From Bacteroidales bacterium (GTDB lineage: Bacteria > Bacteroidota > Bacteroidia > Bacteroidales > GCA-2748055): a stretch of 64,000 bases of DNA. Every line of letters starts with the position of its first letter. Position 1 is the stretch's first letter. The translations under genes were made by a program, and so were the position numbers. Under the pieces are notes generated by a model. The model searched no databases and was not told the origin of the DNA. It saw only the letters and a list, made by a program, of their open reading frames with translations. The stretch spans positions 186,001 to 250,000 of the forward strand of contig JARGFP010000002.1 of NCBI GenBank assembly GCA_029210585.1, written 5' to 3'. Shown piece after piece: positions 1-64,000 of this stretch.

Positions 1-360
1 AGCAAGCCAGATCAGCCGGAGCGGATTACTTACTGCGATTTCACCACGCAGGTTCAGGTCGGGGTATTCCTTGCCTGCATGATCGATGTAATCGAGTATC
101 CTGATGATGGCATAGTCGCGCCATTCCAGCTTTTCAAACAATTCACGGGTCGGGTGTTTTGCATGGTAGAACCTGAATGCATCCTGCCTGTCTTTCAGTG
201 TCTTCTCAATCCAGTCGCGCACGCCCACCACTACTTCGGTCTCGTTCTTCGAATTGCGCAGTATCTCTTCAAACTCGGGGTTTTCGGCCAGCAGCTGCTT
301 CAGCAGTTTGTGCGATTCCACATTGATTGCAATCTTGTCAAGTTTTTCCAGTTCGGACAT
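1..360 (-). CDS. 5' end of an unidentified cytoplasmic protein (partial)
   Basis: An open frame begins at an ATG at 360 on the minus strand and runs off the left window edge, giving 120 residues of N-terminal sequence. It starts MSELEKLDKIAINVE, is rich in charged helical residues, and has no signal peptide. A segment around residues 80-115 (RDYAIIRILDYID, then NLRGEIAVSNP) looks conserved. From memory this resembles the N-terminal extension of some KamA-family (lysine 2,3-aminomutase-like) radical SAM proteins in Bacteroidota. The radical SAM core, if present, lies outside the window, so this identity is only a guess. Codon quality and the continuous frame support a real gene. Confidence 0.6.
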   Translation of the reverse strand, partial: MSELEKLDKIAINVESHKLLKQLLAENPEFEEILRNSKNETEVVVGVRDWIEKTLKDRQDAFRFYHAKHPTRELFEKLEWRDYAIIRILDYIDHAGKEYPDLNLRGEIAVSNPLRLIWLA

Positions 361-444
361 GGCGAGGAAGTTTAACGCAAAATATAAGGAAAAATCGCGT
401 ACAAGAAAAGTCTAAATTGGTATTGTGTGCTGAAAAGCCAAATA

Positions 445-491
445 TTGAATAAAAGCAGAAGAGGCTGCCATTTTTTGGCAGCCTCTTCTGC
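445..491 (-). terminator. Rho-independent terminator of the fibre-like gene
   Basis: A perfect 15-bp stem (455-469 with 477-491) closes a 7-nt loop. On the minus strand it is followed by TTTTATTC. It lies 22 nt past the stop of the gene ending at 514, the right place and orientation to end that transcript. Confidence 0.85.
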
Positions 492-513
492 TATACGCTT
501 CAGAAATAAAAAA

Positions 514-2070
514 TTATTTTACGATCAGTACCCACAGCTCCAGTCCGCCGGGAAAACAGGCCACCTTGCCTGTACCGTTAAAAATGGCCACCTTGATGAT
601 GTTCTGATTGGCCACAAAAGTGGTCATCATGCATCCCTGCAGGTCATGATTGATAGAACCCACGATCACATTGCCCAGCTCTACCCCGGAGATGGGAATA
701 GCAGACGACACCCAGGTTTCGCCAGCTTGGATGTTTCTTTCTCCAGGGCATCCTGGTCCTCCTTCGTTGCCAACATTGACACTCCCGGCAGAGGCACTGT
801 TCACTCCCTGAACTCCGGACGAAATGGTGATGCTTCCCGGGCCCTGTGTAATGGCGATGCCCACACCGGCGTTGAGACTGGCCATCACCGGGTTGCTTCC
901 CGTGATGCCAATCGGTACCTGGCCGTCGGTTCCCGCGGGAAGCGCTTCGATTGCACCTGCACCTGCACCAACCAGGAGTCCGCCGTCTGCCAGCATACCG
1001 GTACCGGTACCGCCATTTGCAACCGGTAAAATATTGGTCACCTTGGCAGTAAGGTCGATGGTGCCGTCTGCAATGTCGATATTCTGTACAGTACCATCAA
1101 GCAGTTCCTCCCCGGTAACAGCACCTGTGGCAATGTCTTCGGCGAGGATGGTCTCGTTCAGGATCTCTGAAGTTTCCACTGCACCGGTGGCGATATCTTC
1201 CGCGAGGATGGTTTCGTCCAGGATCTCAGAAGTTTCCACTGCACCAGTGGCAATGTCTTCTGCCAGGATGGTTTCGTCCAGGATCTCAGAAGTTTCCACG
1301 GAGCCGGTACCGATATCTTCTGCCAGGATGGTTTCATCCAGGATCTCAGAAGTTTCCACGGAGCCTGTGCCGATATCTTCCGCCAGGATAGTCTCGTTCA
1401 AAATTTCAGAGGTTTCCACTGCGCCGGTAGCGATGTCCTCCGCGAGGATGGTCTCGTTCAGGATTTCTGAAGTTTCCACGGAGCCTGTGCCGATGTCTTC
1501 CGCGAGGATGGTTTCATCGAGGATTTCAGAGGTCTCAACAGCACCCGTGGCAATGTCTTCAGCCAGGATCTCCTCATTTAGGATTTTCTCAGTTGTGATC
1601 GCATCATCAGCAATGTCGTCGGTATAAAAGGAGTACGGCACCGTCATCAGTTGCTGAAGGCTGACCGTTTTGTAACTACCATCATTTTGCATGGCGATCT
1701 CGACTTTCAGCCACTGGTCCGCATCGATCCAGGGCATATCCAGCAGATGATTGTAGGAGCCTTCTCCCGTCTGATCACCTTTGCCGATCACCAGGGAGAA
1801 CAGCCCGTACTGGTCGGTAAGGGTTGTGTGTGTTTCCTGGTACTGGATGGCACCATCCTGTCCCTTGAGGATGGTAAATCGTACCCCAATTTCTTTTTCA
1901 TAAAGTGGTTTCCCTTCAATGTCCATTCCAACGATTTCCTTGCCTTCTTCATCGATGGCAACGGCCTGGTAGTTAATTCCATGAAGATTGCCGATGCGTT
2001 GCGCAGACAGGTTGGCTCCCAGGAAGACCAGGAGAAGTATGGCTGAGATGGTTAACGTATATTTTTTCAT
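514..2070 (-). CDS. Secreted fibre-like protein with 20-residue tandem repeats
   Basis: The 518-residue protein starts with a signal peptide (KKYTLTISAILLLVFLGANLSA). Residues about 30-150 match a domain common at the start of Bacteroidota surface fibres: a GINYQAVA motif, an IGVRFTIL strand, a YQETHT segment, and a QLMTVPYSFYTDDI end. Next come seven near-identical 20-residue repeats (VETSEIL-D/N-ETILAEDI-A/G-TG), flanked by degenerate copies. The C-terminal third is glycine-rich and includes LPVANGGTGTG, a motif seen in phage-tail-fibre-like proteins, with two cysteine-containing segments near the end. No type IX sorting tail is visible. It probably forms an extended beta-helical or trimeric stalk outside the cell; this is inference. 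The beta-barrel gene upstream (start 2804) is 35 nt away and may be co-transcribed. A strong terminator follows. Confidence 0.8.
   Translation of the reverse strand: MKKYTLTISAILLLVFLGANLSAQRIGNLHGINYQAVAIDEEGKEIVGMDIEGKPLYEKEIGVRFTILKGQDGAIQYQETHTTLTDQYGLFSLVIGKGDQTGEGSYNHLLDMPWIDADQWLKVEIAMQNDGSYKTVSLQQLMTVPYSFYTDDIADDAITTEKILNEEILAEDIATGAVETSEILDETILAEDIGTGSVETSEILNETILAEDIATGAVETSEILNETILAEDIGTGSVETSEILDETILAEDIGTGSVETSEILDETILAEDIATGAVETSEILDETILAEDIATGAVETSEILNETILAEDIATGAVTGEELLDGTVQNIDIADGTIDLTAKVTNILPVANGGTGTGMLADGGLLVGAGAGAIEALPAGTDGQVPIGITGSNPVMASLNAGVGIAITQGPGSITISSGVQGVNSASAGSVNVGNEGGPGCPGERNIQAGETWVSSAIPISGVELGNVIVGSINHDLQGCMMTTFVANQNIIKVAIFNGTGKVACFPGGLELWVLIVK
1120..1539 (-). 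repeat. Seven 60-bp tandem coding repeats
   Basis: The array is seven in-frame 60-bp units inside the fibre-like gene. Each encodes a 20-residue repeat varying mainly at D/N, A/G and A/S positions. The bounds are set by the first Val codon (1537-1539) and the last Ala codon (1120-1122). Copies differ by a few mostly silent substitutions, so the array is not brand new but remains similar enough for recombination or slippage. Confidence 0.9.
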
Positions 2071-2105
2071 CGCGAGTGATTTTAATATTTATAATGTTCC
2101 AGATG

Positions 2106-2804
2106 TTACTGTATGGCAAATGAGAGTCCGAGTGTAATGGCATATGCTGTATTGGTGGAAACCTGCCCGGTAGCATCTTCTGCCATTTTACCGGTTCCAA
2201 GCAGGTAGCTGAAGGTGGTTTTGCCATCAGATTCAGCTTCAACATTTTGCAATCCTTTCAGGAAACTGAATTCTCCGTATACCGTGATGGCTTCAGAGAT
2301 ATTTACATTCACTCCCGGTGAAAAAATAATGCCCACATCATGACGGATAATCGCACCGGATTCAATGATGTCAAAGTCTTCGTTATTGATCCGCTGGTTG
2401 GCTTTCAGCAGGAATCCATAGAAGCCTGATACAGTGATATACGGAGAAAACATACCCAGTTCAATCTGGTAACCTGCTCCGATCTTCGTACTCAGGTATT
2501 GCAGGTCCCACTGGTAATTTGCAGCGTCATATACCATGGTGGCACCGGCCTGGCGCATTCCCACTCCTCCCCTGAAAAACAGGCCAAAGTCCAGTTCGTA
2601 GGCATACCCGACATTGTATGCGCCGGAATATACCGGGGAATACGCTTTGTCAAGTACCCCTTCACTGTCCATGAACCTGAAGTTGGTAACCTGTTGAGAA
2701 GCATCAATGAGCAAACGTGACTGGGCATTCAGAGCAACAGGAGCTGCAATTGAAATCAGCAATCCCAGCAACAGTAAATTTCTGTGTAGTTTTTTGAGAT
2801 TCAT
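2106..2804 (-). CDS. Outer-membrane beta-barrel protein
   Basis: The 232-residue protein has an N-terminal signal peptide ending around LNAQS. The mature part alternates hydrophobic and polar residues as in a small outer-membrane barrel (for example FGLFFRGGVGMRQ, YITVSGFYGFLL, ITVYGEFSFLKGL) and ends in the strand YAITLGLSFAIQ. The length fits an 8-10 strand barrel. No catalytic motif is seen. It lies 35 nt upstream of the fibre-like gene on the same strand, so the two may form an operon and the barrel might help anchor or export the fibre; that link is only inferred. Confidence 0.75.
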   Translation of the reverse strand: MNLKKLHRNLLLLGLLISIAAPVALNAQSRLLIDASQQVTNFRFMDSEGVLDKAYSPVYSGAYNVGYAYELDFGLFFRGGVGMRQAGATMVYDAANYQWDLQYLSTKIGAGYQIELGMFSPYITVSGFYGFLLKANQRINNEDFDIIESGAIIRHDVGIIFSPGVNVNISEAITVYGEFSFLKGLQNVEAESDGKTTFSYLLGTGKMAEDATGQVSTNTAYAITLGLSFAIQ

Positions 2805-2951
2805 ATGTATAAAATTATGTTAAGTATTTGTTCTGCATAAAAGCATATTTCACAAAGATGATTTTTTGGATATTTTTTGCACTTGAATCCGCATTATCAG
2901 ACAGGTCCTTTTGCTGTTGAAAAAAAATAGTTCATGATGGTCTCATTTTGA

Positions 2952-3452
2952 TTACCTGATAATAAGTATTCTTGCAGAAAACGTTTCATGTGCCTGCTGG
3001 TCTGCCAACCTGATCGCATAAAGTCCGGCTGGCCAACCTGATGTGTCAATCGATGTTTCACGGAATTGGCTGTGTATTGTTTCGGAAACGACCTTCCCGT
3101 TCATATCGAGGACAGTGATTATAGCTTCCCCGATAACCTGTGAAGGCATGATCCGAAACTCCGTTGATGCGGGATTTGGGAAGAGTTTAATATTCAAACC
3201 TTCACCATTAATGATCACCTGTTTTTTTCCGGCGATCATCTGCTGTTGGAACCCCGGATGAAAGACAAGGGATCCACTCTTTTCAGTTTGCGTGATATAC
3301 GTCTGTCCGGCTGTTGCGCTGATCCTGTATCCATCAGCGACGGCAGATCCCCCAAAGCTGTTGACGCTTTGCCGTGCAATGCTCTGGGAATATGATGCTG
3401 TCACAATGAAAAGCAGGAGGAGGGTTGTAAGTAATGGTCTGATTGTATCCAT
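2952..3452 (-). CDS. Small exported protein with type IX secretion sorting tail
   Basis: The 166-residue protein has a signal peptide (about residues 1-22, ending ASYSQS). A short middle segment contains SATAGQTYITQ and VFHPGFQQ, a pattern frequent just before Bacteroidota sorting tails. The C-terminal part (about residues 85-166) is a typical type A sorting domain: LFPNPASTEFRI, an ITVLDMNGKVV turn, and a WPAGLYAIRL strand. This tail marks cargo for the type IX system and cell-surface attachment or release. Almost nothing precedes the tail, so it is either a very small cargo or the remnant of a larger one. Confidence 0.75.
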   Translation of the reverse strand: MDTIRPLLTTLLLLFIVTASYSQSIARQSVNSFGGSAVADGYRISATAGQTYITQTEKSGSLVFHPGFQQQMIAGKKQVIINGEGLNIKLFPNPASTEFRIMPSQVIGEAIITVLDMNGKVVSETIHSQFRETSIDTSGWPAGLYAIRLADQQAHETFSARILIIR

Positions 3453-3628
3453 GTTGTATTTTTATTTTTAGGAATCCGAAGTAAAGATATGCATTCATTA
3501 CCTACGATTTCAGTGTGAAATATTTTTTTTATTAACGGGCAGATTATTATTGTGGATAAGTTCTTAAAATCCACCGGAAATCCTGTACATATACCCCTTA
3601 ATTTAGTTACATCACTAAACCAGGTGTT

Positions 3629-4480
3629 ATGTACCGCAGGATTATTGCCTTTGCCAGTGTTGCCATAGTGCTGAATTTCTTGTCGTTGGGTTGCGAAAAA
3701 CAGGAGCAGGAAGATGTGTCGGATTTTCCGGGTTTCTCCATGCAAAATGGTGTATTGAACATATGGGCAACGGATGCCCCTTTCCCCGTTGCGCTGATCG
3801 AAAAGGCCATGATAAAAGTGGTGAAGATGGAACTCAGACAGGAGGATGATTCTGTATTCCGGCTTTTTTCGCAGGACACCACGACATTTGATTTACTTTC
3901 ACTAAGGAACGGGGTCATGGAATCCCTGGCCAGCAAGGAAATTGTTCCGGGTAATTATGACCAGTTGAGGCTGTACATCGACCAGGCCAGTTTGGTGATT
4001 AAGGATGGCAGGACCAGCACACTGAAAGTTCCGGGCGGCCCGCAGTCAGGACTTAAAATACTGTTTGATCCAACCATCAGGATCCGGCCCGGGATGGTGG
4101 CAAATGTAATGCTGGATTTCGATCTGTCACGATCGTTTATCTTTACCGGGAATCCTAAAAGCACGGGTGATATCCGGGGGTTTAATTTTAAGCCGGTCAT
4201 ACGTACGGCAGTTATCGATAACACAGGCATCATTGCTGGTAAAGTTACAGATTTGTCGGGTTTAGCAATTGCTGATGCAGCGGTCTGGGTCACCGGTGAT
4301 TCAGTTATTGCCAGTACCTTTACTGATCAGAATGGTGCATATGCAATACTGGGAATTCCGGAAGGTATATTCAGTGTTACCAGCGCCGTTGAAGGATTTG
4401 TGGCCCGGGAGGCAGGCGGGATACAGATCAGACCGGAGGAGAAGACGATTTGCGACTTTCAGTTATCTTCAACAAAATAA
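3629..4480 (+). CDS. DUF4382 lipoprotein with a carboxypeptidase-regulatory-like domain
   Basis: The 283-residue protein begins with a lipoprotein signal (SLGC lipobox, Cys at about residue 22). Residues about 40-195 fit DUF4382: LNIWATDAPFP, then FDLLSLRNG, then PGNYDQLRLYID and the IRIRPGMVANVMLDFDL region. Residues about 200-280 form a carboxypeptidase-regulatory-like fold (IAGKVTDLSGLAIADAAV, then TFTDQNGAYAILGIPEG). DUF4382 proteins are envelope lipoproteins of unknown function. The gene is divergent from the sorting-tail gene ending at 2952 and stands alone on the plus strand. Confidence 0.8.
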   Translation: MYRRIIAFASVAIVLNFLSLGCEKQEQEDVSDFPGFSMQNGVLNIWATDAPFPVALIEKAMIKVVKMELRQEDDSVFRLFSQDTTTFDLLSLRNGVMESLASKEIVPGNYDQLRLYIDQASLVIKDGRTSTLKVPGGPQSGLKILFDPTIRIRPGMVANVMLDFDLSRSFIFTGNPKSTGDIRGFNFKPVIRTAVIDNTGIIAGKVTDLSGLAIADAAVWVTGDSVIASTFTDQNGAYAILGIPEGIFSVTSAVEGFVAREAGGIQIRPEEKTICDFQLSSTK

Positions 4481-4602
4481 GCTTTGGCCTGGTGTTCATC
4501 ATCCTGGTATTCTGGCGGGTCAACCCCATTTTATGAATGTCCCGGTAGTACCTTTACAGGAGGACGTTTCGTATCTGCAAAATGGTACCGGGAGAATAAT
4601 CA

Positions 4603-4749
4603 TTAAGGAACTACAACTCCGCTGTATTCCTGGCTCATTGTCGTTCGTTCATGATGGTATTGGTACACAGTATTCAAAGAAAGTATGATTACCGCACCGG
4701 CAGCCAGCATATAGACACATGCCAGGAGAAAAATTAATTTCCTTTTCAT
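4603..4749 (-). CDS. Small single-span membrane protein (48 residues)
   Basis: A short minus-strand frame encodes a 48-residue protein beginning MKRKLIFLLACVYML. Two positively charged residues, a hydrophobic segment (about residues 5-24) and a short polar tail ending GVVVP fit a signal anchor. It is the only plausible gene in the 4481-4858 interval between the DUF4382 and M64 genes. There is no homology I recognise and no Shine-Dalgarno sequence, so this is tentative. Confidence 0.35.
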   Translation of the reverse strand: MKRKLIFLLACVYMLAAGAVIILSLNTVYQYHHERTTMSQEYSGVVVP

Positions 4750-4858
4750 GACGTATTCAGGTTAAGTGGTACTGGAAAGATACCTCTATTACTGCCAGTC
4801 AGTCAAATATTTAACGCAGCGGGTGTGCCAGTACCATCAGCATCATCTGGCGGAATAC

Positions 4859-6325
4859 TTATTCCGAATACGTATTAATTACCCTGATCATGGCATCCTG
4901 GCACACTGCGCAGAAATAGTCAGTCCTGGAGAACATGATACAATTCAATGATGGCCGGTATAGTCCTGTTGAGGCATAACCTGCTCCTTCAAAGGCTCCC
5001 ACCTTTCCTGCGAATTTGCTGTTTTCAAGGAATGCTTCCACTTTCTGTTGCTGTCCGAGACTTTCGAGATTGTATTGATCGATGGCATCCTGGATCTCAT
5101 CGCCCGTGGCGTTGTTTTTCTTTAACAGGGAGATTTGTTCATTCAAACTTGCCCTGCGGACCTGCCATTGAAGGTCCAGGCTGTCAAATTCCGTTTTGTT
5201 CCAGGGAGTGGGAATTTCGATCCCTGTGGAAACCAGGTGTTTCCATTTGATATTATCCGGATCGTGCAAGGCTGTAATGTTGGCTTCATTGGGTTCATAG
5301 CCAGCCGGGTAGAAGTCGTTATAGGCAGTGGATGAAGTATAGTACTCATCTGCCAGTCCGAAGAATGAATGCCCGAATTCATGTACCATCAGGTAGTCGC
5401 TGTTGCTATTGTCTGATGTGAAAACACAGTAGAAATTATAGATGCCTCCGCCCCCATACCGGTTGTGATTCACCATGATATACAGGGCGTCGTAGGGGGC
5501 ATGACCGGCGATATTCCGGAGGGACTTATTGTCCTCGGTCAGCAGGTAGCGTTCTGATCCAAGCGAGTTAAAGGTTGCATTTACCGCGGTATTCCTTTCG
5601 ATCCCGGCCCTGGGCTCATCCACACCACTGTCTTCGGAAGCCTTGTATACACCCCTGATATTGAACCTGTCCTTGTAGGACCTGCATGGTTCAGCCCTGA
5701 AAAATATTTCTGTAAAACGCTGTAGGTCATCCATGAATTTTTGTTCTTCCTGAAGTGTATATCCTTCGCAGACAATCAGGATATCCGCTTTGTTTTTTGG
5801 ATTGCCGTTTTCGAGGGATGTAACTACCTTCACTTCGGGGTCGGCGGGGCCGTTTGCTGCTGTTGCCGGGTCAACGATTGTTCTGAATACTTCGTTCAAT
5901 GTTCCTTCCTTGCTCCTCTTTTCAAGGGCAAAAATGACCGGGGAAGCAGGCCGGGGAATGATGGCAGATTCGTGGTATGTTTTCTCCTGGCCTTCCAGTG
6001 CCGGGGTGGTTAGCTGGTATTCCTTGAAATAGCTGTCAAACCCCTTGGAATAGATGAGGTTCCCTGAAGCCTCGTCGTAAATTTTGTAGTAATAGGTGCC
6101 ATAATTCAATGTATCCAGCAGGTTGGTCCTGCTGCCGGCCCAGCTGTCATAGGTGAACAGCTCATCGAGCACTACGGATTCTGAAGTTGCATCTCCAGAG
6201 TGGAAATAATCAATTCTGAGCGTTCCTTCCAGGAAATATTTTTCGTATGAAATGCCCGGTTGTTCTTTGCAGCCGGTCAGAATAATGATTAGCAAAAGAA
6301 GACTGGACAGTGTTTTCATAATCAT
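4859..6325 (-). CDS. M64-family (IgA-peptidase-like) metallopeptidase lipoprotein
   Basis: The 488-residue protein has a lipoprotein signal (LTGC). An N-terminal beta domain (about residues 25-165) precedes the peptidase domain. The zinc-binding motif HEFGHSFFGLADEYY at about residue 318 is the HExxH signature with the downstream Asp typical of M64 enzymes. The lead-in ADILIVCEGYTLQE and the DRFNIRGVY segment are also characteristic. The C-terminus contains NCIMFSRTDYFCAVCQDAM, also typical of the family. It probably cleaves proteins at the outer surface or in the periplasm; the substrate cannot be told. The next gene downstream on the same strand starts near 6908 and lies upstream in transcription, 16 nt away, so the two may be co-transcribed. 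Confidence 0.88.
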   Translation of the reverse strand: MIMKTLSSLLLLIIILTGCKEQPGISYEKYFLEGTLRIDYFHSGDATSESVVLDELFTYDSWAGSRTNLLDTLNYGTYYYKIYDEASGNLIYSKGFDSYFKEYQLTTPALEGQEKTYHESAIIPRPASPVIFALEKRSKEGTLNEVFRTIVDPATAANGPADPEVKVVTSLENGNPKNKADILIVCEGYTLQEEQKFMDDLQRFTEIFFRAEPCRSYKDRFNIRGVYKASEDSGVDEPRAGIERNTAVNATFNSLGSERYLLTEDNKSLRNIAGHAPYDALYIMVNHNRYGGGGIYNFYCVFTSDNSNSDYLMVHEFGHSFFGLADEYYTSSTAYNDFYPAGYEPNEANITALHDPDNIKWKHLVSTGIEIPTPWNKTEFDSLDLQWQVRRASLNEQISLLKKNNATGDEIQDAIDQYNLESLGQQQKVEAFLENSKFAGKVGAFEGAGYASTGLYRPSLNCIMFSRTDYFCAVCQDAMIRVINTYSE

Positions 6326-6341
6326 ATTTGTTTACGGGGTT

Positions 6342-6908
6342 TTATTGATTAAAAATCTCTCTTGTTTCAGATAGTCCGTGCTCATTTTGCTGTTGCAATT
6401 GCAGGATGCCTGCATAAAAAAATGAGATGCCAATGGCCAGGATCAGGTGACTGAGGTCATTCCTGTCGAACCACCTGAACAGGTTAATTTCGAAAAGAAA
6501 GACCGCAGAAGATGGTATCATGATCAGCACGCCGATAAAAAAATAGCTGAAGTGGCTTGACAGGCCGATCCTGTAATAATGCAACCCGAGGAAACCTGCT
6601 GAAAGTGTCACCCCCATGAGGCTGTTTAAAATAACAAGCAGGATGGAAATGGTGATCTTATTCCCGTGGGCCGCAAAGACCAGTACTGCGCCCAGCAGCA
6701 GCATCATTACTATCAGTTTTGCTGCAGATAACCGGGCAAATCGCGTTGCAAATTGCTTGTGGGGATGTATGGAAAGCATGGAAACTTCAATAAAATAGAC
6801 CGACACAATCGCAAAAAGCCACGCGGGAATTTTGCCTCCAAGATCCAGGTAATTATAAAATGCATGTCCGATGCCCCCAAGAATGGTTCCCACACCAAAA
6901 AGCAACAA
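6342..6908 (-). CDS. Polytopic inner-membrane protein of unknown function; start unclear
   Basis: At least 188 residues with about five to six membrane segments (for example LLLFGVGTILGGIGHAF, IVMMLLLGAVLVFAA, FSYFFIGVLIMI). The usable start at 6908 is TTG, but the same frame stays open to 7091 and encodes convincing protein, including EPNVLITDTLLGLLSVFF, which looks like a missing first membrane helix. No ATG, GTG or TTG exists in that 61-codon extension. An ATG at 7095 sits in another frame and stops after nine codons. A frameshift near 7070 or a rare start codon would explain this. It resembles the DUF6962-like membrane proteins of Bacteroidota, but I am not certain. Confidence 0.6.
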   Translation of the reverse strand: MLLFGVGTILGGIGHAFYNYLDLGGKIPAWLFAIVSVYFIEVSMLSIHPHKQFATRFARLSAAKLIVMMLLLGAVLVFAAHGNKITISILLVILNSLMGVTLSAGFLGLHYYRIGLSSHFSYFFIGVLIMIPSSAVFLFEINLFRWFDRNDLSHLILAIGISFFYAGILQLQQQNEHGLSETREIFNQ

Positions 6909-7138
6909 GAACAGTTGCCAGTGTTTAAAGAACAGATGGGTTGACGGCAGGCATGCGATTTTGCGGGAAAAGAAAACCGACAGCAGTCCCAGCAGCGTAT
7001 CTGTGATCAGTACATTGGGTTCCAGCAGATCAAGTCCGAAGATTACAAATTCTATTATTTCTGAATCAGTCGTTATGATTTCCGGCAGCGATCATTTGAG
7101 ATCCCTTGCTGGTAAAGATCGGTAAAAAAAAATAAAAG

Positions 7139-7211
7139 AGCCTCTCACGGGACTTGAACCCGCGACCTGCTCATTACGAATGAGCTGCTCTGCCAACTGA
7201 GCTAAAGAGGC
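7139..7211 (-). tRNA. tRNA-Thr (CGU anticodon)
   Basis: On the minus strand the sequence starts GCCTCTTTAGCTCAG and ends in the matching acceptor strand GAGAGGC, with discriminator T at 7139. The anticodon arm is GCTCA-TTCGTAA-TGAGC, giving anticodon CGT (reads ACG). The T arm contains GGTTCAAGTCC. CCA is not encoded. All stems pair. Confidence 0.97.
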
Positions 7212-7384
7212 ATTCGCCGGATCGGTAAGGGGGTTGTACAATATACAGACGCCTTCCGCTTTCTCCCGACATGCAAATTTAGTAAATAAAAAAATTCAAA
7301 CGGGTCCAAAAATTTATTCCCGGCAGATTATTTCAGAACAGACAGCGATCTAATTTGTTATTTTTACATAACAAAACTGATCAT

Positions 7385-8185
7385 ATGAAGATTTTACGAC
7401 CACTTTTCGTGATTTTGCTGGCCCTGACCGTTTCATGTTCCAACGTTCCGCTGACAGGCAGAAAGCAGTTTACAGCAATTCCATCCTCCCAGATGCAGGA
7501 ATTGAGTGCAGACAGTTATTCGCAGGTATTATCGGAACAGCAGCTTTCTGATAATACGGCATATGTGAATGCTGTCACCAGGGTAGGCAAAAAAGTTGTT
7601 GCCGCCGTGGAGGAATACCTGCTGATGAATGGACTGGAGGCCAGGATCGATGACTTTAACTGGCGATTCAATGTACTTGAATCTGAAGAAGTGAATGCCT
7701 GGTGCATGCCCGGCGGACAAATTGCCTTCTACGAGGGGATCATGCCAATATGCGGCGATGACAATGGCATTGCCATTGTGATGGGACACGAGATCGCGCA
7801 TGCCATCGCAAAGCATGGCAATGAGCGTATGTCGCAGCAGATGCTGATCAGTATGGGAGGAGTGGCCCTCTCGGAGGCACTTGAAACGGAGAAGGAGGCA
7901 ACACAGCAACTGGCTTTACTGGCTTTTGGCGTAGGAACCCAGCTTGGGGTGTCATTGCCCTATAGCCGCACGCATGAGTCTGAAGCAGATGAGCTCGGGC
8001 TCTATTTCATGGCCATGGCGGGCTATGATCCGCGCACTGCACCTGCATTCTGGGAGCGCATGGAACAGGCTGGAGGGGCACGTCCACCGGAGTTTCTTTC
8101 CACCCACCCCGATCCGTTGAACAGGGTGCAGCACCTGCATGAGATGATGCCAAAGGCCATGGAGTATTACAATGCAGCGCAGTAG
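7385..8185 (+). CDS. M48-family zinc metallopeptidase lipoprotein
   Basis: The 266-residue protein starts at ATG 7385 (MKILRPL), preferred over the upstream 7355 start because it leads directly into a lipoprotein signal ending SCSN. The motif PLTGRKQF just after the lipobox is typical of BepA/LoiP-like periplasmic M48 proteins. HEIAH (about residue 135) holds two zinc ligands and the catalytic Glu; HESEADELG (about residue 195) supplies the third ligand. STHPDP near the end is another family mark. It probably acts in envelope quality control under the outer membrane. It is convergent with the ABC exporter ending at 8205. Confidence 0.92.
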   Translation: MKILRPLFVILLALTVSCSNVPLTGRKQFTAIPSSQMQELSADSYSQVLSEQQLSDNTAYVNAVTRVGKKVVAAVEEYLLMNGLEARIDDFNWRFNVLESEEVNAWCMPGGQIAFYEGIMPICGDDNGIAIVMGHEIAHAIAKHGNERMSQQMLISMGGVALSEALETEKEATQQLALLAFGVGTQLGVSLPYSRTHESEADELGLYFMAMAGYDPRTAPAFWERMEQAGGARPPEFLSTHPDPLNRVQHLHEMMPKAMEYYNAAQ

Positions 8186-8204
8186 TATATACAGGTCCGG
8201 TGAT

Positions 8205-9983
8205 TTATAAGGCAAACTGCAGCTCGCTGAGGTTTCTGTATACGCCGTGTTCGAGGCTGATCAGTTCTTCGTGGGTGCCGGTCTCAGCGATACTTCCATG
8301 CTCAAGGACCACGATCTGGTCTGCATTTCTCACAGTGGAAAGCCGGTGTGCAATGACAATGGAGGTACGTCCTTTCATCAGCTTTTCCAGTGCATCCTGT
8401 ACCAGTTTTTCTGATTCAGAATCCAGGGAAGAAGTGGCTTCATCGAGAATAAGCACACGAGGATCCTTCAGCACCGCCCGTGCGATGGCGATCCGCTGGC
8501 GCTGTCCGCCCGATAACTGTGTACCACGTTCACCCACCAGTGTGTCAAGTTTTTCAGGAAAGCGCATGATAAATTCCATTGCATTGGCTTTATCAGCAGC
8601 TTCAATGATCTCTTTTTCTGTTGCCCCCGGTTTCCCATAGGCGATATTTTCCCTGATTGTTCCTCCGAACAGGAAGATATCCTGCGGCACCAGGGCAATC
8701 TGTTTCCTCAGACAGGAAAGAGCATACTGGCTTGCCGGGCGTTCATCGAACAGGATCGTACCGGTGGAAGGATGGTAAAAACTGAGCAAAAGGGAGGTAA
8801 TGGTTGATTTGCCGGCACCACTTGGTCCGACCAGGGCGGTCATTTGGTTGGCAGGGATGGTGAGATCAATGGTGTCCAGGACCTTTTCTTCCATTCTGCC
8901 AGGATAGGAAAAGGAAACATTTTCGAAACGGATCTGTCCATGGATCTCCTGGTCGCCACAAACCATCTCGATGGTCTCGATCTCTTCGCCCTCTTCTTCA
9001 AAGATTTCAAACAGGTCTTCGGTGGCTCCCAGGAACCGTTGGATCTGGGTGAACACATTGGCGAGTCCCCCGATGGTCCCCCCGATGAACCCGGAATAAA
9101 GTACGAAGGAGAAGAGCTGACCGGCATCGATTTCACCTGCAGCCAGCAGTGTGGACCCTTTCCATATCACGGCAACCAATGCACCAAACAATCCGAAAAT
9201 CAGGAAAGATGAAAAAGCGCCCCGATAGCGGCCGCTCTTGATACCGATGCGGGCAATTTCCAGGGTTTTGCTCCGGTACCTGCTGATTTCCCGGGGTTCA
9301 TTGGTATAGGCCTTCACACTTTTGATCCCCTGCAGGGTCTCTTCAACCACCGTATTTGAATCTGCCACCTCTTTCTGGGCTTTTTTTGAGAGGGAGCGGA
9401 TGAATCTCCCAAAGAAAACGCTCATTAAGACTACAGCAGGAATGATCGCAAGCATGAACAGTGTGAGCCGGCCCGATGTGATCACCAGCAGGGTGATTCC
9501 TCCCACGATGATGATGATCTGCCGTATAAATTCAGCCAGCGTGGAGGTCATGGTCTCCTGGAGCAGTGCAATATCGGATGAGATGCGGCTGTTCAGTTCA
9601 CCAACGCGGCGTTTGTCGAAGAAGCTGAGGGGCAATTTGATCAGATGATTATAGGTCGCCTGCCTGAGATCAGCCAGTGCGCTTTCAGAAACCTTTACGA
9701 ACAGGAAAACACGGAAATAAGAGAAGGTTGCCTGTATGATAAGCACCCCGGCCAGGATGAGGGCGATGCGATTGATGTTTTCTCCCAGGTTTCCATCGTT
9801 GCCTGCACTGAACAGGTCGCCCAGCAATTTTGGAAATGCCAGGCTGGCAGAGCTTGATCCCAGCAGGAAGAGCAGTCCCAGGCCATACTGCCAGCGATAG
9901 GGCCGAATGTAACTGAACAGGCGTGCCGCTTCTTTGAGGCCGGTAAGGGTGATCTTTTTCTTTGGCACGTCGCTTTTGCCCAT
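8205..9983 (-). CDS. ABC exporter, fused permease and ATPase (MsbA/BmrA-like)
   Basis: The 592-residue half-transporter has a type 1 exporter membrane domain (about residues 20-330, six helices) followed by the nucleotide-binding domain. Walker A GPSGAGKST lies near residue 385, signature LSGGQRQRIAIARA near 490, Walker B VLILDEATSSLD near 512, and the H-loop IAHRLS near 547. It should work as a homodimer, moving a lipid, peptide or drug outward using ATP. The substrate cannot be assigned; the best guess is a lipid or drug, as for MsbA/BmrA relatives. The gene stands alone, with a 116-nt gap to the VOC gene. Confidence 0.9.
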   Translation of the reverse strand: MGKSDVPKKKITLTGLKEAARLFSYIRPYRWQYGLGLLFLLGSSSASLAFPKLLGDLFSAGNDGNLGENINRIALILAGVLIIQATFSYFRVFLFVKVSESALADLRQATYNHLIKLPLSFFDKRRVGELNSRISSDIALLQETMTSTLAEFIRQIIIIVGGITLLVITSGRLTLFMLAIIPAVVLMSVFFGRFIRSLSKKAQKEVADSNTVVEETLQGIKSVKAYTNEPREISRYRSKTLEIARIGIKSGRYRGAFSSFLIFGLFGALVAVIWKGSTLLAAGEIDAGQLFSFVLYSGFIGGTIGGLANVFTQIQRFLGATEDLFEIFEEEGEEIETIEMVCGDQEIHGQIRFENVSFSYPGRMEEKVLDTIDLTIPANQMTALVGPSGAGKSTITSLLLSFYHPSTGTILFDERPASQYALSCLRKQIALVPQDIFLFGGTIRENIAYGKPGATEKEIIEAADKANAMEFIMRFPEKLDTLVGERGTQLSGGQRQRIAIARAVLKDPRVLILDEATSSLDSESEKLVQDALEKLMKGRTSIVIAHRLSTVRNADQIVVLEHGSIAETGTHEELISLEHGVYRNLSELQFAL

Positions 9984-10099
9984 GGTTTCCTTGTATTTCG
10001 TTCAATTAAACAATCGGCAGTAGGAAGAGTTCAGCTACGAGGGAAATGCTTGTATGGATAAAACTACCGGGAATTTTATCCTATCAATGGTTAAGAAAT

Positions 10100-10630
10100 C
10101 TAATCATTATAATGTTCCAGCAGTTCAATAATCAAGGCGAGGTCCTTGCTTCCGTCCAAATAGGCATATTCTCCTGTTCCCCAACCTCCATGTTGCACTT
10201 CCGGTATTCCGTGGTTATCAAAATTCTTAACTGCTGCATCCATGTCTTTCACGTTAAAGGCAATATGGTGAATGCCCGGTCCGTTCGTGTCCAGGAACTC
10301 TTGCCAGGTGCTGGGCTTCCCGTCAGGTTCAATGAGTTCAATGGTGATGTTGTCCAATTGGAAGAAAGCGAGTTTTGCAGTTGCATCCGTTGCATTTCCC
10401 CTGTATGCTGTTGGTTTGGATGCATGGCCGGATGCAATACTGACAGCAGGCACTTCTTCAAGTCCGAGTAGGGCGGCCCAGGCTTTTGCAGCGGATTCAA
10501 TATCTTCAACAATAATGCCTACCTGGGTCATTTTTTTCTCCGGGATGAGTTCTTTTTCCAACGGATTATTCAATGACAGTCCGAGGAAGAAGAAACTTGC
10601 AGCGATAATAACGACGAATGTTTTTTTCAT
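10100..10630 (-). CDS. Exported VOC-family (glyoxalase-like) protein
   Basis: The protein has 176 residues from the ATG at 10630, chosen because it begins a clean signal peptide (MKKTFVVIIAASFFFLG); an alternative start at 10654 adds eight residues. The remainder is a vicinal-oxygen-chelate fold with paired beta-alpha-beta-beta-beta modules: TQVGIIVEDIESAAKAWAAL at about residue 35, ITIELIEP in the middle, and GIHHIAFNVKDMDAAV in the second half. The pattern resembles methylmalonyl-CoA epimerase or lactoylglutathione lyase relatives, but an exported form argues against those functions. The specific reaction is unknown. Confidence 0.75.
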   Translation of the reverse strand: MKKTFVVIIAASFFFLGLSLNNPLEKELIPEKKMTQVGIIVEDIESAAKAWAALLGLEEVPAVSIASGHASKPTAYRGNATDATAKLAFFQLDNITIELIEPDGKPSTWQEFLDTNGPGIHHIAFNVKDMDAAVKNFDNHGIPEVQHGGWGTGEYAYLDGSKDLALIIELLEHYND

Positions 10631-10835
10631 GATTTCTAAGTTTTTCTTTTCCACAATATAGCAGTTTAATATGGAAGAATAAAGTCTTGTGTTGCTGTAT
10701 CCGGGCGTCCCTTTCAGACTGTCTTTCGGAGAAAAGACCCAGCTGCTGTATTGCGGTTCTGGCTTCTGATCAATGTTTTAACAAGTTTTTGGTGGCAGGC
10801 TGGGAATTGTCTTTTTAGCGTAAAAATTCAACATG

Positions 10836-11417
10836 TTATGAGAATAACTGTATCCCTCTGGAGGCCAGGAAGACCAAGATACTTACATGCGTCAGATCTC
10901 CAATGATGATCACGAGGTTAAGCCTGGTCTGCGGGTATTTGAGCGTTGCCAGGAAAATCAGCAACCAGTCATTGGGCAGTGGCAGGAAACTGATATACAC
11001 ATAAGAGATCAGGGGAATCCGCTTTTCAAGGTTGTGTTTCCTGAAGTAGTTGGCAAGCTGGTTGATTCTCCTGTCCACTTTTCCGCGTATCAGGTCGCGG
11101 CCCTTGTGACCAAAATAAAAAAGAAACATGTCGCCCAGGGCAAGGCTGGTTCCTGTGATCACTGCAAGCAATACAGGATTCAGTCCTGCTGCAAGGCTGG
11201 CAATGAGCAGGCTGTAAAATGAAACAGCTGTAAAGGCTGAAAAACCGGCGAAGAAAGCAATCACAAAGGCAATGATATAACCATTCCGCCTGCCTATGCT
11301 TGCGATGATTTCATCTGGATTGTATATGGTACCGACCGCAAACAGGGTCAGCACGACGATGGCCATAAAAATAAAAGCAATGGTTCTCCTGGTCCTTTTT
11401 TTTCTTGTTGCTTTCAT
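10836..11417 (-). CDS. Small-residue-rich integral membrane protein, DedA/VTT-like
   Basis: About 193 residues from the preferred start MKATRKKRTRR at 11417; a start at 11432 is also possible. After a basic N-terminus come four or five membrane segments. The central region GLNPVLLAVITGTSLALGDMFLFYFGHKGRD resembles the conserved half of VTT/DedA-type proteins (a G-x3-G-D helix followed by G-x-K/R). The segment YVYISFLPLPNDWLLIFLA matches the proline-containing re-entrant part. DedA proteins are thought to move undecaprenyl phosphate or phospholipid. The family assignment is moderate. Confidence 0.65.
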   Translation of the reverse strand: MKATRKKRTRRTIAFIFMAIVVLTLFAVGTIYNPDEIIASIGRRNGYIIAFVIAFFAGFSAFTAVSFYSLLIASLAAGLNPVLLAVITGTSLALGDMFLFYFGHKGRDLIRGKVDRRINQLANYFRKHNLEKRIPLISYVYISFLPLPNDWLLIFLATLKYPQTRLNLVIIIGDLTHVSILVFLASRGIQLFS

Positions 11418-11432
11418 TATGCGGTAATGCAA

Positions 11433-11754
11433 ATAGACGGGTTCCCTGCAAAATTGGTTCTGCCTGGTTGCGTGATTAGACTGATGTTTTTTACCATGAT
11501 GATCTGCCTGGTCCGTTTTTATGTTCTTGCCCGGGTATGTTGGATGACAATTTAATGGGGCGAAATATACGAAAAAAGGGGTATCCGGAACAAATCATTG
11601 ATTAACAAACAATTTCCGTACCCCAATTAAAAAGGAGAGCGCCGGATCAATTCACCGATGCTCTCCCTGTTATCTGTGCGTTCATTTTAACGTGGCGGCA
11701 CTTTTCCATATGCGCTCATGCTTGCATGAACGTTTTTTATTACCAGTGAAAGGG
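11433..11754. other. Intergenic stretch, no gene seen
   Basis: Between the DedA-like and YceI genes, both minus strand, 322 nt show no convincing ORF. An inverted repeat at about 11712-11733 is followed by a T-run on the plus strand, but no plus-strand gene ends there. A loose GGAGAGC/GCTCTCC pair lies near 11635-11667. Confidence 0.5.
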
Positions 11755-12279
11755 TCACTGCCTGATGAACTGGACATCAATGACCAGCTTTACAGTATCT
11801 GATACAACTACATTCCCTGCTTCCGTAACGGCACTCCATTTCAGACCAAAATCTTTGCGATTGATCTCTCCCGTGAGTTCAAATCCTGCTTTCGTCTGTC
11901 CGTAAGGATCCACGGCAATACCATTGAAATCTGCTTCCAGTGATACTTCTTTTGTTACATCCCTGATGGTCAGATCGCCCGTAAGAATGCCATTCTTGAA
12001 CGAGGTGGATGTAAAGACCATTTCAGGGAATTTTTCGGCATTGAAAAAGTCATCTGATTTCAGGTGCGTATCCCTGTCGCTGTTCTTGGTATTTACAGAG
12101 CCGGTATCAATGCTGACTTCAATTGCAGCATTGTTGAAATCATCGCCATCCGTTTCAGCTGTTGCGTTGAAATTTTCAAAATATCCGGTTACGGTTGAGA
12201 TCATCATGTGTTTTACTTTGAATGAGACCTCAGAATGTGATGCATCGATCACCCATTTGGTTGTGTTTTCTTTTTTCAT
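11755..12279 (-). CDS. YceI-family lipid-binding-like protein
   Basis: The 174-residue protein covers a full YceI domain. It opens with WVIDASHSEVSFKVKHMMISTVTGYFENF, the family signature, continues with SVNTKNSDRDTHLKSDDFFNAEKFPEM, and ends with GEINRKDFGL and VKLVIDVQFIR. YceI proteins form a lipocalin-like barrel that binds isoprenoid-type ligands. This copy has no signal peptide and begins MKKENTTKW, so it appears cytoplasmic. It lies 25 nt downstream of the pirin gene and is probably in the same transcript; YceI-pirin pairs are common in Bacteroidota. Confidence 0.93.
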   Translation of the reverse strand: MKKENTTKWVIDASHSEVSFKVKHMMISTVTGYFENFNATAETDGDDFNNAAIEVSIDTGSVNTKNSDRDTHLKSDDFFNAEKFPEMVFTSTSFKNGILTGDLTIRDVTKEVSLEADFNGIAVDPYGQTKAGFELTGEINRKDFGLKWSAVTEAGNVVVSDTVKLVIDVQFIRQ

Positions 12280-12304
12280 ATTGTTTTCTTTTGTGTAATT
12301 AACA

Positions 12305-13021
12305 TTATTGGTACTGCATCGGGATCTCCATCAGCAGTACCCTTGCATCCGTTCGTGCAATAAGTTCAATACCTGCGGTGTCCCAGATGCCATATCCATC
12401 ACGCTGATCCAGTTCCTGTTCGCCTGCTGATATTTTACCTTCCAGTACGAAAATGTATATGCCGTTTCCTGCTTTTTTAATTTTGTAAGCTGTCGCTGAA
12501 CTTTTGCTGAAACTGCCGATATGCATCCAGGCATCCTGATGGATCCATGCACCCTGGCTTTCAGGATCGGGGGATACCACCCGGGTAAATTCGTTATTCT
12601 TTTCCAGTGCTGTAATGGTTACCTGGGCGTAGCGCGGGGCCACGTTTTTTTCCCGAGGAAATATCCAGATCTGCAGGAATTTCACTTTCCTGTCCTTGTT
12701 GTGGTTGTATTCACTGTGGAATATTCCGGTTCCTGCACTCATTACCTGCACGTCACCCTGCCTGATAATTTTCTTATTGCCCATATTGTCCTGGTGTTCC
12801 AGGTCACCTTCGAGTGGTATGGAAATGATCTCCATGTTGTCATGCGGATGCAGTCCGAAACCTTTGCCAGGGGCCACGGTATCGTCGTTAAGCACGCGCA
12901 GGGCTCCAAACTGTACCCTTTCCGGATCGTAATAATTCGCAAAACTGAATGTATGGTAGGAGTTTAGCCAGCCATGGTCGGCATGACCCCGTGTACCCGC
13001 TTTATGTAATGTGGTTTTCAT
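12305..13021 (-). CDS. Pirin-family bicupin protein
   Basis: The 238-residue protein matches YhhW-type pirins. The N-terminal cupin carries the metal ligands in GFGLHPHDNMEIISIPLEG and GIFHSEYNHN (His, His, His, Glu). The C-terminal cupin (about residues 135-236) is degenerate, as usual. The start is fixed by MKTTLHKAGTRGHADHGWL, a typical pirin opening. Family members act as redox-sensitive nuclear or cytoplasmic regulators or quercetin dioxygenases; here the role is unknown. It precedes the YceI gene by 25 nt, and the AraC regulator upstream is a candidate controller. Confidence 0.92.
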   Translation of the reverse strand: MKTTLHKAGTRGHADHGWLNSYHTFSFANYYDPERVQFGALRVLNDDTVAPGKGFGLHPHDNMEIISIPLEGDLEHQDNMGNKKIIRQGDVQVMSAGTGIFHSEYNHNKDRKVKFLQIWIFPREKNVAPRYAQVTITALEKNNEFTRVVSPDPESQGAWIHQDAWMHIGSFSKSSATAYKIKKAGNGIYIFVLEGKISAGEQELDQRDGYGIWDTAGIELIARTDARVLLMEIPMQYQ

Positions 13022-13170
13022 TGTTATGGTTCCTTTTTTTTGTGTCGACCGGCTCCGGTTTGTAGCGGAATTGCCGGCTGCCTGTATAGTAAAAGAAATA
13101 CAGATGCAAATATCCGTAAAATATACAGTGTCATAAATATGAAATTTCGGGGAAGGCTTATGAAAATCCG

Positions 13171-14067
13171 TTACCTTACACTTTCCCGGAAAGTGGTAGG
13201 AGCGTAACCGGTCTCCTTTTTAAAGAAAGCGCTGAAATTGCCCGGTTCGCTAAAACCAAGGGCGTAGGCAATTTGCTTTGCTGCATGGTCGGTAAAGCAA
13301 AGCATCCTTTTCGCAGCAAGAATAATTCTTTCCTGGATATATTCTTTTGCACTTTTGCCGAGCAGTGAACGGATGACCCTGTTGAGGTGGTCGGGTGTAA
13401 CATTAAGCATTTCAGCGTATTCGGAGGTTGAATGGAACTCGGTATAGTGTTGTTCCACGAGTTTTTTGAAATTACGCAATATGGTATTCCCGGCTTCCTG
13501 TCGTTGTGGATGATCCAGGTCCAGCGTACAGAGGTTGTTGCTTTTGATGAGGAATAGTTTGAGACAGGCACCAATGGCAAGGTTTCGGAATTTGATCGTG
13601 GATGCACTGAGTCGTATCATCTCTTCGCTGATTTCAGAGAGTTGGTTCATTTCCTCTTCCCTGAGTTGCATCGGCGGTGTATCGCTGTAGGTGTTGAACA
13701 GGTTGATATCTTCCAGGAAACCCACCGGAATATTGTTCTCAACGAGGAATTCAGGAGAGAAAAGGACCGCATATCCCACCGATCGTTTGCGTTCGATTAC
13801 CTGGTGGACCTGCCCCGGACTGATAAAGAACAATTGATGTGTACCAAGAGCATAAGCGTTGAAATCAATGATGTGCTGGCCGTCTGCATTCCTGACAAGC
13901 AACACGGTATAGTAATCATGGCGGTGGGGTTGATCGGGCTTGCCGGACCGACTGTCGTAGATGTCTTCCATCCTGGAAATCCTGAAGGAGACCTGCTCGT
14001 CGGCATGCTGCACGTGGCTGTATTTCTTTATGGCTTCCATCTCTTCAAATTTAGTAAAAAACCACAT
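13171..14067 (-). CDS. AraC-family transcriptional regulator
   Basis: The 298-residue protein has an N-terminal cupin-like sensor domain (PHRHDYYTVLLV at about residue 47, FFISPGQVHQV at about 80) and a C-terminal double HTH (about residues 195-298). The second HTH contains QIAYALGFSEPGNFSAFFKKETGYAPTTFR in family-typical form. The first HTH includes YAEMLNVTPDHLNRVIRSLLGKSAKEYIQ. A shorter start at 14040 (MEAIKKYSH) is equally plausible. The gene points toward the pirin-YceI pair on the same strand, 149 nt away, so it may control those genes. The ligand is unknown. Confidence 0.9.
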   Translation of the reverse strand: MWFFTKFEEMEAIKKYSHVQHADEQVSFRISRMEDIYDSRSGKPDQPHRHDYYTVLLVRNADGQHIIDFNAYALGTHQLFFISPGQVHQVIERKRSVGYAVLFSPEFLVENNIPVGFLEDINLFNTYSDTPPMQLREEEMNQLSEISEEMIRLSASTIKFRNLAIGACLKLFLIKSNNLCTLDLDHPQRQEAGNTILRNFKKLVEQHYTEFHSTSEYAEMLNVTPDHLNRVIRSLLGKSAKEYIQERIILAAKRMLCFTDHAAKQIAYALGFSEPGNFSAFFKKETGYAPTTFRESVR

Positions 14068-14285
14068 GCTCTGCGACCAGGAATACCCGCGTATTTAAAA
14101 TGGAACCATGCACAACTGTGATATCAATCAATTTCAGGACCGGAGGTCGAGGCTGAATGATAGATGCTGGTTACTTTAGTGTTCATACAGATTGCTGTGG
14201 ACCAAAAATAAACCTTTCTTCAGGAAGTTTGTCAAACTATAACAATCTGCAGAATCTGATCGCATTGTAATTAAAACCAGCTGTT

Positions 14286-14420
14286 ATGAATAAATCAAAG
14301 ATCAGCACATTGACCACCAGCCTGATTTTCCTGTTTGTTCTCATTCCACCACCACTCACCGTACAGCTGCAGGATTCAAATGAGGAACTGGACAATCGGG
14401 ATGAATCCGGAACTGCTTAA
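14286..14420 (+). CDS. Short hydrophobic ORF (44 residues)
   Basis: The ORF encodes MNKSKISTLTTSLIFLF and continues with a proline-rich hydrophobic stretch and an acidic tail (ELDNRDESGT). It looks like a signal anchor. Its end overlaps by 20 nt the start of the next short ORF at 14401. No recognisable homology. It may be a real small membrane protein or the debris of a larger gene. Confidence 0.3.
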   Translation: MNKSKISTLTTSLIFLFVLIPPPLTVQLQDSNEELDNRDESGTA

Positions 14421-14547
14421 AAACCTGCTTTCCATATCAGTGATCCTTGTCCTCGCCTATTTTGAAAGACCAGCTGAATCTTCTGTTGCCCTGATGACGG
14501 TACTGATTGGAATTCCTGCTTACTATATTTTCAGGAGTAAGCAGTGA
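14401..14547 (+). pseudogene. Probable remnant of an amino-acid permease C-terminus
   Basis: An ORF of 48 codons starts MNPELLKNLL and contains two membrane segments. The second half, with ERPAESSVALMTVLIGIPAYYIF, looks like the last two helices of APC-superfamily permeases (a short loop with ERP, then a glycine-proline helix ending YYIF). Nothing matching the rest of such a permease lies upstream. Either it is a free-standing two-helix protein or a decayed tail; I favour the latter on weak grounds. Confidence 0.35.
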
Positions 14548-14582
14548 AAACAGCAACCCGAACATGAGGGGGAAGGGGATTC

Positions 14583-14718
14583 GTCACAGCTGGTTTGTTT
14601 TTCCTGAAATATCTGCTGGAATATATTTGGGGATTACTTGCGTGATCACCAATGGGGGAGGGCTTCAACCATGAACAAACCATGCTGTTCCCTGCGGTCA
14701 CAGCTGGTTTGTTTTTCC
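14583..14718. repeat. 22-nt direct repeat, two copies, downstream of tRNA-Ser
   Basis: An identical 22-nt stretch (beginning GTCACAGCTGG, ending TTTTTCC) occurs at 14583-14604 and 14697-14718. The second copy also pairs with the inverted GGGAAAAACAAACC element at 14761-14777, part of the tRNA-Ser terminator region. This makes the spacer between the small ORFs and tRNA-Ser unusually repetitive. Confidence 0.8.
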
Positions 14719-14766
14719 CACATCTCTTACGAAAACTCCCTGTGGTCGTTTTCGACGTGCTGTGGG

Positions 14767-14802
14767 AAAAACAAACCCTGCAAGCGCGCTTGCAGGGTTT
14801 GT
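14767..14802 (-). terminator. Terminator of tRNA-Ser
   Basis: A 32-nt perfect palindrome at 14771-14802 (two 16-nt arms, centre GCGCGC-like) lies 10 nt past the 3' end of tRNA-Ser. On the minus strand its second arm ends GGGTTTGT and runs into TTTTCCC. This is a strong intrinsic terminator for the tRNA transcript. Confidence 0.8.
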
Positions 14803-14812
14803 CCATGGTTGG

Positions 14813-14900
14813 CGGAGAAAGGGGGATTCGAACCCCCGGTTCGCGCAAGGCGAACAACGGTTTTCGAGACCGCCCCGTTCGACCACTCCGGCATTTCTCC
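14813..14900 (-). tRNA. tRNA-Ser (CGA anticodon)
   Basis: On the minus strand the sequence starts GGAGAAATGCCGGAGTGG, typical of tRNA-Ser, with a 7-bp acceptor stem (GGAGAAA with TTTCTCC) and discriminator G at 14813. The anticodon loop CTCGAAA gives CGA (reads UCG). A long variable arm (about GTTGTTCGCC...GCGAAC) confirms a class II tRNA. CCA is not encoded. Confidence 0.97.
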
Positions 14901-15018
14901 GCTGCGAAGGTAAAAAAATCGGGATAATCTTTTGCAATGGATCTTTAGTTTTTTACACGGCTCACCAGGATCATGTTATGGCCAATGAATTGAATCTGAA
15001 ACACATTTGCACAGCTGA

Positions 15019-15459
15019 TTAAAATGCATACCCTATGCTGAGATAAGGTATGATCCACAGATTTAGCCCCCCCCTTATAAGGAATCCTTTCCTGGAAAGA
15101 TTTTGGTAGCGGTATCCGAGGCTCAGGGTAGGAAGCGGAAGGAACCTGTCCTGCGGATCCACAAGCAGATTGATTCCATAGTCCAGCTCAAGATGATGGA
15201 CAGACGTTTTGTTCCACAGGGTATAAATGTGTACCGGCACTTCTATCCCCCCATCCGAGAAGTAGCCAGCGCCAAAGCTGATACCTGAAACGGTCTTTGG
15301 TTTTTCCCACAGGTAGGTTTCAAAGTTTGCTCCCGCAACATAAAAAAACATTGCTGATGCATGAACCTGGATGGAATTCTGACGAAAGAAAGTATCTGTT
15401 TGCGCATGAATGCCCTGTGCAATTAAGGCAGCGAAAAGGACGCTGATCATTGTTTTCAT
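15019..15459 (-). CDS. Small exported beta-barrel-like protein
   Basis: The 146-residue protein has a signal peptide (MKTMISVLFAALIAQGIHAQ). The mature part has amphipathic strands, a GISFGAGYFSDGG turn, and an ending GYRYQ...KGFLIRGGLNLW...LSIGYAF. The end is similar in pattern to the protein at 25077-25550 (GYRYH...GGIILRTGVGF...VGFGYGF), suggesting the two are distant paralogues. This pattern is common in small Bacteroidota outer-membrane proteins. Function unknown. Confidence 0.65.
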   Translation of the reverse strand: MKTMISVLFAALIAQGIHAQTDTFFRQNSIQVHASAMFFYVAGANFETYLWEKPKTVSGISFGAGYFSDGGIEVPVHIYTLWNKTSVHHLELDYGINLLVDPQDRFLPLPTLSLGYRYQNLSRKGFLIRGGLNLWIIPYLSIGYAF

Positions 15460-15728
15460 GGGTCAGGACCTCAGAATAATGAAATTGAAAAATTACACCA
15501 TTGAAAGCTAAGCTTTTTTCGACACATCACTCTCAAAAGGAGCGCACTTTTTCACCAGTAATGCTGAATGGCAAACATTCCCATGCTGGTGTTGGGGGGC
15601 GGCAGGCTGAAGACCATGTAACCGGTGGAGTTGCATACTGCTGCTCATCAGAGTTCTGCGGGGAACCCATCTCTTTCCAGGGGGTGTATGCATTAATGTG
15701 TAAGGGCTACTCTGATCATAGAGCATCT

Positions 15729-16118
15729 CTATGCATTGGGAACGAAATGAAGCTCCAGTTCTCCGGGAAGTATTAACCACATGGCTTCTTTATCCAATCG
15801 TTCAACGGTATACATGTCTGCCTCGGTGCCACTATTATTCGAAATAAAAAGGGTTTTCATATCTGCGGAAAATGCATACGTGCCTTTCATCTCAGCATTT
15901 ATTTTAAATATCCCATCCTCCGTAAACTCCCATAGTTCTGCAGTATAATCTTCAGTGATATCTGCGTTATCTTCAATATCATACGCAGACTCAATTTTCC
16001 ACAATGTTTCCGAGATATTTTTATCGGCATTTGCCAGGCTGCCGCCTTCATCATATTTCTCGCAACTTAGTAAGCCAAGTGAAATTGTAAAAATGAGTAG
16101 TAGTGTTTGTAATTTCAT
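15729..16118 (-). CDS. Small lipoprotein with a lipocalin-like domain
   Basis: The 129-residue protein has a lipoprotein signal with SCEK lipobox at about residue 19. The mature part opens with a likely helix (NISETLWKIESAYD) and continues with beta segments such as WEFTEDGIFKINAEMKGTYAFSADMKTLFI. This pattern, a test of residual plus a tryptophan-rich strand, is like the short lipocalin-like lipoproteins of Bacteroidota. No catalytic residue is evident. It is flanked by 269 nt without any convincing gene on its 3' side and by the divergent MFS gene on its 5' side. Confidence 0.65.
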   Translation of the reverse strand: MKLQTLLLIFTISLGLLSCEKYDEGGSLANADKNISETLWKIESAYDIEDNADITEDYTAELWEFTEDGIFKINAEMKGTYAFSADMKTLFISNNSGTEADMYTVERLDKEAMWLILPGELELHFVPNA

Positions 16119-16259
16119 GGTCTTAATTATTTTTAAAAGTTACTTAAATGCTTACGCATGTTACGCATTTTTGTTTCATTTAAAACAGCCTGTAAATTTT
16201 CATGGTTGGCTTTACTGAATGGGACAAAATTATTTTGTTTATTTATAAAAAGCACGAAT

Positions 16260-17525
16260 ATGGTTGCGGGAGCTCCAAAAGGGCGACATATGATTACGTT
16301 GTTGACACTGGTTATTGCCGGTGAGATAGTTTTTTTTCTTCCTTTCCTGTTGCCGCGAATATTCAGGCCAACCATGCTTGTCGTCTTTGATATCAGCAAT
16401 GTCCAGTTGGGAGCATTTTTTTCAGCATATGGGGTGATTGCGATGCTTTCCTATGCTTTTGGCGGTCCACTGGCCGACAGGTTTTCTGCAAAAAGATTGA
16501 TGGCTGTTGCGTTATGGCTGACTGCTATGGGTGGTGTTTTTATCGCGTTTATTCCCTCACCGGCATGGTTGGTTGTGATTTACGGTTTTTGGGGATTTAC
16601 GACGATTTTCCTGTTCTGGGCTGCCATGATCAGGGCAACCCGTGAGTGGGGAGGTCCCATGCACCAGGGCAGGGCCTTTGGCTGGCTTGAAGGAGGCAGG
16701 GGGTTGGTCGCTGCGATCCTGGGAACGCTGACATGGTTGGTGTTTGCACAATTGTCAATTGATGAAGAGGCACTTGCTGTTACACAGTCAAGATTTCAGC
16801 CATTTCAAAAGGTGATTTTTGTTACCAGCTTACTGACAGCACTTACCGGGTGGTTGGTCTGGACGTTCATTCCTGATAATAAAGAGAAGCTTGAGCGGGA
16901 GCCTCATGATATCGTGCTTCGAAAAATCGGAAGACTGGTCCGGATGTCAACAGTATGGAGTTTAGCAATCATCATTATTTGTGCTTATTCGGGATACAAG
17001 ATTACAGATGATTTTTCCTTGTATGCCAGGGAAGTGCTTGGCTTTTCAGAAATTGCAGCTGCAGCCACCGGGGTTTCAGCATTGTGGCTCAGGGGCATTG
17101 TGGCAATTGTGACAGGATTGTTGGCTGATCGTCTGAATAAAACAAATATGATCAGCGCATGTTTTGCACTGAGCCTGTCAGGCGGGCTATTAACCGGTCT
17201 GGGTGTTTTGGAATGGAGTACCCTGTTAGTTCTTCTCAACATGACTGCACTTGCCACAGGAATATATGCAATACGCGCCCTCTATTTTGCAGTACTCAGG
17301 GAGGCGGGTATACCGCTAACGCTGACCGGTACAGCAGTTGGAATTGTTTCTTTTCTTGGATATACACCCGATGTTTTTATGAGTCCATGGATGGGGCACT
17401 TGCTTGACAATTATCCTGGTGAAACAGGACACCGATATGTCTTTATTGTTTTGGCAGGATTTGGATTCATTGGATTGATTACAAGTATGTTCTTCAGGAG
17501 ATTTTCTGGTACGCAGGAGATATGA
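16260..17525 (+). CDS. MFS transporter, nitrate/oxalate-like sugar-phosphate family pattern
   Basis: The 421-residue protein has twelve predicted membrane helices. Start 16260 (MVAGAPKGRHMITLL) is chosen over 16158 because the extra N-terminus is poor coding sequence. The conserved MFS loop 2-3 motif is GGPLADRFSAKRLMAVA, and the equivalent in the second half is GLLADRLNKTNM. The segment EGGRGLVAAILGTL between helices 4 and 6 and RALYFAVLREAGIPLTLTGTAVGIVSFLGYTPDVFMSPWMGHL near helix 10-11 resemble the AraJ/UhpC-like Bacteroidota subgroup. Substrate unknown. It is transcribed away from the lipoprotein gene at 15729. Confidence 0.85.
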   Translation: MVAGAPKGRHMITLLTLVIAGEIVFFLPFLLPRIFRPTMLVVFDISNVQLGAFFSAYGVIAMLSYAFGGPLADRFSAKRLMAVALWLTAMGGVFIAFIPSPAWLVVIYGFWGFTTIFLFWAAMIRATREWGGPMHQGRAFGWLEGGRGLVAAILGTLTWLVFAQLSIDEEALAVTQSRFQPFQKVIFVTSLLTALTGWLVWTFIPDNKEKLEREPHDIVLRKIGRLVRMSTVWSLAIIIICAYSGYKITDDFSLYAREVLGFSEIAAAATGVSALWLRGIVAIVTGLLADRLNKTNMISACFALSLSGGLLTGLGVLEWSTLLVLLNMTALATGIYAIRALYFAVLREAGIPLTLTGTAVGIVSFLGYTPDVFMSPWMGHLLDNYPGETGHRYVFIVLAGFGFIGLITSMFFRRFSGTQEI

Positions 17526-17814
17526 TCAGTAAAAATACGGTTTTGGAAAGGATGCTTTCTGTGGTCATGGCCGGTATTTAGTTTCTTTGTTTAAATGAAT
17601 CTGTTAAGGATGAATTTTGTCACTTTCCAGCCAGGTCAATTGCCACATAATGCAAGCCCGGCAAGTATTTCATCTTTCAGGATGAAAGACCGTGCAGGTG
17701 TCTCCCTCAAAATAAGTTACAACCAGCCTGGGATGCTTCGCAGGATCTACGTGGTCGCTTGAGCAGAAGTTGATGCGAATGGTGCATCTAAAGTTAAACA
17801 ATACTGTTTGTTGA

Positions 17815-19380
17815 TCAAAGTCTTTTCAGTGCTTTTTCCGCTGCCATTTTCCCGGTGAGGATCGCAATCGGGATACCGGCAGGACTGTATGACCATTGCC
17901 CGGCTTTGAAAACATCTTCCAGGGGGGTATTTACTGACTTTGCCACCTGGCTGAATTTATGGGTGACCGGCATCGACGGATTGGTGTAGGCCCAACCCAC
18001 AATGGCACCATCGGTGCTGCCTGTCATATTTTGTATGGTTTGCGGAGTGGAAGAAAACTGCACTGTGATCTTCGACCGGATCTCCGGGAAAATTTCCATC
18101 ATCTGCTCCGCGATAAGTGCTTCCAAATATTTTCTGAATTCTTCATGCCAGCCCTGTTCCGTGATCTTTCTCTCTAGCTGGTGTTCGAACAATATGCTGG
18201 CGATCATGGCTGTTTTCCCGGCAGGTGCCAGGGAACTATCCCTGAGCACAGGAATCGACACCTCGAAGGTATTGTACCTGACCAGTTCTTCCAGGTATTT
18301 TCTTATCGAGGCCTTGTCATTCCCCGGGGCCCCGACCTTTGAGAGTCCTTCCTTTGAGGGTGTGATGAAACTGTGTTCCGCCGTGCGTTCCCTGAAATAG
18401 CCGGGATCCAGGTCGAGCATCAGGTAGACAGTGAAGACGGATTCAGCGCCTTTCAGGCCTTTCAATTCATTCTTCCGTGCAAGGAAGATATCTTTTTGTT
18501 TTTTTGTGCTGAAACTGTTCTCATCCGTAAGCGCATACAATGTTTTCAGATCAGCCGCCCATATCAGCGACCGGTACCCATATTTTATGCCTTTGTCATC
18601 GGTCACATATTTATCCTTGTGATTTACTCCTGTGATCCGGGTTCCGGGCATCAGTGCAGCTCCGTGTTTGGCCGCATATTTTTCCAGTGCCCCGGGAAGT
18701 TTCCCGGTCCCCCCGGGCGGATAATAGTAATCGTTGTACAGGGAGAAATAGCTCAGGGCAAAAGAGGTGGGGATTCCCTTGAAAAAATGCTGTGCGATAT
18801 TGTCAATCAATTGACGGTTATCTGTATACCTGGCAAGATATTCTTCAACAGGAGTGGTCAGCCGCTCAATGTTCCGGATGGTCAGCAGGAATTTAAACAG
18901 CCAGGGAAGTAGTGTTCTGAAGATAAACCGGTAGTCTTTCTTCAGGTCTTTGAACAGTGGGTTTTCGATTCCGTACAGCACATGCATATAGCCTGTGATC
19001 TTCCGGATCTCCCTGATGATTTTTCTGATCGATTCCTCGTTTCCCGGGAATTCCCTGTTTAGTAATCCTTCATATTTTGCGATGCTCTGCTTACCATCCA
19101 GCCAGAGCATGGAGGCACCGGTCCCCAGGGAAACATTGCTTTTTACGAAATCCAGGTGTATCCCCAGTTCTTTCAGCATGGGAAACAGGATCCCGGAGTT
19201 TTCAATGGAGCGGATGCCGCCATCCAGCGTGAATCCATCTCTCTCAAAGGAGGAAACCAGTCCGCCAAAAGTTTTTTGTTGTTCAAACAGCCTGACAGAT
19301 TTCCCCGCTCTTGCAATGTAGGAGCAGGCGGTCAGTCCCGCCATTCCGCCCCCAACGATTACAACATCAGTTTTTTCCAT
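17815..19380 (-). CDS. FAD-dependent phytoene desaturase/carotenoid isomerase-like oxidoreductase
   Basis: The 521-residue protein opens with the dinucleotide-binding motif VVIVGGGMAGLTACSYIARAG and the second glycine/acid motif VRLFEQQKTFGGLVSSF, standard for the CrtI/CRTISO family. GGTGKLPGALEKYAAKHGA in the middle and the C-terminal GQWSYSPAGIPIAILTGKMAAEKAL, which contacts FAD, also fit. It acts on a hydrophobic polyene or sterol-like substrate or a lipid, but the neighbours do not include carotenoid synthesis genes. It is the third gene of a run with the SDR (14 nt upstream) and the NTF2-like protein (11 nt further). Confidence 0.85.
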   Translation of the reverse strand: MEKTDVVIVGGGMAGLTACSYIARAGKSVRLFEQQKTFGGLVSSFERDGFTLDGGIRSIENSGILFPMLKELGIHLDFVKSNVSLGTGASMLWLDGKQSIAKYEGLLNREFPGNEESIRKIIREIRKITGYMHVLYGIENPLFKDLKKDYRFIFRTLLPWLFKFLLTIRNIERLTTPVEEYLARYTDNRQLIDNIAQHFFKGIPTSFALSYFSLYNDYYYPPGGTGKLPGALEKYAAKHGAALMPGTRITGVNHKDKYVTDDKGIKYGYRSLIWAADLKTLYALTDENSFSTKKQKDIFLARKNELKGLKGAESVFTVYLMLDLDPGYFRERTAEHSFITPSKEGLSKVGAPGNDKASIRKYLEELVRYNTFEVSIPVLRDSSLAPAGKTAMIASILFEHQLERKITEQGWHEEFRKYLEALIAEQMMEIFPEIRSKITVQFSSTPQTIQNMTGSTDGAIVGWAYTNPSMPVTHKFSQVAKSVNTPLEDVFKAGQWSYSPAGIPIAILTGKMAAEKALKRL

Positions 19381-19394
19381 TGGTCAGGATCTGT

Positions 19395-20369
19395 TTATTT
19401 CGACGCCTCATATTTACTGAACTTAATTTCAGGATTCAATACGGACCTGTCCAGGAACCCATTAAGTAATTTTATGGTATGCAAATACACCGCTTCAGAA
19501 AAGGCTGACTCCTGGGCATGGGGTGCGGGTTTTTCCTCGTTTGTCAGATTATAGAACCGGCCGTTCACTCCCTTCCTGTCATCGCACGTGGTGAGGTAGT
19601 ATATGGCATCTGCAGATATCCGGGGATCTTTCAGGAAAGGGGTCACCACGATTTTGTAATACATCTTGTACAGCCAACCGCTCTTGCTGTCAATTTTCGA
19701 ACGTACGGCGCCCGGATGCATGGAATTCAGCATGATCCCGAATTTTTCCAGTTCCTTTTTCAGGATGTACATACAGTGTAATTGCGCACTTTTGGATGCC
19801 CCGTAGCTTCTTAGTCCAGTATAGATCCTTTTGTTCCAGGCAAGATCATTCAGGCAGACGTTGCTGAAACGGTGACCTTCGGAGTTGATGTTCAGTACAA
19901 CCGGAGCATCACTCCTGGAAAGGAGGGGGACAAGGTTGATGGTGATAAGGAAGCTTGCCAGGTGATTCACGGTGTATACCGAATCGATGTGATCCGCGGT
20001 GAGCTTTTTCCTGGTTCTGAAGGCACCAGCATTGTTGATCAGGATATCAATTTTACTGAGATCTGATCTGATCTGTTCAAGTGCGGTTGCCACTTCACGG
20101 AGTGATGAGAGGTCTGCCGTATATACCCTGCAGGAACCTGCGGCAGAAGATTCGATCAATTTTTTAAGCGACGCACCTTTTTCCTTGTTTCTTGCCAGCA
20201 GAACCAGTTTTGCCCCCATTTTCGCAAAATGCATGGCCGTGGCATATCCCACACCCGAGGTCGCGCCCGTGATCATTACCACCTTGTTGCCGGTCCGTTT
20301 CAGTGAAACTTTCTGTGGAAGTCGGCCTGCCCTTATGAAATCGAGCTCATCCGGTAATTTCAATCCCAT
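19395..20369 (-). CDS. Short-chain dehydrogenase/reductase (retinol-dehydrogenase-like)
   Basis: The 324-residue protein has the SDR cofactor motif TGATSGVGYATA (about residue 35), the NNAG segment ILINNAGAF (about residue 113), the catalytic Ser in LNINSEGH, and the catalytic Tyr-Lys pair in SYGASKSAQ (Y and K separated by three). It falls with the large RDH/WWOX-like group rather than fatty-acid FabG. Overall the length is longer than FabG by an N-terminal 30 residues and a C-terminal tail. It likely reduces or oxidises a lipid alcohol or ketone, working with the flanking FAD oxidoreductase and NTF2-like protein. Confidence 0.88.
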   Translation of the reverse strand: MGLKLPDELDFIRAGRLPQKVSLKRTGNKVVMITGATSGVGYATAMHFAKMGAKLVLLARNKEKGASLKKLIESSAAGSCRVYTADLSSLREVATALEQIRSDLSKIDILINNAGAFRTRKKLTADHIDSVYTVNHLASFLITINLVPLLSRSDAPVVLNINSEGHRFSNVCLNDLAWNKRIYTGLRSYGASKSAQLHCMYILKKELEKFGIMLNSMHPGAVRSKIDSKSGWLYKMYYKIVVTPFLKDPRISADAIYYLTTCDDRKGVNGRFYNLTNEEKPAPHAQESAFSEAVYLHTIKLLNGFLDRSVLNPEIKFSKYEASK

Positions 20370-20380
20370 TCGCGTAACAT

Positions 20381-20809
20381 TTAGCCAAATTTTCGTTTCA
20401 TGAACCTCCTGTATGCTTTCCCGAACCTGGGGATATTATCGAAGATATCACCCCAGAGGTCATAATAATCGCGCTGCTCCATGATCATTCCATCTTCATT
20501 CAGTACCAGCTTGGTGGTTCCATGCAGGTCGCTGGTGGGATTCCTTTTAAATTGCATGGTCATGATCCACTCCATGAGGATCACGTTATCGTTTTGCGCA
20601 ATGCTGAGTATCTTCATTTCCAGCTCCTTGCAGCGTTTGGTCAGCCGGTTGCACATATCAATGAATTCATCTTTTCCTTCAATCCGCTGCACCGAATCCT
20701 GGAAGACCATGTCCTGGTGATAATAGGGAAAAATATGCTCCCAGTCGGGCTTGCCATGCGTATTGTAGGTTTTACTCCAGAGATCAGCTACAGAATCGAT
20801 TGTTAGCAT
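20381..20809 (-). CDS. NTF2/SnoaL-like fold protein
   Basis: The 142-residue protein starts at 20809 (MLTIDSVADLWSKTYN); a longer frame to 20941 exists but its extra part is not protein-like. The helix-rich start followed by HIFPYYHQDMVFQDSVQRIEGKDEF matches the SnoaL-like polyketide-cyclase/isomerase pattern, with a beta sheet including ILMEWIMTMQFKRNP and HGTTKLVLNEDGMIMEQRDYYD. These proteins bind hydrophobic ligands or act as isomerases. It is the first gene of the three-gene operon, 11 nt before the SDR. Confidence 0.8.
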   Translation of the reverse strand: MLTIDSVADLWSKTYNTHGKPDWEHIFPYYHQDMVFQDSVQRIEGKDEFIDMCNRLTKRCKELEMKILSIAQNDNVILMEWIMTMQFKRNPTSDLHGTTKLVLNEDGMIMEQRDYYDLWGDIFDNIPRFGKAYRRFMKRKFG

Positions 20810-21019
20810 ACCATATTTTTTGGTTCTTAAACCTACGAATTTTTTTTTTACATTGGAATCTTCGTGGATAATTCGAACAGGGTGTTGGGGCTCCCGGGCC
20901 GGCCTGTTTATATTTAATGTGAGATACACGTTGAAGCTCAAAGGAAGCAGCTGAAAATCAATTGATTTTATGATAATGTTTTTATAACTTGGCTCTGCAA
21001 CCGGCTAACTTGCTCTTCC

Positions 21020-22426
21020 ATGAAAACCAGTCACCCGTTCCTCATCGTTTTTATTCTCGCGGTAGTGGTTCGGGGCTTTCTGAATTTCAGCATCCCCCTG
21101 GTCCCGGGCCTGGGAGGAGGATACAACCTGGTTCAGATCAGATCGGTTCTGGAAAATGGCCACCTGGCCCTGCCGGATATGCCCTTGTTATTTTACCTGA
21201 ATGCCTGGATCGTAAAGGTCATTTTGTTTCTTTTTCCGGGCGCCGGTCAGGAGCAGCTGATCATCATCGTTTCCAAGATCATTGATACGATCGGATTTCC
21301 GCTTTTGCTCTACCCGCTTTTCAGAATTTATAAGGATATCGTGAAAGGGAACTATCCGTCGTTATTCCTGTTAGCGGTTGCTGCCTTTGCGGTGCTTTCC
21401 TATGCGCCTCTTGATCTGGCTTGCGATGCACAGAAGAATTCCCTTGGACTGACTTTTATGACCTTTTTTACCTTGTTTTTTTTAAAATTCCTGAAATACC
21501 GCGGGTTGAAGGATCTGACTTTAGCCCTGGCGATGGTGATCCTTATTGCCCTGACGCATTTCGGAGTGTTTTGTATCATACTTTGCTTTCTTGTATTGGC
21601 ATTGTTGTTCTTTTACAGGTGGAAAGCAGTGCTGCCCATTGCCGGTGCGGTTGTGGCCGGGATACTGCTGGTGGCGGTTTTTGATCCTGGCCGGGCCCTG
21701 GCGATGGTAACCTTCTGGCAGGAGGCGTTCAGTATATTTATCAGTCCAAGACTGCTTTATTACCCCTTCGGGGTGTTTAATTTTGTTTTTTCTTTTCTCC
21801 TTGCCTGGAGCATCATCCGGGTAGTACGAAGACAAAAGGAATTGATACAGGATGATGACAGGAACATATTGCTGGTGCTGATGTGGTTCATTGTCCTTCT
21901 CGCATTTCCTTTCTACGGATTTGAATACGGTCGGCGACTGGGACTGATGCTCTTTATCCCACAGGCGCTTGCCTTGCTTTTTCTTTATCCCTGTTTCAGC
22001 AGACAAACAGGAAGAATCCTCACCTATGCAGTTTTGGCACTGGTTGCATTTACCGTTTCAATCCGGCTCATACATCCCAAGTCAATGGCCATCACCGGGG
22101 AATCATACACAGACATGAAGTTGATAAGAAATGAGATTGATGATCCGGAGAGAACCATCATTTTCGCGCGGCATGGTCTGGAATGGTGGGTGGCATGGGA
22201 ACTCAGGGTGAAGATCGCAGCAACCCACATTGAAGTCGATGATTCGCTGAGACAAAAATATGACCAGGTCTTTTTCCTGGTTCAGAAGAAAGGGGAGAAC
22301 CTGATCTACCCGGGCAGGACAAGTGTTTTTGAAAAGCCGGTACCCCCGGAAAACAGCGTGCTGGTGTATGAATCGGAGTATTTTAACCTTTTTGCATTGC
22401 ATGAAGATTCTGAATATCACCCATAA
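21020..22426 (+). CDS. Polytopic membrane protein, glycosyltransferase-39-like, function unknown
   Basis: The 468-residue protein has about eleven membrane segments across residues 5-360 and a soluble C-terminal domain of about 100 residues. The overall plan resembles membrane glycosyltransferases of the GT-C type (PMT/ArnT-like), and DLACDAQKNSLGLTF near the middle might sit in a periplasmic loop. The acidic DxD-like motif usual in GT-C enzymes is not clear, so this assignment is weak. It is transcribed divergently from the NTF2-like/SDR/FAD operon, and the shared intergenic region of about 210 nt holds both promoters. Confidence 0.6.
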   Translation: MKTSHPFLIVFILAVVVRGFLNFSIPLVPGLGGGYNLVQIRSVLENGHLALPDMPLLFYLNAWIVKVILFLFPGAGQEQLIIIVSKIIDTIGFPLLLYPLFRIYKDIVKGNYPSLFLLAVAAFAVLSYAPLDLACDAQKNSLGLTFMTFFTLFFLKFLKYRGLKDLTLALAMVILIALTHFGVFCIILCFLVLALLFFYRWKAVLPIAGAVVAGILLVAVFDPGRALAMVTFWQEAFSIFISPRLLYYPFGVFNFVFSFLLAWSIIRVVRRQKELIQDDDRNILLVLMWFIVLLAFPFYGFEYGRRLGLMLFIPQALALLFLYPCFSRQTGRILTYAVLALVAFTVSIRLIHPKSMAITGESYTDMKLIRNEIDDPERTIIFARHGLEWWVAWELRVKIAATHIEVDDSLRQKYDQVFFLVQKKGENLIYPGRTSVFEKPVPPENSVLVYESEYFNLFALHEDSEYHP

Positions 22427-22522
22427 CTACTATATTCGGATGATTTTTACTTCTCACCGGGTCTTGATCCTTCTTCGGGGACAGTCTGCGAAAAAAAACA
22501 GCTCAAAACTGATACTTGCTAT

Positions 22523-23286
22523 TCAATTAATACCAATAACATTGAGAGTGAAATTAATAGGGAACGTAAAGAGTACTTTAACGTTCTCTCCCCTTTGTTT
22601 GCCTGGTGTCCATGGAGGTGAGGATGATATGACCCTGACCGCCTCCCGGTCCAGGGCAGGATGAATGCTTCTGACAATTTTTACGTCTGTGACATAGCCG
22701 TTTTTGTCAATGGCAAACTGAACGATTACTCGTCCACTGACACCATTTACAGCTGCAACTTCAGGATACTGCAGATTTTCCGCGATAAATTTCCTGAACT
22801 CCCATGCAGGATCCCCTCTTTAAAAGTGGGCATCTCTTCAACGATATAGAATAAATCTTCCCCGGATTCCCCAGTGGAAGTTGAATCTCTTTGAATTTCA
22901 GTAAAATTGATTTTGACATTGTTATCGAGTAATGACAATGTCGGTCTGTCAGGGAACATAAAATTCCAACTCATGCTGACATTGACGGGAAATCCGCCAA
23001 GGACCCCCGGTTCCCACGCGGGCGATTCATACAAGACCCTGATTTCTTCAATGACCAGGTCAGAGCTGATGATATTTGTGGCTCCCGGGTTCCTGATCCG
23101 GCCTTCAGTATCAACGATGAATACCGTTTCGACCTGTCCCCAGATTCCATTCATTTTGGCAAAAATGGGGTAAACAATGTTGTTGCTGACATATTCCCTG
23201 AAAGGTCCACCGTATTCTCCTTCCGGGAGTAACGGCAATTTATCAACGAAGGTGAAGGTCCCGTCAGGATTCATATCCCTTCTCAT
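22523..23286 (-). pseudogene. Double TonB C-terminal-like protein, broken by a frameshift
   Basis: The intact-reading part from 23286 (MRRDMNPDGTFTF) encodes a first TonB-C-like domain: GPFREYVSNNIVYPIFAKMNGIWGQVETVFIVDTEGRI. It then enters a second domain (DLFYIVEEMPTFKEG), but the frame breaks near 22813-22816, at a run of four C (plus strand), and terminates at 22747. In the next frame, from the same place, the second domain continues cleanly: DPAWEFRKFIAENLQYPE, then VSGRVIVQFAIDKNGY, then PALDREAVRVI, PPWTPGKQRGENVKVLFTFPINF, stopping at 22523. One extra C would restore a single open frame. Such domains occur in Bacteroidota TonB-like and M56/BlaR1-related proteins; no membrane anchor is seen here, so the N-terminus may also be missing. 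Confidence 0.8.
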
Positions 23287-23438
23287 TCTCCTGGCATTTT
23301 ATATTTCCAAGCGGGTGAATCAACGACAAGACACATTAGGTAAATATTGCGATGTGTAGATTCCAAAGTTTTACTTATTGTGGATGTATGATTCGGTGGT
23401 TTTGTGTATGTTTATGGTTCTAATCAACACCAAATACC

Positions 23439-24134
23439 ATGAAAACGTTACCCTTTCTGTTGCTGCTTTTCCTTGTTTCCTGTAATAATACCTCATCAGA
23501 CACGATCAGCCTGTTCAACGGGACAGATCTGAGTGGATGGCATATTGATGTGCCTGCGATGGACGCAAATCCGGATACCCTCAATCCGTTTATCGTACGT
23601 GATGGAATGCTGGTGAGCCTGGGTACTCCCGGGGGACATATCATTACGGATGAGGTCTATTCGAATTACCGGCTGGAAGTGGAATACCGTTTTGCAGGAA
23701 CCCCGGGTAATTGTGGTGTGCTGGTACACGCCAGCACAACCCGGGCATTGTACGGTATGTTCCCGCAATCACTTGAGGTACAGATGCAGCACGGCAACGC
23801 CGGCGATTTCTGGTGTATCGTGGAGGATATCAGGGTTGACAGCATGGAAGTACGGCGCGGACCCAAAGAAAACTGGGGGATCACCGAAGGGAAAGGACGC
23901 AATATTAAGCATCTTATGGATGCTGAAAATCCTGTGGGTGAATGGAACACCATGGTGGTTGAGTGCGTGGAGGATGAAATCAAGGTCTGGGTGAATGGGG
24001 AAATGGTCAACCACGGTTATGATTGCACAGCCACAAAAGGGCAGATCGCGTTGCAGGCGGAGGGCTCTGAGGTTGAATTCAGAAAAATTGAGCTGACACC
24101 AATTACTGAAATGGCTGACTCAATCCAGCGGTAA
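23439..24134 (+). CDS. DUF1080 (3-keto-disaccharide hydrolase-like) lipoprotein
   Basis: The 231-residue protein has a lipoprotein signal (SCNN at about residue 15). The domain signature begins SLFNGTDLSGWHID and continues with the strand YSNYRLEVEYRFAGTPGNCGVLVHA and the SLEVQMQHGNAGDFW segment, with GEWNTMVVECVEDEIKVWVNGEMVN near the end. DUF1080 proteins have a concanavalin-like fold; some cleave 3-keto-glycosides made by a periplasmic oxidoreductase. The stop lies inside the tail-to-tail DUF1080 gene (15-nt overlap). Confidence 0.88.
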   Translation: MKTLPFLLLLFLVSCNNTSSDTISLFNGTDLSGWHIDVPAMDANPDTLNPFIVRDGMLVSLGTPGGHIITDEVYSNYRLEVEYRFAGTPGNCGVLVHASTTRALYGMFPQSLEVQMQHGNAGDFWCIVEDIRVDSMEVRRGPKENWGITEGKGRNIKHLMDAENPVGEWNTMVVECVEDEIKVWVNGEMVNHGYDCTATKGQIALQAEGSEVEFRKIELTPITEMADSIQR

Positions 24135-24836
24135 TACCCGGATATTTCTCCATTTTACTTCATAAAGAGCAGGATCCTGTCCAACGTCATGGACCTGGAG
24201 GCCAATGATCCCTTCGAAATTCAATCCATCCCTGAATTCGGCAACGACAATTCCATTTACGATCGTTCGGATCGCATCCCCTTTACACTCAACCCTGTAT
24301 TTATTCCATTGGTTGTTTTTAAAGGCTTTGCTCTCCTCAGATCCTTTTTCGGGCCACCAAGGGGTCATGAACGCACGCCGGGCTTCATCATACACGCCAC
24401 CTGCACTCCCCTTCTCTTCACCGGCAATCTCCACCTGGTAACCATATACGCGATCGGCCGGGATGGTTTTTTGTTGTAACGCTCCGTTGTCATTCCTGAA
24501 CCAGAAGGAGGTCTCCTCTTTTGCGATCATGCTCCTGAACTGAACGCCGGAATTCAGCTCCGGACTCACCAGGAAGACCTCAAATTCAAGAATAAAATCC
24601 CCGAAAGTCTGTTCGGTGCAGAGAAATGTATTCGGACTGCCTTTTACAGCGGTACCAATAATCTCGCCATTTTCGACCCTGTATTTTGCAAAACCGCTGT
24701 GAATCGCCCAGCCATCAAGTGTTTTTCCATCGAATAATTGGACCCATTCATTTTCCTGGGCATTGACGAACACTGCGCCGGCAGAAAGAACAAAAACAAG
24801 AAAAGCTGACATGATTTTTTTGCGGATGTGTAGCAT
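24120..24836 (-). CDS. Exported DUF1080 (3-keto-disaccharide hydrolase-like) protein
   Basis: The 238-residue protein has a cleavable signal peptide ending VNAQ. The mature part has WVQLFDGKTLDGWAIH, FGDFILEFEVFL, NSGVQFRSM, YGYQVEIAG, and NQWNKYRVECKGDAIRTIVNGIVVAEF, the full DUF1080 order, ending in GIIGLQVHDVGQDPALYEVKWRNIRVLPL. A start at 24812 (MSAFLVFVL) is also possible. It is distantly related to the convergent neighbour (23439-24134) with which it shares a 15-nt 3' overlap. The two look like diverged paralogues acting in the periplasm or at the outer membrane on plant or algal glycosides. Confidence 0.88.
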   Translation of the reverse strand: MLHIRKKIMSAFLVFVLSAGAVFVNAQENEWVQLFDGKTLDGWAIHSGFAKYRVENGEIIGTAVKGSPNTFLCTEQTFGDFILEFEVFLVSPELNSGVQFRSMIAKEETSFWFRNDNGALQQKTIPADRVYGYQVEIAGEEKGSAGGVYDEARRAFMTPWWPEKGSEESKAFKNNQWNKYRVECKGDAIRTIVNGIVVAEFRDGLNFEGIIGLQVHDVGQDPALYEVKWRNIRVLPLD

Positions 24837-25076
24837 GATAGTTGGATGTTAATTTTACATTGACAAGTTAATTAATAATATGGAATTCATCCGGCAGCGG
24901 GAGATGATTTTTAATGTGAAATGGTAAAGCAGGCTGGCGTGAGATTCCCAACCTTTACTTTACGCAACTTTAATTCGTAAATTCATAATTTCCACTGTTA
25001 TATACCAGACTGAACTAAATAATACCCAACTTGTTATTTTTAATCAGGATTATTACTGATCCGCAAAAAATATTTT

Positions 25077-25550
25077 ATGAGATCCAATCTTATTGCGGTA
25101 ACGATATTTTTAATTGTTTCCGGCACCTGTAATGCCCAAAATATTTTACAGGAAATTTTCTCTCGCAAAGAAGCGAAGAATGCCGTTGTCGGTTCAGCGG
25201 GTACTGCTTTGGTGGTCAGTGAAGCCAATATTGCCTACGAAAGGAAGCTGGTATCATTTGAAAAGAGGGAAGTAAGCTCACTATGGTTAAAAGGAAGGTA
25301 TACCAGGTTTACCCGAAGGTTGAACCAGGATGGCGCATCTTTTATTGATCTCTCCGCGATGGCGCTGCTGGGGAAACGAAATTCATATACAGAAATCAGC
25401 GCTGGTATTGGAATGTTTCCTGCCCAGTCCGCCGTATATCCAGCTGGTTCCGTTGGATACAGGTATCACAGGAGCAGGGGGGGAATCATTTTAAGAACCG
25501 GGGTGGGATTCCCGGAAATTTTCTATGTCGGGTTCGGATATGGTTTTTAG
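25077..25550 (+). CDS. Small exported protein, barrel-like, related to the one at 15019
   Basis: The 157-residue protein has a signal peptide (residues 1-21, ending CNAQN). The mature part contains AIAYERKLV-like strands (actual segment NIAYERKLVSFEKREVSSLWLKGR), FIDLSAMALLGKRNSYTEISAGIGMF, and an ending GSVGYRYHRSRGGIILRTGVGFPEIFYVGFGYGF. The latter resembles the last third of the protein at 15019-15459. Strand pattern and aromatic C-terminus suggest an outer-membrane protein. Function unknown. AT-rich upstream sequence may hold the promoter. Confidence 0.65.
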   Translation: MRSNLIAVTIFLIVSGTCNAQNILQEIFSRKEAKNAVVGSAGTALVVSEANIAYERKLVSFEKREVSSLWLKGRYTRFTRRLNQDGASFIDLSAMALLGKRNSYTEISAGIGMFPAQSAVYPAGSVGYRYHRSRGGIILRTGVGFPEIFYVGFGYGF

Positions 25551-25684
25551 AACGCGGTAAACCATGTTCAACCATTGAGGTCAATCACACGGGTGAATGT
25601 ATGAAAACTTTCGTGAAATTTAACCAATGGTTCTAACCGTTGGAAAGGTGAGTGTGAATTTGAAAACCAGGCAGATATATCAGG

Positions 25685-26824
25685 TTAAAGTTTAATTATC
25701 TTACCTGTTTTTACGAAGTCCTGTGAATTTACCGTGATAAAATAGAGTCCTTTGTCAAATGATGATACATTTATCTGATGCGAAGTAAATTGCAGTTGAT
25801 TACTGTACATCAACCTGCCACTTAAAGAATAAATCTCAACCCTGGAGTGGATCGGTTGGTCCACTTCTATGGTCAGGAAATCTTCCACCGGATTTGGGTA
25901 GATGACCGGATCTGTGTATTCCCTCACCTGAGTTGAGGTTTCACCAATATATTCATAAACCCTTACATAGTCAATAATCATGGGACTTTGGGTAAAATCT
26001 TCTGAAATATCGGGCAATACGGCAACATTGAGCAACATATACTGATCCTTGTCAAAAGGCCACGTCCTGGCATCTTTTACAACGGGGTTATAGGTGTAAT
26101 GAACGATTGAATCGATACTGAATACCATTTTTTCAGGGGTCCACTCAAGTCTGTACACATGAAATTCCGTGGAGGCATTTGAAACAATGCGACCGCCCTT
26201 ATTGCTTGTATTTCCATAGCTGGAAGGCGTGTGCAGGGCACTTGAAACATAATCCTGGTTGGTGCCCCAGTGTTCCATGATATCGATTTCACCACAAGCG
26301 GGCCAGCCCGCGGTGCCATATCCCTGGGTGAACCAGTAGCCGCCATTTTCTGTTATATTTTTTCCGAGGGTCCACATGGCTGGCCAGGTACCCACGCCTG
26401 TGGGAAGGATGCCACGGATCTCGACCTTGCCATATGTAAAAGCAAATTTTGAATTCAACCGGGCTGAGGTATACTGTTTCGTCTGGCCCTGATCGGTAAA
26501 TTCTTCTTTTCTGGCTACGATGTGCAGGTAGCCGCTATCGTTGAAAGCGTTTTCAATCCGATCTGTATAGTGTTGAATTTCACTGTTCCACCAGCTGGTC
26601 CCATTGGGCAACTTTGTCTGGTGAAACCATTTGGAGGTATCAATGACCCCTGCAACATCAAATTCATCCGACCAGACCAGGTCGCCGAAATCCTCATTCC
26701 TATCTTCGTCAATGTGGTAGTCAAGTGCTTTTTTGTTACTTGAAGACTGGCTTTTAATACGTTCCACATTCACAAAAAGAAGCAGGAGAATCGCAAGCGA
26801 ACTGAGTGAAAATATTTTATGCAT
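25685..26824 (-). CDS. GH16-family beta-glucanase with type IX sorting tail
   Basis: The 379-residue protein has a signal peptide (residues 1-25). The glycoside hydrolase 16 domain spans about residues 45-290: LVWSDEFDV, SARLNSKFAFTYGKVEIRGILP, and the catalytic motif GEIDIMEHWG at about residue 185, with the two catalytic glutamates and the helper aspartate of the family. The C-terminal 80 residues form a type A sorting domain (VIYPNPVEDFLTIEV, VEIYSLSGRLMY, FDKGLYFITVNSQDFVKTGKIIKL), which sends it through the type IX system. It should hydrolyse beta-1,3 or mixed beta-1,3/1,4-glucan such as laminarin at the surface. No SusC/SusD pair is nearby. Confidence 0.92.
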   Translation of the reverse strand: MHKIFSLSSLAILLLLFVNVERIKSQSSSNKKALDYHIDEDRNEDFGDLVWSDEFDVAGVIDTSKWFHQTKLPNGTSWWNSEIQHYTDRIENAFNDSGYLHIVARKEEFTDQGQTKQYTSARLNSKFAFTYGKVEIRGILPTGVGTWPAMWTLGKNITENGGYWFTQGYGTAGWPACGEIDIMEHWGTNQDYVSSALHTPSSYGNTSNKGGRIVSNASTEFHVYRLEWTPEKMVFSIDSIVHYTYNPVVKDARTWPFDKDQYMLLNVAVLPDISEDFTQSPMIIDYVRVYEYIGETSTQVREYTDPVIYPNPVEDFLTIEVDQPIHSRVEIYSLSGRLMYSNQLQFTSHQINVSSFDKGLYFITVNSQDFVKTGKIIKL

Positions 26825-26867
26825 GGTGACAGTTTTTCAAAACATTAATGATCCTTTATTTGAATAT

Positions 26868-27272
26868 TCAGGTTTCCCGGTTCCGCGGATGCATCCGGCC
26901 GGCCAATTCTATATGCAAGGAGTGGGGACCATCCAGGTTGCTTGATCGAACTGGATAGGTCGACCCCTGGCTTTTTGATTCCCGGGCATCCACACTTTTA
27001 ACCAGCAGGATAAGCACAAGCGCTGCTATATATCTTAAAATATATCTTAAAATGGAGATAATCATCGCAATGATCTGCTTATTGATGCTGTGAAAATAGG
27101 AATAGTTTTTAAAACGGGATGTGAAAACAAAAAGATCATTCTCCAGGCCCGGAACTAACAGTACTGGAAGATAAGATCCAATACTGACACTTTCTGAACC
27201 TTTTTCAATTTCATAAAGTGTTTTTCTTGAAATATTAGCCCTTTCAGCAACTTTTTCAGTACCAGCTTTTCT
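26868..27272 (-). pseudogene. Decayed XRE-type HTH regulator
   Basis: A minus-strand frame from 27272 encodes RKAGTEKVAERANISRKTLYEIEKGSESVSIGSYLPVL, which is the core of an XRE-family helix-turn-helix, typical of regulators paired with HipA-like toxins. Two in-frame TGA codons stand immediately upstream (27273-27278), so no start is available. Past about 27110 the frame stays open to 26868 but the sequence no longer looks like a regulator. A possible ORF start at 27065 is only the tail of this frame. I take it as a pseudogene, next to the ORF6N gene, in an AT-rich patch. Confidence 0.6.
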
Positions 27273-27426
27273 TCATCAATCGTCAATTATGCTATTAATC
27301 TCTCTATTACAAAATTTTACATTTCAATTCTAAGTAAAATCAATTCTTGATGATTTATTTCTATTAGAATCCGATAATTAATTCCTCTCAGCACATTAAT
27401 AAGATGAATCCTTTAAAAGTAATATT

Positions 27427-27957
27427 ATGGTAAATTCGGAGAACTCTTTGATAAATGAGAAAATTGATCGGGCAATACTGATAATTCGGGGACATGGGGT
27501 CATGATTGATAGTGACCTGGCGGAATTTTTTGGAGTTAAAACAAAAAATTTAAATGAACAGGTAAAAAGGAACTTTAGTCGATTCCCAAAAGACTTCATG
27601 TTTCAATTAACGTCTGATGCAAAACAAGAACTGGTCGCAAATTGCGACCACCTTGAAAAACTAAAACATTCGGCGACTAACCCATATGCCTTCACAGAAC
27701 ACGGAACAATTATGTTGGCAAATGTTTTAAACACACAGATGGCAGTTGAGACAAGTGTTCTGATTGTCAGGGTATTTGTCAGATTAAGAGAACTATTTTC
27801 TTCTAACAAAGAGCTTGAAAGAAAGATTCTCGAGCTTGAATCTAAATACGACAAACAATTTGAATTGATATTTAAAGCAATAAAAGAATTAATGCGTCAG
27901 GAACAGCTTGATAAGAACAGGCCTAGAATCGGGTATGCGATTGGGAAAGGCGAATAG
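27427..27957 (+). CDS. ORF6N-domain (phage antirepressor-like) DNA-binding protein
   Basis: The 176-residue protein has an ORF6N domain in residues 10-100: KIDRAILIIRGHGVMIDSDLAEFFGVKTKNLNEQVKRN, RFPKDFMFQLT, YAFTEHGTIMLANVL. A coiled-coil-rich tail follows (ELERKILELESKYDKQFELIFKAIKEL). ORF6N proteins are common in phage-derived and chromosomal loci of Bacteroidota, where they act as DNA-binding factors of unknown target. The surrounding region (26830-28020) is AT-richer than the rest, in line with horizontal transfer. Confidence 0.88.
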   Translation: MVNSENSLINEKIDRAILIIRGHGVMIDSDLAEFFGVKTKNLNEQVKRNFSRFPKDFMFQLTSDAKQELVANCDHLEKLKHSATNPYAFTEHGTIMLANVLNTQMAVETSVLIVRVFVRLRELFSSNKELERKILELESKYDKQFELIFKAIKELMRQEQLDKNRPRIGYAIGKGE

Positions 27958-28048
27958 ACTTTTATTTAATGAAATTGTGTGTAATAAACCAGGGACAAAA
28001 AAACACCAGCCTGATGGTTGAGGCTCTATATTTCATAAGCCTAAGTGT

Positions 28049-29899
28049 CTAAACCAACTCTAGAAACAACCCCTCATCAGTCTTCTCCACCTTCGCAAGT
28101 TCCTTCGCGCGTAATCCTTTAATCGCCTTGTCCCATTTCTTGTTGCTGAGTCCGGTCTGGCCTTTGAGCTCATTGAGATCAACGGGGGACTGCTCCTGGA
28201 GGAGTTTCAGTACCTGCTTTTCTTCATCGGTGAGATTGCTCAGCCCTGCGGGAATATCCTCCCTGGCTTTGCTTGCTGTGTTTTGGGAATCCGCTGAAGC
28301 CCCGTCTCCCGGTCCCCCGGTCCCCTTGTCTCCCGGTCCCCCGGTCTCCTTGTCTCCCCGTCTCCCCGTCTCCCCGTCTCCCGGTCTCTCCTTCTTCGGA
28401 CGCATCTGCGGGAAAAACAACACATCCTGGATGCTGGTCCTGTTGGTCATGAGCATGGCCAGCCGGTCCATGCCAAGTCCCATTCCCGAGGTAGGAGGCA
28501 TGCCGTATTCCAGGGCACGCACAAAGTCCATGTCGATGAACATGGCCTCATCATCGCCCTTCTCCGATAGTTTCAGCTGTTCTTTGAATCTTTCGAGCTG
28601 GTCGATCGGATCGTTGAGCTCAGAATAGGCATTGCAGATCTCCTTGCCATTGACCATGAGTTCGAACCGTTCGGTGAGCTCAGGATTTTCCCTGTGTTTC
28701 TTGCAGAGCGGCGACATTTCCACCGGGTAGTCAGTAATAAAGGTGGGCTGGATGAAATGGGGTTCACACCGCTCACCGAAAATTTCATCAATAATCTTTC
28801 CTTTGCCCATGGTTACATCCAGTTCAACGCCGAGGCGTTCGGCCTGAACCCGAAGATCGGCCTCGTTCAGACCGGTTACATCAAAACCCGTATATTCTTT
28901 GATGGCATCAAGCATGGTGATGCGCCGGTAAGGGCGCTTGAAATCGATTTCCGTCTCTCCCAGCATAACTTTCGTTGTGCCATGCAGGTCCAGTGCCACT
29001 TTTTCGATCATCTCCTCGGTGAAGTCCATCATCCAGTTGTAGTCCTTGTACGCCACATAGATCTCCATCACCGTGAACTCCGGGTTGTGGGTCCGGTCCA
29101 TTCCCTCGTTTCGGAAATCCTTGGAAAACTCATATACGCCTTCATAACCGCCCACGATCAGGCGCTTCAGGTAGAGCTCATTCGCTATCCGCAAATACAG
29201 CGGCATGTCAAGTGCGTTGTGATGCGTGATGAACGGCCTTGCCGCGGCGCCGCCCGGGATGGGCTGCAGTACCGGGGTCTCCACCTCCAGGTACCCTTTG
29301 CTGTTAAACAGCTCCCTGAGCGAATTGTATATCTGTGTTCTTTTCCTGAATACTTCGCGGACCTCCGGATTCACCACCAGGTCAACATAGCGCTGCCTGT
29401 ACCTGAACTCGGGGTCAGTGACAGCATCGTAGGTCTTTCCGTCTTTTTCCTTTACCACGGGAAGTGGACGGATGGATTTACTCAACAATGTCAGTTCCTT
29501 TACATGAATGGAGATCTCACCCATCTGTGTCCGGAATACAAACCCCCTGACACCGATGAAATCACCGATATCGAGTAGTTTTTTAAACAGTGTATTGTAG
29601 AGGGTTTTGTCCTCGCCCGGACAGATTTCATCGCGGTTCAGGTAGAGCTGAATCCTGCCCTTTGTATCCTGGATCTCAGCGAATGAGGCTTTTCCCATGA
29701 TGCGTTTAGACATAAGTCTGCCCGCTACGGTTACGTCCTGCAGGTTGTTTTCGTTTTCATCAAACTGTGATTTGATCTCCGTTGAGTAACTATTGGTCCT
29801 GAATTCCGCGGCAGGATAAGGATCGATCCCCAGTTGACGGATCTCTTCCAATGCATTTCTTCTAATTTGCTCCTGTTCTGAAAGAATTGGCTCTGACAT
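28049..29899 (-). CDS. lysS: Lysyl-tRNA synthetase, class II, with repeat insertion and C-terminal domain
   Basis: From ATG 29899 ([24 protein letters not shown]) it has 616 residues; a start at 29914 adds five. It charges tRNA-Lys. The N-terminal OB-fold anticodon domain includes [23 protein letters not shown]. Class II motif 1 is near [15 protein letters not shown], motif 2 near [29 protein letters not shown], and motif 3 is [15 protein letters not shown]. The core ends around residue 502 at [13 protein letters not shown] low-complexity stretch of about 30 residues (GDGETGRR-like 8-residue repeats) follows, then a winged-helix-like tail ([46 protein letters not shown]) seen in other Bacteroidota LysRS. 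The octanucleotide repeat is not a usual part of this enzyme. Confidence 0.95.
28303..28390. repeat. Octanucleotide tandem repeat, 11 units, inside lysS
   Basis: Eleven imperfect 8-bp units with the pattern (C/T/G)GTC(T/C)CC(C/T), for example CGTCTCCC and GGTCCCCC, fill exactly 88 nt. Because 8 and 3 share no factor, all three frames give an 8-residue repeat without stops on either strand, so insertion keeps lysS open. The array links the catalytic core to the C-terminal domain. Confidence 0.9.
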
Positions 29900-29928
29900 G
29901 GTAAATCTGCTCATTTTTAATAATGGTC

Positions 29929-29936
29929 CAAAGATA
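29929..29936 (-). promoter_or_regulatory. Possible -7 element of the lysS promoter
   Basis: TATCTTTG on the minus strand matches the Bacteroidota -7 consensus TAnnTTTG, about 30 nt upstream of the lysS ATG. A TTG at the expected -33 distance is not visible, so this is weak evidence. Confidence 0.35.
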
Positions 29937-30263
29937 GATAAAAGCAGGATAATATGCCGAATTTATCATATTGCAGATGAAGTTGATCTGCTCAATTACA
30001 GGTAGTGTGCGTGCAGTATTGTCCTGTGCCTGAATGTGACAGGCATCGGGAGTGACATACATCATTGCATCGATCATTTTTGGTCATTTTTTAAGATATC
30101 TGCAACATCAGGCACATTAACAAACAACAAGTACATCTTCCTGAATAGTTTATGATTCATTATGCTGATCAGTGATGATATCTTAAGCCGGGAAATAAAA
30201 CTGAAGAACTCCTTAAAGATCGTCTATTATGTTATTTTTGTACTAAATATGCACAGAGGGGGG
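29937..30263. other. Divergent lysS-recJ intergenic region
   Basis: About 330 nt with no convincing gene. It must hold promoters for both lysS (minus) and recJ (plus). A TATTTTTG element (30233-30240) matches TAnnTTTG and lies 23 nt before the recJ ATG at 30264; no clear TTG precedes it at standard spacing. Confidence 0.4.
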
Positions 30264-31979
30264 ATGGAGAAAAACTGGATCATCAAATCACAGGGGCCGG
30301 AGGCCGAAGTACTTGCGCTGAGCCGTGCGCTTGGCATTAATAAAGTACTGGCCAACCTGCTGGTGCAACGCGGCATCCATACTTTTGATGAAGCCAAATC
30401 CTTTTTCCGGCCCGACCTCGCACAACTGCACGATCCCTTCCTGATGCAGGACATGGAAGCAGCCGTGGAACGTATCCTGGCTGCCATCAGCAACAATGAA
30501 GGCGCGCTGATCTATGGCGACTATGATGTGGACGGCACCACGGCCGTTGCGCTCATGTATTCCTTTCTCAAGGACCACCTGCAGCACCTCGACTACTATA
30601 TTCCCGATCGGTACAGCGAGGGATATGGTGTCTCGCAAAAGGGAATCGATTATGCTGCCGAGAGAGGATACCGGATGATCATTGCACTGGATTGCGGTAT
30701 CAAGGCCGTGGAAAAAATTGCCTATGCCCGGTCCAAGGGCATCGATTTTATAGTATGCGATCACCACCAACCCGCCGAGATGCTTCCCGATGCCGTCGCA
30801 GTGCTGGATCCAAAGCGGTCTGACTGCAGTTACCCTTTCAAGGAACTGTCAGGATGCGGTGTGGGATTCAAACTGATCCAGGCATTGTCCTCAAAAATGA
30901 ACATCCCGTTTGATGACATCACCCACCTGCTCGACCTCGTGGTGGTAAGTATTGCATCTGACATCGTACCCATTACCGGTGAGAACAGGATCCTGGCCTA
31001 TTTCGGGCTCCAGCAGCTTTCCAAATCGCCACGTACGGGCCTGCAGGCGATCAAAAATGTGTCGGCCTTTAACGACAATAATATCACGGTGGAAGAGATC
31101 GTCTTTAAGATCGGTCCCCGCCTGAATGCAGCAGGAAGAATGGAGTCGGGCAAGACGGCGGTGGAGCTGCTGGTCAGCGATGACTTGGAGAAGGCCCTGT
31201 CGATCAGCAAAAACATCAACCTGATCAATACGGAACGCCGCGATGTGGACACCTCTATTACACGGCAGGCGGTGGAGATGATCCAGAAGGACAGGCTGCT
31301 GCAGGAACAGAAATCCACGGTACTTTATAACCCTGAATGGCACAAGGGGGTGATCGGAATCGTGGCGTCCCGCCTGATGGAACACTATTACCGTCCCACG
31401 GTCATTCTTACGAAATCCAACGGACTGGCCACAGGATCTGCGCGGTCGGTGAACGGATTTGATCTCTACCAGGCCATTGAAGCCTGCAGCGACCTGCTGG
31501 AGAATTTCGGCGGACATAAATATGCCGCCGGTCTGACCATGAAGGTGACCAACATCATACGGTTTTCTAAACGGTTTGAGGAATACATACACGAGAACAT
31601 TCACCCCGACCAGCTCATCCCTGTGGTAGAGATCGACACGGAGCTGCAATTGTCTGAGATAGATGATAAATTTGTCAGGATACTCAACCAGTTCAGGCCG
31701 TTCGGACCGGAGAACCCGGCGCCGGTATTCCTGACCGAAAATGTTTCTGACAATGGAATGGGCAAGCGGGTTGGCACCGAGGGCGATCACCTGAGACTGC
31801 AGCTTGTGCAGGAGGAAAACCCCTTCAAGGTGTTTACTGCGATTGCCTTTCAGCAAGGGAAAATGTTTGAAAAGATCCTGCAGGGAAAGTCCTTTGACCT
31901 TTGTTATTCGGTGGAGGAAAATGAATACCGTGGCCGACGGAGTACGCAGCTGAATGTGCGGGATCTGAAGTTTGACTGA
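30264..31979 (+). CDS. recJ: Single-stranded-DNA-specific exonuclease RecJ
   Basis: The 571-residue protein starts at 30264 (MEKNWIIKSQGPEAEV); a longer frame to 30162 has poor coding quality. RecJ degrades single-stranded DNA 5'-3' in recombination and mismatch repair. DHH motifs are visible: LIYGDYDVDGTTAVAL (about residue 80), IALDCGIKAVE and FIVCDHHQPAE (about residue 155-175), then PRLNAAGRM (about 290). The DHHA1 part includes ENFGGHKYAAGLTM with the GGH motif, followed by the OB fold (RPFGPENPAPVF). The length is that of the family. Confidence 0.96.
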   Translation: MEKNWIIKSQGPEAEVLALSRALGINKVLANLLVQRGIHTFDEAKSFFRPDLAQLHDPFLMQDMEAAVERILAAISNNEGALIYGDYDVDGTTAVALMYSFLKDHLQHLDYYIPDRYSEGYGVSQKGIDYAAERGYRMIIALDCGIKAVEKIAYARSKGIDFIVCDHHQPAEMLPDAVAVLDPKRSDCSYPFKELSGCGVGFKLIQALSSKMNIPFDDITHLLDLVVVSIASDIVPITGENRILAYFGLQQLSKSPRTGLQAIKNVSAFNDNNITVEEIVFKIGPRLNAAGRMESGKTAVELLVSDDLEKALSISKNINLINTERRDVDTSITRQAVEMIQKDRLLQEQKSTVLYNPEWHKGVIGIVASRLMEHYYRPTVILTKSNGLATGSARSVNGFDLYQAIEACSDLLENFGGHKYAAGLTMKVTNIIRFSKRFEEYIHENIHPDQLIPVVEIDTELQLSEIDDKFVRILNQFRPFGPENPAPVFLTENVSDNGMGKRVGTEGDHLRLQLVQEENPFKVFTAIAFQQGKMFEKILQGKSFDLCYSVEENEYRGRRSTQLNVRDLKFD

Positions 31980-32109
31980 TATATTTTTGCAGTAACCCGG
32001 AACCAGGCGCGGCCGGCTTTCGGGTACCGCTCAAAATCGGCAGTTTATGTACATAGCGGACATTAAGGACTGACATAAATCAGATTTTCATGCACTAATA
32101 ATATACACC

Positions 32110-32436
32110 ATGAAAGCTTTATCACGCATTCATTACACCCCGGTTTTACTTATCAGTCTTTTCATGATCCTGGTGATATCCGGATGCTCCAATTACGAGG
32201 ATGTTTCCGAATGCCTGGACGGCACGAGGTACGGGTTCCTGTACGGTCTGTGGCATGGGATCATCGCACCCATCGACCTGGTGGCCATGATCTGGCGTGA
32301 GGATGTGACCGTATTTGCGCCCAATAACAACGGGTTCTGGTACTCATTCGGATTTGTGCTGGGATCGGGCGGATGGGGATTCCTGGGTGGCAAAGGTGCC
32401 CGCAGCTCACGCAGGAGCAGGAAAATGGACCGGTAA
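32110..32436 (+). CDS. Small conserved lipoprotein
   Basis: The 108-residue protein has a lipoprotein signal (ISGC at about residue 26). The mature part opens with a negatively charged stretch, then has a YGFLYGLWHGIIAPIDLVAMIW segment and a second hydrophobic segment (FWYSFGFVLGSGGWGFLGG), ending in a basic tail. This pattern, GxxHGxxAPxxxxxxxW with two hydrophobic spans, recurs in small Bacteroidota membrane proteins. Function unknown. It lies between recJ and the convergent outer-membrane gene. Confidence 0.7.
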   Translation: MKALSRIHYTPVLLISLFMILVISGCSNYEDVSECLDGTRYGFLYGLWHGIIAPIDLVAMIWREDVTVFAPNNNGFWYSFGFVLGSGGWGFLGGKGARSSRRSRKMDR

Positions 32437-32513
32437 TAGAGGTCAGTTGGCCGATAGTAGCCACCAACGCCCACCTGAAGTGCGGTCTGCATCAATGTTT
32501 CCAGAATCTGTGC

Positions 32514-34727
32514 TTAGTACAGGTCCACCTGGACCTGGAATTCCATGTCTGTCAGTCGGTTGCCTTTGCGAACGTCGTTGCCAGAGCCCGTTTCCCACCT
32601 GTGGGCATAAACCGTCAGCCCGTATTTGCCGCGCAGCGTAATCCTGCGACCGATCTTTGTTGAAAAGACCAACACATTCCGGCTGCCTTTTCCAGCCCAC
32701 GACGGGAACAGGAAGCTGTATTTTACACCGGGCTCATGGCTGTAGATGCGGTTCTCCCAGTCACCGACATCAAACAACAGGTACCTGTATGTGATGCGGA
32801 TGCCCTGGCGTGGGATCCATTGTACCTGCTGGTAGGCCATACTGCCGGCGTTGTGCCCGGGTCGGGGTTTTATGCCGGACATTGTTATTAATCCTGGTCC
32901 GGGTTCTGTTTCGGCTTTTTCTTCAGGCACGGCTTCGCGTCCTTTACCAGGGAACGTTGCTGGTTCAATTGCAGAGACAATCCCGTCGATATGCCCGTCG
33001 CACTGCATGCTGATCTCAATCCTTCCCTGCAGTATGACCGATTCCACCGGTGCCCACCTGTAATGGATCCTGAAGTGATGGTTCTGTTGTCCCGTAAGAG
33101 AACCGGTCCCGGGCCGATTCCCTGCATTGATTTCCCTCGTTGTTTTCCCGGAATACCTGAATATGATTACGGGTCCGTTGGGTCTTCCCCAGGTACATTC
33201 AATGATACTGTACTGCTCCGGAATCCCGGGCTTTGTGTAGCGGGCTTCCCGGCCGGAGACTTTGAGATCATGGTACACGATCATCCTGCCATACCTGAAT
33301 GGTGTGATCTGCACCCTCAGCCGAAGGTTGTATTCATCATCTTCAGAATTTTCCGTTCCGGGCATAGCGCCCCGGTAGCCGGTCGAATACCGTTGAAGGG
33401 ATGCCCCTGCTGAAAGCGCCGGGTTGACCACCAGGGAACCTCCGATGGTGGCAGCTCCCTGAAATGTATTGTCGAGTGCTACTTCACCATAAACCTCATA
33501 ATTTGTCCCGAATGCAACGCCGTAGACCGACATCGCTGCCCGGGATGATTTCAATGGATCTGAAAACTTCAGAACATCTGCGAGCTTCAATGAATCCGAA
33601 TCCTTCAATGAATCAAAACCCTTCAGTGGATCCGTAAACCTCAGTGGATCCACGATCTTCAGTGAATCTGTTCCCGGTTGTGTCAGCTGCATGTGTGCGC
33701 CAGTGAAGGAACAACCAGCGTAGTTGTTTTTTCCCGATCTGTTGAGCGAACCGCCTGCAGATGAAATCCTGGCAAGATCATAACCCCTGCTTTCGCCGGT
33801 GGTTCTGTGCAGGCCCGTTTGCCGGGTCATTTCAAAAAGGTCCTTTTTTTCTGTCAGCCTGAAAAACGATATGTCAGCAGGTGTATGTGACAGGAACATG
33901 TCGAGGTCCCATTTCCCCATCGAAGCCGACCCATATACTCCCCGGAAGTAGTCATATTCCAGGGTGGAGGCGAAGGGTTTCCCGTAGGACCTCCGGTATC
34001 CGTTCAGTGCATTCCCGGTACTGCGGGAACTGAACCCCAGCCGGTGTACCAGTCCCATCCCCCGGTGGATCCTGAAATTTCCGGCAACCAGCTGTTCAAT
34101 GAAGTTCCCTGGTGTATATGCCATGTACCCGGTGAAGTGCTCGGGTCGTTTCCGGTTGAACCATGCCTCTCCCGGGTCCTTTTCAAATGCGGCTCCCAGT
34201 GAAAGCTGGTCACCATGACTGATCCGGATGCGCTGTGTAAATTTCAGCGGGTCTCCCCGGTAGGCAGGCTGTTCCCCTGCTGCATTGCGGAGGCCTGAAG
34301 CGGGAGGAAACCGGCAGGCAACGTTTGTCAGCAGCATCCCGTCAATGTGCTGCCTGGTCACCGGCTGTTCTTCTTCTTCGGAAAAAGTAATCATCAGCCG
34401 GATCTCCTTCAGGAATTCCCTGTTGATCCCCGGGATGGCAGCCAGTTCACAGATGCTGAAAAAAGGACCGTAGCGTTCTCGTTGATCCATGACGGCAAAC
34501 ACCTGGAACGGGGTAAATATTCCTGTTTTTTCAAGCTCCTCCCTGCTGCAATTGTTCAGGTCGACCGGTTCTTCAATGTGCCTGGTGACGCTGGCATAAA
34601 GCTCTTCAGCTTCTCCGCCCTGGCCGTTTTCCATGAGTTCCTGCATGATCCAATCGGCTCCCATGGGATCCTGGGCATGCGCCAACACTGCCATAATCAG
34701 TCCTGTGATGGTCCATGCTGTTCTCAT
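32514..34727 (-). CDS. Helix-hairpin-helix-containing outer-membrane protein
   Basis: The 737-residue protein starts at ATG 34727, which overlaps the stop of the upstream gene (ATGA), rather than at 34784. A signal peptide precedes a ComEA-like helix-hairpin-helix pair: VDLNNCSREELEKTGIFTPFQVFAVMD and ICELAAIPGINREFLKEI (about residues 50-115). The rest (about residues 130-737) is rich in beta strands and aromatic-x-aromatic patterns, as in large outer-membrane barrels. A run of seven six-residue units (D-P/S/V-L-K/R-x-x) lies near residues 353-394. Helix-hairpin-helix plus barrel proteins are found widely in Bacteroidota, with unknown role. It is paired with the exported protein next to it. 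Confidence 0.7.
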   Translation of the reverse strand: MRTAWTITGLIMAVLAHAQDPMGADWIMQELMENGQGGEAEELYASVTRHIEEPVDLNNCSREELEKTGIFTPFQVFAVMDQRERYGPFFSICELAAIPGINREFLKEIRLMITFSEEEEQPVTRQHIDGMLLTNVACRFPPASGLRNAAGEQPAYRGDPLKFTQRIRISHGDQLSLGAAFEKDPGEAWFNRKRPEHFTGYMAYTPGNFIEQLVAGNFRIHRGMGLVHRLGFSSRSTGNALNGYRRSYGKPFASTLEYDYFRGVYGSASMGKWDLDMFLSHTPADISFFRLTEKKDLFEMTRQTGLHRTTGESRGYDLARISSAGGSLNRSGKNNYAGCSFTGAHMQLTQPGTDSLKIVDPLRFTDPLKGFDSLKDSDSLKLADVLKFSDPLKSSRAAMSVYGVAFGTNYEVYGEVALDNTFQGAATIGGSLVVNPALSAGASLQRYSTGYRGAMPGTENSEDDEYNLRLRVQITPFRYGRMIVYHDLKVSGREARYTKPGIPEQYSIIECTWGRPNGPVIIFRYSGKTTREINAGNRPGTGSLTGQQNHHFRIHYRWAPVESVILQGRIEISMQCDGHIDGIVSAIEPATFPGKGREAVPEEKAETEPGPGLITMSGIKPRPGHNAGSMAYQQVQWIPRQGIRITYRYLLFDVGDWENRIYSHEPGVKYSFLFPSWAGKGSRNVLVFSTKIGRRITLRGKYGLTVYAHRWETGSGNDVRKGNRLTDMEFQVQVDLY
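33544..33669 (-). repeat. Seven 18-bp tandem coding repeats
   Basis: Inside the HHH/outer-membrane gene, seven 18-nt units encode six-residue repeats of type D-(S/P/V)-L-(K/R)-x-x. Copies are clearly related but imperfect. They lie in what looks like an external loop, ending before the strand AAMSVYGVAFG. Confidence 0.8.
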
Positions 34728-35569
34728 TTTGCCGGTTGCCAGGTGAACATTATGGCAGGATGAAGTCCCGGGAGTGCCGACCATGCCGTGGCAAGATGCA
34801 CGCCGAATTCATCACGCTGAAAACCGGCACCAAAGGCATACGTGGCAGGGGAGGAATGGAACCCGCAGGCGATGGTAACCCATTCATAGAGCTCATATTC
34901 CAGTCCGAGATTCAATTGTGCAGGTGCTGTGCTTCGATAACTGCATTCAACAAGCAGTGTCGTGTTCTCATAGATGACATGAGCGAGCCCTGCTGCGATC
35001 ATGGCGGGGAACAGTGGGCCATAACCGGAGTGGTTCCCCACAGTTACCGGATTCAGCAGTACGATACCTGCCCGGGTGGCTGTTGAAAAGTCATAGCGCA
35101 GTCCGGCGCCCCATCCCACTGTCCAGAGGTAGTTCCAGTCGCCGGTTATTGCCGTGTTGTAGTATTGGAAGCTGATGCCGGCGAAGAGGTGCTCCGCTAA
35201 TTGCATCCCGTAGGCAAGTTCCGCCGAAAGATCGCGGTACCCGCTGATCCCGTAGTCGGTGATTTGCAGCCGAAAGGTGCCAGGTCCGGAGGGCAGGATA
35301 CCGCTAAGACTGGACACTCCAAGTTCCCGGATGGCAAAAGGGCGGGAATGACCGGTGCTGTATACCGGCGACCGGTGCCCGGCCAGTAGGGCTGGATTGA
35401 AAAGTGCATATTCGCCGTCTGTACCTATGGCGCACACCTCTCCCCGCGCCAGTCCATAGGCACCTGTACATGGTTCCTGGGCGGTGCTTCCCAGGAAGAA
35501 AGACAAAAAAAAGACCGGGAGAAAAATTCCCGGTCTTTGCTTTGCCCACTGATTGAATGGGTCAGTCAT
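34724..35569 (-). CDS. Exported beta-barrel protein, partner of the HHH protein
   Basis: The 281-residue protein has a signal peptide after a cytoplasmic-side stretch (MTDPFNQWAKQRPGIFLPVFF), ending STAQE. The mature part resembles the PorV/PorQ-like exported barrels: an ALFNPALLAG segment early on (FNP after a conserved gap), then many amphipathic strands (SFQYYNTAIT, GWGAGLRYDFS, AQLNLGLEYELYEWVTIACGFHSSPATYAFGAGFQ). Its stop overlaps the start of the HHH gene, so the two are translationally coupled. Function unknown. Confidence 0.75.
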   Translation of the reverse strand: MTDPFNQWAKQRPGIFLPVFFLSFFLGSTAQEPCTGAYGLARGEVCAIGTDGEYALFNPALLAGHRSPVYSTGHSRPFAIRELGVSSLSGILPSGPGTFRLQITDYGISGYRDLSAELAYGMQLAEHLFAGISFQYYNTAITGDWNYLWTVGWGAGLRYDFSTATRAGIVLLNPVTVGNHSGYGPLFPAMIAAGLAHVIYENTTLLVECSYRSTAPAQLNLGLEYELYEWVTIACGFHSSPATYAFGAGFQRDEFGVHLATAWSALPGLHPAIMFTWQPAK

Positions 35570-35613
35570 ATGTTATGTTTCTGTGGTTGCAGTAAAATAT
35601 CAGTTCAGCAATC

Positions 35614-35682
35614 GATCAGATCTGCATCCGATCATTTCAGTAATATGATCAGATCCTTGATCCAGATCAGTTTGCACCGATC
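35614..35682. repeat. Cluster of eight GATC sites
   Basis: Eight GATC tetramers occur within 69 nt, including the 9-mer GATCAGATC twice (35614-35622 and 35647-35655). The cluster covers the gap upstream of the exported-barrel gene and reaches the purE stop codon. A small GATC-CTT-GATC hairpin is possible. Confidence 0.75.
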
Positions 35683-36193
35683 AGTTCGTTTTGAACTTGT
35701 ATTTTACAGCTTTCAGTTCTTCATTTGCCTTGACGATCTTGCTTTCGAGGCTGGATTTGAAAGTTTCCATCTTCCGCATGATTGTTTCGTCACCTGTTGC
35801 CAGTATCTGTGCTGCTAGAATGCCGGCGTTCCTGGCCCCATCGACTCCAACCGTTGCCACCGGTATTCCGGGAGGCATCTGTACAATGGAAAGCAGTGAG
35901 TCCCATCCGTCGAGGGAGATCGAAGCCTTCACCGGTACCCCGATAACCGGCAACGTGGTGAGTGCTGCAACAACACCCGGCAGGTGCGCTGCACCTCCTG
36001 CACCGGCAATGATCACCCTGATGCCCCGGTTGTAGGCGCCACGTGCAAAATCCATGGCCTGTTGAGGTGTGCGGTGTGCTGAGAGTGCATTGATCTCAAA
36101 TGGAATTTCAAATTCGTCGAGGATCTTTGCCGTCTGTTCCATGATGGGAAGGTCGGAGGTGGACCCCATAATGATGCTTACTTTTGGATTCAT
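35681..36193 (-). CDS. purE: 5-(carboxyamino)imidazole ribonucleotide mutase PurE
   Basis: The 170-residue protein is a full class I Pur[34 protein letters not shown] covers the conserved GSTSD loop; [13 protein letters not shown] is the substrate-binding SAHR motif; [17 protein letters not shown] and [50 protein letters not shown] complete the core. It converts N5-CAIR to CAIR in purine synthesis. The last 25 residues are a helical extension. It is divergent from the hpt gene, about 300 nt away, so both purine genes could share control in that gap. Confidence 0.96.
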
Positions 36194-36489
36194 GTATTGA
36201 TTGTTTTGGTTGATGATTGCATACTTTTATTAACCGTAATACTGCATAGAAAAACTGACTGTTCAATAAACACCATCAACCTTTATGCGGTTCACCGGAA
36301 CAACATTTTTTTATCATTTTTACTGGTTGATGTGATGTGAATCATAATTCTCGGTCTTTTGGGTGGCAAATTTCGTAAAAAACCGTAAAATATCCGACGG
36401 AAATACCGAAAATCGGCACATTCTTGCCAGGGCAACAGGATATTTCATTGTTTTAAACTTTTTTTATCTTCGCAGAAACTTTTCTGAAC

Positions 36490-37035
36490 ATGTTGAAAAA
36501 GCGTACCAAGGTACTCGACCTTACCTTCGAGACCACGATCACTGAAGAGCGGATCTGCAAAGAGATCTCCCGTATCGCCGCAGAGATGAACCGGGACCTG
36601 GCCGATAAAAACCCCATTTTCCTGGGTATCCTGAACGGGGCATTCATGTTTGCCAGTGACCTGTTCAAGCAGATTACCTTTCCCTGCCAGATCACCTTCC
36701 TGAAACTGGCTTCCTATGAAGGGACACAGACCAGCGGAACCGTGAAGCAGCTGATCGGGATCAACCAGGATCTGAAGGACCGCACGGTGGTGATCCTGGA
36801 AGATATCGTCGACACCGGCATCACCCTGGATACGATTATCCGGCAGTTGAGCGGATACCAGCCAAAGGAAATCATGGTCGCCACCATGCTCCACAAGCCG
36901 GATGCATTGCAGAAGGAGGTAAAGCTGGATTACGTGGGATTTGAGATCCCCAACGAATTTGTGCTGGGTTACGGGCTCGATTACAACGGGTACGCAAGAA
37001 ATCTTCCTGAAATATATACTTTGGTGAAAGATTGA
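36490..37035 (+). CDS. hpt: Hypoxanthine phosphoribosyltransferase
   Basis: The 181-residue protein has the PRPP-binding motif VVILEDIVDTGIT (about residue 97) and the flexible-loop region FLKLASYEGTQTSG (about residue 70), plus PNEFVLGYGLDY near the end, which contacts the base. It salvages hypoxanthine (and probably guanine) to nucleotides. The ATG at 36490 lies 17 nt after a TATCTTCG element that partly fits the -7 consensus. Adk follows by 60 nt; a purine-nucleotide run (purE divergent, hpt, adk) is apparent. Confidence 0.95.
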   Translation: MLKKRTKVLDLTFETTITEERICKEISRIAAEMNRDLADKNPIFLGILNGAFMFASDLFKQITFPCQITFLKLASYEGTQTSGTVKQLIGINQDLKDRTVVILEDIVDTGITLDTIIRQLSGYQPKEIMVATMLHKPDALQKEVKLDYVGFEIPNEFVLGYGLDYNGYARNLPEIYTLVKD

Positions 37036-37095
37036 CGGCAAGATTTTTTACTTTTGCATCTTTCTTTTATTCACCATTCTAATCAAACCTATAAC

Positions 37096-37689
37096 ATGTT
37101 AAATATCGTATTATTCGGCCCTCCCGGATCCGGGAAAGGAACACAGGCAGAAAAGCTCATTAAAAAGTACAACCTTATCCACATTTCAACGGGCGATCTG
37201 CTGCGCAGTGAAGTGGCAAACAAAACCAGTCTTGGTACAGAGGCAAAAAAGATCATGGATGCAGGAGAACTTGTGCCTGATGAGATCGTCATCGGGATGA
37301 TCAGGAAAAAACTGGAAGAGCACAAAGACGGACCGGGTTTTGTATTTGACGGTTTCCCACGGACAGTTGAGCAGGCCCGTGAACTCAGGAAAGCACTTAC
37401 GGATTACGACGAGCGTGTTACCATGGAGATTTCCCTCGAAGTACCCAGGGGCGAACTGTTAAAAAGACTGGTAAAAAGAGGTGAGGAAAGTGGCAGGTCG
37501 GATGACAATGAGGAGACGATCAACAACCGGATTGATGTGTATGAGCGCCAGACCGTGCCCGTGACATATTACTATGAGAAGATGCACAAGCATGTACCCG
37601 TGAACGGGATCGGTACCATTGACCAGATATTTAAAAGGATCGTAGATGCCGTGGAGGGATTCGAAAAGTTTCATGAGGCCGGGGCATGA
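37096..37689 (+). CDS. adk: Adenylate kinase
   Basis: The 197-residue protein starts at ATG 37096 (MLNIVLFGPPGSGKGTQAEKL), preferred over 37054. The P-loop GPPGSGKGT is at the N-terminus, with DGFPRTVEQA at about residue 80 and the short LID (RLVKRGEESGRSDDNEETINNRIDVY). There is no zinc-binding Cys cluster, so it is the short-LID type. It interconverts AMP and ATP with ADP. A TActTTTG element at 37049-37056 may be its promoter. Obg follows 115 nt downstream; adk-obg linkage is common in Bacteroidota. Confidence 0.96.
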   Translation: MLNIVLFGPPGSGKGTQAEKLIKKYNLIHISTGDLLRSEVANKTSLGTEAKKIMDAGELVPDEIVIGMIRKKLEEHKDGPGFVFDGFPRTVEQARELRKALTDYDERVTMEISLEVPRGELLKRLVKRGEESGRSDDNEETINNRIDVYERQTVPVTYYYEKMHKHVPVNGIGTIDQIFKRIVDAVEGFEKFHEAGA

Positions 37690-37804
37690 TTTTTTCTGAA
37701 AAAAAAATTGAAAAGGTGGCCATGGCTGCCTTTTTTTGTCTGTTATTGAACGATTTAACTGTGTATGCAACTGCATATCTCAGGGAACTTTGTATTTTTA
37801 CGTT

Positions 37805-38794
37805 ATGAGCAATTCCAACTTTGTCGATTATGTGAAGATCTTCTGCCGTTCCGGAAAGGGCGGACCCGGGTCTGCACACCTGCACCGTGACAAGCTCACC
37901 CGCAAGGGGGGTCCTGATGGCGGGGATGGCGGCAGGGGAGGCCATGTGATTGTAAGGGGAAATGAACAGCTCTGGACCCTGCTGCACCTGAAATACCAGA
38001 GACATATTTTTGCCACCAACGGTGAGGCGGGAAGTTCCTCATTGAAAACCGGTGCAGACGGCAAGGATGTGATTATCGAGGTGCCGCTGGGTACCGTGGC
38101 CAAAAATGCTGAAACAGGTGAACTGCTCTTCGAGATTACCTCCCACAATGAAGAACAGATCCTGATGCCCGGTGGACGGGGAGGACTGGGCAATGACCAT
38201 TTCAAGTCGTCGACCTTCCAGACCCCGCGTTTTGCCCAGCCGGGTGAACCGGGACAGGAGGACTGGGTGATCCTGGAGCTGAAGCTGCTGGCGGATGTCG
38301 GCCTCGTGGGATTCCCTAATGCCGGCAAATCCACGCTGCTTTCGGTGGTCTCTGCTGCCAAGCCCAAGATTGCCGATTATCCATTCACTACCCTGGTGCC
38401 GAACCTGGGGATTGTCAGGTACCGCGACGACAGGTCGTTCGTGATGGCCGACATCCCGGGTATCATCGAAGGTGCCAGTGAGGGTAAGGGGCTGGGGCAC
38501 CAGTTCCTGCGGCATATCGAACGAAACTCCATACTGCTGTTCATTGTTCCTGCCGACAGTGATGATATCCGCAAGGAATACGAAGTGCTGGTGAATGAAC
38601 TGAACGAGTATAACCCGGAATTGCTTGATAAGCAACGGCTGCTGGCGATCTCCAAAGCGGACATGCTGGATGAGGAACTGATGGACGAAGTGCGGCAGGA
38701 CCTCCCGGATGTTCCCTATGTGTTTATTTCCTCCGTGGCCAACCAGGGACTTGTGCAGTTGCGCGACCGAATCTGGAAAATGTTGAACGGGTAA
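37805..38794 (+). CDS. obg: GTPase Obg (ribosome assembly and stress)
   Basis: The 329-residue protein starts at ATG 37805 ([20 protein letters not shown]), the conserved Obg opening, rather than at 37736. The glycine-rich N-terminal domain covers residues 1-158 ([18 protein letters not shown]). The G domain follows: [12 protein letters not shown] (G1), [12 protein letters not shown] (G2 region), [22 protein letters not shown] (G3), and ISKADMLD (G4). It has the core form without a C-terminal OCT domain. It binds the large ribosomal subunit and responds to (p)ppGpp in known species. Confidence 0.96.
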
Positions 38795-38813
38795 GAAAAA
38801 GGAATTACATTTG
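38783..38813 (+). promoter_or_regulatory. Candidate Bacteroidota promoter for the PAP2 gene
   Basis: TTG at 38783-38785, a 20-nt spacer, then TACATTTG at 38806-38813 match the -33 TTG and -7 TAnnTTTG elements at the proper spacing. It overlaps the end of obg. The ATG at 38818 lies only five nt after the -7 box, so the transcript would have almost no leader. Confidence 0.5.
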
Positions 38814-38817
38814 CTGC

Positions 38818-39420
38818 ATGCTTTCCACACTGAATGATCTTGATACCAGGCTGTTTCTATTCCTAAACGGCCTGCACAGCGATGCTTTTGACAGTATCAT
38901 GTTCTGGATCAGCGGGAAAACCACCTGGTGGCCCTTCTACCTGCTCCTGCTGTTATACCTGGGCTGGACCCGCAGGTGGCAACTGGTACCCATCATCCTA
39001 TCCATTGCGCTGGCAGTGACCCTGGCAGACCAGGTTTCGGTGCACCTGTTCAAGGAGGTCTTTGAAAGGCTCCGGCCATGCAGGGAGCAGGCGCTTCAGG
39101 ACGTGGTGCACCTGGTGAACGGAAAGTGCGGGGGGATGTACGGCTTTGTTTCATCGCATGCTGCCAATAGCTTTGCTGTTGCCATGCTGTTGCTGCTGAT
39201 CGTCAGGAAAGGCTGGTTCACGGCCCTTATGCTTTCCTGGGCAACGATCGTGGGGTACAGCAGGATCTACCTGGGGGTGCATTATCCGGGCGATGTGCTG
39301 GGCGGTGCTGTGTTGGGTGTGCTCATCGGTTTGCTGGTCTACCTGGTTTTTTTATGGACGATCCGGAAACTGCCGGTCTCGTGGAAGATGCAGGAGCCTG
39401 GCGGGTTTACAGCTGGATAA
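38818..39420 (+). CDS. PAP2-family phosphatase, membrane-bound
   Basis: The 200-residue protein has about five membrane helices. PAP2 signature: KEVFERLRPC (motif 1, K-x6-RP), FVSSHAANSFAVA (motif 2, xSxH), and YSRIYLGVHYPGDVLGGAVLG (motif 3, SRx5HxxxD). It probably removes phosphate from undecaprenyl diphosphate or other lipid phosphates in the membrane. It follows obg by 23 nt. Confidence 0.93.
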   Translation: MLSTLNDLDTRLFLFLNGLHSDAFDSIMFWISGKTTWWPFYLLLLLYLGWTRRWQLVPIILSIALAVTLADQVSVHLFKEVFERLRPCREQALQDVVHLVNGKCGGMYGFVSSHAANSFAVAMLLLLIVRKGWFTALMLSWATIVGYSRIYLGVHYPGDVLGGAVLGVLIGLLVYLVFLWTIRKLPVSWKMQEPGGFTAG

Positions 39421-39601
39421 AAAATCTTAATTTTTTAAAAAAGAAAAATATATTCTGCAAAAAATATAAGATCCGAATTGTCCTGGAGATGCGCTCCGGG
39501 AAACTGATGAAACATGAGGAAGCCATGGTAAAAGCAGCATATACGTGATTTTTTTGGGAATATTTTATGGAATATTCATCGCTCAACCTAATTTTATTTC
39601 A

Positions 39602-40564
39602 GTGAAGTGTATCCTGAGTGACAGTACCGACCCCTTTTTCAACCTCGCAGCGGAGGAGTACCTGCTGAAACATTTTTCAGAGGATTTCTATTTTCAGTAT
39701 GTAAACAAACCATCTGTAGTGGTGGGAAAGCATCAGAATGCGCTGGCTGAGATCGATACCGATTACCTCGGGGAGCAGGGAATCCTCCTTGCAAGGCGCC
39801 TTTCAGGGGGTGGTGCAGTCTACCACGATCCGGGAAACCTGAACTATGCCTTTATCACCAACGAATCGCCGGGAGACTTCATTAAGTTTAAAAAATACAC
39901 CGCGCCGGTCATCGCTGCCCTGCATGAGCTCGGACTCCCGGCATACATGGGAAAGCGGAATGAGCTGCTTTCGGGCGACCGTAAAATCTCCGGAACGGCG
40001 AGTCATGTGTTTAAGTCGCGGGTCCTGCACCATGGAACGCTTTTGTATGCTACCGACCTGGAACGGCTTTCTAAATGCCTGTACGTGGAAGCCGGGAGGT
40101 TCCGCGACAAGGCGGTGAAGTCGGTGCGTTCCGAGGTGGTGAACCTGCGGGAACTGCTGGAAGAACCTTTATCGAATGAATCCTTCTTCAGGCACGTATA
40201 TGAACATATCCTTCACTCGGGGGAAGACCATAAGGCACATGCATTTACACCCGGGGACCTGGGCGCGATCGATGCGCTGGCAAGGGAGAAATTCAGCACG
40301 TGGGAATGGATCTATGGGTATTCCCCGGGATTCGGGCTGGAACGGACAATTGCGGTAGCCGGTGACGTACTGCATTCACAGGTATACGTGCACAAGGGTG
40401 TGATCGAAGAAGTGACTTTCAGCGAGACAATGCAGATAGATACAGAGAAGGTTGCTGCCGCCCTGAAAGGTGCCCGGCACAACAGGCAGGAAGTGACTGG
40501 AATTCTTTCCGGGCTGGACCTGGATGTGGCAATCGCCGATGCCATCATTCCGGCCCTGTTCTAG
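39602..40564 (+). CDS. lplA: Lipoate--protein ligase
   Basis: From GTG 39602 (VKCILSDSTDPFFNLAAEEYLL) it has 320 residues. The track-length alternative at 39545 adds an unrelated hydrophobic 19-residue N-terminus; I favour GTG because LplA usually begins there. Motifs of the ligase are RRLSGGGAVYHDPGNLNYAF (lipoyl-AMP binding), GKRNELL...DRKISGTASHVFKSRVLHHGTLLYATDLE (substrate contact, with catalytic Lys in DRKISG). The C-terminal accessory domain (about residues 225-320) has KFSTWEWIYGYSPGF. It attaches free lipoate to 2-oxoacid dehydrogenase and glycine cleavage carriers. Confidence 0.9.
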   Translation: MKCILSDSTDPFFNLAAEEYLLKHFSEDFYFQYVNKPSVVVGKHQNALAEIDTDYLGEQGILLARRLSGGGAVYHDPGNLNYAFITNESPGDFIKFKKYTAPVIAALHELGLPAYMGKRNELLSGDRKISGTASHVFKSRVLHHGTLLYATDLERLSKCLYVEAGRFRDKAVKSVRSEVVNLRELLEEPLSNESFFRHVYEHILHSGEDHKAHAFTPGDLGAIDALAREKFSTWEWIYGYSPGFGLERTIAVAGDVLHSQVYVHKGVIEEVTFSETMQIDTEKVAAALKGARHNRQEVTGILSGLDLDVAIADAIIPALF

Positions 40565-40664
40565 CAAGTCAGCCACTGCCGGTTTCTGTTTCGGGGAACA
40601 ATTTACAATGAAGCACTTTTATTGTCGCCCGACCGCTTACTTTCCTGGTTTCAGTTTCCAGAAA

Positions 40665-40752
40665 GTCACTTCTGTCGCTGGATCGCGTTCGCTACCTGTT
40701 CGTTGATGCTTCAGGGCTCTTTGTTGGGTCACTTCTGTCGCTGGATCGCGTT
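40665..40752. repeat. 25-nt direct repeat at the aroK 3' end
   Basis: A 25-nt sequence at 40665-40689 is repeated exactly at 40728-40752, 63 nt apart. The second copy is the last 8 codons of aroK; the following 20 nt are also similar (GTTCGTTGA in both). This looks like a tandem duplication of the aroK end. Confidence 0.8.
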
Positions 40753-41241
40753 GACCACGCGTTCGTTGACCCTTCCGAGACCGTCGATGGTCATATCGGC
40801 CTGGTTGTACCAGGGTTCTCTTGCGGTCAGCATTTCGCGGATCGTGGCAAACATTTCCTCTTCGGATTTACCCTCCAACAGCGGACGTTTTGTTTTTGAT
40901 TCCTTCAGCCTGGATAACAGTGCCTCGGGAGTGAGCTTGAGATAGATCGTAAGCCCGGAGGCTTTCAGCATCTGCATGTTGTTTCCATGACAGGGGAGGC
41001 CGCCCCCGGTGGCGATGACCACCTGCTGCAGTTGATTGGTTGCTTTTATCGCTGCCGTTTCCAGTTCCCTGAAACGGGATTCGCCCTCTTCTGCAAATAT
41101 CTCCGGGATGGTTTTCCCCTCTTTTTCTGAAATCCACTCGTCCATGTCCAGGAAATCGTACCCCATCATCCGGGCGATCTTTTTCCCGTGCGTGGTTTTC
41201 CCTGAACCCATGAACCCTATGAGGTAGATCCGGGAGTGCAT
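40729..41241 (-). CDS. aroK: Shikimate kinase
   Basis: The 170-residue protein phosphorylates shikimate in aromatic amino-acid synthesis. MHSRIYLIGFMGSGKTTHGKKIARMMG has the Walker A P-loop; FLDMDEWISEKEG gives the D-x-D shikimate/Mg site; GESRFRELE supplies the substrate Arg; VVIATGGGLPCH is the GGG motif; and the LID has SKTKRPLLEG. The stop lies in the repeat described above. The upstream parC stop is two nt from its start, so transcription is probably coupled to the topoisomerase gene. Confidence 0.96.
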   Translation of the reverse strand: MHSRIYLIGFMGSGKTTHGKKIARMMGYDFLDMDEWISEKEGKTIPEIFAEEGESRFRELETAAIKATNQLQQVVIATGGGLPCHGNNMQMLKASGLTIYLKLTPEALLSRLKESKTKRPLLEGKSEEEMFATIREMLTAREPWYNQADMTIDGLGRVNERVVNAIQRQK

Positions 41242-41243
41242 AG

Positions 41244-44200
41244 CTAGAGCTCAAGTTTCATTTGTCCGTTCGATTCCCTGCCGTCGTCCTTCTTCTTTGC
41301 TTTGGCGGTTCCTTTCGGATCCCCATCGGGCTTAGTATCTGGTTTTTTTGATGTGGCTTTGTCCTCCACGTCCTTTTGCTTTGTCGTGTCCTTTTGCTTC
41401 GAATCTTCGGTGCCCGGACCATCCTCCTTTTTCGGTGCGACAATCTCCAGGGGGACATCATCGGGTCGCTGATCAGAATCCCCGGCATCCTTTGCTTTTT
41501 TCACCGAAGTGGTTTCCTTTTTCCCGGCATCTTTTTCTTTTTTGACCAAAGTGGTTCCCTTTATCCCTGAAACCTGGTCTTTCTTCACGGAAGCAGTTTT
41601 CTTATTCCCAGGGTCCCTGTCCTTTTTCGCGGACTCTTTTTTCGCTGCTCCTGAACTGCTTGTGGTTCCTTTACTTTTTTCCTTTACTTCTGAACTGCTC
41701 TCCTGTGTTTCAGAATCACCGCCTGTTTTACCGGATTCGTTATCTTGCGCACCCGGTTCGCTGTCAGGATCATCCGATATGCTTTCAGCGCTGTCAGCAG
41801 CTGCGGTATTTGCACCGGCGCCTGCATTGCCTGTTCCAGATTCGGCATCGTCTGACCCGCCGCCTGCATTGCCTGTTTCAGGTTCGACATTGCCTGTCCC
41901 GAATCCTGCGTTGTCTGTTCCGGGTCCTGCAGTGCCTGTCTCTGGTCCTGCATCCGGATCGTCATCGCTGTCACCGGCATCTCCGTTTTCTTCGGTAACA
42001 ATGGTCGGTTCAAGTTCTTCGATCACTTTCACCTCGTAATTGGACAAGCGCTTGCCGCGGGCCCTGTAGCTCTTCACGGCAATGAAATCCGCCACTTCGA
42101 TGATCTCAGGATCACGGTCCTTGTTCTTTCCGCCGAATTTAAGCTCCAGCCGCGGGTATTCCACTTCCATGATCTGGATCAGTCTGGATTCCGGATGGTC
42201 GCCGATGAAGCTGGTGAGTCGTTCAGTGGGCTCCAGCTGGAACCGTTTGATATAATAGTAGTCCTGTTCGGCATCGTAATAGGCAGCGGACCAGATCTTG
42301 TTGGGCCTGAATTTCTCGATGATCAGCAGGTCATCCTCGAAATGGTTCGTAAGGTCGAAGTTGGTGGTTCTGAACGCGCCCGATTTCGTGATCACCAGTA
42401 GCTGGTCCTCTCCGCCAAATTCGCCAAGGAAAATGCCACGTGCATCAGCATTGAGGCGGTTGACGTCCTCGTCGAACCAGATCTTTCTCCCTCCGAGTGT
42501 GGATACACCCTTTTCTTTCATGGTGATCCGGTGCACGGCATACTTGGAAAGGATGTTTCCTGCGGCGTTCCGGCCCTTGATGGACAGTTCGCTGAAGTCC
42601 AGTTCGAAAACCGGCTTCTTCAGTCGTGGCCTCGGCTTTAGGTGTACCTTAACGGTTTCTGCCTCGCCATTGGGATTGGCGGTCATGTAAAGAATCCTGG
42701 TGTGCTTGTGCTCCTTGCCGATATTGTAGATTTTTTCGCGCGTTACGCCGGTGATCGGGCACCGTTTCATCATGGTGTTCCCGGTGTTCCCGTCGTAATA
42801 GATCACGTTATAGATCGTACGCTTGTCGTTGCGCTTGAAGACTGCCACATGGATGATGTTCTTGCCCACGAACAGTTTATCTGCCACCTTGTTGATCACA
42901 TAGGTGCCGTCTCTCAGGAACACGATGATGTCGTCCAGGTCGGAGCAGTCACCAACATATTCGTCTTTGCGCAACCCGGTTCCGACAAATCCGTCGACAC
43001 GGTTCACATATAGTTTCTCATTGGCCACCACCACTTTGGAGGCAACGATATTCTCAAAACTCCTGATTTCGGTCTTCCTGTCGCGTCCCTTGCCGTGTTT
43101 CTTTTTGATGTTTTTGTAGTAATCGATGGTATACTCCACGAGGTGGTCCAGGTGGTACTGCACCTCCTTGATCTCGTCCTCGATCCCCCTGATGATCTCA
43201 TCGGCTTTTTTGACATCAAACCTGGAGATCCGCTTGATCTTTATCTCTGTAAGCTTGATGATGTCATCGCGGGTTACTTCCCTTTGTAAAAGGTTTTTGA
43301 ATGGATCAAGACCTTTGTCGATGGCCTCGATTACGGCTTCCCAGGTTTCGCATTCTTCAATGTCGCGGTAGATCCGTTCCTCGATGAAAATTTTCTCGAG
43401 GGATGACATGTGCCATTGCTCCAGCAGCTCACCGAGCCTGATATCCAGTTCCTGTTTCAGCAGGCTTTTGGTATTATCAGTGTTGGCCCTGAGAACATCA
43501 CTGACACCAATAAACCTTGGCGTGTCGTTGTCAATCACGCAGCAATTGGGGGAAATGGATACTTCACAATCGGTAAAGGCATACAGCGCGTCGATGGTTT
43601 TGTCCGATGAGATATTCGGTGCCAGGTGGACCATGATCTCCACATTCTCTGCCGTATTGTCATCGATCTTCCTGATCTTGATTTTCCCTTTTTCGTTGGC
43701 CTTAACAATAGAATCAATGAGTGTGCCGGTGGTTTTTCCAAAAGGCAGGTCCCTGATTACCAGTGTTTTCTTGTCCAGCTTCTCGATGCGGGCCCTGACA
43801 CGCACCTGTCCGCCCCGGATTCCGTCGTTGTATTTGCTGAAGTCGGCATTTCCCCCGGTGGGGAAGTCGGGATACAATTCAAATTCCTGTCCCTGGAGAT
43901 GTTTGATGGAAGCATCGATCAGTTCGTTGAAATTGTGCGGCAGGATCTTGGAGGAGAGGCCCACCGCGATTCCTTCGGCACCCTGTGCCAGCAGGAGCGG
44001 AAACTTAACCGGCAGTGCAAACGGTTCCTTGTTCCTCCCGTCGTAGGAAAGTTTCCAGGCCGTGGTTTTCGGGTTGAATACCACATCGTTGGCGAATGGG
44101 GAGAGCCTGGCTTCAATGTACCTTGCTGCCGCGGCACTGTCGCCGGTGAAAATGTTCCCCCAGTTTCCCTGCATATCGATCAGCAGCTCCTTCTGACCCA

Positions 44201-44609
44201 GCTGCACCAGGGCATCCCCTATGGAAGTGTCGCCGTGGGGGTGGAACTGCATGGTGTGCCCGATGATGTTGGCCACTTTGTTGTAGCGGCCGTCGTCGAG
44301 TCGTTTCATGGAGTGCAGGATCCGCCGCTGTACAGGTTTCAGCCCGTCCTGGATATTGGGCACGGCCCGTTCAAGGATCACATAGGAGGCATAGTCAATG
44401 AAATATTCTTCGTACATTCCCGTGAGCTTGGTGATCTTCGGGGAGACACCGCCGCTGCCCTGGCCACCATCGGGCGAACCTTCTGCAGGTGTGGAATCTT
44501 CAGCATGTTGGGAATCTCCGGTACTTCCGGAATGTTCAGTATTCCCGGATCTTTCGCTGTTATTCGATTCTTCAGGTATATTTTCGTTATTGTTCAGGTC
44601 TTCGTTCAT
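41244..44609 (-). CDS. parC: DNA topoisomerase IV / gyrase subunit A with long low-complexity tail
   Basis: The 1121-residue protein covers the type IIA topoisomerase A subunit and extends well past the usual length of about 880-910. The catalytic Tyr lies at about residue 164 (AAAARYIEARLSPFANDVVF). The WHD segment YEEYFIDYASYVILERAVPNIQDGLKPVQRRILHSM and IGHTMQFHPHGDTSIGDALV are conserved. The coiled coil and the C-terminal pinwheel domain continue to about residue 865. Then about 250 residues of Asp/Gly/Ser-rich and Lys-rich sequence follow, with an 'AGxGTGN'-type repeat and a 'KK-(D/E)-x3-G-x-K-TT-x-VKK'-type repeat. The N-terminal 55 residues are Ser/Glu/Gly-rich too. Cuts and rejoins DNA to decatenate daughters with ParE, encoded 134 nt upstream. 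Confidence 0.93.
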   Translation of the reverse strand: MNEDLNNNENIPEESNNSERSGNTEHSGSTGDSQHAEDSTPAEGSPDGGQGSGGVSPKITKLTGMYEEYFIDYASYVILERAVPNIQDGLKPVQRRILHSMKRLDDGRYNKVANIIGHTMQFHPHGDTSIGDALVQLGQKELLIDMQGNWGNIFTGDSAAAARYIEARLSPFANDVVFNPKTTAWKLSYDGRNKEPFALPVKFPLLLAQGAEGIAVGLSSKILPHNFNELIDASIKHLQGQEFELYPDFPTGGNADFSKYNDGIRGGQVRVRARIEKLDKKTLVIRDLPFGKTTGTLIDSIVKANEKGKIKIRKIDDNTAENVEIMVHLAPNISSDKTIDALYAFTDCEVSISPNCCVIDNDTPRFIGVSDVLRANTDNTKSLLKQELDIRLGELLEQWHMSSLEKIFIEERIYRDIEECETWEAVIEAIDKGLDPFKNLLQREVTRDDIIKLTEIKIKRISRFDVKKADEIIRGIEDEIKEVQYHLDHLVEYTIDYYKNIKKKHGKGRDRKTEIRSFENIVASKVVVANEKLYVNRVDGFVGTGLRKDEYVGDCSDLDDIIVFLRDGTYVINKVADKLFVGKNIIHVAVFKRNDKRTIYNVIYYDGNTGNTMMKRCPITGVTREKIYNIGKEHKHTRILYMTANPNGEAETVKVHLKPRPRLKKPVFELDFSELSIKGRNAAGNILSKYAVHRITMKEKGVSTLGGRKIWFDEDVNRLNADARGIFLGEFGGEDQLLVITKSGAFRTTNFDLTNHFEDDLLIIEKFRPNKIWSAAYYDAEQDYYYIKRFQLEPTERLTSFIGDHPESRLIQIMEVEYPRLELKFGGKNKDRDPEIIEVADFIAVKSYRARGKRLSNYEVKVIEELEPTIVTEENGDAGDSDDDPDAGPETGTAGPGTDNAGFGTGNVEPETGNAGGGSDDAESGTGNAGAGANTAAADSAESISDDPDSEPGAQDNESGKTGGDSETQESSSEVKEKSKGTTSSSGAAKKESAKKDRDPGNKKTASVKKDQVSGIKGTTLVKKEKDAGKKETTSVKKAKDAGDSDQRPDDVPLEIVAPKKEDGPGTEDSKQKDTTKQKDVEDKATSKKPDTKPDGDPKGTAKAKKKDDGRESNGQMKLEL

Positions 44610-44743
44610 AAATAAAAAATTGTTCTTGCGTCCCGGGCTTCGTTCTCAAGTAACAGATTTCAATTCGCTGGTTTCGTTCCACGGGTTTTTGGCTCAGTGG
44701 CTGAATAACGCATGCCGGTGCGCCGGTCCCTGTTCCTTCATGG

Positions 44744-46582
44744 TCATACTGCTACCAGGTCTTCTTCCGCCCTCAGTCGTTCAATGATAAAATCCTGCCG
44801 GTCGGGGGTGTTCTTTCCCATATAAAAATCCAGGATATCATGAATATCGTCTTCCTTGCCAAGTTTCACAGGTTCCAGGCGGATGTCACTGCCGATAAAG
44901 TTCCCGAATTCATCCGGCGAGATTTCGCCCAGTCCCTTGAACCTGGTAATTTCGGCTGTCGCACCGATCTTTACTTTTGCTGCCTCTTTCTCTTCCTCAG
45001 AATAGCAGTAGATGGTCTCCTTTTTGTTCCTTACCCTGAAGAGGGGTGTTTGCAGGATAAACAGGTGTTTGTTCCGCACCAGGTTGGGGAAGAACTGCAA
45101 AAAGAAGGTCAGCAGCAGCAGCCTGATATGCATTCCGTCCACGTCCGCATCGGTAGCGATCACAACGTGCTTGTAGCGCAGTCCTTCCAGGTCCTCCTCG
45201 ATATTCAGCGCTGACTGGAGGAGGTTGAATTCTTCGTTTTCATACACCACCTTCTTGGTGAGCCCGAACGAGTTCAACGGCTTCCCGCGCAGACTGAACA
45301 CAGCCTGGGTGTTGACATTTCTCGATTTTGTGATGGATCCCGATGCCGAATCCCCCTCGGTGATGAAGATGGTGGTTTCATTCTTCAGGTCGTGGCTGGA
45401 ATTGTAATGCACCTTGCAATCCCTCAGTTTCTTGTTATGCAGACTCGCTTTTTTGGCGCGCTCCTTGGCCAGTTTCTTGATTCCCGATATCGCTTTCCGC
45501 TCTTTCTCATTCTCCTGGATTTTCTTCAGCAGGATATTGGCGGTATCCTGGTGCTTGTGCAGGTAATCGTCGAGCTTGGAGGTAATGAAATTCATGATAA
45601 AATTCCGCACACTTGGCCCGTCCGGACCGATGTCCCTGGATCCCAGCTTGGTCTTCGTTTGTGATTCAAACACAGGTTCTTCCACCTTGATGCTAACTGC
45701 GGCGATGATGGAAGTGCGTATATCGGAGGGATCATAATCTTTTTTATAGAAGTCCCTGATGGTTTTTACCAGTGCTTCCCTGAATGCCACCAGGTGTGTT
45801 CCTCCCTGGGTGGTATGCTGGCCATTGACGAAGCTGTAGTATTCCTCTCCGTACTGGTTGCCGTGTGTAATGGCGACCTCGATATCTCCATTCTGCATAT
45901 GTATGATCGGGTAGAGGCCCTCGTTGCTCATGTTCTCAGACAGCAGGTCTTTCAGACCGTTCCGGGAAATGAATTTCTGCCCGTTATAGACGATGGTAAG
46001 CCCTGTGTTCAGGTATGTGTAGTTCCTGAGCATCGTCTCCACGTATTCGTCGTTGAATTTGAAGGTGCCGAACATCTCTTCGTCTGGTACGAAGCTGATG
46101 GCGGTACCATTCTTCTCCCCGGTATCGCTTTCCCCGTTATTTGAAATGAGGTTGCCCTGGGAGAAGTCCACCAGTTTGGTTTTGCCTTCGCGGTGTGACT
46201 GGATGACGAAGCTGGAAGAAAGGGCATTCACGGCCTTGATCCCTACGCCGTTGAGTCCTACGGATTTCTTGAATGCCTTGGAATCGTATTTGGCACCGGT
46301 ATTCATTTTCGAGGCCACGTCCAGTACTTTTCCCAGGGGAATGCCGCGGCCGTAGTCCCTGACCGACACCTCCTTTTTATTGATCGTGATTTCGATGGTT
46401 TTACCATTCCCCATCATGTACTCATCGATGGAGTTGTCCAGCACTTCCTTCAGCAGGATATAAATACCGTCGTCCGGGGATGTACCATCTCCCAGTTTTC
46501 CAATATACATACCCGGCCGCTTGCGAATATGCTCTTTCCAGTCCAGTGTACGAATGCTCTCTTCTGAATAATTCGCTGACAT
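44744..46582 (-). CDS. parE: DNA topoisomerase IV subunit B
   Basis: The 612-residue protein is the ATPase subunit partner of ParC. The Bergerat fold motifs are [16 protein letters not shown] (N box, about residue 45), [11 protein letters not shown] (G1 box), and [15 protein letters not shown] (G2 box). The transducer includes [13 protein letters not shown]. The TOPRIM domain has [17 protein letters not shown] (about residue 412) and the DxD of [20 protein letters not shown]. The end [13 protein letters not shown] is family-typical. It precedes parC by 134 nt on the same strand. Confidence 0.95.
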
Positions 46583-46770
46583 ACTTATTTTCCCCTCAAT
46601 AAAATTCGTGCTAAATGATCAGGCCCCGGCAGACAAGCGGGAAACAGGTACAAATACTACCAAACGCGCAGACTCCCGGAGTCATCGCAAATATAGTCAA
46701 AACAAGGCGGGAAGCCACATTCATTTATCAACAAAGAAATCAACAAAAACCTGGAAAGTTTTCAAGGTGA

Positions 46771-47547
46771 TCACCATTCCATGGCAGCGACTTTCATCCT
46801 TGTTTCCCTGTCGTGGTGGTAGGTTCCGGCAAGGTCAAAGTCCCACGTCCACTCTTCTGAACGCCTGGATCCGGGAAAGTCCACAACTATCAACGGGCGC
46901 TCTTCGGATTTATTGCCGGGGCCGTTCGCCAGCTCTGTAACATCGGTGACCAGGCAGCCTGGCTTGCTGGTGATCCAGTCGAGGTGAAATTGCTGTATTT
47001 TTGCGCGAAATCTCCTGATTTCTGTATCGGTTACGCGCACTTTTTTCCTTTCCAGGAATTCCACGAGCAGGCTGTCAAGCTGACTGAGCAGGTTCAGCGA
47101 GATAAAGGCGTCGGGTTTGACAGGCATGTCGGGTATTTTTGGGGAGAATTCGTCGAGGACATAGTTCTCAAGATGCTCCTCCTTTGCCTTTCGGAGGTCC
47201 CAGCAGAACTGGATGCCACCTCCTGAGAGGTCGGTTTCGTGCAGGATCACGTTGGGATATTTTTCCGCTTTTTTTATGATCTGCGGTGGATGGTACACAT
47301 CCACCAAAAGAATTTTTTTAAACTTTTTTGAAAGTTCCTTTAATGGGAGGTCGAGCAGCCACCCGCTTCCGAGTATGGCCAGGTTCCTGATCTCCCGGTC
47401 CCGGAAGGATCCGAGGATGAATGCCATGGTATTGTTGAGGTGTGCATCCCAGTGTTCCTGCTCCCTGAGGTAGCGGTTCATGATGCCTGCCTGGTCGGAG
47501 ATGAACTTCATCTTCCTGACCATCTTCTTTTGTCCAAAAGGTTTCAC
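46771..47547 (-). CDS. Conserved protein of unknown function, methyltransferase-like fold
   Basis: The 258-residue protein may start at 47511 (MKFISDQAGIMNRYLREQEHW) rather than 47547. IRNLAILGSGWLLDLPLKELSKKFKKILLVDVYHPP resembles the beginning of a Rossmann-type methyltransferase (a G-x-G turn, then a V-D at the end of strand 2). The rest is not recognised. Neighbours parE on one side and plsC on the other do not suggest a function. It lacks a signal peptide, so it acts in the cytoplasm. Confidence 0.7.
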   Translation of the reverse strand: MKPFGQKKMVRKMKFISDQAGIMNRYLREQEHWDAHLNNTMAFILGSFRDREIRNLAILGSGWLLDLPLKELSKKFKKILLVDVYHPPQIIKKAEKYPNVILHETDLSGGGIQFCWDLRKAKEEHLENYVLDEFSPKIPDMPVKPDAFISLNLLSQLDSLLVEFLERKKVRVTDTEIRRFRAKIQQFHLDWITSKPGCLVTDVTELANGPGNKSEERPLIVVDFPGSRRSEEWTWDFDLAGTYHHDRETRMKVAAMEW

Positions 47548-47695
47548 GCGTGTATTGCTATGTTAGACAATTGTGTTCACTGTTCCTGACGCTGTTCGAT
47601 TCCGGTCCGTGTCTTTATTGAACGGAAGGGCATGCTGCTGTCACTGGAGTTTAGAATTCAGGCAGGAAAATTACGACAATCGCTGCTGGTGTATA

Positions 47696-48463
47696 TTAAT
47701 TAATTCTTAAATTTTCACTTTCCAGTTCGGCGATTCCCTGTTCCATGATCTCCCTGGTGTATTGCTTCAGTGCCTCAGTTTCCATGTTTGCCACCTGTTC
47801 TGCAGGAATCTCATCCAGCACGCGTATGTTGATTTTGGTCTTCCCTTTCAGTACCCATGCATTTTTGCCGCGGGAAAAAGCATTTTCTGTGCCGGTGTGC
47901 ACGATGGGTATGATGCCGGAGTGGATCTTCTTTGCCAGGATAAATGCACCGTCCCTGAAGGGGCGCATCTCCTTGGTCTTTGAGCGTGTGCCCTCCGGGA
48001 AGATCATCACCGAGGAGCCTTTTTTCATCTCTTTTTCTGCCTGGGAGATGAATTGCAGCCCGGACCGCAGGCTTTCCCTGTTGATACGGATACAGTTCGA
48101 TAGCGAAAGCACCATTCCAATGAAGGGAAGCCTGAAATTTTCTGCCTTGCTCACCCACTTGACGGGGCGGCGGACCTTGTACAGGGCCAGGACATCCACC
48201 AGCGACCGGTGGTTGGCCACCAGCACCACCGGGCGGTTCCATGGGATTTTCTTCCTGCCTTCCAGCCTGAGCTTCCAGAAGATGATCAGCGACTGGTAAT
48301 GCCAGGCCCAGAACGTGCCCATCATATGTGCCACCAGCCGCCGCTTGTCCCACCAGAAGGTCAGCACCCATACCAGCAAAAAGAACGGGGTGATGAAGAC
48401 CGAAGTGAGCCCCATGGCGGTCCATGCAAGGACAGAGTATATTTTCAGGAAAAACTGTGACAT
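47696..48463 (-). CDS. plsC: 1-acyl-sn-glycerol-3-phosphate acyltransferase
   Basis: The protein has 255 residues from ATG 48463 (MSQFFLKIYSVLAWTAMG); a longer frame to 48583 runs into the tandem repeats and is not preferred. A first membrane segment precedes acyltransferase motifs: VANHRSLVDVLAL (motif I, NHxxxxD), KWVSKAENFRLPFIG (motif II), VMIFPEGTRSKTKEMRPFRDGAFILAKK (motif III), and SGIIPIVHTGTENAF (motif IV). It makes phosphatidic acid from lysophosphatidic acid in membrane lipid synthesis. The gene is divergent from the damaged sigma-factor gene. Confidence 0.9.
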   Translation of the reverse strand: MSQFFLKIYSVLAWTAMGLTSVFITPFFLLVWVLTFWWDKRRLVAHMMGTFWAWHYQSLIIFWKLRLEGRKKIPWNRPVVLVANHRSLVDVLALYKVRRPVKWVSKAENFRLPFIGMVLSLSNCIRINRESLRSGLQFISQAEKEMKKGSSVMIFPEGTRSKTKEMRPFRDGAFILAKKIHSGIIPIVHTGTENAFSRGKNAWVLKGKTKINIRVLDEIPAEQVANMETEALKQYTREIMEQGIAELESENLRIN

Positions 48464-48576
48464 CAGGTCACAAATATAGTGAATTTGATTTCTGTTCCGG
48501 CACTGTTTGATTTTCTCAGAAGGCAGCCACCGACATGAACAATACCATTTCTGGCAGCCCTGTAAATTGTCGCAAC

Positions 48577-48714
48577 GATCCACGGGGAATGCCCTGCCGC
48601 CGGAATGGAACTTTGCGGTAGTGATCCACGGGGAATGCCCTGCCGCCGGAATGGAACTTTGTGGGGGTGATCCATGGGGAATGTACTGCCGCCGGAATGG
48701 AACTTTGTGGAAGC
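48577..48714. repeat. Three 46-bp tandem repeats between plsC and the sigma remnant
   Basis: Units start at 48577, 48623 and 48669, each with GATCCACGGGG or close variant, and continue through GCCGCCGGAATGGAACTTTG. Period is exactly 46 nt. The first two differ at one or two bases; the third at a few more. A partial fourth GATCC begins at 48715. The period is not a multiple of three, so a coding role is unlikely. Confidence 0.95.
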
Positions 48715-48745
48715 GATCCTTGCTGAACGCAGTGTTTGCTATCGT

Positions 48746-48806
48746 TGCTGCTGATATATATATAAATATTTATTAAAATAGTTATATAAATATATATATT
48801 CAAATA
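48746..48806. other. AT-rich stretch upstream of the sigma remnant
   Basis: About 60 nt almost purely A/T with TATATATATAAATATTTATT and similar runs. It lies between the 46-bp repeats and the sigma-factor ATG. It may carry an old promoter or a DNA-unwinding region; no specific motif is assigned. Confidence 0.5.
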
Positions 48807-48843
48807 TGGAACAGATCATTCAAATTTTTCTATATTTACTACC

Positions 48844-49308
48844 ATGACACCTGCAAAGGAGATGCATATGACGGGAGAGATGGACAAAACTGCTTTTGAG
48901 GCGGTTTTCAGGAAGTTTTTCCCGGCGCTGATGGCCTTTTCCCTGAAGTACCTGCCCGACGAGGACGATGCCCGCGAGGTGGTGCACAACGTATTCATCA
49001 ACCTGTGGGAAAAACGGGCTTCGCTCGATACATCCTCATCCCTGAAATCGTACCTGTTTACCGCCGTGCATAACCGCAGTCTGAATGTACTCCGCGACCG
49101 CAGGAAATTTGCTGATGAGGCCATGCCTGAGATCTCATCGGAGGAGGATATTCATGCATAGGTTGAGGCAACAGAACTGGAGGAGCGGATTGCGGAGGTG
49201 ATTGCGGAATTGCCGGAGAAATGCCGTGAGGTATTTGAACTGAACAGGTTCGGGAGGTTCAAGTACGGTGAGATTGCCGACAAACTTGGTATTTCCGTTA
49301 AAACAGTG
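48844..49308 (+). pseudogene. Decayed ECF RNA polymerase sigma factor
   Basis: From ATG 48844 a FecI-like sigma factor starts (MDKTAFEAVFRKFFPALMAFSLKYLPDEDDAREVVHNVFINLWEKR, region 2). An in-frame TAG at 49159-49161 stops it after 105 residues (ISSEEDIHA), but the same frame continues at once with region 4: VEATELEERIAEVIAELPEKCREVFELNRFGRFKYGEIADKLGISVKTV. The region 4 match ends abruptly at about 49308, where a different sequence begins. A full sigma factor would need roughly 30 more residues. Thus both a nonsense codon and a 3' truncation are seen. Confidence 0.85.
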
Positions 49309-49310
49309 AT

Positions 49311-49394
49311 TTCTATACCACGCCGGAGCTGGTCCCGACGCAGTTTTACCTCTACAGCATCGTTCCTTCTATCAGTTATCATTTCAGTTTGTAA
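49311..49394 (+). pseudogene. C-terminal remnant of a TonB-dependent receptor
   Basis: Right after the truncation of the sigma factor, another plus-strand frame reads FYTTPELVPTQFYLYSIVPSISYHFSL and stops at 49392-49394. This is typical of the last strands of a TonB-dependent outer-membrane receptor (aromatic SxxYxF end). No start or other part of such a receptor is nearby. The junction at about 49308 therefore looks like a deletion that removed the rest of the sigma gene, any FecR gene and most of the receptor. Confidence 0.6.
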
Positions 49395-49395
49395 C

Positions 49396-49866
49396 ATGAG
49401 GAGAAGCACCCTACATATTATTCGACAGTTCCAACTTCCTTTCTTCGCTATCCTTTTTTTGTTTCCTTCCTGCCAGGAGAAGGTCGAATGGGAGCTGGAA
49501 TATGAGAATACGTTGCGGCTCGTGGTGGAGGGAAAGATCACCAATGAGCGCCGTGCCCACGAGGTGAAATTGTCCTTGCCGGTCTACGAAATCAACGGCA
49601 CACCGCGGCCTGTGAGCGGTGCAGAGGTGTTTATTTCAGACGGTGATACGGTTATCAGTTTGCAAGAGGATCCTGGCAGGGCTGGCATATATCTGACTCC
49701 CCGGAATGTGCAGGGGGTGGTGAACAAAACCTATCTGCTGCTGGTACGGGTGAATGATTTTGAATGCACTGCTGTTGCGCGGATGGAAGGGGTGACGCCG
49801 ATCCGGTTCCCAACAACGTACCTGGTAAGGCAGGAGTCTGCGCTTTATGAATTACGGTTCACGTGA
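49396..49866 (+). CDS. Truncated DUF4249-like lipoprotein
   Basis: The 156-residue protein begins two nt after the receptor remnant (MRRSTLHIIRQFQLPFF), with a lipoprotein signal (SCQEK). EYENTLRLVVEGKITNERRAHEVKLSLPVYEINGTPRPVSGAEVFISDGDTVI matches the first half of DUF4249, which usually runs to about 300 residues or more. The ORF ends with ALYELRFT at 49866 after only about 150. DUF4249 proteins normally sit downstream of TonB-receptor genes, as here. It may be non-functional. Confidence 0.65.
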   Translation: MRRSTLHIIRQFQLPFFAILFLFPSCQEKVEWELEYENTLRLVVEGKITNERRAHEVKLSLPVYEINGTPRPVSGAEVFISDGDTVISLQEDPGRAGIYLTPRNVQGVVNKTYLLLVRVNDFECTAVARMEGVTPIRFPTTYLVRQESALYELRFT

Positions 49867-49919
49867 AATGATGCACCTTCCATGATGAAGCTGGAAATTT
49901 TTCGCTTTTCGGACCAGGC

Positions 49920-51584
49920 TTAGAAAAGACCTGAAATATTACCTTCCGTGTCGATATCGAAATTTTCTGCAGCGGGCCTGGCTGGAAGTCCGGGCATCCG
50001 CATAATATTGCCAGTAATGGGAATAACGAATCCCGCTCCTGCAGCAATTTCGATCTCCCGTACGGTGACGATAAAATCCTTGGGCCGGCCCAGGAGCGCG
50101 GGATTGTCTGAGAGCGATTTCTGTGTTTTGGCGATACAAACGGCCAGGTGGTCGAGTCCCAGGTCCTTGATCTTCTTCAGGTCCTGTTTCGCCTTCAGGG
50201 TATAGTCGATGGCCTTTGCACCATAGATTTCCCTGGCGATGGTCTCAATCTTCTTCTCCGTGGACCAGTTCCAGTCGTAGAGGGGCCGATAGGTAGTATT
50301 GTTTGCTTCCACTACCTGTGCAACTTTCTCTGCAAGGTCGAGCGCTCCTTCACCGCCTTTGGCCCATACTTCAGCAACAGAGGCTTGCACGCCCAGTGAT
50401 TCAGCATGGTCGAGGATGGCCTGGATTTCCTCGTCCTCATCAGTTTTGAATCGGTTGATACCGATCACGCAGGCATCGATAAACTTATGGATGTTTTCCA
50501 CGTGCTTGTCGAGGTTCACCAGCCCTTTTTTCACCGCGGCGACATTGGGATGGTTCAGATCTTCCACCGGAACACCACCGTGGTATTTCAGTGCCCTGAC
50601 GGTTGCAACGAGGACCACTGCCCTGGGATTCAACCCGGCTTTCCTGCATTTGATGTCGAAGAACTTTTCGGCGCCCAGGTCGAACCCGAAGCCTGCTTCT
50701 GTCACCACGTAATCGGAAAGACTGAGTCCCATGCGCGTGGCAATGACCGAGTTGGTTCCCTGCGCGATGTTGGCAAAGGGTCCCCCGTGGATAATGGCCG
50801 GATTTCCTTCCAGGGTTTGTACGAGGTTGGGTTTGATCGCATCCTTCAGGAGCACAGCCATGGCTCCCTGTGCCTTCAGGTCGCGGGCATATACCGGTTT
50901 TTTGTCGTAGGTATACCCGATAAAGATATTTCTGAGGCGTTTTTTCAGATCGGTCATGTCATCGGCAATGCAGAGGATGGCCATGATCTCCGATGCGGCG
51001 GTAATATCGAAACCGGTTTCACGGGGTACTCCTGAAGTGGTTCCCCCCAGTCCGATGATGGCCCGGCGCAGTGCCCGGTCGTTCATGTCCATCACGCGCT
51101 TCCAGTTGACCGTTCGCGGATCGATGCCAAGTGAATTGTTCAGGCTCTGCAGGTTATTGTCAATCAGTGCGGCCAGCAGGTTGTGGGCCTTCTCGATGGC
51201 CGAAAAGTCGCCTGTGAAATGCAGGTTAATGTCTTCCATGGGCACCACCTGTGCATATCCGCCCCCGGTGGCACCCCCCTTGATGCCGAATACCGGTCCG
51301 AGGGAAGGTTCGCGGAGCACTACGGTAGCCTGTTTGTTCAGCCGGTTCAATCCCTCCGAGAGCCCGATCGACATGGTGGTTTTTCCTTCCCCGGCGGGGG
51401 TGGGGGAGATCGCAGAGACCAGTACCAGGTGTCCCTGTTTCTCTTTTTCGGTGGTAAGCCTGAGGGGCAGTTTCGCAATGTGTTTTCCATAGGGATGCAG
51501 GTAGCCGGGTGAAATATCCAGTTTGGCAGCAACCTCTTCAATGTGCAGCATGGGTGATTTTCGGGCGATATCGATGTCGGTCAT
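49920..51584 (-). CDS. fhs: Formate--tetrahydrofolate ligase
   Basis: The 554-residue protein makes 10-formyl-tetrahydrofolate from formate and THF with ATP. P-loop SPTPAGEGKTTMSIGLSEGL is at about residue 60. LREPSLGPVFGIKGGATGGGYAQVVPMEDINLHFTGDFSAIEKAHNLLAA is highly conserved. Further marks are MDMNDRALR, GETGFDITAASEIMAILC (as PRETGFDITAASEIMA), TRMGLSLSDYVVTEAGFGFDLGAEKF, and the end NIMRMPGLPARPAAENFDIDTEGNISGLF. The minus-strand stop at 49920 is 54 nt from the convergent DUF4249 remnant end. A TACATTTG (51610-51617) upstream may be its -7 element. Confidence 0.97.
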   Translation of the reverse strand: MTDIDIARKSPMLHIEEVAAKLDISPGYLHPYGKHIAKLPLRLTTEKEKQGHLVLVSAISPTPAGEGKTTMSIGLSEGLNRLNKQATVVLREPSLGPVFGIKGGATGGGYAQVVPMEDINLHFTGDFSAIEKAHNLLAALIDNNLQSLNNSLGIDPRTVNWKRVMDMNDRALRRAIIGLGGTTSGVPRETGFDITAASEIMAILCIADDMTDLKKRLRNIFIGYTYDKKPVYARDLKAQGAMAVLLKDAIKPNLVQTLEGNPAIIHGGPFANIAQGTNSVIATRMGLSLSDYVVTEAGFGFDLGAEKFFDIKCRKAGLNPRAVVLVATVRALKYHGGVPVEDLNHPNVAAVKKGLVNLDKHVENIHKFIDACVIGINRFKTDEDEEIQAILDHAESLGVQASVAEVWAKGGEGALDLAEKVAQVVEANNTTYRPLYDWNWSTEKKIETIAREIYGAKAIDYTLKAKQDLKKIKDLGLDHLAVCIAKTQKSLSDNPALLGRPKDFIVTVREIEIAAGAGFVIPITGNIMRMPGLPARPAAENFDIDTEGNISGLF

Positions 51585-51778
51585 AGCTGTTGGAATTTGT
51601 ATTTACCAACAAATGTAGCCAAAAAAGTAAAATTATTTAAAAACGGATAGGGGTAACCGGCAGGGGCAGGTGTGCTATTACTGAACGCTGGAAAATGTGA
51701 GAACAGAAAAAAAGAAGTTCAGAATTAATAACTAAAAAATCAGAAATCAAGAAAAAGTTAAGTTTTATTTCAATCGCA

Positions 51779-52855
51779 GTGTTTTTTGCCAGTGCATTAT
51801 TTTTCACATCATGTGAAAAAGATCCGTTCCAGGGAGGAACCGACACCGGTATCCTGCCCGAAAAATTCTCTGTGGATATTCCTGATGCCATATCACAGGA
51901 TGTGACCTTGAAGAAGAGCCTGGCCGTTGATACCCTGAAGGGCAATCATGTCTACAGTCACCTGCGTTTCTTTATCAGGGTAGGAGAATCAGCAGGCGAG
52001 ATCGTTGAAGGAATTATCAGGGCGATCAGCGTATATGATATTGACCGCATCAAAACGCTATCTTATGAAAGTGCGGAAGATGGCAGGATCAAGAATGTCG
52101 TGGTTGTGGAAGCGCCGGAGTATGAAGACCAGCTGTGGGATTATGGTCTGACGCTTACGGATGCCGAATCGGAAGTCAACGAAGATGGCGGCAAGGGGTT
52201 GCAGATTTTCTGGAATGAAAACCCCCGTGCAGGTGTTGCATTGCTGAAGCCTTACAACATTAACAGGAAAGATGATGCGCTGCTGGGCGAGGCCATGTTC
52301 AGGGTAGATTACAGTGAAGCGGGGGAATTCGGATACGATGCGCATATGATTGTCTCCATTGCTGACCTTCCTGCCATTGATCCGTTGCTGGAGCCCTTTG
52401 CGATGAATGCAATGAAAATGTTTGTCGGCAAGAAAGCGGATAAAGTGGATGTATACGGAAATTCAAGTCATCCCAATGCCAAGCTGCTCACCACCACCAC
52501 CGGTTACAACTGGGCCTTTGTTGCCAGTGCGGAGACAGGTCGTGATGTTGCCGCTGCAGAGGTGGGGCTTCCGCTGAGTACGCTTGATGCCACCGGGAGG
52601 GAAGTTCTGCTGGAGGAATATTCCATTAAGCATGTGTTTACCAACGAGGTTCTGACCGTATGGTCCAATGCCAGCCAGGAGCGTCTGAATGCATGGCTGA
52701 CCAATACTGAGGCCCCCGGGTATTTCGACGGAAATGGTTTTGTCCAGGGAGGAACCATGCCAGGCGAGGCGTACACTGAAGTTTCGGAACGGTTACTTGG
52801 TCTCTCCCCTTATAATCCCAAGTCCATTGCCAATCTCGAGATCTTATTCAACTAA
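51779..52855 (+). CDS. Lipoprotein of unknown function; start unclear
   Basis: The gene as usable from GTG 51779 (VFFASALFFTSCEKD) has 358 residues with a lipobox at TSC. The frame is open upstream to 51701 and includes a proper positive N-region (IKKKLSFISIA) before the hydrophobic core, which suggests that translation begins upstream, perhaps at ATC 51746 or another rare start; no ATG, GTG or TTG is present. The mature part has alternating strands and loops (RFFIRVGESAGEIVEGIIRAISVYDIDRI, EAMFRVDYSEAGEFGYDAHMIVSI) and no motif that I recognise. A strong terminator follows. Confidence 0.7.
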   Translation: MFFASALFFTSCEKDPFQGGTDTGILPEKFSVDIPDAISQDVTLKKSLAVDTLKGNHVYSHLRFFIRVGESAGEIVEGIIRAISVYDIDRIKTLSYESAEDGRIKNVVVVEAPEYEDQLWDYGLTLTDAESEVNEDGGKGLQIFWNENPRAGVALLKPYNINRKDDALLGEAMFRVDYSEAGEFGYDAHMIVSIADLPAIDPLLEPFAMNAMKMFVGKKADKVDVYGNSSHPNAKLLTTTTGYNWAFVASAETGRDVAAAEVGLPLSTLDATGREVLLEEYSIKHVFTNEVLTVWSNASQERLNAWLTNTEAPGYFDGNGFVQGGTMPGEAYTEVSERLLGLSPYNPKSIANLEILFN

Positions 52856-52898
52856 AGATCCTTCGCCAAACATGTTCATCCGTTAGAGTGATCCGAAG

Positions 52899-52927
52899 AA
52901 TGCCCCTGCAAAGGGGCATTTTTTTTT
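52899..52927 (+). terminator. Rho-independent terminator of the lipoprotein gene
   Basis: A 9-bp stem (AATGCCCCT/AGGGGCATT) with loop GCAA, then seven T, lies 44 nt past the stop of the lipoprotein gene. It also separates it from the convergent hicA. Confidence 0.9.
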
Positions 52928-52948
52928 GGAAGCACACGATCTCACTGA

Positions 52949-53188
52949 TTATTTATGTTTATTCCAGAGCTCCATAAAGCGATTAAGGTCAAGTCCAAGA
53001 TCCTCGCGGATTATTTTCCGAAGCAATCCTTTTGGTAAGTCCTGATTTTTGTGAACAGGAATGGTGGTCACCCTGCCATCGGGATGTTTTAACCTATAGT
53101 GGGAGCCATTTATACGGACAACGATAAAACCTATATTCTGCAGGAATTTTAAAAATGCTTTTCCGGAGATAACTGGTAACTGAGGCAT
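52949..53188 (-). CDS. hicA: HicA-type mRNA interferase toxin
   Basis: The 79-residue protein has the compact dsRBD-like HicA fold: MPQLPVISGKAFLKFLQNIGF, then RINGSHYRLKHPDGRVTTIPVHKNQDLPKGLLRKIIREDLGLD. The GSH histidine in NGSHYRL is the known catalytic residue of this family. It would cleave mRNA when free of the antitoxin. It is 12 nt downstream of hicB. Confidence 0.93.
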   Translation of the reverse strand: MPQLPVISGKAFLKFLQNIGFIVVRINGSHYRLKHPDGRVTTIPVHKNQDLPKGLLRKIIREDLGLDLNRFMELWNKHK

Positions 53189-53200
53189 AGATAGGTAAAA

Positions 53201-53452
53201 TTAAATGGCAGCATTTTTAATCGACACCTGCATTTCCCTGAAGCCAACGAAACGGTTGAGAGGCGTACCTTTCTCCTGTTCTTCCTCAATGCACATATCA
53301 ATGACCTCTTTGATATTGCTCAAAGCCTCGTCAATAGTGGCTCCGTAAGAATGACATCCTTTAAATACCGGGCAGCTCACGATATAGAAATTATCCTCGT
53401 CCTGTTCTACCAATATGGGAAGATGTAATGTTCTTGTATCTGATTTTTTCAT
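53201..53452 (-). CDS. hicB: HicB-type antitoxin
   Basis: The 83-residue protein has the RNase-H-like HicB fold: LPILVEQDEDNFYIVSCPVFKGCHSYGATIDEALSNIKEVIDMCIEEEQEKG. It lacks a long C-terminal DNA-binding domain, though the tail is short and may carry one small segment. It is the first gene of the pair, so antitoxin is made ahead of toxin. A short AT-rich segment upstream holds the likely promoter. Confidence 0.93.
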   Translation of the reverse strand: MKKSDTRTLHLPILVEQDEDNFYIVSCPVFKGCHSYGATIDEALSNIKEVIDMCIEEEQEKGTPLNRFVGFREMQVSIKNAAI

Positions 53453-53528
53453 CTTTCAAAGTATAATATTACAAAGGTACGGAATTTAGGAGATTATCTC
53501 TATCTTCATCTTTTAGCTATTCTTAGCC

Positions 53529-54138
53529 ATGAATCTTGCCTTTACAGGAGTAGCAGAATCAAAGATGAATCCCCTGAACTACAATAGGTATACTTATGTT
53601 TTGAATGACTTTGGAAATAGCCTGAGCTCAAATGAAAATAAACAAGCCAGGAGTAAAAGAAAAATCATTACCTTAGGGCTAATAACATGTCCTAATGCCA
53701 CAGTTGATAACATATATCTAATTGGCGGTGTAGTATCGTTCACTCCTGAAGGTGGAAGGATAATATAGTTATGATTCTCTGGACAGGTTGACGCAGATCA
53801 TTGGTCCGAATGATACGCTAAGTGTTACATTCGATACCGGAATCAAAGAAAGAATAGATTCAAAGACAGATGCCGGGGCGGACTACATCCACTCAGCGCT
53901 GAATAAGTTTCAGATGGAAAGTATCGATTCAGCAACCAATGCATTGGCCGGCCGACCCGATATGCATCTTTCATATACATCATTTAACAAGGTGGATACG
54001 ATTTCAGAAGGAGAATATTTACTTACCTTTGACTATGGACCCAATCAGGAACCTATGAATCCTTTGAACTACAACAGGTACACTTACTGCCTGAATAATC
54101 CGCTAATCTATACAGGTCTGAGTGGATTTGACAGATAG
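53529..54138 (+). pseudogene. RHS-repeat protein remnants
   Basis: Two broken pieces of an RHS-type protein lie in tandem. The first (53529-53768) contains MNPLNYNRYTYVLND, the start of the RHS core-associated motif. The second (frame from about 53764) reads YSYDSLDRLTQIIGPNDT, then SYTSFNKVDTISEGEYLLTFDYGPNQE, both typical YD-repeat segments, and ends NPLNYNRYTYCLNNPLIYTGLSGFD, the core motif again. The pieces are in different frames, and between the YD repeats and the core the expected several hundred residues are missing. No toxin tip or full shell is present. Confidence 0.75.
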
Positions 54139-54224
54139 ATACAAAAAAATCATTTTTTTGCTGCGAAAAATCAATATCCAGGGGACTTTTTAATTACCAA
54201 TAAAGCTATTAATTTTACATCGCA

Positions 54225-54395
54225 ATGAGCCGGAGTTATAAAAATAGCAATTCTGTTGTTCCAAGCTGGTTCAAGCGTATACAGATGCGTTCTCAAAAAC
54301 AGAAGCAGAAACAAAGCGACAGGAAATTGTTTGAGTATCCTGACGGAGAACCGGAAGCAAAATTCAGGCAGTCTCACCGATGGGACTGGTTCTAG
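54225..54395 (+). CDS. Small basic protein (56 residues)
   Basis: A plus-strand ORF begins MSRSYKNSNSVVPSWFK, continues with lysine/glutamine-rich sequence and ends KFRQSHRWDWF. The S-R-S-Y-K opening and the aromatic end (WDWF) are like short basic proteins on mobile elements in several phyla. It sits next to RHS remnants and HicAB, in keeping with a mobile origin, but no function can be named. Confidence 0.5.
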   Translation: MSRSYKNSNSVVPSWFKRIQMRSQKQKQKQSDRKLFEYPDGEPEAKFRQSHRWDWF

Positions 54396-54509
54396 GTGGT
54401 ATAGCAATCCGGAATTTCAAGTCCTTCAATTATTTCAAAGTCTTTCACATTACCTGGAATCAAGGTAGTTGACCAATTTATTTTCTGTATACTCCTCTGG
54501 CAAAATCAG

Positions 54510-55436
54510 TTATCCTAACCACCGGATGCTGTGTTTTTCCAGCATCTCTTCCACTGCTTCCATGGAATCCTGGTGGGCGATGCCGAGCATGAAACCGCCG
54601 CCTGAACCGTTCAGCTTCAGGTAGTAGGTGTTGCTCACCTGGCCGTCGATCCATGGTTCTTCCATCTGCTCCGGAATCATCTCCCGGAAATGGTTCCACT
54701 GCAGATCGGAAATGGCCCGAAAGATCAAAGCGGGATCAGCTGCCGACCTGCCCGTGATGGCGCCAATGAATTTAGAGATCAGATTAAAATAGTCCCCCCT
54801 GATGATTTCACCGAACAACGGGTCCCGCATCTTTTCCATAAACACCTTCACCAGCGGACCGGTAGACAGGAGCACACCGGAGTCGAGCAGGAAAAAACGG
54901 TATCCCTGTCCGGGCTGCAACGGGTTGGTTTCCACTTCCCTGATTTCGCCGTCGGGCAGAAAGTGCAGCGGCGTTCCCGTGTAACAGGTCATGGGATCCA
55001 CACCTGAGCTTTTCCCATGAAAAAAGGATTCAATGGTGGACAGGTCCTTCCTTTTCTGCTTCAGGTTCAGTCTGCCGGCACCACGGAAGAACTGGTCGTA
55101 AAACAGTGCCGATACTGCCCCGGAACTGCCGATACCGTATCCCCCCGGAATGGTGGAGTCAATGTACAGGCCATTCTTTAATACCTCTTCGAATTTACCT
55201 GTGTCCGGTGTGGTATAAAAGCTGTTCTTCGGGAGCGACTGGATGTAGGTGATCAGGTCCCGTATGCTGTTGACAGATGCCGTGATTTTCTCTTCATTTC
55301 CAGGCGGTGCAGCCTTCCGATGCGCCAGCTGCGCGTGGAACATTTCCAGGGGAGCCGTTATGGCTTCACTGCCCAGGATCACCCCGTATTCCCCGGCAAG
55401 CATCAGCTTCGCATGGTATTTTTTTTCGAGGTTCAT
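54510..55436 (-). CDS. Mevalonate kinase (GHMP family)
   Basis: The 308-residue protein has GHMP motifs: AKLMLAGEYGVILGSEAITAPL (motif 1), IPGGYGIGSSGAVSALFYDQF (motif 2, ATP-binding), HGKSSGVDPMTCYTG (mevalonate-kinase-like HGxxSGVD), and LNGSGGGFMLGIA (motif 3). It phosphorylates mevalonate to 5-phosphomevalonate. Position as last gene of the mevalonate array supports that role. Its start overlaps the mvaD stop by four nt (ATGA). Confidence 0.85.
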   Translation of the reverse strand: MNLEKKYHAKLMLAGEYGVILGSEAITAPLEMFHAQLAHRKAAPPGNEEKITASVNSIRDLITYIQSLPKNSFYTTPDTGKFEEVLKNGLYIDSTIPGGYGIGSSGAVSALFYDQFFRGAGRLNLKQKRKDLSTIESFFHGKSSGVDPMTCYTGTPLHFLPDGEIREVETNPLQPGQGYRFFLLDSGVLLSTGPLVKVFMEKMRDPLFGEIIRGDYFNLISKFIGAITGRSAADPALIFRAISDLQWNHFREMIPEQMEEPWIDGQVSNTYYLKLNGSGGGFMLGIAHQDSMEAVEEMLEKHSIRWLG

Positions 55437-56530
55437 ATCCTTACGGGTCCGTTGCCCATCTCATCGTGGATGATGGTGCCGTGTTCGCACAACACCTTGA
55501 GCCCATTGTCAATAAATTGACGGATATTTTCCGACTGCTTCTCTGGGTAGATCACGTGCACATTCGCCCCAGCATCCAGTGTAAACCCGATGGAAAGCCC
55601 GGTCCTGCCCCTGAAGTCCCTGATCCGGTGGATCGCTTCAAGGGAATTGGGTTGCATCAGGACATAGCCCGGGGAACTGGTCATCATCATGGCATGCAGG
55701 GAGAGTGCCTCGTTTTCCATGATATCGATAAAGCCCCCCAGGTCACCCGACTGCATCACTTTGCACAGCTGCTGCATGTTCTCTTCGGCAGCCTCAAAGC
55801 GAAGTTTTGCGTATGGATTGGATTTCATCAGGTCGTGGCCCAGGGAACTGGAAACTTTCTTTTTGCCCGATTCAATGATCAGGATGCTGTCTTTCATACC
55901 CTTGAAGGCATCGTGCAGTTCGGGAACGGGGATCGCAAATTCATCGCTCGACTCTTTGCAGCTGGCAGTCATGCCCCATTCCGCCATCTTTCCATAAAGG
56001 GAACGGGATGCACTGCCCGACCCGAGCCTCGCCAGGAAGGAGGCTTTGCGGAAAAAGTCGCCCGGATACTCCTGCTGGTAAATTTCCTGCTCAATATCAC
56101 ACAGGCACAATGCCAATGCACTCATGGCGGAGGCACTGGAAGCGATGCCGGAAGAGTGGGGAAAGGTGTTTTCGGAGCTGACGAAGAATTCCGTATGTGC
56201 GATCCAGTGCATCAGCTCTGTAAGCCCCGACAGGTATTTTTCAATCCGGTTCGCAAAATCACCTTTGCGCTGTCCCTCGAATTCGAATTTCACCGAAGTC
56301 CCGGTTTTCTGCGGATCATACTGATAGGCAACGCGTGTCCTGGTAACAGCCTTGCTCAGGGTGAGACTGATGGATGCATTTGCAGGGATCTGTCGCGGGT
56401 ATTTTCCCCAGTACTTGACGAACGCAATGTTGGAAGGACTTTCCCAGCCCACATTGCCTTCGCGCCCGGCAGACGGAAGGTTGTTCAACTTTTCGGCTTC
56501 TTTGATCAGGTGTTCTTCGAATTTTTTCAT
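55433..56530 (-). CDS. mvaD: Diphosphomevalonate decarboxylase
   Basis: The 365-residue protein starts at ATG 56530 (MKKFEEHLIKEAEKL); an upstream TTG at 56539 is also in frame. Motifs: SPSNIAFVKYWGKYPRQIPANASISLTL (substrate loop), FPHSSGIASSASAMSALALCL (ATP binding), GSGSASRSLYG, and the catalytic Asp in FTLDAGANVHVIYP. It makes isopentenyl diphosphate from 5-diphosphomevalonate. Overlap with mevalonate kinase is four nt; the GHMP gene ahead ends five nt upstream. Confidence 0.93.
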   Translation of the reverse strand: MKKFEEHLIKEAEKLNNLPSAGREGNVGWESPSNIAFVKYWGKYPRQIPANASISLTLSKAVTRTRVAYQYDPQKTGTSVKFEFEGQRKGDFANRIEKYLSGLTELMHWIAHTEFFVSSENTFPHSSGIASSASAMSALALCLCDIEQEIYQQEYPGDFFRKASFLARLGSGSASRSLYGKMAEWGMTASCKESSDEFAIPVPELHDAFKGMKDSILIIESGKKKVSSSLGHDLMKSNPYAKLRFEAAEENMQQLCKVMQSGDLGGFIDIMENEALSLHAMMMTSSPGYVLMQPNSLEAIHRIRDFRGRTGLSIGFTLDAGANVHVIYPEKQSENIRQFIDNGLKVLCEHGTIIHDEMGNGPVRI

Positions 56531-56535
56531 AGCAT

Positions 56536-57453
56536 TCAATAAACAAGTTTTCTATATGCAAACCATTGGCCAATACCCTTCCCGGGCAGGTAAGCGGATA
56601 GCTGCTCCTCCGACCAGTCGGTGACCAGCAGGGCGAAGTCGCCTCCCCAGGCCCCAAGTGACTTTGCATATCCCTGGAAACCGGGAAACCTTTCGTCCAT
56701 GAGCACTGGCATGTTCAGTATCTCTGAAAGATGCTGTTCATGCTCCCTGATCACTGCACCCAGTTCATGGATGTCCTGCGCCCGCAGGAAATCGCTGGTC
56801 AGACGGGAGTATAGTTCAATGTCATTATGGTCAAGCAGGTAATTGTTCAGGAAAGCAGCAACACTCTTTCCGGAGTCCTGCTTTTCCCCCAGGTAGACGA
56901 GCCACATCCGGTCCATAAAGGGAGGTGCGTAATCCACGTATTCGATCACGGGCATTTCCCTGACTACCTGGTAGAGGATGGCGGATTCAGCACCTGCGCA
57001 GGCGACGTCATACCCCGATCCGCGGGAAACCTGGAAATGCAGTTGCAGGGCATCCACCCCGGCCCACTGCGCCAGGAGCGAGGTAAGGGTGGAAGAGCTC
57101 CCAAACCCGAAGGCGGGATCAAATTCCAGCCGGGTAACCACGTCGTTTTGTTGCATCTGTTCAGCAAAACCGGGCTGGATCCCGGTGAGCTTGCGGAGCA
57201 TGTGCACGAGGTTTTCAGATTTTCCCTGGCTGGTGGTTGCAACGATCCCGAGGTCGGGGAGACGCAGCGTTGTTTCAAACCAGGTTGCCGCACCGTACAT
57301 GGCGACCCAATGCAGCTGGTCAGGATCCCGTTTTGACAACAGCTCCAGGGATTGTCCCTTGTTCAGGGGCACAGCAAGGGCTTTGGATCCGTGCAGGATC
57401 ATAAATTCTGCGGTGAGCAGCAGTTTTCCCCTTGCATAGTAACGCTGGTCCAT
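56536..57453 (-). CDS. GYDIA-type GHMP kinase, probable phosphomevalonate kinase
   Basis: The 305-residue protein has GHMP motif 1 ARGKLLLTAEFMILHGSKALAVPL, the ATP loop FGFGSSSTLTSLLAQW, and GSGYDVACAGAESAILY, the family's 'GYDIA' segment (here GYDVA). Another match is KSLGAWGGDFALLVTDW (motif 3 region). In Bacteroidota this family sits in mevalonate clusters. It is the only candidate here for phosphomevalonate kinase, but its reaction is inferred from position. Confidence 0.8.
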   Translation of the reverse strand: MDQRYYARGKLLLTAEFMILHGSKALAVPLNKGQSLELLSKRDPDQLHWVAMYGAATWFETTLRLPDLGIVATTSQGKSENLVHMLRKLTGIQPGFAEQMQQNDVVTRLEFDPAFGFGSSSTLTSLLAQWAGVDALQLHFQVSRGSGYDVACAGAESAILYQVVREMPVIEYVDYAPPFMDRMWLVYLGEKQDSGKSVAAFLNNYLLDHNDIELYSRLTSDFLRAQDIHELGAVIREHEQHLSEILNMPVLMDERFPGFQGYAKSLGAWGGDFALLVTDWSEEQLSAYLPGKGIGQWFAYRKLVY

Positions 57454-57465
57454 GGTTATCTGTAT

Positions 57466-58779
57466 TTATCCACTGATGAATTTCCTTACATCTGCATAGC
57501 TGACTGTTTTGTCCATGAAATATGCCACTGCCGCCTGTTTCTGGGCATCCGTGGCGCCCAGCTGCCTGAGAATATTGGTCAGGTGCATCTTCATGTGTCC
57601 TTTCTGGATCCCGCTGGTGATGAGTGAACGGACGGCACTGAAGTTGTTGGCAAGACCGGCTGCGCCGATGATCATCATCAGCTCTGCAGCAGTCGGCTCC
57701 TGTAAAATCTTCAGGGTGGCCCTGGCCAGCGGGTGTCCCGAAGTCAGACCGCCTACTGTTCCGACAGACATCGGCACTTCGAGTTCAAAGCGGAAGATGT
57801 CGTCATGGAGCGATGCCGAAGAGAGGCCCCTGTATTGCCCATCGCGCGCTGCATAGGCATGCCCGCAGGCTTCCACTGCACGAAAATCGTTCCCGGTGGC
57901 GATCACCACGCCGTCCATCCCGTTGAATATCCCCTTGTTGTGTGTCACGGCACGGTAGGGATCGGCCCTGGCAATCTCAACTGCCCTGACGAATTTTTCA
58001 GCAAACTCTTTTCCCGACAGGTCCGGATCAAAAATCCCCAGTGCCGAAACGCCGGTTTCCACTGATACTTTCACCAGGCTTTCGGGGGTGTAGTTGGAAA
58101 GGATGGCCATGTTAATCTCGAGTGTTCCCGTTGCATTTTTTGCAGCGGCCTCCTCCTGTACCAACGCTTTCCATTTCCCGGCAAGCGCTTCCAGCACGGT
58201 ATTGATGAAATTGGCACCCATGGCCTCTGCCGTTCTGAAATCCACATGCAGCTGGTAATAATTCTCCATCTCCCCGGTCTTGTCCACCAGGCGGATGGCT
58301 TTGATCCCCCCGCCCCGTTTTTTCATGGATGCAGTGACAGGTTCCATGGCAGCCACCAGTGCTTCCCTGGTCCTGGAGAACAGGTCCGCAATGAATGCTT
58401 TGGCACCTGTCCAGATAAAATGCACCTGGCCGACTTTCACCGGGTCGTCGACCACTGCTGTAAAGCCACCATGCGCCGACCAGAATTTGGCTGCATGGGA
58501 TGCGGCTGCCACCACCGAGCTTTCTTCAATGGCCATGGGAACCACGTACCATTTGCCGTTGACCAGGAAATTGGGTGCGAGCCCGAAGGGGATAAAAAAA
58601 TTGGATACCGTATTCTCACTGAACTCTTCGTACATCTCCTGCATGTCCGGATCCTGGTGGCGGTGTGACTGCAGGTCACGGACCAGCGGCTCCGGGAGGC
58701 CAAAGGTATCTTTCAGCCAGTTGAGCTTTTCATCGGCAGACCATTTCGAAAAACCTGCTATTGCCTTTTGCTGTGCCAT
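57466..58779 (-). CDS. mvaA: Hydroxymethylglutaryl-CoA reductase, class II (degradative type)
   Basis: The 437-residue protein has the class II HMG-CoA reductase pattern: PMAIEESSVVAAASHAAKFW with the catalytic Glu, THNKGIFNGMDGVVIATGNDFRAVEACGHAYAAR with the catalytic Lys and Asp, the cofactor-binding MKKRGGG..AIRLV region earlier, and GGLTSGHPLARATLKIL near residue 360. It interconverts HMG-CoA and mevalonate; class II enzymes often use NADH. It follows the IPP isomerase by seven nt. Confidence 0.94.
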   Translation of the reverse strand: MAQQKAIAGFSKWSADEKLNWLKDTFGLPEPLVRDLQSHRHQDPDMQEMYEEFSENTVSNFFIPFGLAPNFLVNGKWYVVPMAIEESSVVAAASHAAKFWSAHGGFTAVVDDPVKVGQVHFIWTGAKAFIADLFSRTREALVAAMEPVTASMKKRGGGIKAIRLVDKTGEMENYYQLHVDFRTAEAMGANFINTVLEALAGKWKALVQEEAAAKNATGTLEINMAILSNYTPESLVKVSVETGVSALGIFDPDLSGKEFAEKFVRAVEIARADPYRAVTHNKGIFNGMDGVVIATGNDFRAVEACGHAYAARDGQYRGLSSASLHDDIFRFELEVPMSVGTVGGLTSGHPLARATLKILQEPTAAELMMIIGAAGLANNFSAVRSLITSGIQKGHMKMHLTNILRQLGATDAQKQAAVAYFMDKTVSYADVRKFISG

Positions 58780-58786
58780 TATCTGT

Positions 58787-59785
58787 TTACTTTACTGTCA
58801 GGTATGCATATGCCATTTCCAGTCCGCGCACCTGTCCTTCAACGAATTTATGCAGCTGTTGGTAATCTTCCTGCGCGTATTTCAGGAAAGTGGATGCCAT
58901 GCCGTAGATTGCCTGCAGTTGTGATTTTTGAATCAGATGGTATCCATCCAAGAAGTTTTTGACACCGCCCGAGATGATCAGTTCCTTACAAACCGGGGGT
59001 TCGGATGCGATAATATTGTTGACCGATTCCACCATGGAGAGGGCATCTTCCCCGATATACGACATGGGTTCGAACAGGGCAGCATCGGCGCGTTCGTCCC
59101 GGAGCAGCTCCACGCGGGCAAAATTGGTACCCCCGAACGCGGCGAATTCAATGGCCTGCAGTGGAAGCCGGAGCAGTGCTTTCAGACTGTCAGGACCGAT
59201 GCCCTGTCCCACTTCCTTTACAATCAGCGGGTGGTCAAAGCCATCCATGAACCTTTTGATGGTCTCCAGCGGCGGGTATTTCAGCACATCTCCTTCCGGC
59301 TGGAACCATTCCTGCATCGGGTTCACGTGGATGATCAGTCCATCTGCCTGCAGCTTTTTCACCAGGGTTGCGGCCAATGCGGTTTTGCCTTCGTCGAGCA
59401 ATTCCTCGATCTGCGCGATCCCCAGGTTGGCCCATAGCGGCATGTCGGGACCGATGACCGGCCGCATGTTGAAATCTTCAAAATAAGCATCATCATCGAG
59501 AATGATCCTGCAGGAACCAAGTCCCATACCCATGCCAAATTCACGGCAGGCCCGTGCCAGGTTCCTGTTGATCGTTCCGGCCAGTTTTGTTCCGCCGGTC
59601 ATGCTGCTCACCCACATGGGCAACCTGTGTTCCCTTCCAAGAAAGTTGAAGGGAGCCAGTCCCCCGGCAGGATGTGCAGCGAGCATGGGTTCATAATGGA
59701 ACCTGTCGTCGATCTCCAGCCTGCCGGTCTGGGATTTGAATGCAAGGTCGATATGGTCTTTTTTCCTGGTTTCCAGTGATTCCAT
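58787..59785 (-). CDS. fni: Isopentenyl-diphosphate delta-isomerase, type 2
   Basis: The 332-residue FMN-dependent enzyme starts MESLETRKKDHIDLAF, as in other type 2 isomerases. The motifs are FLGREHRLPMWVSSMTGGT (FMN loop), GMGLGSCR, WANLGIAQ, HVNPMQEWFQPEGD, VKEVGQGIG, and FAAFGGTNFARVE (as 'GGTNF'). It balances isopentenyl and dimethylallyl diphosphate and needs reduced FMN. It lies between the acyl-CoA dehydrogenase (16 nt upstream) and HMG-CoA reductase. Confidence 0.93.
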   Translation of the reverse strand: MESLETRKKDHIDLAFKSQTGRLEIDDRFHYEPMLAAHPAGGLAPFNFLGREHRLPMWVSSMTGGTKLAGTINRNLARACREFGMGMGLGSCRIILDDDAYFEDFNMRPVIGPDMPLWANLGIAQIEELLDEGKTALAATLVKKLQADGLIIHVNPMQEWFQPEGDVLKYPPLETIKRFMDGFDHPLIVKEVGQGIGPDSLKALLRLPLQAIEFAAFGGTNFARVELLRDERADAALFEPMSYIGEDALSMVESVNNIIASEPPVCKELIISGGVKNFLDGYHLIQKSQLQAIYGMASTFLKYAQEDYQQLHKFVEGQVRGLEMAYAYLTVK

Positions 59786-59801
59786 AATCTGTTGGGGTTT
59801 T

Positions 59802-60953
59802 TTACCTGATTCCGAGGTGCCTGGCGATGACCAGCCGAAGGATCTCCGATGTTCCTTCCCCGATCTCCAGGATGCGCTGGTCGCGGTAGAACCTTTCGAT
59901 GGGATTCTCTTTCATGAGTCCGTGTGCACCATGGATCTGCAACGATTCGTTGGCGATTTCCCGGGAGATTTCAGAAGTATAGAGTTTTGCCATGGCGGCT
60001 TCCTTGCCGAACGGCTGTTTGTTGTCCTTGAGCCAGCAGGCCTTGTACAAAAGATTTCTCGCCAGTTCGATTTTTAAGGCCATATCGGCCAGCTTGAAGG
60101 AGTTGGCCTGGAAACTGCGGATGGGCTTGCCGAACTGGACCCGTTTTCCGGCATATTCCATGGCCATTTCGAACGCTCCCTGTGCAAGTCCGAGTCCCAT
60201 CGCTGCGATGGAAAGCCTGCCTCCGTCGAGGGTGGCGAGCATGATCCTGGATCCCTTGCCACGTTCCCCGAGGATATATTCTTCAGGCACCTTTACATTG
60301 TCGAACATGATCCGGCCCGTATCCGCCGCACGCCACATCATCTTGGAATCGATGACTTCGCAGCTGTATCCTTGTGTATCGCGGGGGACGAGGATCACCG
60401 ACAGTTCTTTCATTCCGTGTCCGCGTTCACCGGTAACGGCCTGCACGGTGACACCTCCCGCCATTTCAGAGGCAGCGTTGGTGATGTAGATTTTTTTCCC
60501 GTTGATCACCCAGTTTCCATTTTCCAGTACCGCTGTGGTCTCCGTATTGTTGGAGTCAGAACCGGCATTGGGTTCGGTAAGCCCGAATGCCCACAATTTC
60601 TTTTCCGCGGTGAGCATGGGCAGGAATTGTTTCTTCTGGGCATCGGTTCCGTATGCCAGGATAGGTGCCTGTCCGAGGGAATTGTGTGCAGCAACAGTGG
60701 CGGCCTGGGAGCCATCCACCCGGGCGATCTCTTCCACGGCAATGATGTAGGAAAGCGTATCCATGCCCATGCCACCATATTCTTCAGGGGTGGTAATGCG
60801 AAGGTAACCTTCATCGAACATTTTATTTGTAAGGTCGTTTGAAAACACTGCCCGTTCATCAAGGTCGGCAGCAACCGGTTTGATCTCCTTTTCTGAAAAG
60901 GCTCTTACCTGTTCCCTGAACGCTTCGTGAGTTTTTGTTAACAGAGGATACAT
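59802..60953 (-). CDS. Acyl-CoA dehydrogenase, likely acting on isovaleryl-CoA or related
   Basis: The 383-residue flavoprotein has WAFGLTEPNAGSDSNNTETTAV (FAD/substrate), VINGKKIYITNAASEMAGG, GRIMFDNVKVPEEYILGERGKG, and the C-terminal QIHGAHGLMKENPIERFYRDQRILEIGEGTSEILRLVIARHL. The catalytic Glu appears in the EGTSEI position, typical of short-chain/butyryl and short-branched enzymes; isovaleryl-CoA dehydrogenases have Ala there and use a Glu in the LDxERL helix, but this protein has LDGGRL. Thus the sequence says SCAD-like, while the neighbours (MCC, methylglutaconyl-CoA hydratase) suggest isovaleryl-CoA as substrate. It follows MCC alpha by five nt. Confidence 0.9.
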   Translation of the reverse strand: MYPLLTKTHEAFREQVRAFSEKEIKPVAADLDERAVFSNDLTNKMFDEGYLRITTPEEYGGMGMDTLSYIIAVEEIARVDGSQAATVAAHNSLGQAPILAYGTDAQKKQFLPMLTAEKKLWAFGLTEPNAGSDSNNTETTAVLENGNWVINGKKIYITNAASEMAGGVTVQAVTGERGHGMKELSVILVPRDTQGYSCEVIDSKMMWRAADTGRIMFDNVKVPEEYILGERGKGSRIMLATLDGGRLSIAAMGLGLAQGAFEMAMEYAGKRVQFGKPIRSFQANSFKLADMALKIELARNLLYKACWLKDNKQPFGKEAAMAKLYTSEISREIANESLQIHGAHGLMKENPIERFYRDQRILEIGEGTSEILRLVIARHLGIR

Positions 60954-60958
60954 TCAAT

Positions 60959-62953
60959 TTATTTTAAAGAAATTAATAATTTTTTTGTCTCTACCAGGTC
61001 GCCAATAGCGACATGTATGCCGGAGATTTCAGCATCGCGGGGCGCAATGATCCTGTTTTCCATTTTCATGGATTCAATGACCATGAGTGTGTCGCCGCTG
61101 GTTACGGTATCAGATTCCTTTACATTGATCTTCACTACTTTTCCGTTCAGCGGGGCAATCACGGTGTTGGTTTCTGCGGAATTGCCCTCCCCGGAGCCTG
61201 CACCGGTATACCGTTCATCGGGAATGTCCATGCGCTGGGCATGAAATGTGAATTGCTCCACGTCGAGGATGATATCGGCACCATCCACATCGGCCCAGGA
61301 GACGAACTGTTCCCCGTTGATGAGCAGCTTATAGAAATTTTCGGTGTGGTCGAGGATGTTGATGCTGAAGGTTTTTCCTTCCACTTCCACTTCCAGGGAT
61401 CTTCCCGCTTTAAGGATCAGAAATGGAATCCTGTAGGTGAGGTACCTGAAATTCAGTTGTATGTCGGGCAACTGTCTCCAGTGGCCGATTTCTTTCCAGA
61501 CCGTGCAGGCTGACTCGGCCCTGTAGTCGTGGTGGATCGCTACAACTGCCAGGATGGCAAGGGTACGGTCCGTGTCGGTCCTTTTGCGGGACCGGTCCAG
61601 TTGTTCCAGCAGGGGCCCGGTTTTCTGGTCGATGAACCTGGTATGTATCCTGTTTTCGGTAAATTCCTTCGACAACAGCAGCGTTACCAGGAAGTCGCGG
61701 TTGGTGGTTACCCCGGAAAGGTGGTAGTTCCTGAGCCCGTTCACCAGTTGCCGTGTGGCTTCTTTCCTGTTGGTTCCATGGGCGACCACCTTGGTGATCA
61801 TCGGGTCGTAATAGGGGGTAATGGTGTTGCCTTCCCGGTATCCTTCGTCCAGGCGCAGGGATACATTCTTCGTATTGATCTTCCGGATCCTGCCCGTGGC
61901 AGGCATAAATTCGTTGGCAGGGTCTTCGGCATACAGGCGTGCCTCGATGGCATGACCCTTTATTTTCAGGTCTTCCTGGCTGATACTCAGCGGATCTCCT
62001 GCGGCAATGCGGATCTGTTCCCTGACGATATCCAGGCCGGTGATCATTTCCGTTACCGGGTGTTCCACCTGGATGCGGGTGTTCATCTCGATGAAGAAAA
62101 AGTTTTCCTTGTCATCCATCAGGTATTCGATGGTTCCGGCATTGGAGTAGTTGATACCCCGTGTAAGTTTCAGGGCACTGTCGGTGAGTTTTTTCCGGGT
62201 CGTTTCGGAAACCGAAGGGGAGGGGGCCTCTTCGATGATTTTCTGGTAGCGCCGCTGCAGCGTGCACTCACGCTCGAACAGGTGGACCGCGTTTCCGTGC
62301 CGGTCGGCCAGCACCTGTACTTCAATGTGCCTTGCTTCCCTGATGTACCGTTCAATATACAGCTCCTCCGATCCGAAATAATTTTTTGCTTCGCGGGTAG
62401 CATCCGTGAGTGCATCCTCCAGGTCTTCGCGGGATGTGACAATATGCATTCCTTTGCCGCCGCCGCCTGCTGCAGGTTTGATCAGAACCGGGAATTCCAG
62501 GTCACCGGCCCTTGCCAGGATCTCTTTTACCGATCCTGTGATGCCCTCGATCACCGGCACCCCTGCTTTTTTGGCCGCGTTGCGGGCGTTGGACTTGTTG
62601 CCCATCAGGTCGATCACTTCCGGGTCTGGCCCAATGAAGGTGATGCCGTTCTCCTTGCAAAGCGCCGCGAAAGCTGCATTTTCGGACAGAAATCCATACC
62701 CGGGATGGATGGCGGATGTACCTGAACGTTTCGCGATATCGATGATTTTCTGCTGGTTAAGGTAGGTTTCGGCAAGGGTGCCCTGTCCAAGTGACCAGGA
62801 TTCATCGGCCATTTTTACGAACGGCAGATCCCTGTCCACCTCGGTGTGGACGACCACGGCCTTCATTCCTGCTTTCCTGACGGCTTTGATGATCCTGACA
62901 GCGATCTCGCCGCGGTTGGCGATCAGTATGGTATTCAATGGGTGGTTATTCAT
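60959..62953 (-). CDS. mccA: Methylcrotonyl-CoA carboxylase alpha subunit (biotin carboxylase + BCCP)
   Basis: From ATG 62953 (MNNHPLNTILIANRGEIAVRIIKAV) it has 664 residues; a longer frame to 63031 overlaps the hydratase gene too far. Biotin carboxylase motifs: HPGYGFLSENA, KPAAGGGGKGMHIV, FERECTLQRRYQKIIEEAPSP, MNTRIQVEHPVTEMITGLD. The BT domain follows, then the biotin acceptor ESMKMEN near residue 632. This fused form fits MCC or propionyl/acyl-CoA carboxylase; the hydratase and beta subunit next to it favour MCC. It carboxylates 3-methylcrotonyl-CoA with the beta subunit, in leucine breakdown. Its start overlaps the hydratase stop by eight nt. Confidence 0.92.
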   Translation of the reverse strand: MNNHPLNTILIANRGEIAVRIIKAVRKAGMKAVVVHTEVDRDLPFVKMADESWSLGQGTLAETYLNQQKIIDIAKRSGTSAIHPGYGFLSENAAFAALCKENGITFIGPDPEVIDLMGNKSNARNAAKKAGVPVIEGITGSVKEILARAGDLEFPVLIKPAAGGGGKGMHIVTSREDLEDALTDATREAKNYFGSEELYIERYIREARHIEVQVLADRHGNAVHLFERECTLQRRYQKIIEEAPSPSVSETTRKKLTDSALKLTRGINYSNAGTIEYLMDDKENFFFIEMNTRIQVEHPVTEMITGLDIVREQIRIAAGDPLSISQEDLKIKGHAIEARLYAEDPANEFMPATGRIRKINTKNVSLRLDEGYREGNTITPYYDPMITKVVAHGTNRKEATRQLVNGLRNYHLSGVTTNRDFLVTLLLSKEFTENRIHTRFIDQKTGPLLEQLDRSRKRTDTDRTLAILAVVAIHHDYRAESACTVWKEIGHWRQLPDIQLNFRYLTYRIPFLILKAGRSLEVEVEGKTFSINILDHTENFYKLLINGEQFVSWADVDGADIILDVEQFTFHAQRMDIPDERYTGAGSGEGNSAETNTVIAPLNGKVVKINVKESDTVTSGDTLMVIESMKMENRIIAPRDAEISGIHVAIGDLVETKKLLISLK

Positions 62954-63731
62954 TTGTCCAGCGGGGTTGACGTTTCTCAAAAAATGCGCGGATGCCTTCC
63001 TGGCCCTCTTCCGATACCCGGAATTCAGCAATCAGTCGGGATGTCGCCTCGATCAGCTGATCAGGGTGCAATTGCAGGTTTCCTTCCCTGAACATGCGCT
63101 TCACGCCCTGCATGGCTTCCGGACCGTTGCGCAGGAGCGGTTCCAGCAGTTTTTCAGGCTGCCGGGCTTCCTCATCCGAAACGATCCGCGATATGAGGCC
63201 TTTTTGCATGGCCTCGGCAGCAGTGATGGGCCTGCCCGAAAGCATCCATTCGTTTGCTGCGGCAGCACCTGCACGCTGCACGATATAGGGGGCGATCGTG
63301 GCAGGGATCAATCCCAGTTTTACTTCTGAAAATGCAAACGAGGCGTCGGGTGTGGCCAGCGGAATATCGGCAGCTGCCATGATGCCATTGGCACCTCCCA
63401 TCACCTTTCCCTTTGCCAGGGCTACGGTAACCCGGGGTGAGTTGTATATATCATTGAACAACATGGCCAGTTCCCTGCTTTCGCGGTAGAGTTCCTCTTG
63501 TTCCTGGTCAAGTCCCTTTCTCATCCATTCGAGGTCGGCCCCTGCACTGAAGTTCGGTCCGTTTGCAGAGATCAGGATGACCCGGATGCCGTCGCGCGTG
63601 TTGTATTCCCTGATGGCCTCCGAGATCTCGCGGATCATTCCTATGTGCATGGCGTTATGCACACCGGGCCGGTTCAGTATGATGTGGCCCGTGTGGCGCA
63701 CTTCGGTCGTTATGATATATTCCCTGTTCAT
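62946..63731 (-). CDS. Enoyl-CoA hydratase family, probable methylglutaconyl-CoA hydratase
   Basis: The 261-residue crotonase-fold protein starts at ATG 63731, which shares one base with the stop of the upstream gene (TGATG). ANGPNFSAGADLEWMRKG (oxyanion loop), ALAKGKVMGGANGIMAAADIPLATPDASFAFSEVKLGLIPATIAPYIVQRAG carry the conserved loops and the second catalytic region, with Glu in FSEVKLGL at the first catalytic position. The motif SAGADLEWMR is typical of LiuC-type methylglutaconyl-CoA hydratases. It would hydrate 3-methylglutaconyl-CoA to HMG-CoA. Confidence 0.9.
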   Translation of the reverse strand: MNREYIITTEVRHTGHIILNRPGVHNAMHIGMIREISEAIREYNTRDGIRVILISANGPNFSAGADLEWMRKGLDQEQEELYRESRELAMLFNDIYNSPRVTVALAKGKVMGGANGIMAAADIPLATPDASFAFSEVKLGLIPATIAPYIVQRAGAAAANEWMLSGRPITAAEAMQKGLISRIVSDEEARQPEKLLEPLLRNGPEAMQGVKRMFREGNLQLHPDQLIEATSRLIAEFRVSEEGQEGIRAFFEKRQPRWTNE

Positions 63732-64000
63732 CACATTCTGTATACCCCGGACCGGGGTTCCTTGAATTTTGCGTTCAGGGAGACAGAAATCGCCATCCCC
63801 AATATTTTTCTTGTATCAGCCGGGGCAATGATCCCGTCGTCCCAGATTCTGGAGGTGCTGTAGTATGCAGAACCTTCCTTCTCGTATTTTTCTATGATCG
63901 GCCGACGAATTTCCTCCTTCTGGGCATCTGTCATTTCCACCCCTTTTGCTTTCATCTGGTCCTCGCGGATGGTTGCCAGCACATCGGCGGCCTGCTCGCC
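63731..64000 (-). CDS. mccB: Methylcrotonyl-CoA carboxylase beta subunit (partial, C-terminal end)
   Basis: The frame runs off the right window edge and gives the last 89 residues: GEQAADVLATIREDQMKAKG, then EKEGSAYYSTSRIWDDGIIAPADTRKILGMAISVSLN. The STxRLWDDGIIxPxxTRxxLG segment is the carboxyltransferase C-terminal signature of MCC/propionyl-CoA carboxylase beta chains, here typical of MCC (YYSTSRIWDDG). It transfers CO2 from biotin to 3-methylcrotonyl-CoA. The stop TGA overlaps the hydratase ATG by one base. Confidence 0.9.
   Translation of the reverse strand, partial: GEQAADVLATIREDQMKAKGVEMTDAQKEEIRRPIIEKYEKEGSAYYSTSRIWDDGIIAPADTRKILGMAISVSLNAKFKEPRSGVYRM

Follow-up and report, generated by a model that had tools for sequence, protein, structure and literature searches.

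Gene remnants in the window

The window analysed here is a stretch of 64,000 nucleotides from a Bacteroidales draft genome (contig JARGFP010000002.1, positions 186,001–250,000, designated G000:C39; the genome is referred to as G000), and on its forward strand, downstream of plsC, it carries parts of an ECF sigma factor gene, a TonB-dependent receptor gene and a DUF4249 lipoprotein gene in close succession. The first part, at 48844–49158, encodes the N-terminal portion of a FecI-like sigma factor including region 2 (Sigma70_r2, E = 2.4e-11). It is interrupted at 49159–49161 by an in-frame TAG nonsense codon, at a position where the orthologue of the related genome G003 has a Gln codon, after which the linker and most of region 4 follow in the same frame at 49162–49307. 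The Sigma70_r4_2 match covers profile positions 2–43 of 54, so that region 4 is truncated before the recognition helix ends, and homology to G003 (positions 9398–9471) stops at 49307. The sigma remnant is 70% identical to the intact orthologues of both G003 and a second relative, G008.

The bases that follow, 49308–49394 on the same strand, encode the final 28 codons and the stop codon of a TonB-dependent receptor in a frame other than that of the sigma factor. This tail reads DFYTTPELVPTQFYLYSIVPSISYHFSL, compared with NFYLPPELTPTQLYIYSVIPTVSYHFSF in G003. Its assignment rests on both DNA and protein matches: when the receptor C-terminus was searched against the six-frame translation of the window, the tail was the top match with a score of 111, the best unrelated place scoring 39; the tail is recovered with an E value of 1.6e-5 in a protein search of the whole genome; and a 77-bp DNA alignment at the colinear position shows 79% identity.

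A single nucleotide separates the receptor stop codon from the ATG of the DUF4249 gene (TAA, C, ATG), and the spacing is identical in G003. The open part of the DUF4249 remnant (49396–49863, forward strand) begins with a lipobox-like signal sequence and matches PF14054 with an E value of 5.2e-7, covering positions 2–98 of 269. Its identity is 62% to the intact G008 orthologue and 55–57% to that of G003. Alignment with the orthologue places an in-frame TGA (49864–49866) within the DUF4249 homology, which resumes for a short distance after it (NDAPSMMKLE, 49867–49896) and is then lost. About 110 C-terminal residues that are present in G003 are gone in the window. Paralogues are left elsewhere in G000: nine further genes for DUF4249 proteins and numerous TonB receptors.

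The intact operon in related genomes

The genomes used for comparison include G001, G002, G003, G008 and G006. In G003, which belongs to the same genus (contig 225, locus L033), and in G008, which belongs to another genus of the same family (contig 42, locus L034), four intact genes occupy the same chromosomal site in the order sigma factor, FecR, TonB receptor with an STN domain, and DUF4249. The proteins of the G003 operon match Sigma70_r2 and Sigma70_r4_2; FecR and FecR_C; STN, Plug and beta-barrel; and DUF4249 in Pfam, the STN match having an E value of 1.7e-5 and lying under the Pfam gathering score. The upstream flank of both relatives matches that of the window and consists of what we take, from reading the sequence, to be a topoisomerase subunit gene, a methyltransferase-like gene and plsC; names of flanking genes other than fhs are assigned in this way rather than by family search, and a Pfam scan of two of the flanking genes returned no match. 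On the downstream side, the orthologue of window 51779–52855 lies directly 3′ of DUF4249 in G003, and two additional genes lie between them in G008.

In a third genome of the genus, G002 (L047, G002:C126), the operon is absent beside plsC and a glycoside-hydrolase-like gene is found instead. Since G002 lacks the operon at this position, the site has been altered more than once within the genus. DNA resembling the locus was sought in plasmids and none was found.

Extent of the central deletion

Alignment with the G003 operon, whose coordinates are given on the reverse complement of L033, locates the deletion junction at 49307–49309: window position 49307 corresponds to G003 position 9471 and window position 49309 to G003 position 13231, base 49308 being assignable to neither side. 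The G003 sequence without a counterpart in the window, 9472–13230, amounts to 3759 bp (∼3.76 kb) and comprises the end of sigma region 4, all of FecR, and all of the receptor except 28 codons. The starts of sigma and DUF4249 are 552 bp apart in the window vs 4310 bp in G003, and the two distances thus differ by 3758 bp. Judged on the two orthologues, the flanks of the junction share no repeat or microhomology.

No relocated copy of the missing block was found elsewhere in the assembly. A FecR orthologue was found neither at the locus nor in the whole assembly, where the best match has 28% identity, at the level of a paralogue; similarly, no receptor orthologue was found across the G000 assembly, the best other match having 42% identity, again at paralogue level. 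The window copy therefore has neither a sigma factor with complete regions 2 and 4, nor a FecR anti-sigma gene, nor a receptor with STN domain and barrel, of which only the 28 codons are left.

These results bear out the initial annotation, which had the sigma match stopping in region 4 at about 49308, the last strands of a receptor following in another frame and a truncated DUF4249 gene after them, and which read the arrangement as a sigma-FecR-receptor-DUF4249 locus reduced to its edges by one internal deletion. The comparison with intact loci that it had proposed, carried out on L033 and L034, reveals exactly the inferred loss, with flanking synteny kept. That earlier account is nonetheless incomplete, though not wrong, in that the sigma gene and DUF4249 each contain a nonsense codon as well, and that a further rearrangement has cost DUF4249 its 3′ end.

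The second breakpoint and the neighboring fhs gene

The second breakpoint lies near 49896, where the end of DUF4249 is lost and the remnant abuts an intact formate-tetrahydrofolate ligase gene, fhs, on the reverse strand (49920–51584; PF01268, E = 4.1e-259). For this breakpoint only, the chances are about even that fhs inserted here and thereby cost DUF4249 its 3′ end, the alternative being a deletion that moved an already neighboring fhs up to the remnant. In favor of insertion, fhs is absent from G001, G002, G003 and G008, including from the plsC/operon site of the last two, and in G003 the gene that lies beyond fhs in the window directly follows DUF4249. Against it stands G006, a member of a different genus in the family, where 11 kb separate fhs from plsC and the orientation is the same; this hints that fhs was linked to the neighborhood of this site long ago and was lost from the other genomes. 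The genes between fhs and plsC in G006 (L076, G006:C19:12000-31900) are quite different from those in the window, and the layout suggests a site of gene turnover with an old link to fhs.

The lipoprotein-like gene that follows fhs has an orthologue with 82% identity in G003. Where the G003 gene starts with ATG, the window has AAG at 51749–51751; the next common start is a GTG at 51779, whose use would shorten the signal peptide.

Probable pseudogenization of the operon

Relatives have the operon intact at the corresponding position, and the window copy bears inactivating lesions; the locus is very probably a pseudogenized ECF-sigma/FecR/TonB-receptor/DUF4249 operon. One deletion by illegitimate recombination would have taken out the middle of the operon and a second event, beside fhs, would have taken off its end, with the point nonsense mutations arising either after or before the deletions. 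The remnant locus would then be without sigma, anti-sigma or transport function, although the frame at 49162–49866 could still yield a residual peptide.

Identities between the remnant and G003 (70% for sigma, 55–57% for DUF4249) are about the same as those between the intact genes of G003 and G008 (73% and 55%, respectively). Because the remnant is no more diverged than the orthologues are among themselves, the decay is recent compared with the split, and most of the divergence accrued while the genes were functional. A branch-specific dN/dS codon model applied to the remnant branch with three taxa found synonymous sites to be saturated.

An alternative is that the 3.76 kb block is present in the organism and was dropped by the assembler. 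G000 is indeed a draft of 116 contigs, but no orthologue of the receptor or of FecR turned up anywhere in the assembly, separate contigs included, and a DNA search of G000 returned no second copy of the junction-side sequence, leaving no repeat on which the assembly could have collapsed. An artefact would also leave unexplained the TAG upstream, the TGA downstream and the cut at fhs. Because the junction region is single-copy and three further lesions lie alongside it, a misassembly is unlikely, and those three lesions all point to genuine decay of the operon.

It is more improbable still that the deletion created a functional protein by joining sigma region 4 to DUF4249 in the open frame 49162–49866: a frame of 234 codons is indeed open from past the TAG to the TGA (ORF 49198–49866), but what links the two parts is the receptor tail translated in the wrong frame, G003 also has a chance open frame 5′ of DUF4249, region 4 lacks the end of the recognition helix, and the DUF4249 domain is down to about one third of its profile. 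The initial annotation had named an intact homologous fusion in other species as evidence that would count against a deletion; none was seen among the relatives examined, and in other relatives of the family and order the nearest sigma and DUF4249 matches lie ∼4.2–5 kb apart on one contig. Expression of this region as a sigma-region-4/DUF4249 fusion peptide (49162–49866) with a residual role, for example the titration of a partner that belongs to the paralogous systems, is just as improbable.

Relation to known systems

In the established FecIRA scheme (review PMC9249621), the substrate-bound receptor signals through FecR to the sigma factor and thereby switches uptake on. The ancestral-type locus of G003 and G008 resembles FecI-FecR-FecA loci in having an ECF sigma factor, a FecR anti-sigma factor and an STN-bearing receptor in the same order, whereas the window copy differs in retaining part of sigma, 28 receptor codons and no FecR. 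By analogy with this scheme, the intact operon should be a cell-surface-signaling uptake system that activates itself in response to substrate binding at the receptor; the receptor, through its STN domain, would signal via FecR to release sigma, and would work together with the DUF4249 lipoprotein.

A DUF4249 protein has been reported as the partner of its TonB receptor in the BT2172/BT2173 pair of Bacteroides thetaiotaomicron, and such receptor-DUF4249 pairs are described as an operon conserved across dozens of genera, with similar consequences whichever of the two genes is lost (PMC11003636). The window copy resembles these pairs in that DUF4249 immediately follows the receptor, but differs in that both genes are truncated. 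Ordinary bacterial pseudogene remnants likewise show an internal deletion, nonsense codons, truncated ends and intact orthologues in relatives, and there is no notable difference between them and the present locus.

The locus is thus a clear but ordinary case of operon decay. It offers a clean, well-anchored snapshot of the loss of a self-regulated uptake operon, and otherwise exemplifies the routine turnover of genes at a variable position beside plsC. The remaining open reading frames should be annotated as pseudogenes, and the labels sigma factor and DUF4249 lipoprotein should be avoided for them.

Sequence upstream of the sigma remnant

A GC-rich unit of 46 bp is repeated in 3.1 tandem copies with 90% matches at 48577–48719, in the interval that separates plsC from the sigma gene fragment. 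Apart from a 21-bp match, the repeat is confined to this single locus in the genome, and it is absent from G001, G002, G003 and G008. Its candidacy as a dispersed element driving the deletion was rejected, given that it occurs at a single locus and lies ∼590 bp from the junction. The AT-rich stretch at 48754–48806 is probably of low complexity, and similar short stretches occur elsewhere in the genome of the window and in G003.
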